A stretch of 59,792 nt of DNA from an uncultured Actinomycetes bacterium. GTDB lineage: Bacteria > Actinomycetota > Acidimicrobiia > Acidimicrobiales > SZUA-35. The stretch is from NCBI GenBank assembly GCA_902826025.1, contig CADEDH010000019.1, positions 1 to 59,792 of the forward strand, read 5' to 3'. A program made the position numbers and the translations under genes. Shown piece by piece: positions 1 to 59,792 of the stretch. The notes beneath the pieces were generated by a model. That model was not told where the DNA came from, ran no database searches, and saw only the letters and a list, made by a program, of their open reading frames with translations. The stretch's first letter is position 1; every line of letters begins with the position of its first letter.

Positions 1-55
1 CGGATGGCACAGGAACGTGAATGGGCTCGGTTCTGGCTCTATCGTCGCTAGCGCT

Positions 56-2341
56 ATGAGCGCCACCACAAGTCACGGTCACCACGGTCCCTTCACCGGT
101 CGGCGGGAGGACCCGCCGCTGGTCCAGGGCCAGGGCACGTTCATCGACGGCCTCCGTCACCCCCTCCTCGAGGGCGCCCTTCACGGCCACTTCGTCCGTT
201 CCATCGAGGCCCACGCCGGTCTGACCTCGGTCGACGTGAGCGAAGCGCTGGAGTCTCCCGGTGTGGTGGCCGTGTTCACCGGCCCCGAGATCGACGGCTG
301 GCCCCTCCCGCCCCGCCTCCCCTCGATGAACCGGGACCTGTGGCGTCCCCTGCTGGCCCTCGACACCGTCCGCTACGTGGGCGAGCCGGTGGCTCTGGTG
401 CTGGCCGAGACCCAGGTCCAGGCGGCCGACGCCGCCGAGTTGGTGGTGATCGACTACGACCTGCTCCCTCCGGTCACCGACCTCGACGCCTCGCTGGCCG
501 GCACCGACCTGCTCCACCCCCACGCCGGCACGAACATCTCGTTCGCCTGGGCCATGGACCCCGTGCCCGACGACGCCTGGGAGGCGTGTGACGTCACCGT
601 CGACCTCACCATGCGACATCCCCGCCTCGCCCCCAGCGCCATCGAACCCCTGGCCGGCGCCGTGGCCTGGGGCCCCGACGGCCGCTGCACCTCCTGGGTC
701 TGCTCCCAGCGCCCAGCCGGGGCCAAGTTCGTGATCGAGAACCTGCTGGGCCTGGAGCCGGGCACGGTGCGGGCCATCGCCCCCGACGTGGGCGGCGGCT
801 TCGGGGCCAAGGGCGGCTACGGCTGCTACCCGGAAGACGTGGTGGCGGCCTACGTGTCCAAGCAGCTGGGCCGGCCCGTTCGCTGGCGCTACACCCGGAG
901 TGAGGCCACGGTGGCCATGGGCCACGGCCGGGCCTCCACCCACCGCATCCGCATCGGCGGCACCCGCGACGGCATCATCACCACCTACGAGGTCGACGCC
1001 CTCCAGGACTCGGGCGCCTACCCGGCCATGGGCACCAACGTCACCGGCAACCTCCGCAATTCCGGCACCGGCACCTACGCCATCGCCACGGCATCGATGA
1101 AAGGCACCTCGGTGGTCACCAACACCACCCCCACCGTCGCCTTCCGGGGCGCCGGGCGGCCCGAGGCGGCCTGCGACATCGAGCGGGCCGTCGATCGGTT
1201 CGCCGCCGCCGTCGGCCTCGACCCCCTCGAGGTCCGCCTGAAGAACGTGGTCCCGGCCGACGCCTTCCCCTACACCACCGCCATCGGCTCGACATACGAC
1301 AGCGGCAATTACGCCGAGTCCCTGCGCCGGGCGGCGGCCGCCGCCGGCTATGACGAGCTGCGGGCCGAGCAGGCCGCCCGCCGGGCCGCCGGCGACAACC
1401 CCAAGCTGCTCGGCATCGGCGTGAGCTGCACGGTGGAGATCACGGGCGGCGGCGAGGGCGAGACGGCCTCCGCCTCCCTCGGCCCCGACGGTCGGTTCCA
1501 GGTCATCGTTGGCACCTCCCCCCACGGCCAGGGCCACGAGCACACCTTCGCCGCCGTGGTGGCGGCCGAGCTCGGCGTCGATCCCAGCCGGGTCGACATC
1601 CTGCACTCCGACACCGACCTGGCCCCCTTCGGCGGCGGCACCATCGGTTCCCGGTCGGCCCAGCTCGGCGGGTCGGCCGCCTTCAACGCCTCGGTGGAGC
1701 TGATCGCCGCAGCCCGGGCCCAGGCGGCCGAGCAACTGGAGGCCAACGTCGACGACGTGGTGTTCGACAAGGACAATGGTGCCTTCCACGTGGTCGGCAC
1801 CCCGGCCCGGGCCCTCGAGTGGGCTGATCTGGAGCCGATCACAGTGGATGCCGCCTACAAGCCGGTCAAGGGGGCCGGGAGCTTCGCCTTCGGGTCCTGT
1901 GTGGCCGCGGTGGAGGTCGACCCCGAGACCGGGGCGGTCGAGATCCGCCGGTTGGTCACGGTCGACGACGCCGGCGTGATCCTCCAGCCGGTCCTGGCCG
2001 ACGGTCAGGTCCACGGCGGGCTCGGCCTGGCGGTGGGGGCCGCCCTGTTCGAGGAGATGGCCTACACCCCCGAAGGCACCCCGGTGACCGTGACCTTCGC
2101 CGACTATGGCATCCCGTCGGCGGCCGAGGTGCCGAGCTTCGAGACCAACGAGATGGAGACCCCGTCGCCCCTCAACCCCCTCGGGGTGAAGGGTGTGGGG
2201 GAGTCGGGCACGGTGGTGGCCACCCCGGCTCTCCAGTCGGCCGTCATCGACGCCTTGTCCCCCTACGGGGTGGAGCACATCGACCTCCCCCTCACCCCGC
2301 TGCGGGTGTGGGAGGCCCTCCAGGCCGCCCCGCTGGCGTGA
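56..2341 (+). CDS. xanthine dehydrogenase-family molybdopterin-binding (large) subunit, CoxL-like
   Basis: Large catalytic subunit of a molybdenum hydroxylase (aldehyde oxidase / xanthine dehydrogenase / form II CO dehydrogenase family), about 761 residues, near the usual family length. The N-terminal half has the a/b hammerhead domain (G-R-R-E-D-P near the start). The molybdopterin part carries A-F-R-G-A-G-R at residues 362-368, the form II type of active-site loop rather than the A-Y-x-C-S-F-R of true aerobic CO dehydrogenase. The C-terminal G-V-K-G-V-G-E puts the expected catalytic glutamate at E716. I chose ATG 56; an in-frame GTG at 17 would add 13 residues, and neither has a good ribosome site. 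No [2Fe-2S] or FAD subunit follows, so partners must lie upstream of the window or elsewhere. The substrate cannot be told from sequence. Confidence 0.9.
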   Translation: MSATTSHGHHGPFTGRREDPPLVQGQGTFIDGLRHPLLEGALHGHFVRSIEAHAGLTSVDVSEALESPGVVAVFTGPEIDGWPLPPRLPSMNRDLWRPLLALDTVRYVGEPVALVLAETQVQAADAAELVVIDYDLLPPVTDLDASLAGTDLLHPHAGTNISFAWAMDPVPDDAWEACDVTVDLTMRHPRLAPSAIEPLAGAVAWGPDGRCTSWVCSQRPAGAKFVIENLLGLEPGTVRAIAPDVGGGFGAKGGYGCYPEDVVAAYVSKQLGRPVRWRYTRSEATVAMGHGRASTHRIRIGGTRDGIITTYEVDALQDSGAYPAMGTNVTGNLRNSGTGTYAIATASMKGTSVVTNTTPTVAFRGAGRPEAACDIERAVDRFAAAVGLDPLEVRLKNVVPADAFPYTTAIGSTYDSGNYAESLRRAAAAAGYDELRAEQAARRAAGDNPKLLGIGVSCTVEITGGGEGETASASLGPDGRFQVIVGTSPHGQGHEHTFAAVVAAELGVDPSRVDILHSDTDLAPFGGGTIGSRSAQLGGSAAFNASVELIAAARAQAAEQLEANVDDVVFDKDNGAFHVVGTPARALEWADLEPITVDAAYKPVKGAGSFAFGSCVAAVEVDPETGAVEIRRLVTVDDAGVILQPVLADGQVHGGLGLAVGAALFEEMAYTPEGTPVTVTFADYGIPSAAEVPSFETNEMETPSPLNPLGVKGVGESGTVVATPALQSAVIDALSPYGVEHIDLPLTPLRVWEALQAAPLA

Positions 2342-2369
2342 ACCAGCCGGGCCGGCCACGCTGGGGGCC

Positions 2370-3269
2370 ATGAAGATCCGCATCGGCTACGGGCTCGGCA
2401 CCCGCAACGCCACCACCGACCAGGACCGCTTCTGCCAGCTGGTGGACGCCCTCGAGCACCACGAGTTCGACTCGCTGTGGCTCTCCGAGAGGCTCTCGGG
2501 CGACTGCCCCGACCCGTTGGTGGGCATGGCCTACGCCTGCGGTCGTACCCGCAACCTCAAGGTCGGCATGTCGGTGATGGTGCTCCCGGGCCGCAACCCG
2601 GTGATCCTGGCCAAGTCGATGGCGTCGCTCGATCAGCTGTCGGGCGGCCGGCTCATCCCCGCCTTCGGCCTGGGAGTGGCCAACTCGGCAGAACAGCAGG
2701 CCTTCGGGGTGCAGCGCAACGAGCGGGGGGCGTGGTTCAACGAGGCCCTACCCCTGATGCGTCGGCTGTGGGCCGAGGAACACGTCACCCACCACGGCAA
2801 GCGGTTCAACCTGGAGGACGTCACCATCCGCCCCCAGCCGGTGAGCAAGCACCTCGACGTGTGGTTGGGCGGCATCGCCCCGCTGGAGCTCAAGCGGGTC
2901 GGGCGCCACAGCGACGGATGGCTGCCCTCGTTCTGCACCCCGGCCCAGGTGGCCGAGGGCCGGGCCACGATCGAGCAGATCGCGGCCGAGCACGACCGCT
3001 CGATCGACCCCGAGCACTACGGCGCTCTGCTCATCTACCGGACCGACGGTGGGCCGATCGCCCCGGCCACCCTGGCTGTGATCCAGGATCGAAACCCCGG
3101 TATCGACCCCGATTCGATGGTGCCCGACAAGGACGGCCTGGCCAAAGCGATCCAGGGCTTCATCGACGTCGGCTTCTCCAAGTTCGTGCTGATCCCGGCG
3201 GCCGAGCCCGACGATTGGGCCACCGAGCTGGCCGAGATCGCCTCGATCGTCAAGCCCCTGGAGAACTAG
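2370..3269 (+). CDS. LLM class (luciferase-like) F420/flavin-dependent oxidoreductase
   Basis: TIM-barrel oxidoreductase of the bacterial luciferase-like monooxygenase superfamily, 299 residues, typical size. It begins M-K-I-R-I-G-Y-G-L-G and has the family's W-L-S-E-R strand end, a D-Q-L-S-G-G-R-L-I-P segment (compare the common D-x-L-S-x-G-R), and the barrel stretch G-G-x-A-P-L-E-L-K-R-V-G-R-H-S-D-G-W. In actinobacteria such proteins usually use coenzyme F420 rather than FMN; that is family knowledge, not visible here. ATG 2370 is chosen because homology starts there. The gene follows the CoxL-like gene by 28 bp on the same strand and may be cotranscribed. Its stop overlaps by 4 bp the stop of the converging ABC ATPase gene. 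Substrate unknown. Confidence 0.88.
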   Translation: MKIRIGYGLGTRNATTDQDRFCQLVDALEHHEFDSLWLSERLSGDCPDPLVGMAYACGRTRNLKVGMSVMVLPGRNPVILAKSMASLDQLSGGRLIPAFGLGVANSAEQQAFGVQRNERGAWFNEALPLMRRLWAEEHVTHHGKRFNLEDVTIRPQPVSKHLDVWLGGIAPLELKRVGRHSDGWLPSFCTPAQVAEGRATIEQIAAEHDRSIDPEHYGALLIYRTDGGPIAPATLAVIQDRNPGIDPDSMVPDKDGLAKAIQGFIDVGFSKFVLIPAAEPDDWATELAEIASIVKPLEN

Positions 3270-4060
3270 CGCACATTCGTCCGCAGGTGATCCTGGATCT
3301 CGTCCCGGAGGTCCAGGAACCGGGGGTCGCGGCGTACCAGGGGGCCCCGCTGGGCCCCGAACGGCACCTCGATCTCCTCCGCCACCCGTCCCGGTCGACT
3401 GGAGAACACGTAGACCCGGCTCGACAGGTACACGGCCTCGTCGACGTCGTGGGTGACCATCAGGATCGTGGCCCCCGTCCGCTGCCACACGGTGAGCAGG
3501 AAATCCTGCAGCACCTGCTTGGTCTGGGCGTCGAGGGCGCCGAAGGGTTCGTCGAGCAGCAGCATGTCGGGCTCGGGGGCCAGGGCCCGGGCGATCGCCA
3601 CCCGCTGGCGCATCCCGCCCGACAGGTCCCGGGGGAGGGTGTCGGCGAACTCGGTGAGCCCCACGATCCCCAGCAGTTCCTGCACCCGCTCGGCCCGCAG
3701 CGGGCGGGGTGTCCCGGCGCACTCCAGGCCGAAGCGGATGTTCTCGGCCACCGTCTTCCACGGGAACAGCGAGTAGGCCTGGAACACCATGCCCCGGTCG
3801 GGGCCGGGCCCGATCACGGGGGCGCCGTCGACCTCCACCGTCCCCTCGGTGGCCTCCTCCAGCCCGCCCACGATGTTGAGCAGGGTCGACTTGCCGCAGC
3901 CTGAGGCCCCGACGATGCACACCAGCTCGTTCTCGCCCACCTCCAGGTCGATCCCGTCGAGGGCCACCGTGCCCGGCTGGCGGCGCCGTCCCGGGAACCG
4001 CTTGGTGACGCCGACGCAGCGCAGCTTGGCGGCGGCCCCACCGTCACCGACGGCCCTCAC
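3266..4060 (-). CDS. ABC transporter ATP-binding protein, nitrate/sulfonate/taurine (NitT/TauT) type
   Basis: ATPase that would power the adjacent importer, 264 residues. Walker A G-A-S-G-C-G-K-S-T is at residues 51-59, a Q-loop (V-F-Q-A-Y-S-L-F-P-W) near 93-102, the signature L-S-G-G-M-R-Q-R at 147-154, Walker B ending L-L-L-D-E-P at 168-173, and the switch histidine H205. The F-P-W after the Q-loop and M-R-Q-R in the signature are typical of the SsuB/TauB/NrtD group. The start is a GTG whose bases overlap the permease stop (GTGA), the third gene in a coupled chain: binding protein, permease, ATPase. Context suggests uptake of guanidine or a related small nitrogen compound. Confidence 0.93.
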   Translation of the reverse strand: MRAVGDGGAAAKLRCVGVTKRFPGRRRQPGTVALDGIDLEVGENELVCIVGASGCGKSTLLNIVGGLEEATEGTVEVDGAPVIGPGPDRGMVFQAYSLFPWKTVAENIRFGLECAGTPRPLRAERVQELLGIVGLTEFADTLPRDLSGGMRQRVAIARALAPEPDMLLLDEPFGALDAQTKQVLQDFLLTVWQRTGATILMVTHDVDEAVYLSSRVYVFSSRPGRVAEEIEVPFGAQRGPLVRRDPRFLDLRDEIQDHLRTNVR

Positions 4061-4878
4061 GCCCGGGCCCACGGTGAGGTCCAGCTCTTGAGGGCCCGCA
4101 GGGCCAGATCGCTGGCCACCCCGATCAGGCCGAACACGAGGAGCAGAGCGAACATGCGGTCCACCTGGCGGAACCGCTGGGCCCGAACGATACGGAAAGC
4201 CAGTCCCTGATCGGCCGCCAGCAACTCGGCCACCACCAGCATCAGCCAGGCGGCGGCCAGGTTGATCCGGGCCACGTCGATGATCCCGGGCCAGGAGTGG
4301 GGGAGGATCACCCGGCGCAGCACGGTGAGCCGACCCGCTCCCAGGGTGTAGCTGGCGTTGATCAGCGGGGTCGGTACCGAGCGGGCCACGTCGGCCACCA
4401 TCAGCACGTTGTAGAACACCGTGCCCACCACGATCAGAGCCAGCTTGGGCGACTCGTCGATCCCCAGCCACAGCAGGAACAGGGGAGTGAGGGCACTGGC
4501 CGGGATGTAGCGCACCATGCCGAACACCGGCTCCAGCGACGCCTCGGCCGACGCCAGCGACCCCATCGCCACTCCCAGCACCACCCCCAGAGCGAGGCTC
4601 ACGGCATACCCGATGCCAACCCGGCGGAGGCTGGCCCCCAGGTCGCCCCACAGCTCACCGGAGCGGGCCAGCTCCTGCAGAGCGGTGAGCGTCTGGCCGA
4701 TCGTGGGCAACAGGATCGAGTCGCCGGCCAGAACCCGGGCCGCCGCCTCCCAGCCGATGAGCAGGGTGGCCACCCCGGCCACCCCCAGCATCAGCCGGGT
4801 CCGGCCGTCGAGCTCGCCCCGCAGCTGGAACAGGGGAGACTGGCGCCGGCCCCGGGCCGTCGGGGCCGTGTCGCTCAT
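4057..4878 (-). CDS. ABC transporter permease, NitT/TauT (SsuC-like) type
   Basis: Integral membrane permease, 273 residues, with about six hydrophobic segments. The first is near residues 30-50. The cytoplasmic coupling loop runs from about residue 180, with A-S-Y-T-L-G-A-G-R in the position of the usual E-A-A-x-x-L-G-A. The V-R-Y-I-P-A-S-A-L-T-P-L stretch is characteristic of SsuC/TauC/NrtB permeases. Its ATG overlaps the stop of the binding-protein gene (ATGA at 4875-4878), and its stop overlaps the ATPase start, so the three are translationally coupled. The protein should pair with the ATPase next door as a dimer in the membrane. Confidence 0.92.
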   Translation of the reverse strand: MSDTAPTARGRRQSPLFQLRGELDGRTRLMLGVAGVATLLIGWEAAARVLAGDSILLPTIGQTLTALQELARSGELWGDLGASLRRVGIGYAVSLALGVVLGVAMGSLASAEASLEPVFGMVRYIPASALTPLFLLWLGIDESPKLALIVVGTVFYNVLMVADVARSVPTPLINASYTLGAGRLTVLRRVILPHSWPGIIDVARINLAAAWLMLVVAELLAADQGLAFRIVRAQRFRQVDRMFALLLVFGLIGVASDLALRALKSWTSPWARA

Positions 4879-5960
4879 TGGGCAGCGTCGACGTTGGCCT
4901 GGGTGAAGGAGGCGTCGAACAGGCCGTCGAGCGGGGCCTCCTGCTCGGTCAGCCCCGACTCCACCAGGAATGGGTTGATCAGTTTGGCCACCCGCTGCAG
5001 CGAGGTGGGGCCGCTGGTGTCGGTGAAGGTGGTGAGGGCGTCGGCGGCGTCGAAGATCCTGGTGCCGTCGGCCAGGCTCTGGTACTCCTCCGGGGTCAGC
5101 TCGGCCACGTCGGACAGGATGGTGAGGGCCTCGTCGGGGTTGGCCTCGATCCAATCCAGGGTGAGGTACCAGGCGTCCACCAGCTTCTGCACGTCCTCGG
5201 GCCGCTCCTTGATCAGCTCCGGTGTGACCACGATGTGATCGGAGATCGTGCCCGGGAAGTCGGCCGAGTCGAAGACCACCTTGGAACCCGGCCGTTCCAG
5301 AGCCTGGACGGTGAAGGGAGCGAACACGCCCACGCAGTCGAACTCGCCGCCGGCGAAGGCGGCCGCTGCGGCGTCGGTGGTGACGCCCCGGAAGTCGATG
5401 TCGGACTCCGCCAGGCCCGCCGAGGCCAGACCCTGGAGCAGGAGGAAGTGGTCGACGACTCCGGGCTCGGCGGCGATCGTCTTGCCCTTCAGGTCGGCGA
5501 TGGTGTCGCCCACCGAGGCGTCGCAGATGATGGCGTCGTTGCCGGCCGAGTTGTCGTTGGTGACCACGATCACCTGCTGGTCGCCGGCGGCCACGGCGAA
5601 CATGGTGTCGTTCAGGGTCTGGGTGTTGCCGTCGAGCTGGCCGGCCGCCATGGCGTCGAGCGAGCCGAGGTAGTCGGCGAAGAACTGGAGCTCCACGTTC
5701 ACCCCGGCCTGTGTGAACAGGCCCTCCTTCTCGGCGACGGCGAGCGGGAACCAGCCGGGCCAGGCGCTGTAGCCGATCTTGATCGGATCGCCGGTGGGAG
5801 CGTCGGCCGGGGCGGCGGCCGACGAACCGGTGGCGCCGGATGCCGCCGTCGTCTCCGCTGCCCCGTCGTCCGGCGAGGAACCGCCGCAGGCGGCCGTGGC
5901 CAACCCCAGAGCGGCCGCCACGGCGGCCAGCCGGGTGGGAATTGAACGTGAACGAGCCAT
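4875..5960 (-). CDS. ABC transporter substrate-binding lipoprotein, NMT1/TauA-like
   Basis: Periplasmic-type binding protein, 361 residues, anchored as a lipoprotein. It has a short basic n-region (M-A-R-S-R-S), a hydrophobic core, and a lipobox-like T-A-A-C with the lipidated cysteine at C25, then a Ser/Ala/Thr-rich linker. The mature part starts I-K-I-G-Y-S-A-W-P-G-W-F, the NMT1/SsuA/TauA-family opening. ATG 5960 is preceded by GGAGG at a 7-base spacing, the clearest ribosome site in this locus; the longer upstream frame is not needed. It is the first gene of the importer and lies 46 bp downstream of a TetR gene, with a palindrome between. Predicted ligand, from context only, is guanidine, urea or a similar cationic nitrogen compound. 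Confidence 0.92.
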   Translation of the reverse strand: MARSRSIPTRLAAVAAALGLATAACGGSSPDDGAAETTAASGATGSSAAAPADAPTGDPIKIGYSAWPGWFPLAVAEKEGLFTQAGVNVELQFFADYLGSLDAMAAGQLDGNTQTLNDTMFAVAAGDQQVIVVTNDNSAGNDAIICDASVGDTIADLKGKTIAAEPGVVDHFLLLQGLASAGLAESDIDFRGVTTDAAAAAFAGGEFDCVGVFAPFTVQALERPGSKVVFDSADFPGTISDHIVVTPELIKERPEDVQKLVDAWYLTLDWIEANPDEALTILSDVAELTPEEYQSLADGTRIFDAADALTTFTDTSGPTSLQRVAKLINPFLVESGLTEQEAPLDGLFDASFTQANVDAAQ

Positions 5961-6002
5961 CGATGCCTCCTCAGCCGTACGGAGGCAAGCTAGGGAGCGC
6001 CC

Positions 6003-6027
6003 GTTTCTATCGAATATCCGTAGAAAC
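6003..6027. promoter_or_regulatory. candidate TetR operator (imperfect 25-bp palindrome)
   Basis: Perfect 7-base arms GTTTCTA (6003-6009) and TAGAAAC (6021-6027) flank an 11-base AT-rich spacer, in a region otherwise very GC-rich. It overlaps the TetR stop codon and ends 43 bp before the binding-protein start, where an operator for the importer genes would be expected. Binding by the adjacent TetR is inference. Confidence 0.45.
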
Positions 6028-6777
6028 AACGGCCGATTGCGTCTCGGTGACGGCAATCTGTTGCAGCAGATCCGACCGCTGGGCCCGGGCCCGGATCGAG
6101 TCCAGGCCCGACGGCCGGGTGAGCAGGCCCCGCAGGGTGAGGTCGGCCAGATGCTCGCCGATCTGGTGGGGGGTGTAGGCGGCGGCGCCGTCGTCTCCCG
6201 GAGCGGCGCCGGCTCCCCCCGCCGGCCGGTGCCAGTTCTGGCTGCCTTCGTCGCTGGCCAACACCGACAGGGCGGTGAGGCGGGGGTCGACGGGACGGAA
6301 CTCGCCCGAGGTCACCCCCTCGGCCACGATCGCTTCCACCTCCCGGATCAGTTGCTGGCGCTCGGCCCAGTAGGTGGCGGCCTCGGGGGAGCCGTCGTCG
6401 ACCATCCGGTGCACCTCGTTGATGTCGAACGGCAGAGCGCTGAGCGCCACCACGTCGAGGCAGATGATCGTCCACAGCCGCGCCCCGGCCGGGCCGCCGG
6501 CCTGGTTGACGTCGGCCACCATCCCCAGCGGCACTCGGTTGGCCTCGGCCACCAGCGCACCCAGGATCGCCGTCTTGTTGCGGAACCAGTAGTAGAGCGA
6601 CGGGGGCTGGAGGCCGGCGGCCGCCGCGATCTCGGCCATGCTGGTGGCCGCCACCCCCTTGGTGAAGAACAGCTTGCCGGCGGCGGCCAACACGTCGTGG
6701 CGAGGGTCGCCGCTGCCGGTTGCCCCGGCGCTGCGGGGCCGACCGACCTTGCTTTTGACTGTCGACCCCTTCGACAC
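6007..6777 (-). CDS. TetR/AcrR-family transcriptional regulator
   Basis: Repressor-type regulator, about 256 residues from GTG 6777. The N-terminal helix-turn-helix runs D-V-L-A-A-A-G-K-L-F-F-T-K-G-V then M-A-E-I-A-A-A-A-G-L and S-L-Y-Y-W-F-R-N-K, the classic TetR pattern. The C-terminal ligand-binding domain is not recognisable to ligand. The start is uncertain: ATG 6846 would add 23 poorly conserved residues, with only an AAGGG directly abutting it. The gene lies upstream of, and on the same strand as, the importer genes, and diverges from the UAAP/carboxylase operon across about 150 bp. That is the usual arrangement for a local repressor of both arms. Its ligand would then be the compound taken up, or a product of it. 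Confidence 0.9.
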   Translation of the reverse strand: MSKGSTVKSKVGRPRSAGATGSGDPRHDVLAAAGKLFFTKGVAATSMAEIAAAAGLQPPSLYYWFRNKTAILGALVAEANRVPLGMVADVNQAGGPAGARLWTIICLDVVALSALPFDINEVHRMVDDGSPEAATYWAERQQLIREVEAIVAEGVTSGEFRPVDPRLTALSVLASDEGSQNWHRPAGGAGAAPGDDGAAAYTPHQIGEHLADLTLRGLLTRPSGLDSIRARAQRSDLLQQIAVTETQSAVVSTDIR

Positions 6778-6887
6778 CCAGCAGACGGTAGCCGCTGCGG
6801 GCGGGGTGCTCCGGATTGAGTCCGCAGTGTGAACAACTGCCGGCATCCCTTGACCGGGCCGGTGGCGTTAGGTGATGGTGACCGGAG

Positions 6888-6906
6888 TTTCGAAGCGGCG
6901 TCGAAA
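6888..6906. promoter_or_regulatory. candidate operator upstream of UAAP1 (inverted repeat)
   Basis: Inverted repeat TTTCGA (6888-6893) and TCGAAA (6901-6906) with a 7-base spacer, 21 bp before the UAAP1 start. The half-site TTTCnA/TnGAAA resembles that of the 6003-6027 palindrome (TTTCTA/TAGAAA), although the spacers differ. A shared regulator is possible, but the evidence is weak. Confidence 0.3.
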
Positions 6907-6927
6907 GGCTTGCGAGCAGTGGACGAC

Positions 6928-7749
6928 ATGAGCACGGCCACCACCCACGGGGCCCGGGATCACGCCCGGGCCCAGGCCGGCCAGCGGGCCGAGTTCCAGC
7001 CCACGATCCCGGCGGCAGGAGCGGTCGACCGGCCACCCGGGGTGGCCCCGGCCGACATGCTGTGGGAGGAGACGGTGGAGCCCGGCAACTATGCCGCCCG
7101 TGTACTGCCCCGGGGAGCCAACCTCCGCCTCACCGACCGGGACGGCGACACCTGCGTGCAACTCCTGGTGTTCAACGCCGCCGCCACCGCCGAACGGCTG
7201 AACCTTCCCGACACGGTGAAGATCCAGTGGCAGGCCTACCTCGGCCAAGGGGCCCTGCTGTTGAGCGACATGGGACGGGTGCTGGCGTCGGTCCGGGAGG
7301 ACAGCTCGGCCGGTCATGACCTGTTCAACGCCATGTCCACCCAGGCCCGCAACGATGCCCGCTACGGGTCGGGTTCGGTCCATGGCGCCGCCCCCAACGC
7401 CCGCGACCGCTTCGCCGTGGCCCTCGCCAAATTCGGCCTCAGCCGACGCGACATCGGGCCCGCCGCCAACCTGTTCAAGCGGGTGATCGTGGCACCCGAC
7501 GGCAGCTTCACCTGGCACGGCGACGAGTCGCCGCCCGGCGGCCAGGTGCTGGTGCGGTGCGAGATGGACGTCCTGGTGGCCCTCACCGTCACCCCCCATG
7601 TGCTCGATCCCCGATCGGCCTACACGGTGACACCGCTCGGGGTGTCGGCGTGGCGTGGCGCCGTGACCCCACCCGACGACCCCGTGCGGTTGTCGACGCC
7701 GGAACGGACCCGGGCCTTCGAGAACACCGAGGATTGGTACCTGTCATGA
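6928..7749 (+). CDS. urea carboxylase-associated protein UAAP1 (DUF1989), likely carboxyguanidine deiminase subunit
   Basis: DUF1989-family protein of 273 residues. Conserved blocks include L-W-E-E-T-V near residue 50, R-G-A-N-L-R-L-T-D-R-D-G-D, and L-L-S-D-M-G-R-V-L-A-S-V. About 45 low-complexity residues precede the domain. UAAP1 and UAAP2 partner genes have been shown in guanidine-degrading bacteria to form a carboxyguanidine deiminase that turns carboxyguanidine into allophanate; I assign this role by family and context. ATG 6928 is used; an in-frame GTG lies 9 bases upstream. Its stop overlaps the UAAP2 start (ATGA), and it diverges from the TetR/importer arm. Confidence 0.88.
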   Translation: MSTATTHGARDHARAQAGQRAEFQPTIPAAGAVDRPPGVAPADMLWEETVEPGNYAARVLPRGANLRLTDRDGDTCVQLLVFNAAATAERLNLPDTVKIQWQAYLGQGALLLSDMGRVLASVREDSSAGHDLFNAMSTQARNDARYGSGSVHGAAPNARDRFAVALAKFGLSRRDIGPAANLFKRVIVAPDGSFTWHGDESPPGGQVLVRCEMDVLVALTVTPHVLDPRSAYTVTPLGVSAWRGAVTPPDDPVRLSTPERTRAFENTEDWYLS

Positions 7750-8378
7750 GCACACCCAGCGAGCTTCCGGCCGGCCGCATCGTCTACGACGAGGTGGTGG
7801 AGGCCCGGGCCCCGTGGTCCCGGGTGGTGCAGGCGGGCGAGACGCTGCGCATCGTCGACCTGGAGGGCAACCAAGCGGTCGACTGCATCCTCTACCGGGC
7901 CGACGACCCGGTGGAGCGCTACAGCGCGGCCGACACCATGACGAGTCAGAACAACGTCTACCTCGTGACCGGCACCGAGCTGCTGTCGAACGAAGGCACC
8001 GTGCTGATGACGATCACCGGCACCACGGTGGAGCGTCACGACACGGTGGGCGGGGCCTGCTCCCGGGAGTCGAACAGCCTCCGCTACGGCCACCACACCC
8101 GGGCCCAGCACGCCTGCGTGGAGAACTTCGTGCACGACAACGCACGGCGGGGGATGGGCAAGCGCGACGTGGTGCCCAACATCAACTGGTTCATGAACGT
8201 GCCGGTGGAGGCCGACGGCTCGCTCGGCATCGTCGACGGCATCTCGCCCCCCGGCGGCTGGGTGGACCTGCGGGCCGAGATCGACACCCTCGTGGCCATC
8301 TCCAACTGCCCCCAGATCAACAACCCGTGCAACGGCTTCAACCCCACACCGGTGCGCCTGATCATCACCGCACCGTGA
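7746..8378 (+). CDS. urea carboxylase-associated protein UAAP2 (DUF1989), likely carboxyguanidine deiminase subunit
   Basis: Second DUF1989 protein, 210 residues, paralogous to the preceding gene. It carries D-L-E-G-N-Q-A-V-D-C, the block G-G-A-C-S-R-E-S-N, the R-Y-G-H-H-T-R-A-Q-H-A-C segment, and a C-terminal C-P-Q-I-N-N-P-C-N-G-F-N-P-T-P. These Cys/His-rich stretches are family hallmarks and probably bind metal. ATG 7746 overlaps the UAAP1 stop, and its own stop overlaps the carboxylase GTG start, so all three are coupled. With UAAP1 it is expected to deiminate the carboxylation product of guanidine. Confidence 0.9.
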   Translation: MSTPSELPAGRIVYDEVVEARAPWSRVVQAGETLRIVDLEGNQAVDCILYRADDPVERYSAADTMTSQNNVYLVTGTELLSNEGTVLMTITGTTVERHDTVGGACSRESNSLRYGHHTRAQHACVENFVHDNARRGMGKRDVVPNINWFMNVPVEADGSLGIVDGISPPGGWVDLRAEIDTLVAISNCPQINNPCNGFNPTPVRLIITAP

Positions 8379-11300
8379 GCGGCTCCACACCCTGGCCGTT
8401 CGACACCGTCCTGATCGCCAACCGGGGCGAGATCGCCGGCCGCATCCAGCGGACGGTGCACGCCCTCGGGTTGCGATCGGTGGCCGTGCACTCCGACGCC
8501 GACCGGGGCGCCCCCCACGTCACGGCGGCCCACGCCGCGGTGCGTCTGGGGCCGGCCCCGGCCGCCGCCAGCTACCTCAGGGTCGACGCCGTGATCGAGG
8601 CCGCCCTGGCCACCGGGGCGGGGGCCGTCCACCCCGGCTACGGGCTGCTGTCGGAGTCGGCCGAGCTGGCCCTGGCCTGCGAGGAGAACGGGATCGCCTT
8701 CGTGGGCCCCACGGCCGAGCAGCTCCGGCTGTTCGGGCTCAAGCACACCGCCCGGGACCTGGCCCGCCAGGCCGGGGTGCCCCTGATCCCCGGCTCGGGG
8801 CTGCTGTCGTCGGCCGAGGAGGCGGTGGCGGCGGCCGATGCCGTGGGCTGGCCGGTGATGCTCAAGGCCACCGCCGGCGGGGGTGGGATCGGCATGCGCC
8901 CCTGCCACGACGCCGACGAGCTGGTGCGGGCCTTCGCCGCCGTGGAGCGCCTGGCGGCCGACAACTTCGGCCAGGGCGGGCTGTTCCTGGAGCGGCTGGT
9001 GGCCCGGGCCCGCCATGTGGAGGTGCAGGTCTTCGGCGACGGCCGGGGTCGGGTGGTGGCCCTGGGGGAGCGGGACTGTTCGGCCCAGCGCCGCAACCAG
9101 AAGATCGTGGAGGAGACCCCGGCGCCCGGGATCAGCCCCGAGCTGCGGGCGCGGCTGGCGGCGTGGGCCGTCGACCTCACGGCCCAGGTGGGCTACCGGT
9201 CGGCCGGCACGGTGGAGCTGGTGGTCGACGCCGACCGTCCCGGGGTCGACGGGGCCTGGTTCCTCGAGGTCAACACCCGGCTCCAGGTTGAGCACGGGGT
9301 GACCGAGGCGGTGTGCGGGATCGACCTGGTGGCCTGGATGCTGCGCCTCGCCGCCGGCGATCCGATGCCCGAGCTCGACGATCCGCCCCGGCCCCGGGGC
9401 GCCGCCATCGAGGCCCGCCTCTACGCCGAGGACCCGGCCGACGGCTTCCGCCCCTGTGCCGGGCTGCTCACCCGGTTCGAGGTGCCGGCCGGTGTCCGGT
9501 GCGACACCTGGGTGGCCGAAGGCACCGAGGTCACCCCGTTCTACGACCCCCTCCTGGCCAAGCTGATCGTGGCCGGCGACGATCGGGAGGGGGCCGTGAC
9601 CGCCCTGGCCGACGCCCTCGACGCCACCCGGGTGGGCGGGATCGAGACCAACCTCCGGTTTCTGTCCGACCTGGTGGCCGACGAACGGTTCCGGGCCGGC
9701 CGGTTCACCACCGCCGATGCGGCCACCGTGGCCCACCGGCCACCGTCGGTGCGGGTGCTGGAGCCGGGCCTGTTCACCACGGTCCAGGACCTGCCGGGCC
9801 GGGTGGGCTACTGGCAGGTGGGGGTGCCGCCCTCGGGCCCCATGGACGGCCGCAGCTTCGCCCTGGTCAACCGCCTGGTGGGTAACCCCGACGGCGCCCC
9901 CGGTCTGGAGATCACGCTCACCGGGCCCACCCTGGCCTTCACCGCCGACACCGTGATCGCCCTGGGCGGGGCCGAGCTGCTGGCCGAGCTCACCCCACCC
10001 GACGGAGTCGGGGCGCCGGTGCCATGGTGGACGGCGGTGGCCGTGCCGGCCGGAGCCCGCCTCACCCTGGGCGCCGCCCCCGGCCCGGGGGCCCGGGCCT
10101 ACCTGGCCGTGGCCGGTGGCTTCGACGTGCCCCTCCACCTGGGCAGCGCCGCCACGTTCGTGCTCGGCGGCTTCGGCGGCCACGGCGGCCGCACCCTGCG
10201 GACCGGCGACGTGCTCCACCTGGCCGGCTCGCCCACCACGGCGGCCCCGCCCGGCGCTGCCCTGGGCCCGGCCGAGCGGCCGGAGCTGACGGCTGACTGG
10301 ACGATCGGGGTGCTGGCCGGACCCCATGGTGCCCCCGACTTCTTCACCCCGGGTGACATCGAGACCCTCTACGCCACGGCGTGGGAGGTCCACTTCAACT
10401 CCGACCGCACCGGGGTCCGGCTGATCGGCCCCGCCCCCGCCTGGGCCCGGCCCGACGGGGGCGAGGCCGGCCTCCACCCGTCGAACATCCACGACAACGC
10501 CTACACCGTCGGCTCGATCGATTTCACCGGCGACATGCCCATCGTGCTCGGCCCCGACGGGCCCAGCCTGGGCGGCTTCGTGTGCCCGGCCACGGTGGCC
10601 AGCGCCGAGCAATGGAAGCTGGGCCAGCTCCGGGCCGGCGACCGGGTCACGTTCGTCCCCGTCACCCACGCCGGCCGGCGGGTCGGCCGCCCCGAGGACC
10701 CGGTGCTGAGCCGCCACCACGGGGCCGACGACCGCCCCGGCGCCGTCTACCGCCGCTCCGGCGATCGGCACCTGCTGGTGGAGTACGGCGACAACGTGCT
10801 TGACCTGGAGCTGCGGCTGCGGGTGAGGGCCCTGATGGAGCGGCTGCAGGCTGAGCCGCCGGCCGGGCTGGGGGAGCTGGTGCCCGGCATCCGGTCCCTC
10901 CAGGTGGGCTTCGACCCCGACCGCACCAGCCCCGACCGGCTGGTGGGCGCACTGCGGGAGGCCGAGGAAGGGCTGGGCGGGGTCGACGACCTGGAGCGGC
11001 CGAGCCGGATCGTCCACCTCCCGTTGTCATGGGATGATCCCGCCACCCGTCTGGCCACCGAGAAGTACATGAACACCGTGCGACCCGACGCCCCGTGGTG
11101 CCCGTGGAACCTGGAGTTCATCCGCCGGGTCAACGGGCTCGACTCGGTGGACGACGTCCACCGGATCGTGTTCGACGCCAGCTACCTGGTGCTGGGCCTG
11201 GGCGACGTCTACCTGGGGGCGCCGGTGGCCACCCCGGTGGACCCCCGCCACCGGCTGGTGACCACCAAGTACAACCCGGCCCGCACGTGGACGGCGGAGA

Positions 11301-11956
11301 ACTCGGTGGGCATCGGCGGGGCCTATCTGTGCATCTACGGCATGGAGGGCCCGGGGGGCTACCAGTTCGTGGGCCGTACCACACAGGTGTGGAGCCGGTG
11401 GCGCCACGGCGAACCGGGGTCGGCTTTCGAGCGGCCGTGGCTGCTGCGGTTCTTCGACCAGATCCGCTGGTACCCGGTGGAGGCCGACGAGCTGCTCGAT
11501 CTGCGGGCCGACGTGGCCGCCGGCCGTTTCCCCTTCCGGATCACCGAGACGACGTTCAAGCTGGCCGACTACCGGGCCCTCCTGGCCGGGGCGGCCGACG
11601 GGATCACCAGGTTCACCGCCACCCGCGACGCTGCCTTCGCCGCCGAGCGCCGCCGTTGGGCCGAGGCCGGCCTGGAGCTGCCCACGGTCGACATGGGCCC
11701 GGTACCCATCGCCGAGGAGGCGCCGGTGCCACCAGGCCATCTGGGGGTGACGGTGGCCCTGGCCGGCATGGTGTGGCGGTGCCCGGTGGCCCCCGGCGAC
11801 CGGGTGGCGGTCGGGGAGACCGTGCTGGTGGTGGAGTCGATGAAGATGGAGAGCGAGGTCCGGGCCGGTGTCGACGGGGTGGTGACCGAGGTCCGCTGCC
11901 GCGAGGGCACCCCGGTGCAGGCCGGTCAGGTGGTGGTGGTGCTGGAGCCGGTCTGA
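8375..11956 (+). CDS. biotin-dependent urea/guanidine carboxylase
   Basis: Single-chain carboxylase of 1193 residues, the normal length for urea carboxylase. In order: biotin carboxylase domain (about 8-445; V-L-I-A-N-R-G-E-I-A near the start, glycine-rich loop A-T-A-G-G-G-G-I-G-M, then E-V-N-T-R-L-Q-V-E-H); allophanate-hydrolase-subunit-2-like carboxyltransferase half (from about 459, L-E-P-G-L-F-T-T-V-Q-D); subunit-1-like half (from about 789, G-D-R-H-L-L-V-E-Y-G-D); biotinyl domain with V-E-S-M-K-M-E-S and biotinylated lysine K1157. GTG 8375 overlaps the UAAP2 stop. Enzymes encoded with UAAP1/UAAP2 and a NitT-type importer have been found to prefer guanidine over urea, so guanidine is the more likely substrate here. 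No allophanate hydrolase gene is adjacent. Confidence 0.93.
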   Translation: MSGSTPWPFDTVLIANRGEIAGRIQRTVHALGLRSVAVHSDADRGAPHVTAAHAAVRLGPAPAAASYLRVDAVIEAALATGAGAVHPGYGLLSESAELALACEENGIAFVGPTAEQLRLFGLKHTARDLARQAGVPLIPGSGLLSSAEEAVAAADAVGWPVMLKATAGGGGIGMRPCHDADELVRAFAAVERLAADNFGQGGLFLERLVARARHVEVQVFGDGRGRVVALGERDCSAQRRNQKIVEETPAPGISPELRARLAAWAVDLTAQVGYRSAGTVELVVDADRPGVDGAWFLEVNTRLQVEHGVTEAVCGIDLVAWMLRLAAGDPMPELDDPPRPRGAAIEARLYAEDPADGFRPCAGLLTRFEVPAGVRCDTWVAEGTEVTPFYDPLLAKLIVAGDDREGAVTALADALDATRVGGIETNLRFLSDLVADERFRAGRFTTADAATVAHRPPSVRVLEPGLFTTVQDLPGRVGYWQVGVPPSGPMDGRSFALVNRLVGNPDGAPGLEITLTGPTLAFTADTVIALGGAELLAELTPPDGVGAPVPWWTAVAVPAGARLTLGAAPGPGARAYLAVAGGFDVPLHLGSAATFVLGGFGGHGGRTLRTGDVLHLAGSPTTAAPPGAALGPAERPELTADWTIGVLAGPHGAPDFFTPGDIETLYATAWEVHFNSDRTGVRLIGPAPAWARPDGGEAGLHPSNIHDNAYTVGSIDFTGDMPIVLGPDGPSLGGFVCPATVASAEQWKLGQLRAGDRVTFVPVTHAGRRVGRPEDPVLSRHHGADDRPGAVYRRSGDRHLLVEYGDNVLDLELRLRVRALMERLQAEPPAGLGELVPGIRSLQVGFDPDRTSPDRLVGALREAEEGLGGVDDLERPSRIVHLPLSWDDPATRLATEKYMNTVRPDAPWCPWNLEFIRRVNGLDSVDDVHRIVFDASYLVLGLGDVYLGAPVATPVDPRHRLVTTKYNPARTWTAENSVGIGGAYLCIYGMEGPGGYQFVGRTTQVWSRWRHGEPGSAFERPWLLRFFDQIRWYPVEADELLDLRADVAAGRFPFRITETTFKLADYRALLAGAADGITRFTATRDAAFAAERRRWAEAGLELPTVDMGPVPIAEEAPVPPGHLGVTVALAGMVWRCPVAPGDRVAVGETVLVVESMKMESEVRAGVDGVVTEVRCREGTPVQAGQVVVVLEPV

Positions 11957-12579
11957 GGCGGGCCCGCGGTAACGGCGAAGCGGGAGGCCAGGGTGGCGGC
12001 GTCGGTGAGGAAGTCGAGCAGGCGATCGACCCCGGTTTCGGGATCGAGGTCGGCCACCAGCTCGATGCCCACGAACAGCGAGGCGATAGTAATGGCTGCC
12101 TCCCGGCTGGGGATCAGGGCCCCCAACGGGGTGGTGGCCAGGGCCCGGGCCACCGCCGCCTGCACCAGGTCGATCCAGGGGGCGAAGGCACCCTGGAGGT
12201 CGGTGTACAGCTCCGGGGTGGTGGTGGCCCCGGCCATCAGCTGGGCCAGCACCTTGAGCGACCCCATCTCCCGTTCCAGTGTGTGGAGCTCCCGGGCCAC
12301 CGCCACCAGTTCGGGCAGGGTGGCGACGTCGGCCAGCCGGTCGGCGTACCGGGCGGCCCGGCGTTCGCTGTCGAGCCGGGCCGCCGCTGTCACCAGACCC
12401 TCGTAGCTGCCGAAGTGGTAGAAAATCAGGGCCTGGTTGACCCCGGCCCGGCGGGCGATGGCCCGGGTCGACGCCTTGGCCAGCCCGAGCTCGGCCAGGG
12501 TGGACAGTGTCGCCTCGAGGAGGCGGTTTCGGGTCTCCTCGCCGGCAGCGTTGGCGGCGGGGCGGGTGGTGCGTGCCAT
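11926..12579 (-). CDS. TetR/AcrR-family transcriptional regulator
   Basis: 217-residue regulator starting M-A-R-T-T-R-P-A-A-N. The helix-turn-helix runs L-L-E-A-T-L-S-T-L-A-E-L-G, then R-A-I-A-R-R-A-G-V-N-Q-A-L-I-F-Y-H-F-G-S at about residues 20-65. ATG 12579 was chosen because the longer upstream frame is low-complexity. It converges on the carboxylase gene and overlaps its 3' end by 31 bp. It is separate from the TetR of the importer arm and may instead govern the redox genes upstream on its own strand. Ligand and targets are unknown. Confidence 0.87.
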   Translation of the reverse strand: MARTTRPAANAAGEETRNRLLEATLSTLAELGLAKASTRAIARRAGVNQALIFYHFGSYEGLVTAAARLDSERRAARYADRLADVATLPELVAVARELHTLEREMGSLKVLAQLMAGATTTPELYTDLQGAFAPWIDLVQAAVARALATTPLGALIPSREAAITIASLFVGIELVADLDPETGVDRLLDFLTDAATLASRFAVTAGPPQTGSSTTTT

Positions 12580-12649
12580 CGGCCCCAGTATGTGCCGCCC
12601 GGGCCCGCTCGTCCCGCACCCGGGCGGCTCGCACTCGGATGGCCGACCC

Positions 12650-13084
12650 TCAGGCGGCACAGCCGCACGAGTCGCAGCTCACCGTTTGGTACCCGTCGCC
12701 GGTCTCGGGCCGGTGGCGGCGGCTCGACACCTGGTGGAAGAAGCTGCGGGCCAGGGGCCGGAGCAGGGGGTGACGCATGGTCAGGGCCAGGGCCCGGTAG
12801 GGCCGGGTGGCCCACAGGGCCACCACGAAAGCATCGGGCCCCACCCAAGCCCGGCCCGTATCGTCGATCACCGCCAGCTCCTCGGCCAGCCACGGGTGGC
12901 GGCCGTAGCGGAGGCGGGCGTCGTCGGACCCGGCGGCCAGGAACCGCAGTGGCACGTGGGCGGGCTGTTCGGCCAGCCACAGCCGGCACCGCCGGCAAAA
13001 GGCGCAGCGCTCGTCGTAGACGATGGTGAGCCCGCCGCCGCCCATCACAGCCGCGTTCACGGCCCCGTTCACGGGCCCGTTCAC
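12650..13084 (-). CDS. DCC family thiol-disulfide oxidoreductase (DUF393)
   Basis: Small thioredoxin-like protein, 144 residues, of the DCC (DUF393/YuxK) family. The defining D-x-x-C-x-x-C appears as D-E-R-C-A-F-C, cysteines at 27 and 30 with another at 33 (numbered from GTG 13084). An A-V-I-D-D-T-G segment near residue 70 and a C-rich tail (C-D-S-C-G-C) follow. GTG 13084 overlaps the preceding gene's stop (GTGA), suggesting coupling. ATG 13045 is the alternative and would remove a 13-residue V-N-G/A repeat leader. The neighbouring membrane protein is a plausible partner. Biological substrate unknown. Confidence 0.82.
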   Translation of the reverse strand: MNGPVNGAVNAAVMGGGGLTIVYDERCAFCRRCRLWLAEQPAHVPLRFLAAGSDDARLRYGRHPWLAEELAVIDDTGRAWVGPDAFVVALWATRPYRALALTMRHPLLRPLARSFFHQVSSRRHRPETGDGYQTVSCDSCGCAA

Positions 13085-13545
13085 GGGGCCGGCAGGATCG
13101 GGGCCGGCACGGTCGGCGCCGTGGCCACCCGGTGGGCCGGCGGCATGGGGGCCGGGGGCGGGGGCGCCACCAGGTCGCCCGGGGGCAGCGGGGGCACCAG
13201 GTTGGACCGGCTGTGGGCCCGGATGCGGTTGAACACCAGCAGGTTCACGAAGTGGACCACGGCCAGGCTCACCAGCAGTACGCCGAGGTAGGTGCTCAGG
13301 GCATCCACCGCCTCAGTGGAGGTGTCGACCGACGAGTCCAGGTGGAACAGCCACAGGGCGTAGCCCAGGTTCAGCATGAAGAAGCCGGTGACCAGGAGCC
13401 GGTTCACGGCCGAGGCGAGCTCGGGCCGGCCGTCGAAGGTGTCGGTCAGGAACACCGCCCCGTTGGCGAACAAGGTGCGGGCCAACAAGATCGTGATGGC
13501 CAGCGCCGAGGCGATGTAGACGGCGTAGTACGGGATCAGATTCAC
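13081..13545 (-). CDS. small membrane protein, unknown function
   Basis: 154-residue protein with about three hydrophobic segments: near residues 5-25 (I-P-Y-Y-A-V-Y-I-A-S-A-L), 50-70 (F-F-M-L-N-L-G-Y-A-L-W-L-F) and 85-105 (V-L-L-V-S-L-A-V-V-H-F-V). A Pro/Ala-rich cytoplasmic or periplasmic tail follows. I do not recognise a named family. GTG 13545 is preferred because AAGGAG sits about 8 bases upstream, whereas ATG 13578 has no ribosome site and falls inside an AT-rich promoter-like stretch. It is translationally coupled to the DCC redox gene, so a joint membrane-redox role is plausible. Confidence 0.7.
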   Translation of the reverse strand: MNLIPYYAVYIASALAITILLARTLFANGAVFLTDTFDGRPELASAVNRLLVTGFFMLNLGYALWLFHLDSSVDTSTEAVDALSTYLGVLLVSLAVVHFVNLLVFNRIRAHSRSNLVPPLPPGDLVAPPPPAPMPPAHRVATAPTVPAPILPAP

Positions 13546-13569
13546 GGGGCCTCTCCTTGGCTCGTTGTT

Positions 13570-13600
13570 CTTGATCATATGAATAAATCATTCGATCAAG
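13570..13600 (-). promoter_or_regulatory. AT-rich promoter/operator candidate for the membrane protein-DCC pair
   Basis: Striking AT-rich island in GC-rich surroundings. Arms CTTGATC (13570-13576) and GATCAAG (13594-13600) enclose a nested GAAT/ATTC pair. Read on the minus strand it contains TATGAT, a good -10 hexamer, 17 bases after TTCTTG. It lies about 30 bp before the chosen GTG start, so it probably holds the promoter and perhaps an operator. Confidence 0.4.
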
Positions 13601-13623
13601 AAAAGCAAGCCACCCCGTGATGG

Positions 13624-15024
13624 TCAGGCCAGAACCGCTCCGGGCTCCACGGTGGCGTCGGCCAGGTCCCGGGGCGGGAGCACGCCCCGCAGGGCCAGGG
13701 GCCACGCCGTCTGGAGGTCGGGATCGACGATGACGATGCGGTTGTTGCCGGTGTCGGCTACCGCCAGGTGGCCGTCGGGCAGGGCGCACACACCCATCGG
13801 GCGGCTGAGGCCGGACAGGCCCAGCGTCCTCAGCCGGCGGCCGGCCAGCCGGCGCAGGCGGTTGTTGCCGGTGTCGGCCACCACCAGCGACCCGTCGTCG
13901 AGCACGGCCATGTCGCTCGGGCGCTGGAGCAGGGCCTTGTGGGCCGGGCCGTCCTGGAGCCCGGGACGGGCCATCTCGCTGCCCGTGATCGTGGCCACCT
14001 TGCCGTTGTCGGTGAGCAGCCGGAGGTTGTTGCTGCCGGCGTCGCAGAACACCAGCCCGGCCTCGGTGCGGGCCAGTCCGGTGGGTTGGGCCAGGTCGGC
14101 CTGGCCCGAGGGGCCGTCGGCGGTGCCGGTGAGGCCGGAGCCGGCGATGCAGCCCATGCGGATGTTGTGGGGGCCGCCGTTGATCAGGCGGTAGAGCTTG
14201 TCGGCCCCGCTGTCGGCCACCACCACGCTGCCGTCGGCGTCGATGGCCACGCTGGTGGGGCACACCAGATCGGCGGCCAGGAGTTGGCGGGTGCGGCTGC
14301 GCAGATCGAGGAAGCTGACCGTGCCCTCCAGGGGCTCGACCACGTAGACACCGTCGGCGTCGTCGACGGCCACGGCCTGGGGGTGGCCCAGGCCGTCGAT
14401 CTCGGCTGCCGCCGTAGCCTGGCGCCGGTCGGCGCTCAGCTCGAAGATCAGCAGGCGACGGTGCCCGAAGTCGGCCACCACCAGCTCACCCCCCGTCATC
14501 AGGGTGACCGCGGTGGGGAAGGCCAGGTCGCCCTCGGGGAGGGGGAGAGGGGCGGAGGCCGGGGGGGCCGGGATCTCGGACCGCTCCCGGGGCAGTGAGC
14601 CCAGGGCCAGGGCCACCGTCTCGGCCAGCAGGCCGGCGTCGCCGATGCCGTGGTGGGCACCTAGCACCTTGCCTCGGGCGTCGAGCACGAAGGTGGCGGG
14701 CCAGCCCTCGGGGTTGTAGCGGTCCCAGGTGAGCCGGTCGGGGTCGTGCAGCACGGGCACGTCCACCTGGTACTGGGCCAGCACCGAGCGGAGGTGGCCA
14801 CCGTTGCGCTCGAAGGGGCGGCGGGGGGAGTGGACGCCGATCACGGTCACCGGCCCCCGGGCGGCCCCGGCCACGGCCGTGACCTCCCGCAGTCGTAGGA
14901 GCGACGCTTCGCAGCCGGCGGAGAAGAACACCAACAGCACCACGCTTCCCCGCAGCTCGTCGAGCCGCACCGGGGCGCTCGTCACCCATTCGTCGCCGTC
15001 GAGTCCAGGAGCAAGGGAAGCCAC
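13624..15024 (-). CDS. thioredoxin-like domain fused to NHL repeats
   Basis: 466-residue protein with an N-terminal thioredoxin/AhpC-TSA-like domain (about 1-150) and a C-terminal NHL beta-propeller (about 165-460). Repeated blades include L-V-V-A-D-F-G-H-R-R-L, V-V-V-A-D-S-G-A-D-K-L, and two near-identical V-A-D-T-G-N-N-R segments. The layout matches the NHLRC2-like family. Where the redox motif should be, the sequence is S-A-G-C-E-A-S (C38, S41), so the resolving cysteine is absent and disulfide exchange would be limited to a single thiol. GTG 15024 has GAAAGGG upstream. There is no clear signal peptide, so it is probably cytoplasmic. The next gene on the right is divergent. Confidence 0.85.
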   Translation of the reverse strand: MASLAPGLDGDEWVTSAPVRLDELRGSVVLLVFFSAGCEASLLRLREVTAVAGAARGPVTVIGVHSPRRPFERNGGHLRSVLAQYQVDVPVLHDPDRLTWDRYNPEGWPATFVLDARGKVLGAHHGIGDAGLLAETVALALGSLPRERSEIPAPPASAPLPLPEGDLAFPTAVTLMTGGELVVADFGHRRLLIFELSADRRQATAAAEIDGLGHPQAVAVDDADGVYVVEPLEGTVSFLDLRSRTRQLLAADLVCPTSVAIDADGSVVVADSGADKLYRLINGGPHNIRMGCIAGSGLTGTADGPSGQADLAQPTGLARTEAGLVFCDAGSNNLRLLTDNGKVATITGSEMARPGLQDGPAHKALLQRPSDMAVLDDGSLVVADTGNNRLRRLAGRRLRTLGLSGLSRPMGVCALPDGHLAVADTGNNRIVIVDPDLQTAWPLALRGVLPPRDLADATVEPGAVLA

Positions 15025-15141
15025 GTTGCCCTTTCGGCCCGTCCGGCCCGGGCCTTAGGGCCTGTTTGTGGGTACATGGCTCACAGGGGTGGTTTGGCTC
15101 TAGTCTGAGCGCGCGTACGTCATCCCAGGGAGGCTGTGGCA

Positions 15142-16677
15142 ATGAAGGTCCCGTTGACGATCAACGATTTTCTCGACCGCGCGATCGCCGTGTACCCCGA
15201 TCGGGTGGCGATCGTCGACGAGCCGAGCCAGGTGGCCCCGCCCCTGGGCGACATCACGTACGGCCGACTGGGTGACATCCGCCGCCAGATGGGCGTGGCC
15301 ATGGACCAGATGGGCCTGCCCATGGGGTCCCGGGTGGCCATGGTGTCGCACAACTCGGCCCGGCTGCTCACCTCCTTCTTCGGGGTCAGCGGCAACGGCC
15401 GGGTGTTCGTGCCGATCAACTTCCGGCTCAGCGCCGACGAGGTGGAGTACATCGTGGGCCACTCCGGGGCCGACGCCCTGCTGATCGACCCCGAGCTGGA
15501 GGGCGACCTGGCCGACGTCAAGTGCGCCCGGCGCTGGATCATGGGCCCGGAGTCCGACGCCGACTGGTACGGCAAGGCGGGCACGCCGGCGCCCTGGACC
15601 CCGGATGAAGACGCCACCGCCTCCATCAACTACACCTCGGGCACCACGGCCCGACCCAAGGGCGTGGAGCAGACCCACCGGGCCCGGTGGACCAACGCCG
15701 CCGTGTTCGGCTGGCTGGCCGGGGTGACCGACCGCGACGTCTACATGCACACCCTGCCCATGTTCCACTGCGACGGCTGGGGCATGCTCTACACCGTCAC
15801 CGCCATGGGCGTGAAGCACGTGGTGCTGCGCAAGGTCGACGGCACCGAGATCCTCAACCGGGTGCGGGACCACGGGGTCACCCTGATGTGCGGCGCCCCG
15901 GCCGTGGTGGCCGCCGTGCTCGACGCCGCCGAGACCTGGGAGGGAGAGATCCCGGGTCGGGACAAGGTGCGCATGGTGGTGGCCGGCGCCCCGCCCCCCA
16001 CCCGCACCATCGAGCGGATGGAGACCGAGCTGGGCTGGGAGTTCATCCAGATCTACGGCCTCACCGAGACCGCCCCGCTGCTCACCTTCAACCGGAAGCG
16101 CCAGGAGTGGGACGACCTCACCCCGGCCGAGCGGGCCAAGAAGCTGGGCCGGGCCGGCGCCCCGGTGGTGGGCATCACGATGACCACCACCGACGACGGC
16201 GAGCTGCTGGCCCGGGGCAACCATGTGCTCAAGGGCTACTGGGACAACCCCGACGCCTCGGCCGAGGCGCTCGAGGGGGGCTGGTTCCACACCGGCGACG
16301 GCGGCCACCTCGACGAGGAGGGCTACTACTCGATCACCGACCGCAAGAAGGACGTGATCATCTCCGGCGGCGAGAACGTGTCGTCGATCGAGGTGGAGGA
16401 CGTGCTGTTCAGCCACCCGGCGGTGGCCGAGGTGGCCGTGATCGGGGTCCCCCACGAGAAGTGGGGCGAGACGGTGAAGGCTCTGGTGGTGTTGTCCCCC
16501 GGGGCGGCGGCCACCGAGCGGGAGCTGATCGACTACACCCGGGAGAAGCTGGCCCACTACAAGTGCCCCACCTCGATCGAGGTGCGCGACGCGCTCGACC
16601 GCACGTCCACCGGCAAGCTCCAGAAGTACAAGCTGCGGGCCCCGTACTGGGCCGGTCGCGAGAAGCTGGTCAACTGA
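15142..16677 (+). CDS. acyl-CoA synthetase (AMP-forming, ANL superfamily)
   Basis: 511-residue acyl/aryl-CoA ligase activating a carboxylic acid through an acyl-adenylate. Visible motifs: Y-T-S-G-T-T-A-R-P-K-G-V (A3, P-loop-like) near residue 165, Y-G-L-T-E (A5) near 305, W-F-H-T-G-D (A7) near 385, G-G-E-N-V-S-S (A8) near 410, and the C-terminal catalytic lysine in S-T-G-K-L-Q-K. ATG 15142 is chosen over GTG 15136 because GGGAGG ends 8 bases before the ATG. The overall pattern is of medium/long-chain or aromatic acid ligases; exact substrate unknown. The next gene overlaps its stop. Confidence 0.92.
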   Translation: MKVPLTINDFLDRAIAVYPDRVAIVDEPSQVAPPLGDITYGRLGDIRRQMGVAMDQMGLPMGSRVAMVSHNSARLLTSFFGVSGNGRVFVPINFRLSADEVEYIVGHSGADALLIDPELEGDLADVKCARRWIMGPESDADWYGKAGTPAPWTPDEDATASINYTSGTTARPKGVEQTHRARWTNAAVFGWLAGVTDRDVYMHTLPMFHCDGWGMLYTVTAMGVKHVVLRKVDGTEILNRVRDHGVTLMCGAPAVVAAVLDAAETWEGEIPGRDKVRMVVAGAPPPTRTIERMETELGWEFIQIYGLTETAPLLTFNRKRQEWDDLTPAERAKKLGRAGAPVVGITMTTTDDGELLARGNHVLKGYWDNPDASAEALEGGWFHTGDGGHLDEEGYYSITDRKKDVIISGGENVSSIEVEDVLFSHPAVAEVAVIGVPHEKWGETVKALVVLSPGAAATERELIDYTREKLAHYKCPTSIEVRDALDRTSTGKLQKYKLRAPYWAGREKLVN

Positions 16678-17159
16678 CGGCTGGCCTACCGGGCCCGACC
16701 GCCGCCGCTCTGGCGGCGGTGGTGCTGCTCGTCGCGCCCGGCTGCGGGGGCGGCGCCGGCGGCGGGTTCAGTCGCGACGACGCCGTGGCTCGGGTCCGCC
16801 AGGACAACCCCGACATCACCACCGAACAGGCCGGCTGCGTGGCCGACCGCCTGGTCGAGCGGTTCGGGCTCGATGAGCTGGGCACGTTGGCCGCCGCCGA
16901 TCCGCCCGACGCCGATCTGCAGGAAGCCGAGTACACCGACGCTTTCCGCTGTGGGGTGACCGGTGACGTCCGCCAGGAGATTGTCGGCCTGCTCACCGAC
17001 AACGCCGTCCCGGCCGACCAGGCCGGCTGTGTGGCCGACGAGCTCGTGCCCGGCCTCACCGACGCCGACATCGACGTGATCGTGTCGGGCGAGATCACCG
17101 AATCCTTCACTCAGAAGTTCGACACCGCCATGCGAGATTGTGGAGCCGCACCATCATGA
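16674..17159 (+). CDS. putative lipoprotein with duplicated cysteine motif
   Basis: About 161 residues. A hydrophobic stretch A-A-L-A-A-V-V-L-L-V-A-P-G-C ends in a lipobox-like cysteine, followed by a Gly-rich linker. The rest contains two copies of a short motif, E-Q-A-G-C-V-A-D-R-L-V and D-Q-A-G-C-V-A-D-E-L-V, plus two more cysteines, suggesting an internal duplication with disulfides. The start is unclear: no ATG, GTG or TTG lies in a sensible place. CTG 16674 overlaps the preceding stop as CTGA, mimicking the ATGA couplings seen elsewhere, and is my tentative start; it lacks the usual basic n-region. The stop overlaps the next gene's ATG. Function unknown. Confidence 0.62.
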   Translation: MTAGLPGPTAAALAAVVLLVAPGCGGGAGGGFSRDDAVARVRQDNPDITTEQAGCVADRLVERFGLDELGTLAAADPPDADLQEAEYTDAFRCGVTGDVRQEIVGLLTDNAVPADQAGCVADELVPGLTDADIDVIVSGEITESFTQKFDTAMRDCGAAPS

Positions 17160-18607
17160 CCTCACTCGACTGCACCGCCGCCGATCGGTTCGTGGCCGGC
17201 ACCTGGGAACAGGAGCTCGTGCCGGCGCTGCAGCACTACATCACGATCCCCGCCCTGTCGCCCGCCTTCGACCCGGCCTGGGAGGCCAACGGCCATCTGG
17301 AGCGGGCGGTGGAGCACGTGCGGAGCTGGATGGCGGCCCGCCCGCTGGCCGGTATGTCGGTGTCGGTCCACCGTCTTCCCGGCCGGACGCCGGTGATCGT
17401 GGCCGACATCCCGGCCTTCGGTCCGGCCGCGCCGGCCGCCGGCGCCCCCTCGGTACTGCTCTACGGCCATCTCGACAAGCAGCCCGAGATGGAGGGCTGG
17501 CGGAGTGGGCTCGGCCCCTGGACCCCGGTGCTCGACGGCGAGTTGTTGTACGGGCGGGGCGGGGCCGACGACGGCTACGCCGCCTACGCCAGCCTCACCG
17601 CCCTGGAGGCCGTCCAACGCAACGGCGGCTCGCACGCCCGGTGCGTGGTGCTGATCGAGGCGTCGGAGGAATCGGGCAGCCCCGACCTGCCGGCGCACGT
17701 TGAGGCACTGGCCACCCAGCTGGGTCCGGTGGACCTGGTGATCTGCCTCGACTCGGGCTCCGCCTCGTACGACACGCTGTGGCTCACCAGCTCGCTGCGG
17801 GGGATGGCCGGCGGCACCCTGCACGTGTCGGTACTGTCCGAGGGGGTGCACTCGGGCTCGGCTTCGGGCGTGGTGCCCTCGTCGTTCCGGATCATCCGCC
17901 AGCTGCTCGACCGGGTGGAGGACGCCGCCACCGGGCGGGTGCTGCTGGACGAGGCCAACGTGGAGATCCCGCCCTATCGGCGGGCCGAGGCCGAGGCCAT
18001 GGCCGCTGCCCTGGGGGAGAGGGCCGGCATCGGCTATCCGTTCCTGCCCGGGGTCGAGCCGATGGTGCCGGCCGGCGCCGAAGCTCTGCTGGCCCGCACC
18101 TGGCGGCCGTCCCTCTCGTACATCGGGGCCGACGGTCTGCCCCCGAGCGGTCGGGCCGGCAACGTGCTGCGGCCCTTCACCGGCCTCGCGCTGTCACTGC
18201 GGCTGCCGCCAACGGCCGACCCCGAGGCGGCCCAGGCGGCGCTGGCCGCCCGGCTCACGGCCGACCCGCCCTCCGGGGCCACCGTGCGCTTCGACAGCCA
18301 CGGCTCGGCTCCCGGCTGGAACGCCCCCGACCTCGAGCCCTGGCTGCGCCACGCCCTCGACGGGGCGTCGGTCGATACCTTCGGCACCCCGGCGCAGCTG
18401 ATGGGGGAGGGCGGCACGATCCCGTTCATGGGGATGCTGGGGGAGCGCTTCCCCGGCGCCCAGTTCGTGGTGGCCGGGGTGCTCGGCCCGGGCTCGAACG
18501 CGCACGGCCCCAACGAGTTCCTCCACCTCGGCTACGCCCGCCGCCTCACCTCGATCATCACCCGGGTGCTCGACGCCCACGCCAACCCGTCATCGCCTCA
18601 GCCGTAG
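17156..18607 (+). CDS. M20 family metallopeptidase (dipeptidase-like)
   Basis: 483-residue di-zinc hydrolase. First metal motif G-H-L-D-K-Q-P near residue 105, the bridging aspartate in G-R-G-G-A-D-D-G-Y near 135, and the catalytic/metal glutamates in E-A-S-E-E-S-G-S near 165. A dimerisation-lid insertion follows (S-E-G-V-H-S-G-S). It closes with P-G-S-N-A-H-G-P-N-E, the last ligand histidine. The pattern fits CNDP/PepV-like dipeptidases acting in the cytoplasm on small peptides or N-acyl amino acids. ATG 17156 overlaps the lipoprotein stop. The 3' end overlaps the converging CAP-protein gene by 10 bp. Confidence 0.92.
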   Translation: MTSLDCTAADRFVAGTWEQELVPALQHYITIPALSPAFDPAWEANGHLERAVEHVRSWMAARPLAGMSVSVHRLPGRTPVIVADIPAFGPAAPAAGAPSVLLYGHLDKQPEMEGWRSGLGPWTPVLDGELLYGRGGADDGYAAYASLTALEAVQRNGGSHARCVVLIEASEESGSPDLPAHVEALATQLGPVDLVICLDSGSASYDTLWLTSSLRGMAGGTLHVSVLSEGVHSGSASGVVPSSFRIIRQLLDRVEDAATGRVLLDEANVEIPPYRRAEAEAMAAALGERAGIGYPFLPGVEPMVPAGAEALLARTWRPSLSYIGADGLPPSGRAGNVLRPFTGLALSLRLPPTADPEAAQAALAARLTADPPSGATVRFDSHGSAPGWNAPDLEPWLRHALDGASVDTFGTPAQLMGEGGTIPFMGMLGERFPGAQFVVAGVLGPGSNAHGPNEFLHLGYARRLTSIITRVLDAHANPSSPQP

Positions 18608-19368
18608 AAGTTCTGTACGGCCCAGCTCTGGGTGCCGTCCTCGAGGGCACCCACGCCGACGTGGGTGAAGCGGGGGGAGACCAGGGCGCAGTAGTGGCCG
18701 GCGTCGGACTCCCGCCATCCCTCGAAGTGGATCCGGGCCGCCTGGGCCAGGTCGAACCCGGTGAACCAGGCGATGTTCTCGCCCCACGCCCCCACCGGGA
18801 GCCCGAGTTGGTCGTACAGCTCGTGGGCCTCCTCGCTGGAGCGGTGCTCGAAGTGGCCTGTGCTCTGCATGGTGGCGGCCCACGGTCGGGACAGGGCCAG
18901 GGTCACGCCGTCGTTGATCGTGAGCGGGGGCACGGCCTCCGGGAGCTCGGTGTCGGGGCTGAGGGTCAACGCGTAGAACGGGTCGGTCACGCAGCTGGGG
19001 AGGGGTTCGCGCCGGGCCAGGGCCCCGGCGGGATTGGCCCGGAGCTCGTTGGTGAGGCGGACGATCTCGGTCTCCACCGGGGTGAGCGGTCCATCGGCAC
19101 CGCCCGCGTCCGGCGCCGCAGTGGGGGCGGCCGGGGCGGCGGCCGGGCCGCCCACCACGAGCGTCGTCCCGTCGTCGATGCCGGCGGTGGACGAGGTCTG
19201 AGCCCGGCCTCCGGCCACGCCGGTGGACGGGGCGGTGGCACCCGCCGGGTGGGGGCCGGTGGGCACGAGGGCGGTGAGCCCGATCATCATGATGGCAGCG
19301 CCCAGCGCCACCAGGTATCGCCGCAGCTCACCTGCTTGGAGCAGCGGCTGCCCGCCCGCTTCTCTCAC
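18598..19368 (-). CDS. secreted CAP-domain (SCP-like) protein
   Basis: 256 residues. An N-terminal hydrophobic segment at about 19-36 (Y-L-V-A-L-G-A-A-I-M-M-I-G-L) acts as signal or anchor. A low-complexity Ala/Thr/Gly linker follows to about residue 95, then a CAP domain with R-L-T-N-E-L-R near its start, the conserved H-F-E-H-R-S, the G-E-N-I-A-W block, H-V-G-V-G-A-L, and a final A-V-Q-N-F-Y-G. CAP proteins of bacteria are extracytoplasmic; enzymatic roles are mostly unproven. GTG 19368 starts the frame; its ribosome site is poor. Between this start and the amidase stop lie 154 bp with no gene that I can support. Confidence 0.88.
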   Translation of the reverse strand: MREAGGQPLLQAGELRRYLVALGAAIMMIGLTALVPTGPHPAGATAPSTGVAGGRAQTSSTAGIDDGTTLVVGGPAAAPAAPTAAPDAGGADGPLTPVETEIVRLTNELRANPAGALARREPLPSCVTDPFYALTLSPDTELPEAVPPLTINDGVTLALSRPWAATMQSTGHFEHRSSEEAHELYDQLGLPVGAWGENIAWFTGFDLAQAARIHFEGWRESDAGHYCALVSPRFTHVGVGALEDGTQSWAVQNFYG

Positions 19369-19522
19369 ACCCTTGCTCGCCCTCTGTCGTGGGCCCGGCC
19401 GAGGGTCAATCTACCCGGGTCCACCGCCCGGGGCGCGTCAAGAGGGCGATCATCTCGGCCCGATGGTTCACTGGTGAAGCTTGTTGTCGAAGCGTGTCGA
19501 CCGAAGAGCGATCGACGAGCGC

Positions 19523-20929
19523 TCAGGCGTGGAGTGACGGTACCTGGAGGTGCCAGCTGGTGCGCTGCTGGTAGGCGTGGCCCACCGTCAGTACGAGGTC
19601 GTCGGCCCCGGCCCGACCGATGATCTGGAGGCCCAGGGGCAGGCCGTCGGGATCGAGGCCCATGGGCACCGACAGGGCGGGCCAGCCGGTGGCGTTCCAC
19701 GGCGGGGTGTGGAGCGCCTTGGGGTCGATGGCAGCCGGGTCGGCCCCCCGGAAGGCGGTGGCGCCGTAGCCGGTGGTCGGCCCGACCAGCACGTCGATGC
19801 CGGCGGCGTCGACCGCGTCGAGCACAGCCCGGCGGGCGATCTGGCGCACCCTCTCCACCTGCACCAGATCACCGGCGCTGATCAGTGCCCCCTGGGCGAG
19901 GGTGAGCCGGGTGGGTCGGCCGTAGTCGGCCCAGCGGGTGGCCAGCGTCGGGCGGTGCCAGGCGAAGGCCTCGGCCTGCAGGGCCAGGAAGGCCCCCACG
20001 CACAGCTCGTCGTAGTACGGCAGCTCGATCTCGGTGGCCGTGGCCCCGGCCGCCGTGAGCTCGGCCACGGCGGCGTCGACGGCGGCCAGCGTGTGGGGCC
20101 CACTCCCGGTGCGGATGCGATGGTTGGTGATGACCCCGATGCGCAGCCCGGCCACCCCCCGGCCGAGGCCGGCCACGAAACCGGGGTGGGGGCCCTCGAC
20201 GGTGGTGCGGTCGGACGGGTGAGGCCCGGCGATCACGTCGAGCATGGCGGCGCAGTCCCACACCGAACGGCACATCGGGCCGATGTGGTCGTAGGTGAGG
20301 CCCAGGGGTACGCACCCTGACTTGGGCACCAGTCCGTAGGTGGGCTTGTGGCCACTGATCCCGTTGTAGGCGGCGGGCAGGCGGATGCTGCCCCCGGTGT
20401 CGGTGCCGATGCCGCCCAGGAACAGGCCGGCCGCCACCCCGTTGCCGGTGCCCGAGCTGGACCCGCCGGTCCACCGGTCGGGGTTCCACGGGTTGCGGGG
20501 GATGGGGAACGGCTTGGCGAAGTCGGGCCGGCCGATGGCGAATTCCATCGTGGTGGTCTTGCCCGTGATCACGGCCCCGGCGGCCCGCAGGCGGGCCACT
20601 ACCGGGCCGTCACCCTGCTCGCCCCAGGCGGGGTCGAGCACCAGGCTCTGCGCCGTGGTCGGGCCCTCGTCGGTGGCCAGGATGTCCTTGATCCCGAGGG
20701 GGATGCCGTGGAGTGGGCCGAGGTCGGTGCCGGCCGCCAGTTCGGCGTCGGCCCGGGCCGCCCGGGCCAGGGCCGGTTCGTCGAAACGGGCGAGGTACGT
20801 GCCGAGTTGGGGGTCGAGGCGGTCGGCGGCGGCCAGGACGGCGGTGGTCAGGTCGACCGCCGTGGTCTCGCCCGATCGCAGGGCGGCCGCCGCCGTCTCG
20901 ATCGTCCAGGGCGTGGTCGGATCGCTCAT
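19523..20929 (-). CDS. amidase (amidase signature family)
   Basis: 468-residue amidase with the complete Ser-cisSer-Lys site: K81 in G-I-K-D-I-L, S157 in G-G-S-S-S-G, and nucleophile S181 in T-D-T-G-G-S-I-R-L-P-A. It hydrolyses an amide bond in the cytoplasm. The length fits plain amidases and is shorter than allophanate hydrolase, which has an extra C-terminal domain. ATG 20929 has GAGG about 8 bases upstream and overlaps the stop of a small GatC-like gene (ATGA). That coupling suggests a two-subunit enzyme of the GatA/GatC or AtzE/AtzG kind. Substrate unknown; a link to the guanidine/allophanate pathway 7.5 kb away is possible but unproven. Confidence 0.92.
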   Translation of the reverse strand: MSDPTTPWTIETAAAALRSGETTAVDLTTAVLAAADRLDPQLGTYLARFDEPALARAARADAELAAGTDLGPLHGIPLGIKDILATDEGPTTAQSLVLDPAWGEQGDGPVVARLRAAGAVITGKTTTMEFAIGRPDFAKPFPIPRNPWNPDRWTGGSSSGTGNGVAAGLFLGGIGTDTGGSIRLPAAYNGISGHKPTYGLVPKSGCVPLGLTYDHIGPMCRSVWDCAAMLDVIAGPHPSDRTTVEGPHPGFVAGLGRGVAGLRIGVITNHRIRTGSGPHTLAAVDAAVAELTAAGATATEIELPYYDELCVGAFLALQAEAFAWHRPTLATRWADYGRPTRLTLAQGALISAGDLVQVERVRQIARRAVLDAVDAAGIDVLVGPTTGYGATAFRGADPAAIDPKALHTPPWNATGWPALSVPMGLDPDGLPLGLQIIGRAGADDLVLTVGHAYQQRTSWHLQVPSLHA

Positions 20930-21126
20930 CGGGGGACCTCCCCGGCCCGGAACAGGGCAGCCGGTACCTCGTCGCCCGTCGGCACGTCGTACATGCGGTC
21001 CATGGAGCGGCGCAGGCCCGGGTAGAGCTGGGCCAGCCGCTCCACCTCGTTGTCGGGCACCTCCAGGCCGGCCGCCGCCAGCAGGGTGGCCACCGTGGCC
21101 ACGGTGGTGTCGTCGTCAGTGGTCAT
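20926..21126 (-). CDS. GatC/AtzG-like small amidase partner
   Basis: 66-residue protein beginning M-T-T-D-D-D-T-T. It has a helical first part (V-A-T-L-L-A-A-A-G-L then E-V-E-R-L-A-Q-L-Y-P-G-L-R-R-S) and an extended C-terminal tail V-P-A-A-L-F-R-A-G-E-V. That layout is like GatC and AtzG, which wrap around their amidase subunit. Its stop codon overlaps the amidase start, strong contextual support for a complex. ATG 21141 is an alternative start with AGGGA 7 bases upstream. The frame is much longer upstream, but that part lies antisense to the exporter gene. Confidence 0.72.
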   Translation of the reverse strand: MTTDDDTTVATVATLLAAAGLEVPDNEVERLAQLYPGLRRSMDRMYDVPTGDEVPAALFRAGEVPR

Positions 21127-21192
21127 GGCGCCCCCGGTCATCGGCTCGTCCCTGCTGCCTACCACGACCGAACCTGGGCCGGCCACTTCGTA

Positions 21193-21204
21193 CGGTGTAC
21201 ACCG
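21193..21204. promoter_or_regulatory. candidate operator (12-bp perfect palindrome CGGTGTACACCG)
   Basis: Perfect 12-base palindrome in the gap between the divergent GatC-like and MFS genes, ending 15 bp before the MFS start. The position is typical for a repressor site controlling an exporter. No regulator gene lies next to it. Confidence 0.35.
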
Positions 21205-21219
21205 GGGCGCATAGCCTTG

Positions 21220-22471
21220 ATGGATATGGCCATCAACCACACGTTCTCCGCCCTGCAGCAACGTGACTACCGGCTGCTGTGGCTGGGCTCGATGCTGGCC
21301 ACCACGGCCTTCATGACGTCGTTCATGATGGTGCCGGCCGTCGCCTACGACATCACCGGCCGCAACGCCGCCGCCGGGCTGGCCCAGATGGGCCAGGGCA
21401 TCGCCATGCTGCTGGTGTCGCCCCTGGGCGGGGTGGTGGCCGACCGGGTGCGCAAGAAGCCGTTGGTGCTGATGGGCCAGTCGATCCCGGCCTGCGTGAT
21501 CGTGGGCATGGGCGCGCTGATCCTCACCGACCGCATCACGGTGCCCCTGCTCACCATCGGGACCCTGATCATGGGCCTCGGGTTCTCCTTCATGGGACCG
21601 GCCCGTCAGGCCTGGGTGGCCGAGCTGGTGACATCGGAATCGCTGCCCAACGCCCTCGCCCTTCAGCAGATCGCCCAGAACATCGCCCAGGTGGCGGCCC
21701 CCCTGTCGATCGCCATCCTGTTGGGCCACGTGTTCAACCTGGGCCACATGTACCTGTTCCTGGCTTCGTTGTTCCTGATCGTGGTGCCCCTCACGTCGAT
21801 CCTGCCCAGCCCGACCCCCCGCCCCCGGGCGGTGAAGCGCTCGATGGCCACCGACCTCACCGCCGGCTTCCGTTACGTCTGGTCCGACCTCCAGCTCCGC
21901 ATCCTCTGGCTGGGGTTCGTGGGCCTGGTGGTGTGCGGGTTCGCCTTCCAGACCCTGCTGCCGGGCCTACTCCAGACCGAGCTGGGTCGGTCGTCCACCA
22001 GCATCGGGCCGATCTTCCTGTCGATCGCCATCGCTGGCCTGCTGGTCAACATCCCGCTGGCCGGCATCGTCGGCACCCGCTGGGCCTGGGTCACCCTGCT
22101 GGTGATGGGGCTCATCATGAGCGCCGGGTTCGTGGCTCTCGGCCTGGCCCCCACCTACGCCGTGGCCATCGGGGCCGGCATTCCCCTGGGGATCGGCCGG
22201 GCCGGGTTCATGCTGGTCGACAACTCCCTGCTGATGACCACGGCCGAGCCGGCCTATCACGGCCGGGTGATGTCGATGGCGATGATGGGCTACGGCTCGC
22301 AGGCCCTGCTGGCGCCGGTGTGGGGCGCGCTGGCTGACACCGTGGGCGTGCGGGAGACCCTGGTGATCGTGGGGGCGGTGGCCGCGGTGGTCACCGTGCT
22401 CATCGGCCTCAGCTACCTCCGCCTGCGCCAGGTCAACGCCGAGGCCGAGCCGGCGGGGGCGGCGCTGGCCC

Positions 22472-22488
<17 letters not shown>
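21220..22488 (+). CDS. MFS transporter
   Basis: 422-residue integral membrane protein with about 12 hydrophobic segments and the MFS loop 2-3 motif [11 protein letters not shown] at about residues 68-78. The general pattern ([15 protein letters not shown] at the N-terminus) matches the enterobactin-exporter/macrolide-efflux-like MFS group (DHA3). ATG 21220 is chosen; a second in-frame ATG follows at 21226. It diverges from the amidase operon. The last 17 bp overlap the converging fumarase gene. Substrate unknown. Confidence 0.9.
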
Positions 22489-24112
<1,624 letters not shown>

Positions 24113-24135
24113 GGTGCCTAACGCTAGCCGAGTGG

Positions 24136-27100
24136 CTAGCCGGCCAGAACGCCCAGGATGTCGGCCCCGTAGCGGTCCAGCTTGGCCGGTCCGATCCCCT
24201 TGATCCGGCCCAGGGCAGCCAGCGACGAGGGGTTGGCGGCGGCGATGGCGTCGAGGGTGGCGTTGTCGAGCACCACGTACGCCGGATGGCCGTCGGCCTT
24301 GCTGCGGATGAGGCGCCACTCGGTGAGCGCCGCTCGCCGGGCCGACTCGGCTCCGTCGGCCGGCTCGGGCCGGGCCGCCTTGGCGCCGCTGCTGCCGTTC
24401 GACCCACCGGTCCCGCTGCCGCCGCCGCTGCCTTTGGGGGCGCTGGCCGAGCGGACGAGGGCCGGAGGCTGGTCGTCGGGCCAGGCCTGGTCGGCCGGCC
24501 GGGGCCGGTGCAGCTCGGCCACGAACGGGGACGGGGCGGCGTCGGGCCCCGGGGGAGCGGTGTTGACCAGCACCGAGGCCCGGCCCCGGGTGATGGCCAC
24601 GTGGAACACCCGGCGCTCCTCCTCCAGATCCACGGCCAGCCGGTGGGGGTAGAGCTCGTCCCGCACGTCGTGCACGATCACATGGGGCCACTCCAGGCCC
24701 TTGGTGGCGTGGATGGTGGCCAGGGTGATCCGGGCCTCGGCCGGCGCCTCGCCGTCGGGGTCTCCTGTGCCCGTGGCGTCACCCACCAGCGGCAGGTCGT
24801 GGAGGTGGGCCCGGATCCACGGCTCGAGCTCGGCCGGGCCGGGGGCCAGGTCGGCCACCGCCCGCAGGGCGTTCAGCTCGTCGGCGTGGGCCGCCCGGCG
24901 GGCCGTGCGCTGCGACTGGTCGAGCTGCGACACCGCCCCCAACAGCCCGATGTCGCGGTAGACCACGTCGAGCAGCTGGCCGGCCGAGGCGCCCCGGGAG
25001 GCGAGGGTCTGGAGGCGGCTCAGGTCGGCCGCCAGGTCGTTGACGGTGGTGGCGTCGCGCTCGCTGGTGAGGCGTTCGGCCAGGTTGAGCAGGCGCTCCA
25101 CCGAGCGCTGTTCACACACCCAGTCGGCGATGCGGGGATGGAGCGAGCGGGGCGGGCGGCGCAGGGCCAGGCGCAGGTCCTCGCCGCTGAAGCCGGCGCC
25201 GTCGCCGCTGCCGGCGGTGGCGGCCAGGCGGAGCCAGGCCAGAGCGGCGGCGATACCCGATCGCTCCAGCATGCGGTGGTCGAGCCCGGGCGGGCGGGCC
25301 ACCGGATGACCGGCAGCGGCCAGGTGGAGGGCGGCGGGCAGGAGGGCGGCGTTGACCCGGGCCAGCACGGCGATGTCGCCCGGGCCGGCGCCGGCGGCCA
25401 GCAGCTCGCCCACCCGGGCCACCAGAGCGGTCTGGGGGTCGCTGCCGTCGGTCACGGTCAGCTCGCCCGGCCCTGGTGGTCGCCCGGGGGCGGGCTCGAT
25501 CTCCTTGGGCACCCGGTAGCGGTTGTGGCTCAGCAGCGACGAGGCCGCCGCCACCACCGCCGGCGGGCAGCGGTAGTTGACGGTGAGCCGGTGGTCTGCC
25601 GCTCCCGGGAACCAGCGTTCGAAGTCCACCAGCCAGCGGGGTGAGGCGCCGGTGTAGCCGTAGATCGTCTGGTCGTCGTCGCCCACGGCGTAGACCTCGG
25701 CCGCCGGCCCGGCCAGCAGGCGGACGAGCAGGAGATGGGCCGGGGTCAGGTCCTGGAACTCGTCGACCAGGAGGATGGGGCTGGCCCGCCGGGCCTCGGC
25801 CCGGACCGCCGGGTCGGTGAGCAGCACCTCGATGGCGGCCAGGATCTGCTCGTCGAAGTCGAGGGCGTCGTGGCGGCGCAGCTCGGCCCGGTAGCGGCTG
25901 AGCACCTCGCCGAAGCCGGCAACGTCGGCTCCGTAGCTGGCCTCCACTTCGTCGGGGTCGCGCAGGCCGAGCCGGCAGGCCGACAGGGCGTCGATCCAGG
26001 GCTCCAGCGGATCGGCCAGCTGGCGGCGGCGCCGGCCCGGCACGAGGCGCTCCAGCAGACGTCTTGCGTCGAGCTCGGAGATCGTGGTCAGGCCCCGCCG
26101 GGCCGAGGAACCACCCCGCCGCCCGGTGGCCAGGGCCAGGGCCAGGCTGTTGAGCGTGCGGATCTCGAGCCCGGGGACGTCGGTGAGCCGTTGGCCCATC
26201 TCGGCCCGGGCCCGCCGGTTGTAGGCCACGAGCGACACCGCGGTGGGGTGGAGGCCCCAATCGGCCACCAGGTGACGGGTCCGCTCGGTGAGCACCCGGG
26301 TCTTGCCCGATCCAGCCGGGGCCAGGATGCGGGCCGGGCCGCCCCGGTGGGCCACCGCGGCCAGCTGATCGGCAGCCAGGCTGGCCGTGGGCGGGGGAGG
26401 GGCCGGCTGCTGGGCCCGGAGCCGGCCGGCCAGCAGGTGATGGCGGGGGACGACGGGCCAGCCGGCGTCGAGCGGGGCCAGGGGGCCGCCGTCGACCAGG
26501 GCCGGCGTGCCGTCGCCCAGCACGATGTCGGCCGGCTCCGCCGTCGGCCGGGCGCCGAGGGCGGCGGCCCGGGCCAGGGGCTCGAACCGGGAGCCGGCTC
26601 GGTGGGGGCCGGTGGCGCCCCGGGCATCGACGGTGTTGGCGGTGACGGCGAACCTCAGGCGTTCGCCCGGTAGCTCGGTGCCCGGGTCGAGGTGCCAGAA
26701 CTCGACGCCGCCGGCCCCGCCCAAGGCGAGCACGGGTTCGTCGACGGGCAGGGGGCCGGCCCAGCGGATCACCAGCCGCTCCCGTTGCCGCCAGGCCCGG
26801 TGCAGCCGCTCGACGAGATCGGGATCGGCGCCGGCGTCGGCCTCCACCACCGGGGCGTCGGCCCAGGGGTCGGGTACCGGACCGGTGTCGTCGGCGTCGA
26901 GGAGGAGGCTTCGGCCCAACGCGTCGGGCCCGGCCAGCTCCCGAGCGGACCGGGCCGGGTGGGCGACGGCTGCCGCCACCGGCTCGGAGGTGGCCGGCCG
27001 CTCTTGGCGGGCCGCAGGGGGGGGCGGGGGAGCGGATGCCATTGGCGGGGCCGGGTGGTCGCCGAGCGCACAGGCCCGTACCTCGGCCACGGAGCCGTGG

Positions 27101-27138
27101 GTTCCTCCGCAATGCCCGCATGCGATCTGCTTGGCCAC
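24136..27138 (-). CDS. UvrD/Rep-type ATP-dependent DNA helicase with N-terminal Cys motif and C-terminal HRDC domain
   Basis: About 1000-residue superfamily 1A helicase. Residues 5-30 hold a zinc-ribbon-like A-C-G-H-C-G-G-T-H with a further Cys, then a variable region to about 260. Motor motifs: Walker A A-P-A-G-S-G-K-T near 270, motif [10 protein letters not shown] near 460, motif [14 protein letters not shown], motif IV L-T-V-N-Y-R-C, motif V H-A-T-K-G-L-E-W, motif VI V-A-I-T-R-G. An HRDC domain ends the protein (about 940-1000, A-L-G-R-I-K-G-I-G). GTG 27138 is preferred because homology-like sequence starts there; ATG 27180 adds 14 residues. Role: DNA repair or recombination intermediate unwinding. 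Confidence 0.9.
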
Positions 27139-27192
27139 TGCCCTCAATCCTATGGGTCCCCGACCATGGGGGGAACACATGATCGGGCCCGC

Positions 27193-27339
27193 TACACTGA
27201 CCTGTGCAACGGCCGGCGCATGACGCCGCGAGGCGCCCTTTGGTGCCGGTCGTGACCTGTCCTGGCTCGTTCGCTGCGCCCGGATTGGCGCCCTTCCCGA
27301 ACACCCACGACAGGCCCGCGCCGCGGGCGAGGAACCTTC
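27193..27339 (+). promoter_or_regulatory. promoter candidate (TACACT) and long 5' leader of the DEAD-box gene
   Basis: A -10-like TACACT at 27193-27198 would give a leader of about 135 bases before the DEAD-box ATG. The leader contains no gene. It has complementary segments CCTGTC (27256-27261) and GACAGG (27309-27314), and a small CCCGC/GCGGG hairpin (27315-27327) just before GAGGAA. Long structured leaders are common for cold-inducible RNA helicases; that role here is inference. Confidence 0.35.
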
Positions 27340-29178
27340 ATGTCACCCACCTTCTCCGATCTCGGCGTGCCCGCCGAGATCTGCGCCGCTCTGGACAAGC
27401 GCGGTATCTCCACCCCCTTCCCCATCCAGGCCGCCACCATCGCCGACGCGCTCGCCGGGCGAGACGTCTGTGGCCGGGCCCCTACCGGCTCGGGCAAGAC
27501 CCTGGCTTTCGGCATCCCGCTGGTGGCCACCGTCGAGCGGAGCCGGCCGGGTCACCCCCGGGCCCTCGTGCTCGCACCCACTCGGGAACTGGCTGAGCAG
27601 ATCATGACCGAGCTGTCGGCCATCTCCGGCCGGGTCAGGGTGGGCGTGGTGTACGGCGGCGTGGGCTACGGCGGCCAGATCTCGGCCCTGCGCCGCGGCG
27701 TCGACCTGCTCGTGGCCTGCCCCGGGCGGCTCGAAGACCTGATCAGCCAGGGCCTCGTCCACCTCGACGAGGTGGATCAGGTGGTCATCGACGAGGCCGA
27801 CCGGATGGCCGACATGGGATTCCTCCCGGTCGTGCGCCGCCTGCTCGATCAGACGGCCGCCACCCGCCAGACCGTGCTGTTCTCGGCCACGCTCGACGGC
27901 GACGTGGCCCAGCTGACGGCCGACCACCAGCGCAACCCGGTGCGCCACGAGGTGGGAGACGACACACCCGACATCACCACCGCCGACCACGTGTTCTGGT
28001 TGGCCGGGGCGACCAACCGGACCGAGTTGACGGTGGAGGCGGTCAACGCCGTTTGGCCCGCCATCGTGTTCTCCCGCACCCGGCACGGGTCGGATCGGTT
28101 GGCCCGTCAGCTCACCCAGAGCGGCATCGCCACCGCCGCCATCCACGGTGGGCGGAGCCAGAGCCAGCGCAACCGGGCTCTGGCCGACTTCTCCCAGGGC
28201 AAGGTCCAGGCACTCGTGGCCACGGACGTGGCGGCCCGGGGCATCCACGTCGACGGCGTGGCCGCCGTGATCCACTACGACCCGCCCGAGGATCACAAGA
28301 CCTATATCCACCGTTCGGGCCGCACCGCCCGGGCCGGCCAGGGCGGTGTGGTGCTGTCGTTGGTCCAGCCCAATCAGCGCAAGGACACCAGCCGCCTGCA
28401 GCGCCACGTGGGCCTCGACGAGCCGATGGTGGAGCCCGATGCGGCCGCGCTGCGAGCCCGGTCCGATGCCGTGAGCCCCATCGGCGGAGTCCGTCGCCCG
28501 GTGCCCCCCGTGCCCGCCCCGGAATCGGAACGCCAGCCCGGAAACCGCAATGGGCGCTCCCGGGGCGACGCCGGCGGCCGACCCGGCAACCGCCACGATC
28601 GCCCCGAGCGCGGGGCCGACGGCGAGCGCCGCCCGTCCCGGGGTCAGCGCCCCGAGCGCGATGACCGCTCCACCGATCGCCGACCTCGGCCCGCCACGGC
28701 GGGGACTGACAATCGTCCCCGCCGCAGCAGCCGACCGGCGGCGGCCGAGGAGCGGCCCGAGCGTTCGGGAGCGGAGCGGGACGGCGCCGAGCGGGCCCGA
28801 CCCAAGCGGGGCGGGCTCAACCTGACGTCGCGGACCCGGTTGTCCCGCGACGGCGGAACCGAAGGGTCGTCCGGACCGCGCCGCAACGGCGCCTCGAACG
28901 GCGACTCCCGGGGTCGGCGCGCCGACGGGTCGGGCCGCGACCCGGAGGCCGGTCGCGGCGGGGCCGGTTCGCCCCGGCGTTCCGGCGCCGGAAACGGTGG
29001 CTCGGCCTCCAACGGTGGTCAGCGCTCAGGAACGGCGGCCGGTCGCCCGGCCGGCGCCCGGGCAGGCAAGGCCCCGGCCCGGAGCAAGGCCGCAGCCGGA
29101 ACCGGGGGCCGACCCTCCAGTTCCCCCAACTCGGCCGGCAACCGCAAGTCCCGCCGGGCCCACCTTCAGTGGGGTTGA
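27340..29178 (+). CDS. DEAD-box ATP-dependent RNA helicase
   Basis: 612-residue RNA helicase. The RecA core (1-365) shows Walker A A-P-T-G-S-G-K-T at 47-54, P-T-R-E-L (80-84), D-E-A-D at 151-154, S-A-T at 182-184, A-T-D-V-A-A-R-G-I and H-R-S-G-R-T-A-R-A-G. From about 375 a very Arg/Gly/Ser/Pro-rich disordered tail runs to the end, typical of actinobacterial RhlE-like helicases and expected to bind RNA. ATG 27340 has GAGGAA about 6 bases upstream. It unwinds RNA duplexes, probably in ribosome assembly or decay. It diverges from the UvrD-type gene. Confidence 0.95.
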   Translation: MSPTFSDLGVPAEICAALDKRGISTPFPIQAATIADALAGRDVCGRAPTGSGKTLAFGIPLVATVERSRPGHPRALVLAPTRELAEQIMTELSAISGRVRVGVVYGGVGYGGQISALRRGVDLLVACPGRLEDLISQGLVHLDEVDQVVIDEADRMADMGFLPVVRRLLDQTAATRQTVLFSATLDGDVAQLTADHQRNPVRHEVGDDTPDITTADHVFWLAGATNRTELTVEAVNAVWPAIVFSRTRHGSDRLARQLTQSGIATAAIHGGRSQSQRNRALADFSQGKVQALVATDVAARGIHVDGVAAVIHYDPPEDHKTYIHRSGRTARAGQGGVVLSLVQPNQRKDTSRLQRHVGLDEPMVEPDAAALRARSDAVSPIGGVRRPVPPVPAPESERQPGNRNGRSRGDAGGRPGNRHDRPERGADGERRPSRGQRPERDDRSTDRRPRPATAGTDNRPRRSSRPAAAEERPERSGAERDGAERARPKRGGLNLTSRTRLSRDGGTEGSSGPRRNGASNGDSRGRRADGSGRDPEAGRGGAGSPRRSGAGNGGSASNGGQRSGTAAGRPAGARAGKAPARSKAAAGTGGRPSSSPNSAGNRKSRRAHLQWG

Positions 29179-29215
29179 TCTGACCTGACCCGTCCGGCTG
29201 CCGCCCAGCCGCCGC

Positions 29216-31231
29216 TCAGCGGCGGCGGGCGGGGCCGACGACCACGGATCGGCGAGAGCTGATGTAGATCAGCGCGCCGCCGGTGGCCAGCAGGCCGAAC
29301 CCGGTGGCCACCAGGTCACCCTGGTGCTCGACGCCCGTCTGGGCCAGCTGGCCGAACACCAACGTCACCGGGGTGGTGGTACAGGCCGGTGGGGTGGCGT
29401 TGTCGCAAGCCTGGACCGTGAAGCTGTAGGACCCGCTCCTGGAGACGGCACCGCTCCATGTGCCGTTGCTGTTGAGCGCGAGCCCCGGAGGGAGAGCGCC
29501 GCTGAGCAGCGTGACCGTGTACGGGTTGCCGTCGGGGTCGGTGTAGCCCAGGGTCGGGACCGAGCCACCGGCCGCCACCGTGTAGGTGCGCTTGCCGTTG
29601 TAGACCGGCGGGTCGTTCGGCGGGTTCACCGTCACCGTGACCACGGCGGTGTCGCAGGCGTTGGCGCTGTCGCACACCTGGTACGTGAACATGTCGGTGC
29701 CGGTGTAGCCGGTGGCCGGGGTGTAGGTGACGATGCCGTTGGCGGCGACGGTCACCGTGCCGTGGCCGGGCTGGCTGGTGATCGTCACTGTCGTGTCGGC
29801 CAGGTTGGCGTCGGCGTCGGTGTCGTTGTCGACCACGTCGATCGCCACCGCCGTGTTGTGGGCGGTCGACACGCTGTCGTCGGCGGCCACCGGGGCGTCG
29901 TTGGGGTCGCCCACCACCACCAGGGCCGTGGCCGGCACGTCGTCGGTGACCGACAGGGTGGAGTCGATCTGGGTCCCGGCGACATGGGCCACCACCGAGC
30001 TGGTGTAGTTGGCCACGGTCCCCGGCAGCATGACCTGGTAGACCAGGTCCGACGACCCGCCGTGGGTCACCGGGAACACTCCGACGAAGGTGAGGGTCTG
30101 GCCCGAGATCGATGGGTCGGGGACGGAGACGCTGTTGAACGTGGCCGAGCCCGTGACGAACGTGGCCCCGGCCGGCAGCACATCGGTGATGTCATCCAGC
30201 GTGACGTCAACGTTGCCGTCGTTGGACGTGGTCACCGTGTAGGTCACCGTGCCGCCCGACGCCGCCAGGGTGGCCGGGTTCGGCACCGTGCCCATGGTCA
30301 GCGTGCTCTCGGGCGGCTGGAGCGGATCGAGTGACCCGAAGCCACCGGAGTCGGTGTGCTTGATCTGGGTGCCGCTGGCGATGTAGTTGACCGGGCTCAC
30401 CGAGGTGGGGGTGGCGGTGGTGCCCACGGCCACGAAGGTGTAAGTGGCCGTGTACTGCTGGTTGGTGCCGTTCAGGCCCGTCACCACGAGGGTGTGGTCG
30501 AACGTGCCGGAGGTGTCGAACGTGATCGAGGCATCGACCAGCTGATAGGCGTCGGCCGGCCAGGTGGCGTCGGTGGCGGGGTTGCCCTTGAACGAGCCGG
30601 CGCCGTCGGGGTGGGTCGGCGGGCCGTCGCCCACGAGGCCGGTCTCGCCGGTCACAGTGATGGTCACGATGCCCCCAACCTCGGCCGGATTGGGGCCCGA
30701 CACCACGGCCGTCACCTTGTTGGCGTTGGCTTTGATCGTCTCGGACGAGATGAGCGAGAAGCTGTCGCTGCAGACCTGGGTGCCGCCGTGGCCCGGGTGG
30801 CCTTCGAAGAGCTGCACGTCATGGGTCTGGCCCGTGGAGTCGCCGGAGGCGGCCAGGTACACGTAGGCGTACTCGGACGAGGCGGTGGTGAGGGGGCCCA
30901 CGTGCACCAGGCCGTCCTCGTTGGGGGCGAGCCCGATCGTGCCGCCGGCGAAGTTCGTCACCCGCACCCACAGATCGTCCACCGCAGCGTTGGCGGTGGA
31001 GATGGCGTAGCCGGCGTAGCCTCCGGTGAGCTGGGGGTCGATGCCAGTGTCGACATCGAGCTCACCGCCCGAGAGGCGGGTGATCGTGAGGTCGGTGGTG
31101 GCGCAGGCGGCGGCCCAGGCCGTGGTGGCCGGCACCACGATCTGCAGCGCAGCCGCGATCAGACCGGTGGCACTGAGGCGGGCCAGCCGGCAACGATGGG
31201 CGGGGGCGGTGGGGGCGGGCCGGAGGCGCAT
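29216..31231 (-). CDS. cell-surface protein with Ig/DUF11-like repeats and LAXTG sorting signal
   Basis: 671-residue secreted protein. A signal peptide spans about 1-40 (basic start, hydrophobic core, A-W-A-A). It is followed by a beta-rich N-terminal region, a DUF11-type repeat (about 310-440, T-V-T-Y-T-V-T-T-S-N-D-G-N), a cadherin/Big_9-type domain (D-S-V-S-T-A-H-N-T-A-V-A-I-D-V then G-T-V-T-V) near 445-545, and another Ig-like module. The C-terminus has L-A-Q-T-G at 629-633, a hydrophobic segment and R-R-R, a cell-wall sorting signal of the LAXTG kind used by class E sortases. No sortase gene is in the window. Probably anchored to peptidoglycan; the binding partner is unknown. Confidence 0.87.
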   Translation of the reverse strand: MRLRPAPTAPAHRCRLARLSATGLIAAALQIVVPATTAWAAACATTDLTITRLSGGELDVDTGIDPQLTGGYAGYAISTANAAVDDLWVRVTNFAGGTIGLAPNEDGLVHVGPLTTASSEYAYVYLAASGDSTGQTHDVQLFEGHPGHGGTQVCSDSFSLISSETIKANANKVTAVVSGPNPAEVGGIVTITVTGETGLVGDGPPTHPDGAGSFKGNPATDATWPADAYQLVDASITFDTSGTFDHTLVVTGLNGTNQQYTATYTFVAVGTTATPTSVSPVNYIASGTQIKHTDSGGFGSLDPLQPPESTLTMGTVPNPATLAASGGTVTYTVTTSNDGNVDVTLDDITDVLPAGATFVTGSATFNSVSVPDPSISGQTLTFVGVFPVTHGGSSDLVYQVMLPGTVANYTSSVVAHVAGTQIDSTLSVTDDVPATALVVVGDPNDAPVAADDSVSTAHNTAVAIDVVDNDTDADANLADTTVTITSQPGHGTVTVAANGIVTYTPATGYTGTDMFTYQVCDSANACDTAVVTVTVNPPNDPPVYNGKRTYTVAAGGSVPTLGYTDPDGNPYTVTLLSGALPPGLALNSNGTWSGAVSRSGSYSFTVQACDNATPPACTTTPVTLVFGQLAQTGVEHQGDLVATGFGLLATGGALIYISSRRSVVVGPARRR

Positions 31232-31337
31232 GGTCGCACCATCGGCGGCCTGGCGCCTCTGCTTGCCTCAGAATGGGGTCCAGGAGGTCGAAATGATCCC
31301 CTCGCCGGGGGTGGGCTGGGTCGACCGGCTCACCCGT

Positions 31338-31361
31338 CGGCGGGCTCCCGGGAGCCCGCCG
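31338..31361. terminator. 24-bp perfect palindrome between converging-polarity gene ends (terminator-like)
   Basis: Self-complementary 24-base GC palindrome with centre CCCGGG, 6 bp past the methyltransferase stop on the minus strand. The strong stem lacks a T tract and a loop longer than the central bases. It could be a factor-assisted terminator, or a member of the short palindromic repeats seen elsewhere in the window. Confidence 0.4.
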
Positions 31362-31367
31362 GGCTCC

Positions 31368-32438
31368 TTAGACCCGCACCTCGTAGTAGAGGTTGGCGGC
31401 GTCGTTGAAGTCGTGGGTGGCGAACGAGCTGAACCCGGCTTCCCGCACCAGCTGCTCGGCCCGTTCGGGGTGGAGGCCCAGCGTGCCCAGGCCCAGGCCG
31501 CCCGGCTCCGACAGGGCCGATTGGAGGCAGGAGGCGACGGAGAATCCGTAGAACATGGCCAGCATCGGGTTGCGTCGGTCCTTCTCGAACGATCCGGAGG
31601 AGCGGATGTCCTTGATCAGCCAGGTGCCATCGGGCTTGATGGCCTGCCGGATGGCGGCTGCCGCCTTGTCGGGTCGGGCCATGTCGTGGAGGCAGTCGAA
31701 GCAGATCACGAGGTCGGCCCCGGTGTCGGCCGGCAGCAGCTCGGCCCCTGCCTCCACGAAGTTCACGTTGCCCAGCCCGGCCTCGGCCACCCGCTCCCGG
31801 GCCATCGACAGGGCGGTGGAGGACGGGTCGAACCCGATCACCTGGGTGTTGGGGTAGGTGGCGGCGATGGTGGCGGCCGTGACCCCGGCCCCGCACCCGA
31901 TGTCCACCACGGTGGCCCCCGCCTCCAGCTTGGCCACCACCCCGTCGAGGGCGGGCAGGATCACCGAGGTCAGGGCGAGGCGGCTCCAGGGGCCGGTCAT
32001 GCGGGCCAGGCCGGCGGCGGCGGCCGTGCCCTGCTGCTCGTAGGTGACGCCGAGACCGGAGTGGAACGAGTGGACGAGGGCGTCGAGGTGGACCGGGTCG
32101 GTGCCGCCCCGGAAGGCCCCGGCGGCGAAGCTCAGCGAACCCTGCTCGTCGGCCAGGAAGGCGGCGGCCACCGGGGTGAGCTCGAAACGGCCGTCGTCGT
32201 GGTAGTCGACGAGGCGGGCCGCCGCCTGGCCCAGCAGCCACTCCCGGACCAGGCGCTCGCTCAGGCCCAGCTCGTCGGCCAGATCCTGGCTGGTGCGGGG
32301 CCCGGCGCCGTCGAGGGCCCGGTACAGGCCGAGCCGGTCGCCCAGGTGGATCATCAGCGACACCTGCTCGCCCATCTTGTAGTTCCAGACCAGGAACCCG
32401 AACTTCTTCATCGCCTCGGTGTCGAGCTCGTCGCTCAC
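31368..32438 (-). CDS. class I SAM-dependent methyltransferase with N-terminal winged-helix domain
   Basis: 356-residue methyltransferase. Residues 1-110 form an all-helical/winged-helix region (L-Y-R-A-L then D-L-A-D-E-L-G-L-S-E-R-L-V-R-E-W-L) as in O-methyltransferase-like or Rv2258c-like proteins. SAM motif I V-V-D-I-G-C-G-A-G lies near 175, an acidic residue of motif II in G-F-D-P-S-S near 200, and D-L-V-I-C-F-D-C-L-H-D near 245. GTG 32438 follows GGGGGAA at a suitable distance; ATG about 30 bases downstream is an alternative. It diverges from the large ferredoxin oxidoreductase gene across 188 bp. Substrate unknown. Confidence 0.87.
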   Translation of the reverse strand: MSDELDTEAMKKFGFLVWNYKMGEQVSLMIHLGDRLGLYRALDGAGPRTSQDLADELGLSERLVREWLLGQAAARLVDYHDDGRFELTPVAAAFLADEQGSLSFAAGAFRGGTDPVHLDALVHSFHSGLGVTYEQQGTAAAAGLARMTGPWSRLALTSVILPALDGVVAKLEAGATVVDIGCGAGVTAATIAATYPNTQVIGFDPSSTALSMARERVAEAGLGNVNFVEAGAELLPADTGADLVICFDCLHDMARPDKAAAAIRQAIKPDGTWLIKDIRSSGSFEKDRRNPMLAMFYGFSVASCLQSALSEPGGLGLGTLGLHPERAEQLVREAGFSSFATHDFNDAANLYYEVRV

Positions 32439-32626
32439 GGTGCTTCCCCCTGGAGGTCGTCGTCGCTGGGGGGAACCGTAGCGTCCCACCTGCCTCCGTC
32501 TGGAACTCACGGTCGGGGTCCGCCGGCCGACCGGTTCGGATAGTCCGTGATTGGACCGGGTAGTGATACCGGGTGACGAGGGTCGACGGCCTACGATTTG
32601 ATCCCGTCGGACGAGAGGAGACTGCG

Positions 32627-35600
32627 GTGACCGCACTCGACGACTATTCGCTCACCGATCGCTACACGCGTGACGAGGGCCGGGTGTTCCTCACCGGGGT
32701 CCAGGCCCTGACCCGAATCCCCATCGAGGTGCTGCGGGCCGACCGGGCCCAGGGCCGCTCCACCGCTGCCTTCGTCTCCGGCTATCAGGGGTCGCCTCTG
32801 GGCGGGTTCGACCAGGAGATGGCCCGGGCCGCCGCCCTGGTGCCCGACCTGCCGATCGTGCTGCAGCCGGCGGTCAACGAGGAGCTGGGGGCCACGGCCG
32901 TGATGGGTTCCCAGCTCGTGGTCAACCAGCCCGACCAGCGCTACGACGGGGTGGTCGGCTTCTGGTACGGCAAAGCGCCCGGGCTCGACCGGGCGGCCGA
33001 TGCCCTGCGCCACGCCTGCTTCGCTGGTTCTTCGTCCACTGGCGGGGCGGTGGCCCTGGTCGGCGACGACCCGGCGTCGAAGAGCTCCACCCTGCCCACG
33101 TCGTCTGACGTCGTGCTGGTGGGCATGCTGATGCCCGTGCTCTATCCGGGCGACGTGCAGGAGGCCATCGACCTCGGCCGTCATGCCGTGGCCATGAGCC
33201 GCCTCACCGGGCTGTGGACGTCGATCAAGGTCGTGACGGCCGTGGCCGACGGCACCGGCACCGTCGATCTCGACCCCCGGCGGGTGCGGATCGAGGTGCC
33301 CGATCTGGAGGTCGACGGCCGCCGCTTCGAGGCCCACCCCAACGCCCGCCTCCTGCCCCCGGTCACGCTGGAACGGGAGAAGGAGCTGAAGGCGGTACGC
33401 CTGGAACTGGCCCGCCGGTACGGCGAGGTCAACCAGCTCAACTACTGCTCGGTCGACCCGCCCGACGCCTGGATCGGGATAGCCGCCACCGGCTACACCT
33501 ACACCGAGACCCTGCACGCCCTGCGCCGGCTCGGGCTCGACTCACCGCAGGCCATCGCCGCCGCCGGGATCCGCCTGCTCCACCTGCGCCTCCCGTTCCC
33601 CCTCCACCGAGACGTGATCCGTCGCTTCGCCGCCGGCCTGGAGGAGATCGTGATCGTGGAGGAGAAAGGCCCCACCCTCGAACGGCTTATGAAGGACGAG
33701 CTCTACGGCACGCCGGACGCCCCCCGCATCGTGGGCAAGCGCGACACCGACGGATCCACCCTGATGGTCGATTACGGGATGCTCGACGCCGACAAGATCA
33801 TCGACGGGCTCCGCCGCCGCCTCGCCCCCCGGCTGGGGGAGCGGCTGGCCCCGCCCCCGCCAGCCCCCCGGGAGCGGACGATGATCCCGCTGTCCACCAG
33901 CCGCAAGCCGTTCTTCTGCTCCGGCTGCCCCCACAACTGGGGTACCAAGCTGCCCGAGGGGGCTCTGGTGGGGGCCGGCATCGGGTGCCACGGCATGACC
34001 CTGTTGATGGACGAAGACAAGGTGGGGGAGATCGCCGGCATCACCGCCATGGGCGGCGAGGGGGCCCAGTGGATCGGGATGGCCCCGTTCCTGGACCGGC
34101 CCCATTTCTTCCAGAACCTGGGCGACGGGACCTTCTTCCATTCCGGCCAGCTCGCCGTCCAGGCCTCGATCGCAGCTGGCGTCAACGTCACCTACAAGCT
34201 GCTCTACAACGGCACGGTGGCCATGACCGGCGGCCAGGACGCCACCGGGGCGGTGGAGGTGCCCGACATCGCCACCATCCTCATCAGCCACGGTGTGGCC
34301 CGGGTGCTGATCACCACCGACGACCCCGACCGCTACCACGGTGTGGACCTGCCGAAGAACCGCGACGGCAAGCCGGTGGAGGTGTGGCACCGCCGCCGGA
34401 TCGTGGAGGCCCAGGAGCTACTGGCCACCGTGCCCGGCACCACCGTCCTGATCCACGACCAGGCGTGTGCCGCCCAGTCCCGCCGGCTGCGCAAACGGGG
34501 CAAGGCCACCACCCCCACGTTCCGGGTGGCCATCAACCACCGCATCTGCGAGGCCTGCGGCGACTGCGGCGAGGTGTCGAACTGCCTGTCGGTCCAGAGC
34601 GTCGACACCCCGCTGGGCCCCAAGACGACCATCGACCAGACCACCTGCAACCAGGACTTCTCCTGTCTCGACGGCGACTGCCCCAGCTTCATGACGATCT
34701 CGACCGAAGCCTCGGCCGAGCCGGGACCGGTGACGGCCCGGCTGGGCCGGTGGGCCGGCCGGGCCCGAGCCGGCCTCCACACCGTCGCCCGGCGCTCCGC
34801 TGCCCTCCCCGCCACCGACACCCCGCTGCCCGATCCCGAGCCGGTGGTGCCCGCCGACCAGGTGGCCATCCGCATGGTCGGGATCGGTGGCACCGGGGTG
34901 GTGACGGTGGCCCAGGTGGTGGGCACGGCGGCCATGATCGACGGCTGGGACGTACGGGGCCTCGACCAGACGGGCCTGTCGCAGAAGGCCGGGCCGGTGG
35001 TCAGTGACCTGCGGCTGGCCCGCGGCGAGTCGGCGTCGCCCGATCTGACCATGTCGAACCTGATCGGCGCGGGCGAGGCGGATTGCGTGATCGCCTTCGA
35101 TCTGCTGGTGGGGGCGTCGGAGGCGACGCTGGCGGCGGCGTCGGAGGGGCGGACGGTGTTCGTCGCCTCCACCACGATCACCCCGACGGGCGAGATGATC
35201 GGCCACCCAGACCTGCCCTACCCGGCGCTGGCCGAGCTGCAGGGCCGGGCCGACAGCCACGGCCGGCCCGGGCTCAACCGCTACGCCGACGCCGGCGCCG
35301 TCACCCGGGGGCTTTTGGGCGACGCCGCCACCGCCAACATCTTCCTGCTGGGGGTGGCGGTGCAGGCGGGCTGCGTGCCGGTCCGGCCGGAGGCGGTGGA
35401 GCGGGCCATCGACCTCAACGGGGTGGCGGTGGAGGCCAACCTGACCTCGTTCCGCTGGGGCCGCCGGTGGGCTGTCGACCCCGATGGGGTGCGGGCCGCC
35501 GCCGGTTTGCCGGCGGACAGTACTGCCGCTGACAGCCCCGTCACCATGCACGTCGACCCGCTGCCGGGGGAGCTCGACCGCCGAATCGGAGGCTTGGGGT

Positions 35601-36220
35601 TGGACGCCGAGACGGCCGACCTGGTCCGGCTCCTGACCGCCGACCTGGTCGGCTACCAGAGCGAGGCCTACGCCGGCCGGTTCCTCGACGAGTTGGGCCG
35701 GATAGCCGAGGCCGAGGCCCGGGTTCGTCCGGGGTCGACCCGGCTCACCACCACCGCCGCCCGGGGTCTGCACAAGCTGATGGCCTACAAGGACGAGTAC
35801 GAGGTGGCCCGGCTCCTCACCGGCCCGGAAGGAGTGGCGGCAGCCGAGGCGGTGGGGGGCCCGGGAGCCGAGGTCCGCTGGCGGCTCCATCCGCCGATGC
35901 TGCGGGCCCTGGGGCTGAAGGACAAGATCGCCATCCCCACCACCTTGGGCCGCCCGGCCATGGCCACCCTGGCCGCCGGCAAGCGGCTCCGGGGCACGCC
36001 GCTCGATCCTTTTGGCCGGGCCGAGGTCCGCCGGGTGGAGCGGGCCCTGGTCGCCGAGTACACGGCGGCGCTGCGGGCGCTCGCCTCCCGGCTCGACGAG
36101 ACCGGCTTCGAGCGGGCGGTCGAGGTGGCCGCGCTGGCCGACGAGGTCCGGGGTTACGAGCACATCAAGCTGGAACGGGCGGCCCGGGTGCGAGCCGAGT
36201 TGCGCGACGCCCTGGCCTGA
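32627..36220 (+). CDS. indolepyruvate:ferredoxin oxidoreductase family protein (fused subunits)
   Basis: 1197-residue fusion that oxidatively decarboxylates aryl 2-oxo acids to acyl-CoA with ferredoxin reduction. The N-terminal pyruvate-ferredoxin-like domain (G-Y-Q-G-S-P-L-G-G near 50) is followed by a TPP-binding domain (C-S-G-C-P-H-N near 425, then G-I-G-C-H-G and G-G-E-G-A-Q-W). A cysteine-rich segment C-E-A-C-G-D-C near 642 with later cysteines likely binds Fe-S. The gamma-like domain starts I-G-G-T-G-V-V-T-V near 753, and a C-terminal DUF6537-like part completes it. GTG 32627 has GAGGAG 6 bases upstream, better than the longer frame. Expected role: catabolism of aromatic and branched amino-acid keto acids. 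Confidence 0.93.
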   Translation: MTALDDYSLTDRYTRDEGRVFLTGVQALTRIPIEVLRADRAQGRSTAAFVSGYQGSPLGGFDQEMARAAALVPDLPIVLQPAVNEELGATAVMGSQLVVNQPDQRYDGVVGFWYGKAPGLDRAADALRHACFAGSSSTGGAVALVGDDPASKSSTLPTSSDVVLVGMLMPVLYPGDVQEAIDLGRHAVAMSRLTGLWTSIKVVTAVADGTGTVDLDPRRVRIEVPDLEVDGRRFEAHPNARLLPPVTLEREKELKAVRLELARRYGEVNQLNYCSVDPPDAWIGIAATGYTYTETLHALRRLGLDSPQAIAAAGIRLLHLRLPFPLHRDVIRRFAAGLEEIVIVEEKGPTLERLMKDELYGTPDAPRIVGKRDTDGSTLMVDYGMLDADKIIDGLRRRLAPRLGERLAPPPPAPRERTMIPLSTSRKPFFCSGCPHNWGTKLPEGALVGAGIGCHGMTLLMDEDKVGEIAGITAMGGEGAQWIGMAPFLDRPHFFQNLGDGTFFHSGQLAVQASIAAGVNVTYKLLYNGTVAMTGGQDATGAVEVPDIATILISHGVARVLITTDDPDRYHGVDLPKNRDGKPVEVWHRRRIVEAQELLATVPGTTVLIHDQACAAQSRRLRKRGKATTPTFRVAINHRICEACGDCGEVSNCLSVQSVDTPLGPKTTIDQTTCNQDFSCLDGDCPSFMTISTEASAEPGPVTARLGRWAGRARAGLHTVARRSAALPATDTPLPDPEPVVPADQVAIRMVGIGGTGVVTVAQVVGTAAMIDGWDVRGLDQTGLSQKAGPVVSDLRLARGESASPDLTMSNLIGAGEADCVIAFDLLVGASEATLAAASEGRTVFVASTTITPTGEMIGHPDLPYPALAELQGRADSHGRPGLNRYADAGAVTRGLLGDAATANIFLLGVAVQAGCVPVRPEAVERAIDLNGVAVEANLTSFRWGRRWAVDPDGVRAAAGLPADSTAADSPVTMHVDPLPGELDRRIGGLGLDAETADLVRLLTADLVGYQSEAYAGRFLDELGRIAEAEARVRPGSTRLTTTAARGLHKLMAYKDEYEVARLLTGPEGVAAAEAVGGPGAEVRWRLHPPMLRALGLKDKIAIPTTLGRPAMATLAAGKRLRGTPLDPFGRAEVRRVERALVAEYTAALRALASRLDETGFERAVEVAALADEVRGYEHIKLERAARVRAELRDALA

Positions 36221-36255
36221 CCCGGTTTCCAGCCCGTCGGGGCGGGGGCGGGGGC

Positions 36256-36295
36256 AAAAAAGCAAAGGCCCGGGGGTCTGGGGTTCCCCGGGCCT
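36256..36295 (-). terminator. intrinsic terminator, minus strand
   Basis: Stem of AGGCCCGGGG (36266-36275) and CCCCGGGCCT (36286-36295), perfect over 10 bp, 10-base loop. On the minus strand it is followed by TTTGCTTTTTTG, a clear U tract. It would end a minus-strand transcript entering from the right, about 280 bp beyond the metallo-beta-lactamase stop. Confidence 0.7.
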
Positions 36296-36540
36296 GCATT
36301 GCGGCAGCAAACTGGCGGGAGGGGCGTGGCCGTGCCGCCGCGCATCGGCCACGCCCCGACCTTCAGGAAGGTTTCTTTACCCTCAGAGACCCCGCGAGGT
36401 CTCCGCCGCCCTTCCCGAGGAGAGCTTGTTGCGTCTATGAAACTGAGGACCGAGCAAGTTGCCACGCCAGCTCGTTCAAATCCGATCGTACAGCGTAGGA
36501 CCAGGTCTGCACCAGGGCAGGGCGACCTGTAACAGATAAG
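36296..36540 (-). ncRNA. candidate structured RNA or structured 3' UTR, unidentified
   Basis: The 350-bp stretch between two genes (36221-36571) has no credible coding frame but holds several strong hairpins in tandem. Read on the minus strand: GGGGCGTGGCCG with CGGCCACGCCCC (12 bp, arms 36325-36336 and 36348-36359 approximately); ACCTT with AAGGT just beyond; GAGACC with GGTCTC near 36386-36404; CAGGTC with GACCTG near 36503-36530. It ends at the intrinsic terminator. It could be an independent small RNA or the 3' UTR of the metallo-beta-lactamase gene. I compared it by eye with tmRNA, RNase P, SRP and 6S signatures and found no convincing match. Confidence 0.4.
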
Positions 36541-36571
36541 TATGGAAACCCAGGCCGTATGACCAGGGAAA

Positions 36572-37717
36572 TCAAACGATCTCGTAGCGGAGGAGCTCGC
36601 CGTCGGTCGACACCCGGGCCTGCTTGAGGATCCGGAGGTGCTCCAGGTGGGCGTAGGTCTCGCTCTCGGCCATGGGACCCCAGGCCCGTTCCTGGAACAG
36701 CGCCTTCATGAACTGGTTGACCGTTCCCCGGCCCAGCGTGTCGCCCGCCGTGCGCAGCACCTCCAGGCGCTCCCGGTGGTGGGCCTTGATGTCTTCGGCC
36801 CGGCCGTGCAGGTCGTGGAACTCGAGCCCGTGGGCCGGCAGCACCGTGGCGTCGCCGAAGGTCTGCATGCGGTCGAGGCTGCGGAAGAAGTCGGCCAGGG
36901 GATCGGCGGTGATGCCCATGCCCGAGATGTGGGGCGTGATCGTGGGCAGCACGTGGTCGCCGCTGATCATCACCTTGTTGGCCGGATCCCACAGGCACAG
37001 GTGGTCCTGGGTGTGGCCCGGCGTGTGCACCGAGACCCACTCCCGGCCCCCCAGCTCCAGCACGTCGGCGTCTTCCACCCGGTTGGTGGGCTGGGGTGTG
37101 ACCACGAACTGGCCCGATGCCAGCTTCATCGCCATCCACCGCATCCGGCGGGCCAGGGGCAGCTCGAAGGGCTTGCCGCCCCACGGCGTGGCCTTGGTCA
37201 GCGGGCCCATCATGGCGCCGTTGATCCGGGCCGGCAGCTGGCCCGGGTCGGCGTGCTCGGGCTCGGGGCCGCCGGAGCTGGCCGGCGGCGCCTCGAACAC
37301 GGTGATCGAGTCCCAGTCTTCGTTCTCGTCCCGAGGGTCGAGGAAGGTCCGGAACCGGCGATGGGTCACGATCTCGGCCCCGACCTTGCGCTGGAACCGC
37401 CGGGCCTGGCCGAAGTGGTCGGGGTGGGAGTGGGTGACGATCACGGTGTGGACCCGGTCGATGTTGAACCCGGCGGTGGCCAGCCGCTTCTTGAGCTGGC
37501 GCCAGGTGCCGACGCCGGGCAGCCCCGGGTCGACCAGGGCGATGCCCCGCTTGTCCTCCATCACGTAGCAGTTGACGTGACCCAGCCCGGGTAGCGAGAT
37601 CGGGAGCTGGATGCGCAGCACGCCGGGGGCCACCTCGTCGGCGCCCTCCCGGGCCGGCTGGCGCTCCTCACGGACCTGGGGTTTGGCTTCGGCGTTCGTC
37701 GTTGCTGGGTCGCTCAC
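36572..37717 (-). CDS. MBL-fold (metallo-beta-lactamase superfamily) hydrolase
   Basis: 381-residue metallohydrolase with the zinc motif H96-S-H98-P-D100-H101, then H-T-P-G-H-T near 230 and S-G-D-H-V near 250, and a late histidine in L-P-A-H-G-L. A C-terminal winged-helix-like tail (L-E-H-L-R-I-L-K) matches the LACTB2-like group. The first 28 residues are hydrophilic and probably disordered. GTG 37717 begins the frame without a clear ribosome site. The fold covers thioesterases, glyoxalase II-like enzymes and nucleases; this protein's substrate cannot be told. Downstream lies the unidentified structured RNA region and terminator. Confidence 0.88.
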   Translation of the reverse strand: MSDPATTNAEAKPQVREERQPAREGADEVAPGVLRIQLPISLPGLGHVNCYVMEDKRGIALVDPGLPGVGTWRQLKKRLATAGFNIDRVHTVIVTHSHPDHFGQARRFQRKVGAEIVTHRRFRTFLDPRDENEDWDSITVFEAPPASSGGPEPEHADPGQLPARINGAMMGPLTKATPWGGKPFELPLARRMRWMAMKLASGQFVVTPQPTNRVEDADVLELGGREWVSVHTPGHTQDHLCLWDPANKVMISGDHVLPTITPHISGMGITADPLADFFRSLDRMQTFGDATVLPAHGLEFHDLHGRAEDIKAHHRERLEVLRTAGDTLGRGTVNQFMKALFQERAWGPMAESETYAHLEHLRILKQARVSTDGELLRYEIV

Positions 37718-37840
37718 CCGGGCAAGGTTACTTTGAAAGCCGCGACAGCTCGAATCGCCCGCCGGCAGTCACATCGGGTCACCGGGTCTGGCACCGCACC
37801 GGGCCCATCGGCGATCATGGGCGCCGACCAGGAGAACCGT

Positions 37841-39334
37841 ATGGTGTTCCAGCGCCGCAAGAGCCGTGATCACAAGAGAGCTGCCGAACCGGTGGGCGGG
37901 CCCGATGCCGGGTTGGTGGCCGAGCTGCGGGCGGCGCTGGAGCCGGCCCGGGTGCGCTACGACAGCGCTGAGCGGGCCCTTTTCGCCCACGACGCTTCGG
38001 TGTTCGAGGGGGGCCTGGCCGGGCCCGTGTGCTTTCCCCTGTCCACCGCCGAGGTCCAGGCGGTCATGCGGATCTCGGAACGCCACGGCCGCTCGGTTGT
38101 GCCCCGGGGGGCCGGCACCGGCCTGGCCGGCGGGGCCATCCCGCTGGCGGCGCCGGTGGTGGTGGCGCTCACCAAGATGAACCGGATCCTGGAGGTCGAC
38201 GAGGACAACCGGGTGGCCTGGGTGGAGCCGGGCGTGATCAACCTCGACCTGAGCAAGATGCTGCGGCCGCTGGGCTACCACTTCGCCCCCGACCCCTCCA
38301 GCCAGCAGTCGTGCACCATCGGGGGCAACGTGGCCAACAACTCCGGTGGCCCCCATTGCCTGGCCTACGGGGTGACCAACGCTCACGTGCGGGCGATCGA
38401 GGTGGTGCTGCCCACGGGCGACGTGGTGATGCTGGGCGGCCTCGATCCGGAGCCTCCCGGCTACGACTTGCGGGGCGCCTTCGTGGGCAGCGAGGGCACG
38501 CTGGGCGTGGCCACCCGGATCGCCGTCACGATAACGCCCAACCCCCCGGCCGTGCGGACGCTGCTGATGGCGTTCGACACAGTGGAGGCGGCGGCCAACA
38601 CCGTCAGCCAGGTGATCGCCTCCGGCATCGTGCCGGCCGCCATGGAGGTGATGGACAACCGCATCACCGTGGCGGTGGAGAACTTCGTCCACGCCGGCTA
38701 CCCCACCGACGCCGCCGCCGTGCTGCTGGCCGAGGTCGACGGCCCGGCCGCCGGGTGCGACATCGACGCCGAGCGGATCGCCGCCATCGGCCGGGCCGAG
38801 GGTGCCGTCAGCGTGCGCCTGGCCGCCGACGACACCGAGCGCGAGCTGCTGTGGAAGGGCCGTAAGACGGCGTTCGGGGCGGTGGCCCAGATCGCCCCCG
38901 ACTACTACCTCCACGACACGGTGGTGCCCCGGTCCCGCCTGGGAGAGGTGCTGGAGAAGGTGTACGAGATCGCCGACCGTCACGGGGTGCTGGTGATGAA
39001 CGTGTTCCACGCCGGCGACGGCAACCTGCACCCGCTGCTGGTGTTCGACCGGCGGGAGCCGGGCATGCTCGATCGGGTGCATGCGGCGGGGGCCGAGATC
39101 GTGGAGGCGTCGATTGCCGTCGGCGGGGTGCTGTCGGGCGAGCACGGGATCGGGGTGGAGAAACAGGGTTTCATGGACCGCTTCTTCACCGCCGACGACC
39201 TCGACCACCAGAACCGGCTCCGCCACGCCTTCGATCCCACCTGCCGGATCAATCCGGGCAAGGTGATCCCGCTCGGCCACAGCTGCGCCGACATCCAGGC
39301 CCTGCGTACGGTGCCAACCGGGGTGTGGGGATGA
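37841..39334 (+). CDS. glcD: glycolate oxidase subunit GlcD (FAD-linked oxidase)
   Basis: 497-residue flavoprotein subunit oxidising glycolate (or D-lactate-like 2-hydroxy acids). The FAD-binding PCMH domain has V-V-P-R-G-A-G-T-G-L-A-G-G near 90, P-D-P-S-S near 150 and I-G-G-N-V-A-N-N-S-G-G near 165. The C-terminal FAD-oxidase domain includes H-A-G-D-G-N-L-H-P near 390 and S-G-E-H-G-I-G near 435. ATG 37841 follows AGGAGAA at about 5 bases; ATG 37817 is in frame upstream. It is the first gene of glcDEF; its stop overlaps the glcE start. Confidence 0.95.
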   Translation: MVFQRRKSRDHKRAAEPVGGPDAGLVAELRAALEPARVRYDSAERALFAHDASVFEGGLAGPVCFPLSTAEVQAVMRISERHGRSVVPRGAGTGLAGGAIPLAAPVVVALTKMNRILEVDEDNRVAWVEPGVINLDLSKMLRPLGYHFAPDPSSQQSCTIGGNVANNSGGPHCLAYGVTNAHVRAIEVVLPTGDVVMLGGLDPEPPGYDLRGAFVGSEGTLGVATRIAVTITPNPPAVRTLLMAFDTVEAAANTVSQVIASGIVPAAMEVMDNRITVAVENFVHAGYPTDAAAVLLAEVDGPAAGCDIDAERIAAIGRAEGAVSVRLAADDTERELLWKGRKTAFGAVAQIAPDYYLHDTVVPRSRLGEVLEKVYEIADRHGVLVMNVFHAGDGNLHPLLVFDRREPGMLDRVHAAGAEIVEASIAVGGVLSGEHGIGVEKQGFMDRFFTADDLDHQNRLRHAFDPTCRINPGKVIPLGHSCADIQALRTVPTGVWG

Positions 39335-40320
39335 CGGCCGCCGCTGGGTCAGCCCCCGCCGCCCCGCCCGCCCTGCAGAGCCACGACCCGGTGCTGGCGG
39401 CATTCGCCGCCGAGGTGGGCACCGACGGGCCCGTGGCCGTGGCCGGTGGCCGCACCCGGTGGGACCTGGGCGGCCCCCTGGCCCCCGGCACCCGGGAGCT
39501 GGCGGCCCCGGCCGGCATCGTGGCCTACACCCCGGCTGAGATGACGGTGGTGGTACGGGCCGGCACCATGGTGGCCGAGCTCCACCACGAGTTGGGCGCC
39601 CGGGGCCAACGTTCGGCTCTGCCGGAGCGGGTCGGCCTGGGCGGCGGCGGAACGGTGGGCGGAGCGGTGGCGGTGGGGGAGAACCACCTCGACCGCCGGG
39701 CCCGGGGCACGGTGGCCGTCAGCGTGCTCCAGGTTCGCTACGTCTCGGCCGAAGGCCGGCTGATCACGGGGGGCGGACCGACGGTGAAGAACGTCACCGG
39801 GTTCGACGTGCCCCGCCTGATGACTGGCTCGCTGGGAACGCTGGGCCTGCTGGCCGAGCTCATCCTGCGCACCAACCCCATTCCGGCCGTTTCCCGTTGG
39901 CTGGCGGCCGACGGGGCCGACCCGTTCGCCGTCGACGCCGCCCTGCTACGACCGAGCGCCGTGCTGTGGGATGGCACCCGGACCTGGGTCCATCTGGAGG
40001 GGCACGGGCCCGACGTGGCAGCCGACGCCGCCACGGTGGGAGCGCTGGGGCCGTTCGTCGAGGTCGAAGGACCACCGGCCGATCTGCCGCCCCACCGATG
40101 GTCGGTGGAGCCGGGCCGTCTCCGGAGCCTGGGCCGGCCAGCGCCGGCCCACGGGCTGCCGGCCGGCCCGTTCGTGGCTTCGATCGGGGTGGGCACGGTG
40201 TGGGCCACGGAGCCGCAGCCGGTGGCCGATCCCCCGGCCGCCATCGCTGCCGTCAGCCGGCGGCTCAAGGACAACTTCGATCCCACCGGCCGCCTCAACC
40301 CCGGCCGCCGGATCGGCTGA
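39331..40320 (+). CDS. glcE: glycolate oxidase subunit GlcE (FAD-binding)
   Basis: 329-residue FAD-binding subunit. Visible are V-A-V-A-G-G-R-T-R-W in the first part of the PCMH domain, V-G-L-G-G-G-G-T-V-G-G-A-V-A and D-V-P-R-L-M-T-G-S-L-G-T-L-G, and a C-terminal N-P-G-R-R-I-G. It is shorter than GlcD and lacks the large C-terminal domain, as expected of GlcE. ATG 39331 overlaps the glcD stop (ATGA). It works with GlcD and the iron-sulfur GlcF at the membrane, feeding electrons to the quinone pool. Confidence 0.92.
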   Translation: MTAAAGSAPAAPPALQSHDPVLAAFAAEVGTDGPVAVAGGRTRWDLGGPLAPGTRELAAPAGIVAYTPAEMTVVVRAGTMVAELHHELGARGQRSALPERVGLGGGGTVGGAVAVGENHLDRRARGTVAVSVLQVRYVSAEGRLITGGGPTVKNVTGFDVPRLMTGSLGTLGLLAELILRTNPIPAVSRWLAADGADPFAVDAALLRPSAVLWDGTRTWVHLEGHGPDVAADAATVGALGPFVEVEGPPADLPPHRWSVEPGRLRSLGRPAPAHGLPAGPFVASIGVGTVWATEPQPVADPPAAIAAVSRRLKDNFDPTGRLNPGRRIG

Positions 40321-40330
40321 TGAGGACGCC

Positions 40331-41554
40331 ATGAACCGACAGACGACCAGCACACCGGCCACCGGGGCCGCGGGCCGCTCGGTCCTGCGCCTCGACGCCG
40401 AGGACCTCAACAAGTGCGTCCAGTGCGGGCTGTGCCTGCCGTCGTGCCCCACGTTCCGGGTCACGGGCGACGAGAGCCTGTCGCCCCGGGGCCGGATCGC
40501 TCTCATGCGCCAGGTCCAGGACCACGGGGCGCCGCTGACCACCGAGGTGCTGACCTCGTTCGAGACCTGTGTCCAGTGCCGGGGTTGCGAGCCGGCCTGC
40601 CCCAGCGGCGTGCCCTACGGCCACCTCATGGAGCAGACCCGGGAGGCCCTGGCCCGCCAGGGCCGGATCTCGCCCTGGTGGCAGCGCCTGGCCATGGAGG
40701 GCCTGGCCCACCCCCGCTTCCTCCGGCTCGGCTCGAGTGCCCTGGCCGGAGCCCAGCGCCTCCGGCTGGTGCCGGGCCCGGTCGCCCGCCGGTTCGGTCT
40801 GCCGGGCCGCCTCCCGATTCGACGGGAAGCGCATCGGGCGTCGGGCACCGACGTCTATCTGTTCACCGGCTGCGTGATGGACGTCTGGCAGCGGCCGGTG
40901 CACCAGGCGGCCCAGCGGGTGCTGGAGGCCGCCGGGTTCGGGGTCACGCCCACCGCCGACCGGGCCCCGTGTTGCGGGGCCCTCCACACCCACGCCGGGC
41001 TGGGCGACCGGGCCCGCCAGCTGGCCGAGGCCACGATCGCCGCCCTCAGTACCGACGGCAGCGGTGACGGGCCTCCCATCCTGGTCGACTCGGCCGGCTG
41101 CGGCGCCGCCCTCAAGGACTACGGTCACCTGCTGGGCACGGCCGCCGCCGACCGGTTCTCCCGCCGGGTGCTGGACGTGACCGAATGGCTGGCCCGACAC
41201 GAAGACCGGCTGCCGGCGGCCGAGCCCCTGGCGCTCCGGGTGGCTGTACAGGATCCGTGCCACCTCCGCCACGTCCAGCGAGCCCACCTGCCCACCCGCA
41301 CGGTGCTGGCCCACTACGTAACCGAGCTGGTGGAGCTGGACGACGACGGCCTGTGCTGTGGCGCCGGCGGTGCCTACTCGGTGCTGCAGCCGGAGCTGGC
41401 CGGTGACATCCGGGCCCGCAAGGTGGCCGCCATCGACCGGGCCCGCCCCGATGTCGTGGCCAGCGCCAACCCGGGCTGCTCGCTTCACCTGGCCGCCGTC
41501 GGCGTGCCCACCATCCACCCGCTGGAGCTGGTCGACCGGGCACTCAATCCTTGA
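40331..41554 (+). CDS. glcF: glycolate oxidase iron-sulfur subunit GlcF
   Basis: 407-residue Fe-S subunit. Two ferredoxin-like [4Fe-4S] motifs: C29-x2-C32-x2-C35-x3-C39 and C80-x2-C83-x2-C86-x3-C90. Two CCG domains follow, marked by A-P-C-C-G-A-L near 215 and L-C-C-G-A-G-G near 345, typical of GlcF and heterodisulfide-reductase-like subunits. ATG 40331 has GAGGA directly upstream and lies 10 bp after the glcE stop. The three-gene operon passes electrons from glycolate oxidation onward. It converges with the pseudokinase gene. Confidence 0.94.
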   Translation: MNRQTTSTPATGAAGRSVLRLDAEDLNKCVQCGLCLPSCPTFRVTGDESLSPRGRIALMRQVQDHGAPLTTEVLTSFETCVQCRGCEPACPSGVPYGHLMEQTREALARQGRISPWWQRLAMEGLAHPRFLRLGSSALAGAQRLRLVPGPVARRFGLPGRLPIRREAHRASGTDVYLFTGCVMDVWQRPVHQAAQRVLEAAGFGVTPTADRAPCCGALHTHAGLGDRARQLAEATIAALSTDGSGDGPPILVDSAGCGAALKDYGHLLGTAAADRFSRRVLDVTEWLARHEDRLPAAEPLALRVAVQDPCHLRHVQRAHLPTRTVLAHYVTELVELDDDGLCCGAGGAYSVLQPELAGDIRARKVAAIDRARPDVVASANPGCSLHLAAVGVPTIHPLELVDRALNP

Positions 41555-41584
41555 GCGGGGCGGCCGGTCCCGGCGCCCGGCGGC

Positions 41585-44059
41585 TCAACCCAGGGTGGTG
41601 AACGACATTACCTGACTGGCCGTGTGGCCCGAGGCGTCGGTCACCGTCACCGTGACCGTGTACGACGTGCCCGACCGCAGGCTGGGGGTGACGATACCGA
41701 GCAGCAGGGTGTGGGCCGTGGCGCACGACGAGCTGGGGACCTCCCGGGCCGCCTCGCCCACGGCGGCGTAGCTGAACACGGCGGTGACGCAGGAGCCGCT
41801 GGTGAGGCTGATCCGGGCCGAGGTGGCCCGGATGCGGGTGACGTCGGCCGCGTCGATCAGCGGCAGGGTCAGACCCTGGGGGGCAGCGGTGGTGCCCGTG
41901 CCCGGAGGTTTGGATGGGGGAGTGAGCGTGGGTAGCGAGGGCAGCAGCGTGGGCCGGGGGGTCGGCGGCGGCGCCGTGGTGCCTGATCGCCGGGTGGTGG
42001 CGGTGGTGGCCGTGGTGGCGGGGGCGGTGGTGGCCGGCGCCGTGGTGGCGGGGGCGGTGGTGGCGGGCGCCGACGGGGCCGGGCTGGCGGGGGCGGTGGT
42101 GGCGGGGGCGGCGGTGGTGGTGGTCCGCTTGGGTGTGGCCTTCGGCTTGGGGCGGGGCGCGGGAACGGTGGTGTTGGTGGCTGGGGGCTCCTGGAGCACC
42201 GGCGGCACCACTGTCGGGTTGGACGAGGCGTCTGAGCTGTCGATGAAGGTGGCGAACGTGGAGTCGGGAGCGACGTTGGACGGCGGCTTCAGGTCCCTGA
42301 CCAGGAGCCACACCACCACCCCAGCGATGACGGCCAGGCCCAGCACGGCCAGTAGCCCCCCGTAGGAGCGGCGCCGATTGAACCAGGCTCCCTGGACCGC
42401 CTCCCAGTGCCGCAGGAGCGGGTTCTCGGGCGGGACCGGCAGGGGCTGGCGTTCGAAGGCGGGGAACGGGATCTGATCGTCGATCGGAATCGGGCCGGCC
42501 AGGCCGTCGGATGGCGGGGGGGCCACGTCGGGTACTGCGACGGACTCGACCCCGTCGTCGAGCGGGCCGGGGCCGGCGGCGTCGTCGTCCGGGGCCAGCC
42601 AGGCCGACGGGCGCCGGGGCGGGGCCACAGCAGCGGGAACGGGGGCGGTGGTGGACGCCAGCAGAGCTACGGCGTCGAGCCGGGGGCCGATCGGGCTGCT
42701 GTCGGCGTCGCCGTTCCTGGTGCCGGCCGGCTCCGGCTCGAGCTCCACGATGGCGGCCTCGGGCGGATCGGCGGCCACGACGGTGGCAGCGGGATCGAAT
42801 GCGGCGGCCACGATGGTGGCGGCGGGATCGAAGGTGGGGGCGGCGGTGGTGGGCTCGGGGTCGAGATCCGGGGCCAGAGCAGAAGCCGGGACCTGACCGG
42901 TCGAGGGCGCGTCGGCCGACAGGGGGGCGATCCCGACCGGTGGGTGCTCGGCCACGGCCGTGCTTGAACCGCTGGAGGAGCGGCTGCCGGAACCGGGCGA
43001 GCCCAGGGAGCCGGGAGGGGCGGGCGGCCGGGGAACCGGCCGGTCAGGCGTCCAGCCGGAGTCGAGGCCCAGGGGGTCGTCTTCGGCACCCGGGGTGCTG
43101 GCGCCGTCGGTCAGATCGATGATCAGCTCGTCGGGCTCGGCTCCGACGGCGCGGGAGAAAGCGTCGTTGCCCGCGGTGGTGCTGGGGGAGGCGCCGTTCG
43201 AGCTGGGCCCGAGGCCCGGTTCGGCCGGGGCGGTTGATGGGCCGAGCAGACTGTCCCAGTCGATGGGATCGACGTCGGTCTCCGCTCCCGCCACCTCGGG
43301 CTCGGCCGCCAGGGCCAGCTCCAGGGCCCGGGCCAGGTGGTTGCACGTGCCGTACCGGTTGGCCGGGTTCTCGCTCAGCCCCTGGTCGATCACGTCGAGG
43401 ATCCGGGCCGGAGCCAGGCGGGCGACTTCGGCCATGAACTCCGGGGCCGGGCGACCCCGGTTGGGGGCCTGGCCGGCGATCAGGGCGGCCAGGGTGAGCG
43501 ACAGGCTGTAGACGTCGGCCGGCGGAGCCGGGGTCACGCCCCGCAGCGTCTCGGGGGCGCCGTAGCGGGGGCTTCCGTCGTCGAACCGCCGGGTGGCCAT
43601 GCCGTACAGCGAGATCAGGGGGGAGCTGGCGTCGGCCAGCACGATGCTCGAGGGCTTCAGATCGCCCAGCACCACGCCCAGGTCGTGGCCCCGTCCGACG
43701 ATGCGGGCGGCCTGCATCACCAACTCGGCTGCCCGGTGCCAGGGGGTGGGCCCGTGCGACAGCTGATCGGCCAGCGAGCCGATACGGAAGTACGGCATCA
43801 CGAGGTAGTTGGCGCCGTCGGGAGTGGATCCCACCTCGTACACCGGGACCACGCCCGGCTGCTCGGCGAACCGGTTGAGCGCCTTGCGCCGGATGTCGAA
43901 TCGGCGGGGTACCAGCGGTTCCTGGAGCGGATCGAGGATTTTTACTGCTACCTGGCGATTGTGGGTGCGTTGACGGCCGCGGAAGATGGCCGAACCCTCC
44001 ACATCCAGGGGCTCGACCTCGTCGATACCCCTAATCGCCAGATCGTCTGCTGTTGTCAT
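41585..44059 (-). CDS. membrane-bound Ser/Thr protein kinase homologue, probable pseudokinase
   Basis: 824-residue PknB-like protein. The kinase fold is at 1-265 with V-A-V-K (K40) kept. The catalytic loop reads V-L-G-D-L-K-P-S-S, so D133 and K135 remain, but His and Arg of HRD are lost and the metal-binding Asn is S138. The D-F-G metal loop is L151-Y-G153, lacking the essential aspartate. A-P-E (168-170) is kept. A long acidic Pro/Ala linker, one transmembrane helix (about 566-588), a Thr/Ala/Pro low-complexity stretch with A-P-A-T-T repeats and a fibronectin-like C-terminal domain follow. Phosphotransfer is unlikely; it may be a scaffold or allosteric partner. ATG 44059 has GAGG 6 bases upstream. 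Confidence 0.9.
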   Translation of the reverse strand: MTTADDLAIRGIDEVEPLDVEGSAIFRGRQRTHNRQVAVKILDPLQEPLVPRRFDIRRKALNRFAEQPGVVPVYEVGSTPDGANYLVMPYFRIGSLADQLSHGPTPWHRAAELVMQAARIVGRGHDLGVVLGDLKPSSIVLADASSPLISLYGMATRRFDDGSPRYGAPETLRGVTPAPPADVYSLSLTLAALIAGQAPNRGRPAPEFMAEVARLAPARILDVIDQGLSENPANRYGTCNHLARALELALAAEPEVAGAETDVDPIDWDSLLGPSTAPAEPGLGPSSNGASPSTTAGNDAFSRAVGAEPDELIIDLTDGASTPGAEDDPLGLDSGWTPDRPVPRPPAPPGSLGSPGSGSRSSSGSSTAVAEHPPVGIAPLSADAPSTGQVPASALAPDLDPEPTTAAPTFDPAATIVAAAFDPAATVVAADPPEAAIVELEPEPAGTRNGDADSSPIGPRLDAVALLASTTAPVPAAVAPPRRPSAWLAPDDDAAGPGPLDDGVESVAVPDVAPPPSDGLAGPIPIDDQIPFPAFERQPLPVPPENPLLRHWEAVQGAWFNRRRSYGGLLAVLGLAVIAGVVVWLLVRDLKPPSNVAPDSTFATFIDSSDASSNPTVVPPVLQEPPATNTTVPAPRPKPKATPKRTTTTAAPATTAPASPAPSAPATTAPATTAPATTAPATTATTATTRRSGTTAPPPTPRPTLLPSLPTLTPPSKPPGTGTTAAPQGLTLPLIDAADVTRIRATSARISLTSGSCVTAVFSYAAVGEAAREVPSSSCATAHTLLLGIVTPSLRSGTSYTVTVTVTDASGHTASQVMSFTTLG

Positions 44060-44232
44060 CCAATCCTCGCCCGTCAAGGCAACCGTCGCCCTGCCGGCCC
44101 CGCGGCGGCTCGCGGAGGTGTCGGCATCGTCGTGGAGGCCACGACCCGTCCTACGCTAGCCCAAAGGTGGCCCCCGCCGCGCCCGCTCCGGCGGTATCAC
44201 ATGATGTTCACATTACGGCTCCACCAGGAACA

Positions 44233-44592
44233 ATGGACGCCATGGAGATGGCTGAGATCAACGCTGTGACACTGGCGGTGACCGACATGGCGGTGTCGTT
44301 CGCCTTCTACCGCTCGATCGGGTGGGAGCTGGCCTACGGCGGCCCCGACGCCTCGTTCACCTCGTTCCGGGTGGGGACGAACTTCGTCAACCTGACTGCC
44401 GGGGAGGGCCCGCCGGCGGGGCCCTGGGGGCGCGTGATCATCCACGTCTCGTCGCCCGACGAGATGTGGCAGCGGCTACGGGACGCCGGCTACGAGCCCG
44501 AGTTCGCGCCCCGGGACGCGTCCTGGGGCGAGCGCTACTTCCACGTCCGGGACCCCGACGGCCACGAGCTCAGCTTCGCCCGTCGCTTGTGA
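44233..44592 (+). CDS. VOC family protein (glyoxalase/bleomycin-resistance fold)
   Basis: 119-residue single-domain vicinal-oxygen-chelate protein. It opens I-N-A-V-T-L-A-V-T-D-M-A-V-S-F-A-F-Y-R-S and ends D-P-D-G-H-E-L-S-F, the usual paired bab strands with a metal-ligand glutamate near the end. Size and pattern match small dimeric glyoxalase-like proteins; metal and substrate are unknown. ATG 44233 has AGGA a few bases upstream; ATGs at 44242 and 44248 are in frame. It diverges from the pseudokinase. A tandem palindromic repeat begins directly after its stop. Confidence 0.85.
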   Translation: MDAMEMAEINAVTLAVTDMAVSFAFYRSIGWELAYGGPDASFTSFRVGTNFVNLTAGEGPPAGPWGRVIIHVSSPDEMWQRLRDAGYEPEFAPRDASWGERYFHVRDPDGHELSFARRL

Positions 44593-44703
44593 GGGCGCCC
44601 CGAAGGGCGCCCAGGGTGTTCGCCGGAGGCGAACCCAAGACGCCCCGAAGGGCGCCCGGGGTGTTCGCCGGAGGCGAACCCAAGGCGCCCCGAAGGGCGC
44701 CCG
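44593..44703. repeat. 45-bp tandem repeat made of two short-loop palindromes, about 2.4 copies
   Basis: The gap between the VOC stop and the amidase stop is filled by a 45-base direct repeat. Each unit holds GGGCGCCC-CGAA-GGGCGCCC and GTTCGCC-GGA-GGCGAAC hairpins. The CGAAG block recurs at 44601, 44646 and 44691. It may act as a bidirectional terminator for the convergent genes. Similar short-loop palindromes occur at 49421-49495 and 59710-59792. Confidence 0.85.
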
Positions 44704-46122
44704 TCAGGCTTGGAGCACGGCGATGCGGCGGGCCAGGTTGGGGTCGGGCCAGCGCCAGGCCAGCAGGTCGAGTAGTACCCGGGCCGCCCGCAGGATCAGG
44801 TCTTCCCGGAAGTGGTTGGCCACGATCTGGAGCCCGATGGGCAGGCCCAGCCCGGTCAGGCCCACCGGCACCGAGACCGCCGGCTGGCCGGTGAGGTTGA
44901 ACGGCACGGTGAAGGGCACCGCATGGTCCCACCGGTCGAACAGGCTGGAGTGGTATACCACGTCGGCCCTGGGGGGTGGCGTGGGCATGGTGGGGGTGAT
45001 CAGCAGGTCGAAGTCGAGGTGGAGTCGGCGCATGCGGGCTACCAGGCGGGCCCGGGCGGCGTAGGCCGCGTCGATCTCCTCCACCGTCACGTCGAGCCCC
45101 TCCTCGGCCAGCTTGCGGAAGTCGGGGTCGAGGTCGTTGTGGCGGGGAGCAGGGATCGTGCGCAGCCGATGGGCGAACCCCGCCTTCCAGTACGACTCGA
45201 ACTGAGGCCGCAGGGGCTCGATCACCTCATCGAGTTCGGTCACGTCGTAGCCGTCGATGGCCAGGCGGTCCACTGCCGAGCGGCAGGCCCGGCGCACCTC
45301 GGGGTCCACCGCCGCGCCGCCCAGCCGTTCGGTGTAGCCGATGCGGACTCCTCGCAGCCCGTCGTTGAGGCCGATCCGCCAGTCGCCGCTCTGGTGAGGG
45401 ATGGCATGCCAGTCCCGGATGTCGGGGCGGGACATCACGTTGAGGAGGAGGGCGGCGTCCTCCACCGACCGGGCCAGGGGCCCGTTGGCCACCAGGGTGG
45501 CGTACGGCGATTCGACGGGGGCCTGGGGCACCCGCCCGAATGTGGGCTTGAGCCCGATCAGGCCGCAGTAGCTGGCCGGGATGCGGATGGAACCGCCCCC
45601 GTCGTTGCCGTGGGCCGCCACCCCCACCCCGGCGGCCAGGGCCGCCGCCGCTCCACCCGAGGAGCCGCCGGGGCTGAACTCGGGGTTCCAGGGGCTGCGG
45701 GTGGTGCCGAAGGCGGGACTGTCGGTGACGCCTTTCCAGCCGAACTCAGGCGTGGTGGTCTTGCCCAGGATCACGGCCCCTGCTTCCCGCAGCCGGGCCA
45801 CCACCGGGGAGTCGACCAGGGCCTTCAGCTCCGAGGTGACCCTCGAACCCTCCCGGGTGGGCAGCCCGGCCATGGCCACGATGTCCTTCACCGTGATCGG
45901 TACGCCCTCCAGATCGCCCACCCGGTCGCCCCGCTGCCACCGGCTGGTGCTCTGCTGGGCCGCCTGGCGAGCACCGTCTCGGTCGACAACGGCGAATGCG
46001 TTGAGCTTGGGCTCCACCCGGGCCAGGTGGGCCAGGTGGTGGTCGACGACCTCGAGGGGGGTCAGCAGGCCCCGGCGGTACGCCGCCAGAAGCCCATGGA
46101 TGGTCGTGGGGATCTCGCTCAC
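44704..46122 (-). CDS. amidase (amidase signature family)
   Basis: 472-residue amidase with K79 in T-V-K-D-I, S154 in P-G-G-S-S-G-G and nucleophile S178 in D-G-G-G-S-I-R-I-P-A, a complete catalytic triad. The C-terminal N-L-T-G-Q-P-A-V-S-V-P and G-L-P-I-G-L-Q-I are family blocks. GTG 46122 has GGAGG about 5 bases upstream. No GatC-like partner is next to it, unlike the 19.5-kb amidase. It lies 37 bp downstream of the FHA-HTH gene on the same strand, so it may be transcribed with it. Substrate unknown. Confidence 0.92.
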   Translation of the reverse strand: MSEIPTTIHGLLAAYRRGLLTPLEVVDHHLAHLARVEPKLNAFAVVDRDGARQAAQQSTSRWQRGDRVGDLEGVPITVKDIVAMAGLPTREGSRVTSELKALVDSPVVARLREAGAVILGKTTTPEFGWKGVTDSPAFGTTRSPWNPEFSPGGSSGGAAAALAAGVGVAAHGNDGGGSIRIPASYCGLIGLKPTFGRVPQAPVESPYATLVANGPLARSVEDAALLLNVMSRPDIRDWHAIPHQSGDWRIGLNDGLRGVRIGYTERLGGAAVDPEVRRACRSAVDRLAIDGYDVTELDEVIEPLRPQFESYWKAGFAHRLRTIPAPRHNDLDPDFRKLAEEGLDVTVEEIDAAYAARARLVARMRRLHLDFDLLITPTMPTPPPRADVVYHSSLFDRWDHAVPFTVPFNLTGQPAVSVPVGLTGLGLPIGLQIVANHFREDLILRAARVLLDLLAWRWPDPNLARRIAVLQA

Positions 46123-46159
46123 GGTCCTCCCGTCTTGGCCGTGGATCGGGCTCGCTCGC

Positions 46160-46876
46160 TCATGGCAGCCGGGTGGCCGCCGGTCGGGGGCCCTCGGGGC
46201 CGTCGAGTCGGGCCCAATCCAGGTCGGCCAGGGTCACCAGGCCCTGGGCCACCAGGTACTCGACCATCGTTTCCGACGACTGGACGAAGCTGGCGTTGTG
46301 GCCCCGCAGCTTGGCCCGAAGCCGTTGCAGGGTGTTATCGACCGTCTTGTGGGACACGCCCCAGATCTCGGCGATCTCGCCGTGGGTGGGCAGGGGCCCG
46401 AGCCGCCCGGTGAGCCGGCCCTGGGCCATCACCACCACGAAGTCGATCTCCCGGGGGGTGAGGAGCGGTCCGAAGGTGATCGTGTCGGCTCCCGTGGCGG
46501 GGAACGGGGTGGTGTCCTGCCAGCCCAGCTGGGTGCGCTCCAGCTGGTATTCGATCTCGTAGCGGGTGGGGCCGGCGGTGAGCGCCACCTCGCCCGACGA
46601 GCCGAGCAGGGGGCTCGAGCTGCCGGGCTGGAGGTCGATCACAGACCCCTCGGCCCCCACCATCGTCAGGCGCAGGCGACCGCCCACGTTCTCCAGCCAC
46701 CAGGTGCCGTCCCGGAGCCGGAAGCGGCCGGCCTGGCGGTGCAGGTAGCTGTTGTCGTCGAGGGCGAGCTCGGCTTCGCGACCGAAGATGAGCTCCCGCA
46801 GCGGACGGTAGACCTCGCCCAGGAAGCGCACGGTGAGATCGGGGGCCGCCCCGTTGTCGATCGAGCCGTCGGTCAT
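46160..46876 (-). CDS. FHA-like domain protein with C-terminal helix-turn-helix
   Basis: 238 residues. The N-terminal part (about 14-110) looks like an FHA phosphothreonine-binding domain: G32-R33, S43-x-x-H46 and a downstream L-E-N-V-G. The C-terminal part (about 138-190) has L-T-P-R-E-I-D-F-V and G-E-I-A-E-I-W-G-V-S-H-K-T-V-D-N-T-L-Q-R-L, a LuxR/sigma-4-like helix-turn-helix. A phospho-dependent transcription regulator is the likely role, perhaps read out from the kinases nearby. ATG 46876 overlaps the stop of the gene before it (ATGA), so the two are coupled. Confidence 0.75.
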   Translation of the reverse strand: MTDGSIDNGAAPDLTVRFLGEVYRPLRELIFGREAELALDDNSYLHRQAGRFRLRDGTWWLENVGGRLRLTMVGAEGSVIDLQPGSSSPLLGSSGEVALTAGPTRYEIEYQLERTQLGWQDTTPFPATGADTITFGPLLTPREIDFVVVMAQGRLTGRLGPLPTHGEIAEIWGVSHKTVDNTLQRLRAKLRGHNASFVQSSETMVEYLVAQGLVTLADLDWARLDGPEGPRPAATRLP

Positions 46877-47454
46877 GGCAATTGGTATCCCGGCCGGTTC
46901 CGGTCTCTGCCGAAGATAGCGAACTCACCCGTCGGGTGGAACTCGATCAGCTCTCGGATCGTACCGGCCCCGAGCCCGGCCAGCCCCCCGAGCAGCTCCA
47001 CCGCCCGATCGAGCTCGGCCTGATCGAGCGCCCGGGAGCGGGAGATCACGGCCAGCGTGCCCGGATCGGGGGCCACCAGTAGACCGTGGCCGTGGCCGTC
47101 GGGCACCCGGTGGGCCAGATCGATGACCAGGCCGGTGGTGAAGGGGCCGGCGCGCAGCAGGGTCAGCCAGCATCCGCGGCCGACGCGCCAGAGGTCTCGC
47201 TCGGAGGCCAGGGCACCGATGGTCGCTCCCGCCCGGGCCAGGGCCGTTGCCGGGTCCAGACCCCAGCGCCGGCACCGGCTGGGCCGCACCGGCTCTGCCC
47301 GGCCGCCGACGGTCAGAGCCGTCACGACCAGGGCCAGGCCGGACCCCAGGGGCCGGGCGACGACGGGATCCCGGCCGCCGCACACGGTGCCGGCCGCCGG
47401 CCGGCTGGTGGCGGTGGCCAACTGGAACCCCAGGTTGGGAGGGACGCGATCCAC
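46873..47454 (-). CDS. hypothetical protein, coupled to the FHA-HTH gene
   Basis: 193 residues, no family recognised. Features: a cysteine-containing N-terminal half (G-T-V-C-G-G-R-D), a C-R-R-W-G segment near 61, and a mixed a/b C-terminal part with V-P-D-G-H-G-H-G-L-L-V. No signal peptide or membrane segment is obvious. GTG 47454 follows GAGGAGC at about 5 bases. The stop overlaps the FHA-HTH start, so the two probably act together. The 92 bp upstream contain a TACAAC that could serve as a -10. Confidence 0.68.
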   Translation of the reverse strand: MDRVPPNLGFQLATATSRPAAGTVCGGRDPVVARPLGSGLALVVTALTVGGRAEPVRPSRCRRWGLDPATALARAGATIGALASERDLWRVGRGCWLTLLRAGPFTTGLVIDLAHRVPDGHGHGLLVAPDPGTLAVISRSRALDQAELDRAVELLGGLAGLGAGTIRELIEFHPTGEFAIFGRDRNRPGYQLP

Positions 47455-47546
47455 TGCTGCTCCTCGCCAGCGAGCTGGCCGTCGGGTTGTACCGGGGGAA
47501 GCAGGGGGAGATCACTCCCAGCGAAATTGAAAGAAGGAGAAGTAGA

Positions 47547-48770
47547 TTAGCGGTCTTTGAAGCCGAGCACGCCCTGGGCCTCGAGGTCGGCCACCTGATC
47601 GGCGCTGTAACCCAGCAGCTCGCTCAGCACCTCGGCGTTGTGCTGGCCCAGGTTCGAGGTGGGCAGGTCGAGGTCGCCGGGGGAGTCGGAGTACTTGATG
47701 GGGAATCCGGGGACGTGGAACGTGCCGGCCACCGGGTCGTGGATCTCCCGCACCGCGCCCCGCTCGGTGAAGTAGGGGTGGTTGACGGCGCCGGCCGGGC
47801 TAAGCACCGGACCGCACGGCACCCGGTGGGCGGTGAGGGCGGCCAGCACGTCGGCGTCGGTGTCGAAGCCGGCCATCCACTCCTCGACGATGGCCACCAG
47901 TTCGTCCCGGTTGGCCAGGCGCAGCTCGTTGGAGGCGAACCGCTCGTCCTTGGCCAGCTCGGGCCGGCCCAGAGCGGCCCACAGATTGTCGATCTGGTTG
48001 ACCGTGCACAGCAGCACGATCCAACCCTCGGGCCCCTGGAACGAGCCGGCGGGGGCGATCGGCTGGTAATGGCGGCCCTGGCGCATGGGCTCGAACTCGC
48101 CGTTGGTCAACGACGAGGCCTGCACCGCCTGCTCCTGGAAGTGGAACAGGGCGTCGACCATCGAGATGTCGATGTGGACGCCCCGCCCCGTCCGCTCCCG
48201 GTTGAACAGGGCGAAGCCGATGCCGGCGAAGGCGTGGACCCCGGCGTTGGTGTCTCCCATGCCGGCGCCAACGAACATGGGCGGCCCTTGGGGGTCTCCC
48301 GTCATGTGCATGATGCCGGAGTAGGCCTGGGCGATGAAGTCGAAGCTCGACTGGCTGGCGTAGGCACCTGTCTGCCCGAAGCCCGACACCGAGGCCATGA
48401 TCAGCTTGGGGTTCAGCGCCGACAGATCCTCGTAGCCGAGGCCACGCCGGGCCATGACGCCGGGGGTGAAGTTCTCCACCACGATGTCGACGTGGGGCAC
48501 GAGGCTGCGGACCAGGGCGATGCCCTCAGGCTGTGACAGGTCCACGCACAGGCTCCGCTTGCCCCGGTTCTGCTGGATGAACGAGCCCGACCGGCGGTTC
48601 TTCCGGGGCGACTGGGCCCGCATGGGGTCGCCGTGGGGCGGCTGCTCCACCTTGATCACGTCGGCCCCCAGCTCGGCCAGGAGCCGGGTGGAGGCCGGTC
48701 CGGCCAGGTACTGGGTGAAGTCGAGCACCCGGATGCCGTGCAGGTAGGGGGCGGGGGCAGGCGTGGTCAT
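47547..48770 (-). CDS. class III CoA-transferase (CaiB/BaiF family)
   Basis: 407-residue family III CoA-transferase moving CoA between carboxylic acids. It opens G-I-R-V-L-D-F-T-Q-Y-L-A-G-P and L-G-A-D-V-I-K-V-E-Q-P. The catalytic aspartate is D173 in G-A-G-M-G-D-T-N-A-G. R-G-V-H-I-D-I-S-M-V-D-A follows, then the small domain. Length is typical. ATG 48770 is used. A second CoA-handling enzyme, the acyl-CoA synthetase, is far away, so the substrate cannot be assigned. It diverges from the selenoprotein gene across 53 bp. Confidence 0.93.
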   Translation of the reverse strand: MTTPAPAPYLHGIRVLDFTQYLAGPASTRLLAELGADVIKVEQPPHGDPMRAQSPRKNRRSGSFIQQNRGKRSLCVDLSQPEGIALVRSLVPHVDIVVENFTPGVMARRGLGYEDLSALNPKLIMASVSGFGQTGAYASQSSFDFIAQAYSGIMHMTGDPQGPPMFVGAGMGDTNAGVHAFAGIGFALFNRERTGRGVHIDISMVDALFHFQEQAVQASSLTNGEFEPMRQGRHYQPIAPAGSFQGPEGWIVLLCTVNQIDNLWAALGRPELAKDERFASNELRLANRDELVAIVEEWMAGFDTDADVLAALTAHRVPCGPVLSPAGAVNHPYFTERGAVREIHDPVAGTFHVPGFPIKYSDSPGDLDLPTSNLGQHNAEVLSELLGYSADQVADLEAQGVLGFKDR

Positions 48771-48823
48771 GCCCCACGTCTACCGGATGCGCCGGGGTCC
48801 GTCCAGCGCGCTACCGTGCACGG

Positions 48824-49438
48824 ATGGATATCGAATTCTGGGTAGACCCCATATGACCATGGTGCTGGGTGACGGCCCGTTGGGTCGTCGATGAGGTTGC
48901 TCCCGCCCGGGACCTGAACATCACCTGGCAGCCGATCAGCCTGCTGGAGAAGAACCAGCCGGCGACCGACAGCGAGTACTACGCCCCGGTGGCCCGCAGC
49001 CACAAGCATCTGCGGGTCATGGAGTCGGTCCGAACCACCGACGGCAACGACGGTGTGTTCAAGCTCTACTGGGAGCTGGGCCGACGAAACCACCACGACC
49101 AGGACCGCACGTTCGACGTTGCCGACGCCCTGGCCGCGGTCGGGCTCGACACGTCCCACGCCGCCGCCTTCGACGAGGAGAGCTGGGACGCCGAGATCGC
49201 CAAGCGGATGGGGGTGGGCCTCGAGCTGGCCGGCACCGACATCGGCACCCCGATCATCGCCTTCGACAACGACGACGAGGAACGGGTGGCCCTGTTCGGC
49301 CCCGTCATCACGAGGGTTCCCACCACTGAGCAATCGCTCCGGCTGTGGGACGCCTTCATCGACATGGGCAAGATCCCCGGGTTCTGGGAAGTCAAGCGCA
49401 CCCGCACCGAACGGCCGGAGTTCGGCGAACGCCCGTAG
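48824..49438 (+). CDS. selenocysteine-containing DsbA-family oxidoreductase (Rv2466c-like, mycothiol-dependent reductase family)
   Basis: 204 residues if UGA 48854-48856 is read as selenocysteine at position 11. The frame opens M-D-I-E-F-W-V-D-P-I-U-P-W-C-W-V-T-A-R-W. In Rv2466c-type proteins this site is C-P-W-C, so UGA replaces exactly the nucleophilic cysteine. The helical insertion and ending G-P-V-I-T-R-V then V-K-R-T-R-T-E-R-P-E-F match that family to the C-terminus, so the gene is intact apart from UGA. A SECIS-like hairpin follows. Family members reduce substrates with mycothiol. A naive call would start at GTG 48869 and lose the active site. TACCGT lies 6 bases before ATG 48824 and there is no ribosome site, so the mRNA may be leaderless. 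Selenocysteine machinery genes are not in the window. Confidence 0.85.
48857..48889 (+). promoter_or_regulatory. bacterial SECIS-like element
   Basis: Directly after UGA 48854-48856. The stem is GACGGCCC (48871-48878) with GGGTCGTC (48882-48889), 8 pairs including one G-U, and the loop is GTT. The loop begins 22 bases past the UGA and has G first. Bacterial SECIS models call for a loop of 3-14 bases with a G in its first two positions, 16-37 bases from the UGA, so this hairpin fits. Confidence 0.75.
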
Positions 49439-49495
49439 GGCGTCGCCGAACCAGAACGCGCAGTGGCGAACGCCCGTAGGGCGTCGCCGAACCAG
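49421..49495. repeat. 41-bp direct repeat of a short-loop palindrome, two copies
   Basis: Copy 1 (49424-49454) and copy 2 (49465-49495) share about 31 identical bases. Each contains ACGCCC-GTA-GGGCGT; in copy 1 the stem extends to TTCGGCG/CGCCGAA with one bulged A. Copy 1 lies inside the selenoprotein gene's end: its GTA loop supplies the TAG stop codon. The layout resembles the 44.6-kb repeat. Confidence 0.85.
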
Positions 49496-49515
49496 CAGCA
49501 CGAGCTGAAAACGAA

Positions 49516-49546
49516 AGGAGGCGGGTGTCGGTGACACCCGCCTCCT
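49516..49546. terminator. bidirectional intrinsic terminator
   Basis: Perfect 14-bp stem AGGAGGCGGGTGTC (49516-49529) with GACACCCGCCTCCT (49533-49546), loop GGT. It lies between the convergent selenoprotein gene and the hypothetical gene. On the minus strand it is followed by a T-rich CGTTTTC; on the plus strand by TTGCGTTC. Confidence 0.7.
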
Positions 49547-49566
49547 TGCGTTCGGTACTCGGGCGG

Positions 49567-50139
49567 TCAGAGCTCGATCTCGTCGTCCTCGTCGAAGCCC
49601 TCGGGCACGGGGCGTCCGCCCCGGTAATGGACGATCGTGCCGTCTTCGTTGGTCTTCAGGTAGCGGTAGCCGTGCTGCTGGCTGTCGGCGTGCACACCGA
49701 GGGGAATGCAGATCGAGGTGTCCCAGCTGGCGGGGTCGACCTGAAGGGCCAGCCCGGGGCCGTTGTCGACGTAGGCATCAGCGGTGGGGACCTTGCGCTC
49801 GGGGCGCCAGCCCACCTTCACCGCCTTGACCCGGGCCTGGAGGACCCCCTCGGTGCGGAGGTAGACCCAGCCCGAGCGACGGAGGTAATGGGGGAAGGCG
49901 TGGGCGGCCAGCCAGTCGGCCCCGACGAGGGGCTCCACGGCGTCGACCGGGAGCGACATGTCGAGCTCGCCCCCCAGGGGCGAGATCTTGTCGTGTTCGG
50001 AGGTGGGATTTTTAGTGGCACGGGGGGCGGCCGAGGGCTGGGGGGCTACCTTCTTCGGCATGGCCAGGCATTCAAGGCAAGCCGCTCGCAGCTCGGCGTG
50101 CTCACAGTAATCGAGTGCCGTTCCCGTGTTAGTCGCCAT
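49567..50139 (-). CDS. hypothetical protein with N-terminal Cys/His motif
   Basis: 190 residues. A short N-terminal motif Y-C-E-H then A-A-C-L-E-C-L (C12, H14, C21, C24) could bind zinc. A hydrophilic linker to about residue 55 is followed by a compact a/b domain of unknown family with G-W-V-Y-L-R-T-E-G and H-G-Y-R-Y-L-K-T-N-E-D-G, ending very acidic (D-E-D-D-E-I-E-L). No membrane segment. ATG 50139 is chosen; GTG 50154 has GAGGAA too close. It lies downstream of the kinase gene on the same strand, separated by 156 bp that contain a GTCACGTGAC palindrome. Confidence 0.7.
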   Translation of the reverse strand: MATNTGTALDYCEHAELRAACLECLAMPKKVAPQPSAAPRATKNPTSEHDKISPLGGELDMSLPVDAVEPLVGADWLAAHAFPHYLRRSGWVYLRTEGVLQARVKAVKVGWRPERKVPTADAYVDNGPGLALQVDPASWDTSICIPLGVHADSQQHGYRYLKTNEDGTIVHYRGGRPVPEGFDEDDEIEL

Positions 50140-50310
50140 ACCGCTATGTCCCACTTTCCTCGAATGCCCCGGTCTACAACCTCTGGCACTCTAGTTGGGC
50201 TGGGCGCCAGCACCGGGAAGCTCAACTCAATGTCGACACAATCACCACAGGACTGTCACGTGACTCCGACCTAAAGGTGGTGTAAGGTCCGACCCCTACT
50301 GGCTGGGTTG

Positions 50311-52125
50311 TTATGCCCCGGCCTCGGGTACCGTCACCGGCTCGGTGGCCGGGCTGTAGACCGAGGTGGCGGTGCCGGCCCCCGTGGCCCTGATCCGGTA
50401 GGTGTAGGTTTGGCCCGCCGCCGCCGAGGAATCGACCAGGCTCTTCTCGGTGCGGCCCTTCACGGTGAACTCGAACGTGACGCCGGTGGCCCGCGTGGTG
50501 CGCACCACTGTGTACCCCGTGACGCCGGCCGCCGTCGACGGTGTCCACGACAACTCCACCTCGGTCTTGTTGGCCGCCAGGGCCGCCGTCACGTCGGTAG
50601 GCGGGTCCAGGGGCGCCGTGGTGCCGCTCGTCGGTGTCGAGGTGGGTGGGGTGGTGGCCGACGAGGCGGTGGTGGAGCGGGTGGTGGTGGTGCCGCTGGT
50701 GGGCGAGGTGGGCGAGCTGGGGACGCTGGAGGGAGAGGTCGGAGGGGTCGTGGCCGAGGTCGCAGTGCTGGAGGCCGAGGGGTCGATCGACGACGTGGGG
50801 TCTGACGCCGCCGGGGCGGTGGTGTCAGACGGGGCGGGGGTGACGAGCGACAGATCCCGTGCCGTGGTGTCGGTGGTGGGGCCGGCTACCGCCGAGCCGT
50901 CGGGGGCGCCGGCCTGGGCGCCGTCGCTGATCGACGTGGCCACACCGCCGGCCAGGCTGGGGGCGGTGGGTGTCGGGTCGTTGCCGCTGCCCCCTCCCAT
51001 GAGGGTCACCACGGTGATCAGGGCCACGATCAGCAGGATCAGGCCGCCCGCGGCCAGGACGGCCACGGTGCCCCGGGACGGCGTCGGATCGTCGTAGAGG
51101 TTGGGATCGACCGGTACGAACGGCGGCGGAACAGGGTCGTGGAACAGCCGCCCGCTGGCGGGCCGGGACGGGGCGACGGCGTGCCGGTTCACCGTGGTCT
51201 GGTTCACCGTGTTCTGGGCCACGGTCGGGGCCGAGGTCGGGGCCGACTGCTCCAAGCGGGTGCGACCGCTACCGGGTGGCGGGTAGGAATGGCCCCGCTG
51301 GTGGCGGGCCTCGTCGGCGGCCTCCGCGAGGGCCTGGGCGAAGGTGCCGGCGGTGGGATATCGGCCCTCGGGCTGTTTGGCCATGGCCCGTTCGATCACG
51401 GCGCACACGGCGTCGGGGGCTCGGTCGCGCAGGTCGGGGACCGGTTGGTGCACCACCCGGCCCACAACGGCCATGAGGGCGTTGTCGCCGTTCAGGTCAC
51501 GGAAGGGGGGCCGCCCGGCGATGAGCGCCCACAGGGTGGCGCCGAGGCCGTACACGTCGGACGCGGGTGACGTCATGTCGCCCAGAAGAGCTTCGGGGGC
51601 GCTGAAGGTGGGGGTGAAGGCGGCGCCGGTGGTCTTGGAACCCCCCTGCTCCAGAAGCTTGGCGATGCCGAAGTCGGCGATGCGGGGCGATCCGTTCGAG
51701 GAGAGCAGGATGTTTGCCGGCTTGAGGTCGAGGTGCACCACCCCGCTGCGGTGGGCGGCGGCCATGGTGTTGGCCACGGCCACCATGTAGTCGACGGCCT
51801 CCGGCCAGGGCACGGGACCGGACTCGAGGCGGTCCTGGAGCGAGCCCTGGACGTAGTACGGCATCAGCAGGTACGGCTCGCCGTTGTCGGTGAGTCCGGT
51901 GCTGTAGACGGGGACGATGCCCTCGTTCTCCGAGAGTCGGCCCATGGCCCGGCGCTCCCGGTCGAAGCGGCGCACCACGTCGGCGTCGTCGCTGGCGTTG
52001 AGGACCTTCAGCGCGACCATCCGGTCGAAGTCGACCTGCCGGGCGCGGTACACCCGGGATGATCCCCCTCGCCCTATCAGCTCGATCTGGTCGAGCCCGT
52101 CTATCCCGAGTTTCAGTGTCTCCAC
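50311..52125 (-). CDS. membrane Ser/Thr protein kinase (PknB-like), fibronectin-type extracellular domain
   Basis: 604-residue Hanks-type kinase. Glycine loop I-G-R-G-G-S-S-R-V (about 17-25), V-A-L-K with K40, catalytic loop H131-L-D133-L-K-P-A-N138, D151-F-G153 and A-P-E all present, so it should be active; R of HRD is replaced by L. A juxtamembrane Pro/Ser linker leads to one transmembrane helix at about 350-372. The extracellular part is Thr/Ser/Pro-rich to about 510, then a fibronectin type III domain (about 515-600). GTG 52125 starts the frame. It is paralogous to the pseudokinase at 41.6 kb, and the catalytic positions have the same numbers in both. Confidence 0.94.
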   Translation of the reverse strand: METLKLGIDGLDQIELIGRGGSSRVYRARQVDFDRMVALKVLNASDDADVVRRFDRERRAMGRLSENEGIVPVYSTGLTDNGEPYLLMPYYVQGSLQDRLESGPVPWPEAVDYMVAVANTMAAAHRSGVVHLDLKPANILLSSNGSPRIADFGIAKLLEQGGSKTTGAAFTPTFSAPEALLGDMTSPASDVYGLGATLWALIAGRPPFRDLNGDNALMAVVGRVVHQPVPDLRDRAPDAVCAVIERAMAKQPEGRYPTAGTFAQALAEAADEARHQRGHSYPPPGSGRTRLEQSAPTSAPTVAQNTVNQTTVNRHAVAPSRPASGRLFHDPVPPPFVPVDPNLYDDPTPSRGTVAVLAAGGLILLIVALITVVTLMGGGSGNDPTPTAPSLAGGVATSISDGAQAGAPDGSAVAGPTTDTTARDLSLVTPAPSDTTAPAASDPTSSIDPSASSTATSATTPPTSPSSVPSSPTSPTSGTTTTRSTTASSATTPPTSTPTSGTTAPLDPPTDVTAALAANKTEVELSWTPSTAAGVTGYTVVRTTRATGVTFEFTVKGRTEKSLVDSSAAAGQTYTYRIRATGAGTATSVYSPATEPVTVPEAGA

Positions 52126-52261
52126 AGCCGTCGACCCGCCGCCCGCGCCGTTCGTGGCCCGCCCGGCGGTACGCCGAGTCTAGGCGCGGCGTGGGTGCCG
52201 GTACTCGTCGCCACGCCGGGGATGTTGCCCACTGCATGTCGCCGCGTGCTGCGGCGGCCCA

Positions 52262-54250
52262 TCAGGAGTTCTCGGCGATGGTCTGCTCGAGCCACGGAGC
52301 GAAGGCCGTCGACGAGATGTTCCGCCCGGCGTTGGCCTCGTCCTGAGGGCCGGCGAACACCACCGCTATCACCTCGTCGTTGTGGAAAACGGGGCTGCCC
52401 GAGGCGCCCTGGCCGCTGGCGAAGGTGGTTATCACCACGGCGTTGGCGATGTCGCCGTCGGGCGAGCAACCGACGCCGGGGGGCGAGCCTTCGGGGATGA
52501 AGCTGGCCTGGTCGGGGTTGGAGCAGCCGGGCCAGATGGCCCAGCTGGCCGCCTCGCCCCGGGTGGCACTGACCGGAGGCAGCCGCAGCTCGCCCATGTC
52601 GTCGAGGCTGATCACGGCGAACTCGGCCGGGAAGCCGGTGTTGAACACCGGATCGCCCAGGGTGAGGGTGTTGGAATCGCCCAGCTTCACGGGGGGCAGG
52701 CCAACCGAGCCGACCGCGCCGCCCGTGGCGTCGCCCGTGATCTGAAGGACAGCGATGTCGAGGAATGGGTGGAGGGCCACCGTCTTCGCCTCGTACTCGA
52801 TCTGGGCCGGCTTGTCGACGTCTCTCGACACCGCCACCAGGAGTGTGGGGGCGAGTGCGGCCACATGTTGGTTCGTGACGATGAGCTTGTCGCTCACGAA
52901 GAACCCGGAGCCGAGGCCCTGGTCGGCCAGCAGCATCACGGTGGATTGTTTGGCCTGCGCCAACACGGCTGCTGCGTCGGTGCCGGGGGCGGCGGTGGCC
53001 ACCGGGCCGGTTCCGAACGTGTTGTCGCCAGCGGCCAACGGTTGGCCGCTGTCCCTGTTCTGCAGTGCCAGGGCCAGAGCGCCGATCGCCACTGCGGCCA
53101 GCACCCCGATGGCGATGAGCAGCGGCAGGTTGCGCTGGCGGCGCACCCGGTGCTCACCGGCGGTGATGATGCGCAGGGCAACGCCGGCGTCGTCGTCGCC
53201 CAACTGGGCCAGGAAGGCGCCGTCGGCGCGGGTGGGCCCGGTGATCCTGCGGCCGTCGACGTAGGTGCCCTTCGTCGAGGTGTCCTGGAGCCACCAGGCC
53301 CCGTCGTGGTGGGTGATCGTGAGGTGACGGCGCGACACCAGCGAGTGCCGCTCGTCGACCGTGACCAGGCAACTCGGGTCCCGGCCGACGGTGATCTCGG
53401 TGCCGGGCAGGAAGGTGAAGTCGCGGTCGTCGATCGACAGCGAGATCGTCGCCTCGCCCACCTGCGTGGTGGAGGCGAGGTGGTGTACGGAGGTGGGGGC
53501 CGGCGACCAGCCGTGGCCGTCGTCACCGCCGTCCCAGGCGGGGGTGGGGGGTGAGGCGGGGGCGCCGTTGCGCCCGAGGTCGGGCTCGTCCCAGGCGGGA
53601 GCGGCGTAGGGCCCCGGTGGTGGTGCGGCGTCGAAGGCCGAGGGTGGTGCGGGTGGTGGTGCGGCGTCGAATCCGGCGGGTGGTGCCGGTGGTGGTGCGG
53701 CGTCGAATCCGGCGGGAGGGGCCGGCGGAGGAGGTGGGGGAGCGCCGAAGCTCATCGGGGCCGGCGAGGGAGCGCCCAGCAGTGAGGGCGCCGGCATGGG
53801 ATCGGGCGCGAGGATCGGGGTCGAGCGGACGCCTCCCGCTGCCGCTGTGCCGGGAACGGCGAAGTCTTCCAAGCTCGGTGGCCGGGGCGGCACCTCCACC
53901 TCCACCAGGGGCGCCGGAGCGATCAGGGGATCGTGGATGCCCGGGGGCGGCGTGGTCTGCAGCTCGATCCGCAGCTCCACCCCTTCCACCCCTCCGAGGC
54001 GTACCGTGGTGTCGGTGCCGACCGTCCAGGTGGGGGCGAGTCGAACGCCGATCGGGTCGAACGAGCCGTGCGTCGATGAGTCGGCCGCCGTCCACGCCGT
54101 CCCGTTCCACACGAACTCGATGTGCCGTCGCGACACCGAGGGGTCGGTGAGAACCACCGCCGCGTCGGGTGACCGGCCCACCGTCACCGGTGAGTTGTCG
54201 GGGGCGAACCGGGCTTGCCCTCCCGGCCACGTGATTTCCAGGTCGTGCAT
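52262..54250 (-). CDS. membrane protein with two FHA domains and a trypsin-like serine protease domain
   Basis: 662 residues. FHA 1 (about 1-100): G25-R26 and S40-R-R-H43. A Pro/Ala linker carries three 12-residue repeats (F-D-A-A-P-P-P-A-P-P). FHA 2 (about 260-365): V-G-R-D-P then S-R-R-H. A transmembrane helix at about 375-400 (P-L-L-I-A-I-G-V-L-A-A-V) leads to an extracytoplasmic protease with H462 (T-N-Q-H-V-A), D498 (L-D-I-A-V-L) and S617 (G-A-S-G-S-P), a full triad as in HtrA/trypsin-like enzymes. It probably binds phosphothreonine inside the cell and couples this to proteolysis outside. It lies next to the active kinase on the same strand. ATG 54250 starts M-H-D-L-E-I-T-W. Confidence 0.9.
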   Translation of the reverse strand: MHDLEITWPGGQARFAPDNSPVTVGRSPDAAVVLTDPSVSRRHIEFVWNGTAWTAADSSTHGSFDPIGVRLAPTWTVGTDTTVRLGGVEGVELRIELQTTPPPGIHDPLIAPAPLVEVEVPPRPPSLEDFAVPGTAAAGGVRSTPILAPDPMPAPSLLGAPSPAPMSFGAPPPPPPAPPAGFDAAPPPAPPAGFDAAPPPAPPSAFDAAPPPGPYAAPAWDEPDLGRNGAPASPPTPAWDGGDDGHGWSPAPTSVHHLASTTQVGEATISLSIDDRDFTFLPGTEITVGRDPSCLVTVDERHSLVSRRHLTITHHDGAWWLQDTSTKGTYVDGRRITGPTRADGAFLAQLGDDDAGVALRIITAGEHRVRRQRNLPLLIAIGVLAAVAIGALALALQNRDSGQPLAAGDNTFGTGPVATAAPGTDAAAVLAQAKQSTVMLLADQGLGSGFFVSDKLIVTNQHVAALAPTLLVAVSRDVDKPAQIEYEAKTVALHPFLDIAVLQITGDATGGAVGSVGLPPVKLGDSNTLTLGDPVFNTGFPAEFAVISLDDMGELRLPPVSATRGEAASWAIWPGCSNPDQASFIPEGSPPGVGCSPDGDIANAVVITTFASGQGASGSPVFHNDEVIAVVFAGPQDEANAGRNISSTAFAPWLEQTIAENS
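53616..53723. repeat. 36-bp in-frame tandem repeat, three copies
   Basis: A 36-base unit, anchored by GGTGCGGCGTCGAA, recurs at 53622, 53658 and 53694 within the FHA-protease gene. It encodes the 12-residue F-D-A-A-P-P-P-A-P-P-A-G linker repeat. Copy number may vary between strains. Confidence 0.85.
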
Positions 54251-54408
54251 CCCTACTCCCGAACGTCGCCGCTTGCGCCCAACTGACTCAGTCGATCGAC
54301 CACGCTAGTGCGTTCGGCAGCATTGCCAAGTGCGAGCCCCGATCGCAAACCGATTGTGAGCGACCAGGCGCCGAGCCCGGGGAGTGAGAGAGCCCGGGGG
54401 AGCGACGA

Positions 54409-54585
54409 TCAGGCGGCGCTGATGCCGTGGATGTCCGATGGTGAGATCCGGACGACGTGGCGATCCACTGCGACGGAGATTCCCTTGGCCCCGACGGCCA
54501 GGATCGTTCCGTTGATCACTCCGGTGGAGGTGGTCACCTGCGAGTAGCGGCCCAACATCATCGTGGGGTCGGTCGTGCTGTGCAT
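54409..54585 (-). CDS. small hypothetical protein
   Basis: 58 residues starting M-H-S-T-T-D-P-T-M-M-L-G. The composition suggests short beta strands (T-S-T-G-V-I-N-G-T-I-L-A-V and G-I-S-V-A-V-D-R-H-V-V-R-I-S), like a small SH3-like barrel or RNA/DNA-binding fold, but no family is recognised. ATG 54585 has AGGAG 10 bases upstream. It precedes the FHA-protease gene on the same strand by 158 bp. Another in-frame start 39 bases upstream is possible. Confidence 0.6.
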   Translation of the reverse strand: MHSTTDPTMMLGRYSQVTTSTGVINGTILAVGAKGISVAVDRHVVRISPSDIHGISAA

Positions 54586-54756
54586 GTTGTCTTCACTCCT
54601 GCGCCGCGCACCATTGAGCGGCATCGTTGACAGCTTACCGTCAGGTCGACGGGGCCGAACGGCAGCGAAGCACTATCGCCCAGCTCGAAGGTCTCATCGG
54701 TCCGGATCGGCCGGGCCTTGAGCCGGTCCGGTTGCCGTGGCCCCGGGGCGGCGGGC

Positions 54757-55344
54757 TCAGGCTGCCGCCCACCACGCTTCGAGCCGCTGACGGAGCACGC
54801 CCACGTCACCGTCGTTGACCACCACGTGGTCGGCCACCGCCCGGCGTTCCTCGTCGCTGACCTGGCTGGCGATCCGGGCCCTGGCGTCGGCAGGGTCCAT
54901 GCCCCGCTGTTGCGACAGCCGGTCGAGGCGGTCCTGAAGCGGGGCCTCGATCACGAGCACCTCGGAGTACTGGCCCTTACCCAGGTCCGATTCCACCAGC
55001 ACGGCCATGTCGAGGATCACCGTGGCTTCGGGCGGGGCGGCCGCGATTCGTTCGGCGATCACGGCGTCGATGGCGGGGTGGGTGACGGCGTTGAGATCGG
55101 CCAGAGCGGCCGGATCGCTGAACACGATGGCGGCCAGTGCCGGCCGGTCTATCTCGCCGTCGGCGCCCACCACGCCCGGCCCGAACCGCTGCACCATCCC
55201 GGGATAGGCGGCCCCGTCGGATCGGGCCACGTCGCGACCTATCTGGTCGCAGTCGACGATGACGGCGCCGAGGTCGGCCAGAACGGCGGCGGCTGTCGAT
55301 TTGCCCACTCCGATACCGCCCGTGAGCCCCACGACCCGCTTCAT
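54757..55344 (-). CDS. coaE: dephospho-CoA kinase
   Basis: 195-residue enzyme for the last step of coenzyme A synthesis, ATP-dependent phosphorylation of dephospho-CoA. P-loop G-G-I-G-V-G-K-S-T at about 9-17, then V-I-V-D-C-D-Q-I-G-R-D (substrate-binding aspartates), H-P-A-I near 85, and D-E-E-R-R-A-V-A-D-H-V-V-V-N-D-G near 155-170, all CoaE hallmarks. ATG 55344 has GGAGG 7 bases upstream; a longer frame at 55371 is less likely. It diverges from the cold-shock gene across 130 bp. Confidence 0.96.
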   Translation of the reverse strand: MKRVVGLTGGIGVGKSTAAAVLADLGAVIVDCDQIGRDVARSDGAAYPGMVQRFGPGVVGADGEIDRPALAAIVFSDPAALADLNAVTHPAIDAVIAERIAAAPPEATVILDMAVLVESDLGKGQYSEVLVIEAPLQDRLDRLSQQRGMDPADARARIASQVSDEERRAVADHVVVNDGDVGVLRQRLEAWWAAA

Positions 55345-55415
55345 CGCCAACCTCCGGGACTTTTCCCCCACATAGCCTCTCCTGATCTCGTGCGGAGTCT
55401 TCTCGCTCGCGTCCT

Positions 55416-55421
55416 ACACTC
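55416..55421 (+). promoter_or_regulatory. -10 candidate TACACT for the cold-shock gene
   Basis: TACACT at 55416-55421 gives a leader of about 45 bases before the cold-shock ATG. The same hexamer in the context CTACACT precedes the DEAD-box helicase gene at 27193. The -35 region is GC-rich and not recognisable. Confidence 0.4.
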
Positions 55422-55474
55422 GGCCTCGTGGACCGGTCACAAGGGCAGGTCCATACCGAGACGAAAGTAGTTCC

Positions 55475-55675
55475 ATGCCTACAGGTACCGTGAAGTTCTT
55501 CAACGCCGAGAAGGGCTTCGGCTTCATTTCCCGCGATGGGGAGAACGACATCTTCGTGCACTTCTCGAACATCGTTGGTGACGGTTACAAGACCTTGGAC
55601 GAAGGGCAGACTGTCGAGTTCGACATCGCCCCGGGTCGTAAGGGGGATGAGGCGAAGAACGTCCGCGCTATCTGA
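55475..55675 (+). CDS. cspA: cold-shock protein (CSD)
   Basis: 66-residue single cold-shock domain: [18 protein letters not shown] with RNP1 K-G-F-G-F-I and RNP2 D-I-F-V-H-F-S, then the usual beta strands. It binds single-stranded RNA/DNA as a chaperone. ATG 55475 has a weak GAAAG upstream. A hairpin after the stop probably ends the transcript. Codon choice is less GC-biased than its neighbours (GTT, AAG, GAC), as often in highly expressed genes. Confidence 0.96.
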
Positions 55676-55698
55676 GAATCGAAACTGAATCCGAGGTC

Positions 55699-55728
55699 GG
55701 GAGCCGCCGGGCAACAACGGCGGCTCCC
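55699..55728. terminator. hairpin terminator between cold-shock and malonyl-CoA decarboxylase genes
   Basis: Perfect 11-bp stem GGGAGCCGCCG (55699-55709) with CGGCGGCTCCC (55718-55728), 8-base loop. It has no U tract. It lies 24 bp after the cold-shock stop and 46 bp past the end of the converging gene, so it may serve both. Confidence 0.6.
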
Positions 55729-55774
55729 GCCGCGTCCGGGCCCGGGTCGGGCCCAGCCGGCAAGGCGGTCGGCC

Positions 55775-57172
55775 TCAGCTCTGGTCGCTCGCCACGAGGC
55801 GCCGCACGTTGTCGCTGGCGGTGATCTCGCCCTCGTCGAGGTAGCGGTCGTGGTTCCGCTCGATCTGGCGCAGCCGGTAGCGGTAGTTGACCATCATGCC
55901 CAGGCCCCGCTCCCAGCCGGCGGCACTCGGGTTGGCCTGCCAGTTGAGGGCGTCGACCACGGCCCCGTTGGCCAGGTGGAAGTGGGCCACCGGATCCAGC
56001 GCCCGGGTGTCGGACCTCTGGTGCAGCAGATACTCGGCGCCCAAGCGGAGGAGAACGGGCCGGGCCGCTTCCAGCGCCGGATCGCCGGGTGCGGGGGCCG
56101 GACCCCGCACCAGCGCGGCCAGGGCGCCGAGAGCGGCCTCGGGGTCGCCGGGGGACAGTGCATCGACCTCGGACGGGGTCAACGTGATCCGGCCGCCGTC
56201 GAGGGCGTGCTCCAGCCACCGCCGCAGCCCGGGGAGGGGCGAAAGGGTGGCGAAGGTGTTGATGTTGGGCAGCTCCCGCGACAGTTGCTCGGCCACCGAC
56301 TTGATCAGCAGGTCGCCCAGGCTCACCCCGGCCAGGCCCTGGTGGCAGTTGGAGATCGAGTAGAAGACGGCCGTGTCGGCTTCGGGGTTCTCCACCCTCT
56401 GCTCGGTGTGATCCAACAGCACCGGCAGGAAGGTGGCGATCCCCTCGGTCAGGGCCACCTCCACGAAGATGAGCGGGTCGTCGGGCATGGCCGGGTGGAG
56501 GAAGGCGTAACAGCGACGACCCGGCCCCAGGCGGCCCTTGAGGTCGTCCCACGACTCGATGGCGTGAACCGCCTCATACTCGATCAGGCGCTCCAGCAGG
56601 GCGGCCGAGGTGTTCCAGGTGAGCCGCTCCAGGCGAAGGAGGGCCACGTCGAACCAGTGCTCGAGGATCCGCTTGAGATCCCGGTCCACCGGGGCCAGTG
56701 CCGGGTCGGTGGCGATGTGGCCGAGGAGATCCTCCCGGAGCCCGATGAGGAACGGGAGGCCGCCGTCGAGGCCGGCGAAACGCCGCAGGAGGCGCTCCCG
56801 ACGGGGCTCCAGCGCCCTGCGGAGTTCGTCGATGGCCTGGCGGCGATCTTCGGGGTTGTGGGCCCGGTAGACCGTCTCCATGGCCTCGTCGATGGCTTCG
56901 GTGTCGTCGTCGTAGCTGGCGGCCAGCAGCTCGAAGAAGCGCCGACGTCCGGCGGCGTTGAGAGTGGAGAAGGCGGTGCCGATCGTGCGGGCCTTGCGCC
57001 GGGCCGCCGCCTCGCCGCCCCGGCCGTCGATGCAGTCCTCGATGAGGCGGCGCAGGCGCCGTATGTCGGGTTCGCTCAGTTCCGGGGTGACGGCCAGGGG
57101 GTCGTTGCCGTCGCCGGGAAGGCGCCAGCGGCGGACGTAACGGACCATCCGTTCCAGTCGGGTGGAAACCAC
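55775..57172 (-). CDS. malonyl-CoA decarboxylase
   Basis: 465 residues, the family's usual size. It decarboxylates malonyl-CoA to acetyl-CoA, setting the malonyl-CoA level or allowing malonate use. An N-terminal helical oligomerisation region (about 20-180) is followed by the catalytic GNAT-like domain with F-L-H-P-A-M-P-D-D-P-L, S-I-S-N-C-H-Q-G-L, F-A-T-L-S-P-L-P-G and D-P-V-A-H-F-H-L-A-N-G-A, the family's conserved blocks, including the catalytic Ser and His. GTG 57172 begins the frame, with ATG 57148 as alternative. No malonyl-CoA synthetase is adjacent. Confidence 0.93.
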   Translation of the reverse strand: MVSTRLERMVRYVRRWRLPGDGNDPLAVTPELSEPDIRRLRRLIEDCIDGRGGEAAARRKARTIGTAFSTLNAAGRRRFFELLAASYDDDTEAIDEAMETVYRAHNPEDRRQAIDELRRALEPRRERLLRRFAGLDGGLPFLIGLREDLLGHIATDPALAPVDRDLKRILEHWFDVALLRLERLTWNTSAALLERLIEYEAVHAIESWDDLKGRLGPGRRCYAFLHPAMPDDPLIFVEVALTEGIATFLPVLLDHTEQRVENPEADTAVFYSISNCHQGLAGVSLGDLLIKSVAEQLSRELPNINTFATLSPLPGLRRWLEHALDGGRITLTPSEVDALSPGDPEAALGALAALVRGPAPAPGDPALEAARPVLLRLGAEYLLHQRSDTRALDPVAHFHLANGAVVDALNWQANPSAAGWERGLGMMVNYRYRLRQIERNHDRYLDEGEITASDNVRRLVASDQS

Positions 57173-57235
57173 GGCTCCGTTTCTACCAGATGCCGGTCAA
57201 CCGGCCCTGGTTCTGGCCGGCCGGATGGTGTGGCC

Positions 57236-57751
57236 TCAGACGCCCTTGACCGGCGTGCCGGTGTAGGCGGTGGGGTCTCCGGGGCGGGGGATGATCGGTC
57301 GGCTCCAGCTCAGGATGCGGGTCAGCATCTCGGCTACCCGCCGCCAGCCGTCGGGGTCCCACCCGTTTACGACCTCGGTGTACCGGTCCGACCGGACGAA
57401 GGCGAGGCCGGGGAGCCGCTCGAAACCGAGGGCCTCCACCGCTTCCCGCTCGGGGTCGGCGAAGGTGAGCACCCGCTCGGCCCAGGGCCCGAGGAACTGG
57501 CGGCAGCCGTCGTCGTCCGCCGTCACCAGCCAGCCCACCCGGATATCGGAGGGGGCGTAGTGCTCGAGGAACCGGCCGGCCGTCTCGATGATCCAGGCGC
57601 TCTCGTGGGTGTAGGGATCGAGCGCCACCAGCAGGAGCGGGTAGGACGTCAACCAGTCCCGGAGGGGGTATCCATCACCCCGGATGGAGTCGAGCACGAG
57701 ATCTGGCGGAGCTTCGGCCACGGCCGGCGAGACTAGCGCACCGTTGACCAT
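57236..57751 (-). CDS. thioredoxin-like (redoxin-fold) protein without active-site cysteines
   Basis: 171 residues. The order of elements looks like a redoxin: P-L-R-D-W-L then P-L-L-L-V-A-L-D-P-Y-T-H-E-S where a peroxiredoxin would have its Cys, a central strand I-R-V-G-W-L-V-T-A, and a cis-Pro-like L-P-G-L-A-F-V near residue 118. The only cysteine is in D-D-G-C-R. The assignment is tentative. ATG 57751 has GGAGG 8 bases upstream and is preferred over the very long upstream frame, which is antisense to the next gene. Unknown function. Confidence 0.6.
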   Translation of the reverse strand: MVNGALVSPAVAEAPPDLVLDSIRGDGYPLRDWLTSYPLLLVALDPYTHESAWIIETAGRFLEHYAPSDIRVGWLVTADDDGCRQFLGPWAERVLTFADPEREAVEALGFERLPGLAFVRSDRYTEVVNGWDPDGWRRVAEMLTRILSWSRPIIPRPGDPTAYTGTPVKGV

Positions 57752-57903
57752 TCTCCGAACCTCCAGCAGGCAACGAGACAACTTTGTCACCATCGGCGGG
57801 CCCACCCCGCTGATCGCCGCTAACCATACCCCCAGGCCAGGGCCCAGTAGGGAATTGCCCGCGGGTCGGCCAGGGCCGTGATCCCGCGCCCGGGCCCAAC
57901 CGT

Positions 57904-57909
57904 GGATAA
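57904..57909 (+). promoter_or_regulatory. -10 candidate GATAAT, probably leaderless transcript
   Basis: GATAAT at 57904-57909 lies 10 bases before GTG 57920, so a transcript would start at or just before the start codon. Leaderless mRNAs are common in actinobacteria. There is no ribosome site, which agrees, but no -35 is recognisable. Confidence 0.35.
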
Positions 57910-57919
57910 TGTCGGCACC

Positions 57920-58720
57920 GTGCACCCGATCGAGCAGCTCCGTTACGTCGCCCGAGCCAGCGGCGCCGACGCCGGGCTGCTGGTTCAGGAGGCTGCGTCC
58001 GCCCTGGGCGTGTTCCGCAACGACCGGCCGGGCCTGGTGACCGCTGCCCGCCGGCTCCTCACCCGCCAGCCCACGGTGGGGCCGCTGTGGTGGATGTGCA
58101 GCCGCCTCACGATGGCGGCCGACCCGTGGGCCGAGGCCCGAGCCGTGATCGAGGAGCTCCGGGCCGATCGGACCGACCGGGAGCTGGCCCACCGTCTGCC
58201 CGACGGCGCGGTGGTGGTCTTCGCCGGCTGGCCCGACACGATCGTGGCCGCCCTGCCCCGGCGGGGAGACGTGACGGCTCTGGTGGTGGACGTGGAGGGC
58301 CAGGGATCGGCCGTCGTCCGCCGGCTCGACCGGGCCGACGTGCAGGCCGAGGAGATAGATCCGGCCCACATCGCCGGGGCGGTGGAGGCGGCCGACGTGG
58401 TGCTGATCGAGGCAGCGGTGGCGGGGCCGGCAGCCGCCCTGACCGACGTGGGCGGCCTGCCCCTGGCCGCCACCGCCCGGGCGCTGGCCACACCGGTCTG
58501 GCTGGTGGCGGCGGCCGGGAGGCGGCTGCCCGAGCCCTACTGGCAGGCCATCGTGGAGCGCGCTGTGCTGGGCCAGGAGACGCCCTGGCTGTCGCCCTAC
58601 GACGTGGTGGCGATGGGTCTGGTCGACCAGCTCGTCACGGCGGCGGGGGTGGCTCCCCCGGCCGAGGCCGAGCCGGTCGATCCCGGCTTCGCAAGCGAGT
58701 TGCTCAAAGCGCTCAACTAG
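57920..58720 (+). CDS. eIF-2B alpha/beta/delta-like protein (tentative)
   Basis: 266 residues from GTG 57920 (V-H-P-I-E-Q-L-R-Y). A helical N-terminal part contains G-L-V-T-A-A-R-R-L-L-T-R-Q-P and G-P-L-W-W-M-C-S-R-L. The C-terminal Rossmann-like part has D-V-V-L-I-E-A-A-V-A-G-P near 157-168 and A-L-A-T-P-V-W-L-V-A-A, like the ribose-1,5-bisphosphate isomerase/eIF-2B fold seen in a group of actinobacterial proteins. The identification is moderate. An ATG-led longer frame at 57878 exists. It converges with the luciferase-like gene, 12 bp apart. Function unknown. Confidence 0.6.
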   Translation: MHPIEQLRYVARASGADAGLLVQEAASALGVFRNDRPGLVTAARRLLTRQPTVGPLWWMCSRLTMAADPWAEARAVIEELRADRTDRELAHRLPDGAVVVFAGWPDTIVAALPRRGDVTALVVDVEGQGSAVVRRLDRADVQAEEIDPAHIAGAVEAADVVLIEAAVAGPAAALTDVGGLPLAATARALATPVWLVAAAGRRLPEPYWQAIVERAVLGQETPWLSPYDVVAMGLVDQLVTAAGVAPPAEAEPVDPGFASELLKALN

Positions 58721-58732
58721 GCGCTCGGCGGC

Positions 58733-59659
58733 TCAGTTCTTGAAGGCGGCGAAGACCTCCTCGAAGGCCTTCATCTGGCCCCCGCTGGCCGACGCCGGTA
58801 CCAGGATGGGGTAGGTGACGCCAGCGTCGAGCCAGGCCTCCACCCCGTCCCGCACTTCGGCCGCCGAGCCGTAGAGCGTGCAGTCCGACAGCCACTTGTC
58901 GCTCATGGCGGCCACGATCCCGTCGGCGTCCTTGGCCTCCATGGCCCGCTCCACGGCCGTCATCTCCTCTTCGTAGCCGGCTTCCTTCCAGTAGTTGCGG
59001 TAGTTGGGAAGGGTGACGTAGCCCTTCAGCGTGGCCCGGTTGCGGGCAGCGCCGGCTTCCTTGTCGTCGTCGATGACGGTGGGGATCATGTTGCCAACGA
59101 AGAAGCCGGCGTCCTTCTTGGCCTGGGGGATCAGGGACAGGGAGTGGCCCATGCGGGACCGGGAGGCGTTGGCCCACACCGCGCCGTCGGAGATCTCGGC
59201 CGACAGCTCCACCATCTTGTCCCTCAGCGTGGCCAACGTGATGGGAGGCAGGCCGCCGAGGTTCTCGGCCGCCTTCTGCATGTCGGCCACGTAGGCCCTG
59301 GTGTCGGCGAGGGGGCGGCCCGGGTCCACACCCAGACGGTTGTGGACCGGCCCGTGGGTGACGCCGATGCCGAGGCGGAACCGGCCCTCGCTGATTTCGT
59401 GGAGGTAGGCGGCAGAGCCGGCCAGAGCGGCCGGATGCTGGAGGTAGATGGGCTGGACGCTGGTGCCGATCGGGATCGACTTCGTGGCGTGGGCCACCGA
59501 CAGGCACAGGCCCATGACGTCGCCCATGCTGGGCCCGAAGATCCCGGTGAAGCCCCTCTGTTCGATTTCGGCGGCCAGCTCCACGGTCTGGCGGCGGCGC
59601 CCGGCCACGGCGGCGAGCGACAGGGCGGGCATCTTGTTGGGGTTCGAGGTGTCGGTCAT
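58733..59659 (-). CDS. LLM class F420/flavin-dependent oxidoreductase
   Basis: 308-residue luciferase-like oxidoreductase with G-F-T-G-I-F-G-P-S-M near 32, I-P-I-G-T-S-V-Q-P-I near 60, A-Y-L-H-E-I-S-E-G-R-F-R-L-G-I-G near 85-100, and G-G-L-P-P-I-T-L-A near 140. It differs clearly from the luciferase-like gene at 2.4 kb. ATG 59659 starts M-T-D-T-S-N-P-N; the frame runs further upstream into repeats and is not used. Substrate unknown; the cofactor is probably F420 by lineage. Confidence 0.88.
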   Translation of the reverse strand: MTDTSNPNKMPALSLAAVAGRRRQTVELAAEIEQRGFTGIFGPSMGDVMGLCLSVAHATKSIPIGTSVQPIYLQHPAALAGSAAYLHEISEGRFRLGIGVTHGPVHNRLGVDPGRPLADTRAYVADMQKAAENLGGLPPITLATLRDKMVELSAEISDGAVWANASRSRMGHSLSLIPQAKKDAGFFVGNMIPTVIDDDKEAGAARNRATLKGYVTLPNYRNYWKEAGYEEEMTAVERAMEAKDADGIVAAMSDKWLSDCTLYGSAAEVRDGVEAWLDAGVTYPILVPASASGGQMKAFEEVFAAFKN

Positions 59660-59709
59660 GGCGACAAGGCTGCCCGCTCGCCGGCCGCCAGGCAATACAG
59701 GGTTCTCTC

Positions 59710-59792
59710 GGGGGCTGGCGCCCCCGGCGGCCCTGCGGGCCTCCCCCATCTCTCGGTGGGGCCCCACCCACCGTGACCCGGCTGCGCCGGGT
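59710..59792. repeat. array of short-loop GC palindromes at the window end
   Basis: Four hairpins follow one another: GGGGGC-TGGC-GCCCCC (59710-59725); GGCCC-TGC-GGGCC (59729-59741); the perfect palindrome GGTGGGGCCCCACC (59755-59768); and ACCCGGC-TGC-GCCGGGT (59776-59792). It lies upstream of the luciferase-like gene and may continue beyond the window. Confidence 0.8.

Follow-up and report, generated by a model that had tools for sequence, protein, structure and literature searches.

A predicted selenocysteine-containing Rv2466c-like reductase with a putative in-frame SECIS element in an uncultured member of the Acidimicrobiia

The window, that is the whole stretch of DNA analysed (59,792 nucleotides of contig CADEDH010000019.1), carries a gene at 48824-49438 that forms a single frame up to its terminal stop, with TGA at 48854-48856 as the sole inner stop codon. 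Translation across the UGA reads MDIEFWVDPI-U-PWCWVTARWVV..., which agrees with the claim of the first-pass annotation that one in-frame UGA joins the two halves of an intact frame. The features of the locus, with the evidence on which each is placed, are as follows.

48824..49438, + strand: predicted selenoprotein gene, Rv2466c-like (PF22234) DsbA-superfamily reductase, 204 residues plus stop (translation, Pfam and fold)
48854..48856, + strand: in-frame UGA, predicted Sec11, equivalent to the first Cys of CPWC (aligns without a gap to position 19 of the 4zil chain)
48863..48865, + strand: codon of Cys14, predicted resolving residue of U-P-W-C (Cys14 in 66 of 66 compared sequences)
48869..48871, + strand: GTG picked as the start by a standard ORF call, here codon 16 (Val) (ORF listing and codon comparison)
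48871..48889, + strand: predicted bacterial SECIS hairpin, stem 48871-48877 with 48883-48889, loop 48878-48882

An exact 31-base direct repeat is present at 49424-49454 and 49465-49495, its first copy spanning the stop codon of the gene, and a 20-base inverted repeat with a 3-base gap, terminator-like in shape, lies downstream of the gene (49510-49552). Judged by eye from their translations, the minus-strand ORFs 41585-44077, 50311-52125 and 52262-54250 comprise two Ser/Thr-kinase-like proteins and one FHA/trypsin-like protein.

The protein matches the Rv2466c-like Pfam family PF22234 (E 2.2e-38, 132.7 bits, cut-off 27) with residues 10-192 over positions 1-180 of the 180-position profile, while the match to PF01323 is far weaker (3.5e-7); the NCBIfam search of the protein returned only TIGR00411 (E 0.0042, 17 bits), far below its cut-off of 92.75. 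The solved sequences that it matches (4zil, 4nxi, 5xur and 4wkw) are by their titles three Rv2466c entries and one Mycobacterium leprae protein. The predicted fold, with Sec modelled as Cys, has a pLDDT of 93.5 and finds its best PDB matches in Rv2466c entries (TM 0.77-0.83), whereas the chain titled FrnE (5xwh) reaches a TM of 0.54. Both the PF22234 match and the Cys-containing relatives bear out the earlier placing of the UGA exactly on the first Cys of the CPWC motif.

The UGA codon is conserved. In a scan of public genomes with six peptide patterns, none of which spans the UGA codon and which are biased toward near relatives, TGA occupied the Sec11 codon in 35 of 35 loci, whose titles name Acidimicrobi..., Actinomycetota, one Ferrithrix and one plain "bacterium". 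Within the class of the window's genome, 186 of 395 genomes match the protein at E 1e-20; among the matches listed, 44 genomes hold the UPWC form, and the codon was read as TGA in all 44. Ten genes are common to the two sets, leaving 69 distinct genes (the window's own included), and among the matches listed every one of these has TGA at this codon and no second inner stop. The nearest stop-free relatives carry TGC or TGT in the same column, and all 47 stop-free rows encode Cys there (37 TGC, 10 TGT), in a count whose script required the motif with either Cys or a stop at the column, a motif that is present in all class rows read. A phylum-wide draw of 396 genomes gave 63 matches at E 1e-30, other classes accounting for 40; when every stop-flagged row among the matches listed was read, TGA in the motif was confined to three genomes from the class of the window, G000, G075 and G002. 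Several lower-scoring rows were also flagged for a stop (L086-L088, L090, L091, L094, L124, L125, L128 and L176-L180), but this lies C-terminally, outside the motif, and these were rejected as Sec candidates; in L089 and L093 the stop is absent from the aligned part.

The exchange between U and C, which the first-pass annotation had suggested looking for among homologues, is thus found at exactly this column, and the random decay that it had named as contrary evidence is not what the relatives display, as they keep both the UGA and the intact frame. A pseudogene, or a sequencing error at the UGA, would be a negligible explanation: decay can leave a lone stop in an otherwise good frame, but the identical codon recurs in the 69 distinct genes listed, across many assemblies, and the purifying selection, the covarying stem and the association with selA described below all speak against it.

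The standard ORF listing starts the gene at GTG 48869, yielding 189 amino acids from which the CPWC motif is lost. Many relatives in the protein databases are likewise 189 amino acids long, some under the name "disulfide bond formation protein DsbA", and the three that were retrieved (P0001, P0010 and P0015) all begin with MTARWVV; the earlier statement that a call at this GTG removes the catalytic centre holds both for the listing and for these three deposited proteins. If the GTG were the true start, the UGA would merely close an upstream frame and the product would be a 189-residue protein without the motif. The codon comparison of the window's gene, taken as the reference, with 65 others points elsewhere. 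Upstream of the TGA (codons 2-10) there are 252 synonymous and 125 non-synonymous differences (pN/pS 0.11), between the TGA and the GTG (codons 12-15) 79 synonymous and no non-synonymous differences, and in codons 23-40 519 and 430, respectively (pN/pS 0.28); in these figures a difference inherited by several genes counts once per gene, and L080 and L141 (aligned from codon 2) and L052 (a 69-nt piece at the end of a contig) are omitted. The synonymous bias on both sides of the UGA indicates coding selection in the same frame, which is evidence against the GTG start as well as against decay. In the predicted fold, initiation at the GTG would moreover remove strand 1 together with the active site, and the Cys relatives start at the same upstream place. 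In spite of its use by the ORF listing and in many deposited proteins, we consider the GTG start very improbable.

Bacterial SECIS elements are stem-loops that directly follow the UGA and have a G in the loop. The predicted hairpin occupies positions 18 to 36, counting the U of the UGA as 1, and consists of a 7-pair stem and a 5-base loop, with 14 nt between the UGA and the stem and 21 nt between the UGA and the loop. All seven pairs form in 69 of the 69 distinct UGA genes among the matches listed (a count that includes L052, which is not in the hairpin alignments) and in one of the 47 Cys rows, the other 46 pairing 0-6 of 7. They also form in each of the 52 distinct rows of the covariation alignment. 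Most stem pairs are fixed by conserved amino acids; the column pair 21/33, however, comprises the silent third positions of Thr17 and Val21, and it varies as G-C (44), A-U (4), U-A (3) and C-G (1) in the 52 rows, and as G-C (59), A-U (4), U-A (3), G-U (2) and C-G (1) in the 69 genes among the matches listed. The type of this pair requires at the fewest 6 changes when mapped onto a tree built from 63 Sec genes. In L144 a change of Val21 to Ala turns the G-U pair 22/32 into G-C. Val16 is encoded by GTG in 62 of 62 rows, compared with a share of 42.5% for GTG among Val codons downstream of the stem, and the G at loop position 2 is invariant in 55 aligned rows.

None of 500 shuffles, in a test that included an eighth, optional pair (25/29), reached the covariation score, the share of paired cells or the number of double-changed cells. 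The other two of the five measures, the number of pairs with a double change (reached in 244 of 500) and of further pair types (49 of 500), are unremarkable because pair 21/33 alone is double-changed. Stems slid along the alignment have 16-60% of their cells paired, against 98% for the predicted stem. Folding of the single window sequence gave an unremarkable stability (z -0.83 for a stretch of 60 nt, -1.28 for one of 42 nt), and an Rfam scan of 48700-49000 found no family up to E 10. By inference, SelB would bind the stem and deliver the Sec-tRNA. Loop guanosines are named for a predicted SECIS element in the Figure 3 legend of PMC1088965.

The first-pass annotation had proposed a search for the selenocysteine machinery, and tRNA-Sec, selA, selB and selD are all in the genome, each above its cut-off. 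The tRNA-Sec scores 65.6 bits (cut-off 47) and is called by ARAGORN as tRNA-SeC with the anticodon tca; 12 further, weaker matches fall below the cut-off, one of which (L002) is a tRNA-Ser. The selB gene (270 bits, cut-off 242) adjoins selA (401 bits, cut-off 268), and selD reaches 371 bits (cut-off 125). Among 14 control genomes, 5 were above the cut-off for tRNA-Sec, 2 for selB, 1 for selA and 2 for selD. The selD gene (L103:1501-2418) has itself an in-frame TGA, within SHGAG-U-GCK, and is likely to encode a second selenoprotein; Sec in the SelD loop is known (UxxK, Table 1 of PMC13188914). Across the class, a selA search at E 1e-30 hit 42 of the 44 genomes with the UGA form among the matches listed and 218 of 351 others (Fisher 2e-6, from lists matched by hand; as the genomes are related, the value is not a strict probability). 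No selA was found, also at E 0.001, in two UGA-form genomes, G292 (96% complete) and G345 (68% complete).

If suppression or an altered genetic code led to the UGA being read as Trp or some other standard amino acid, the frame would likewise stay open, but this reading has very little to recommend it when all 47 stop-free rows carry Cys at the column, the genome contains a tRNA-Sec set, selD is a further gene with UGA at a known Sec site, and the positions directly after the UGA covary as a stem. We propose that the gene encodes an Rv2466c-like protein in which the UGA at codon 11 is decoded as Sec by the organism's own SelA, SelB, SelD and tRNA-Sec together with the predicted hairpin, a reading to which we assign a probability of roughly 0.93. 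What derives from sequence in this proposal is the UGA and its conservation, the exchange with Cys in relatives, the machinery genes and the covarying stem positions. The gene is thus very probably that of a selenoprotein with an in-frame SECIS element; the Sec reading of the first-pass annotation is supported by the machinery, the U/C exchange and the conserved UGA, to which the covarying predicted hairpin adds a further line of evidence.

A tree of 96 proteins (64 with Sec, 32 with Cys), built by a quick method, requires no fewer than 11 Sec/Cys changes, whereas the branches starred in it alone force 3. The tree has 35 open forks and does not give the direction of change; it omits identical proteins, truncated genes and, five outgroups apart, all rows that score under 440, and it includes ten added Cys proteins from the databases. 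The Cys rows are scattered within the UPWC part of the tree, which fits repeated exchange of Sec for Cys. One Cys form with a CPFC motif, L098 (genome G027), retains 7 of 7 SECIS stem pairs and is apparently a Cys copy with a stem left over after such an exchange. The 204-residue Cys protein P0002 is, by eye, of the CPFC type in its first ~60 residues and nearly identical to the window's protein in the rest; it stems from a contig of 636 bases and is thus either recombinant or chimeric.

The genome of the window (at L085) and those of many relatives also encode a paralog with CPWA or CPFA, in which only the first Cys of the motif is present. Within f2, a family of the class, the G366 paralog finds a match at E 1e-30 in 168 of 200 genomes, and among the matches listed seven paralogs are flagged for TGA, all seven having it at the motif Cys in frames that are otherwise open. 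These are found in G366 (UPFA) and in G410, G497, G475, G430, G486 and G254 (UPWA), at loci L155, L163 and L181-L185, and selA is above the cut-off in all seven genomes. The corresponding stem forms 6 of 7 pairs with a U-U mismatch; since the Cys forms L157 and L170 likewise form 6 of 7, the hairpin is weak evidence in the one-Cys paralogs. The UGA paralogs are likely to represent a second Sec lineage with the motif UxxA. We judge the odds to be about even that Sec entered this mycothiol-type reductase family at least twice in the Acidimicrobiia, once as UPWC and once as UPWA/UPFA, a monoselenol reductase without a resolving Cys, and that the UPWC line returned several times to Cys, with one copy still carrying the old stem.

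The function can be proposed by homology with NCgl2478 of Corynebacterium glutamicum, which has a Cys-Pro-Phe-Cys motif, uses the first Cys (pKa under 6) as the nucleophile and the second to resolve, and prefers mycothiol with mycothione reductase as its electron source, according to the parts of PMC8280269 drawn on here. NCgl2478 is likened by function, PF22234 membership having been established for the window's protein alone. By this homology, the attack on mixed disulfides or disulfides would be made by Sec11 as the nucleophile and the intermediate resolved by Cys14, and recycling of the enzyme would fall to a low-molecular-weight thiol, probably mycothiol, as reported for NCgl2478. Mycothiol-linked reduction is accordingly a function suggested by the relatives. 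Mycothiol itself is likely to be present in the organism, albeit the best MshC match in the genome (412 bits) is under the cut-off of 485; the same protein scores 335 bits for cysS (cut-off 340).

Even with Sec correctly assigned, the electrons might come from a donor other than mycothiol, for instance an FrhB-like F420/iron-sulfur protein. Of 70 UGA loci (among them the UPFA paralog L092), 19 have an FrhB-like gene (PF04432/PF04422) upstream in the same orientation, at a distance of 3-138 bases (640 in L029), as against none of 31 Cys loci, and the mshC match below cut-off points in the same direction. The loci concerned are L022, L023, L026-L032, L036, L037, L040, L041, L069, L071, L073, L075, L076 and L080. 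All 19, however, fall within one 24-row branch of the tree (support 87), so that a single inherited gene order could account for them. The FrhB gene is also far more conserved than its neighbour (the other 18 copies reach 84-94% against the L023 copy), the window's genome has its FrhB-like gene on another contig, and the upstream flanks of the Cys loci span only 619-1500 bases. We regard another donor as the less likely possibility, though one of some weight, and mycothiol as the probable donor.

If the Sec reading is right, a clade-wide selenoenzyme has been deposited headless because the gene calls begin after the UGA, and re-annotation would add a selenoprotein subfamily present in many Acidimicrobiia. 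The selA and selB genes of these genomes would gain a client, selenium would be tied to a family of reductases known from actinobacteria that use mycothiol, and the close relatives would supply natural Sec/Cys pairs for comparing both forms.

The first-pass annotation had not known of this family as Sec-containing. The broad class is in print: UxxC DsbA-like selenoproteins have been described since 2005, when nine such sequences assigned to COG2761, with a predicted SECIS (Figure 3 legend), were reported from the Sargasso Sea (PMC1088965). The GOS survey of 2008 gives 63 sequences of DsbA 1, 18 of DsbA 2 and 5 of DsbA 3 with UxxV (PMC2398784), and the counts in other reports are 45 UxxC proteins in 41 organisms (PMC5029168), four DsbA-like selenoproteins (PMC1794560) and two in Asgard archaea (PMC11227280). 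Table 1 of PMC13188914 contains a "DsbA-like protein form 1" (UxxC) and has no Rv2466c or mycothiol entry. In the open-licence literature we found no paper that pairs Rv2466c with selenocysteine, and none that combines selenoprotein, Acidimicrobi and selenocysteine. The kind is thus known, while the Rv2466c-type subfamily, to which some older metagenomic DsbA entries may belong, was not found in print in that literature and looks undescribed; the earlier remark stands for the subfamily and not for the broad class.

With the DsbA-like UxxC selenoproteins the window's protein shares the DsbA superfamily and the replacement of the first Cys of CxxC by Sec, but those are filed under COG2761 or PF01323, whereas it fits PF22234 far better; published sequences such as NIP15863.1 and AACY01178397 may nevertheless fall within its clade. 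The GOS group DsbA 3, as far as its description in PMC2398784 goes, resembles the UPWA/UPFA paralogs in having a Sec motif without a second Cys, and differs from them in its last motif residue, which is Val and not Ala. The closest known system is the Rv2466c-like family PF22234 itself, with which the protein has in common the sequence family, the fold, the place of the C/U-P-W-C motif and the retained second Cys; it differs in that its first Cys position is encoded by UGA, the catalytic data considered here concerning Cys forms.
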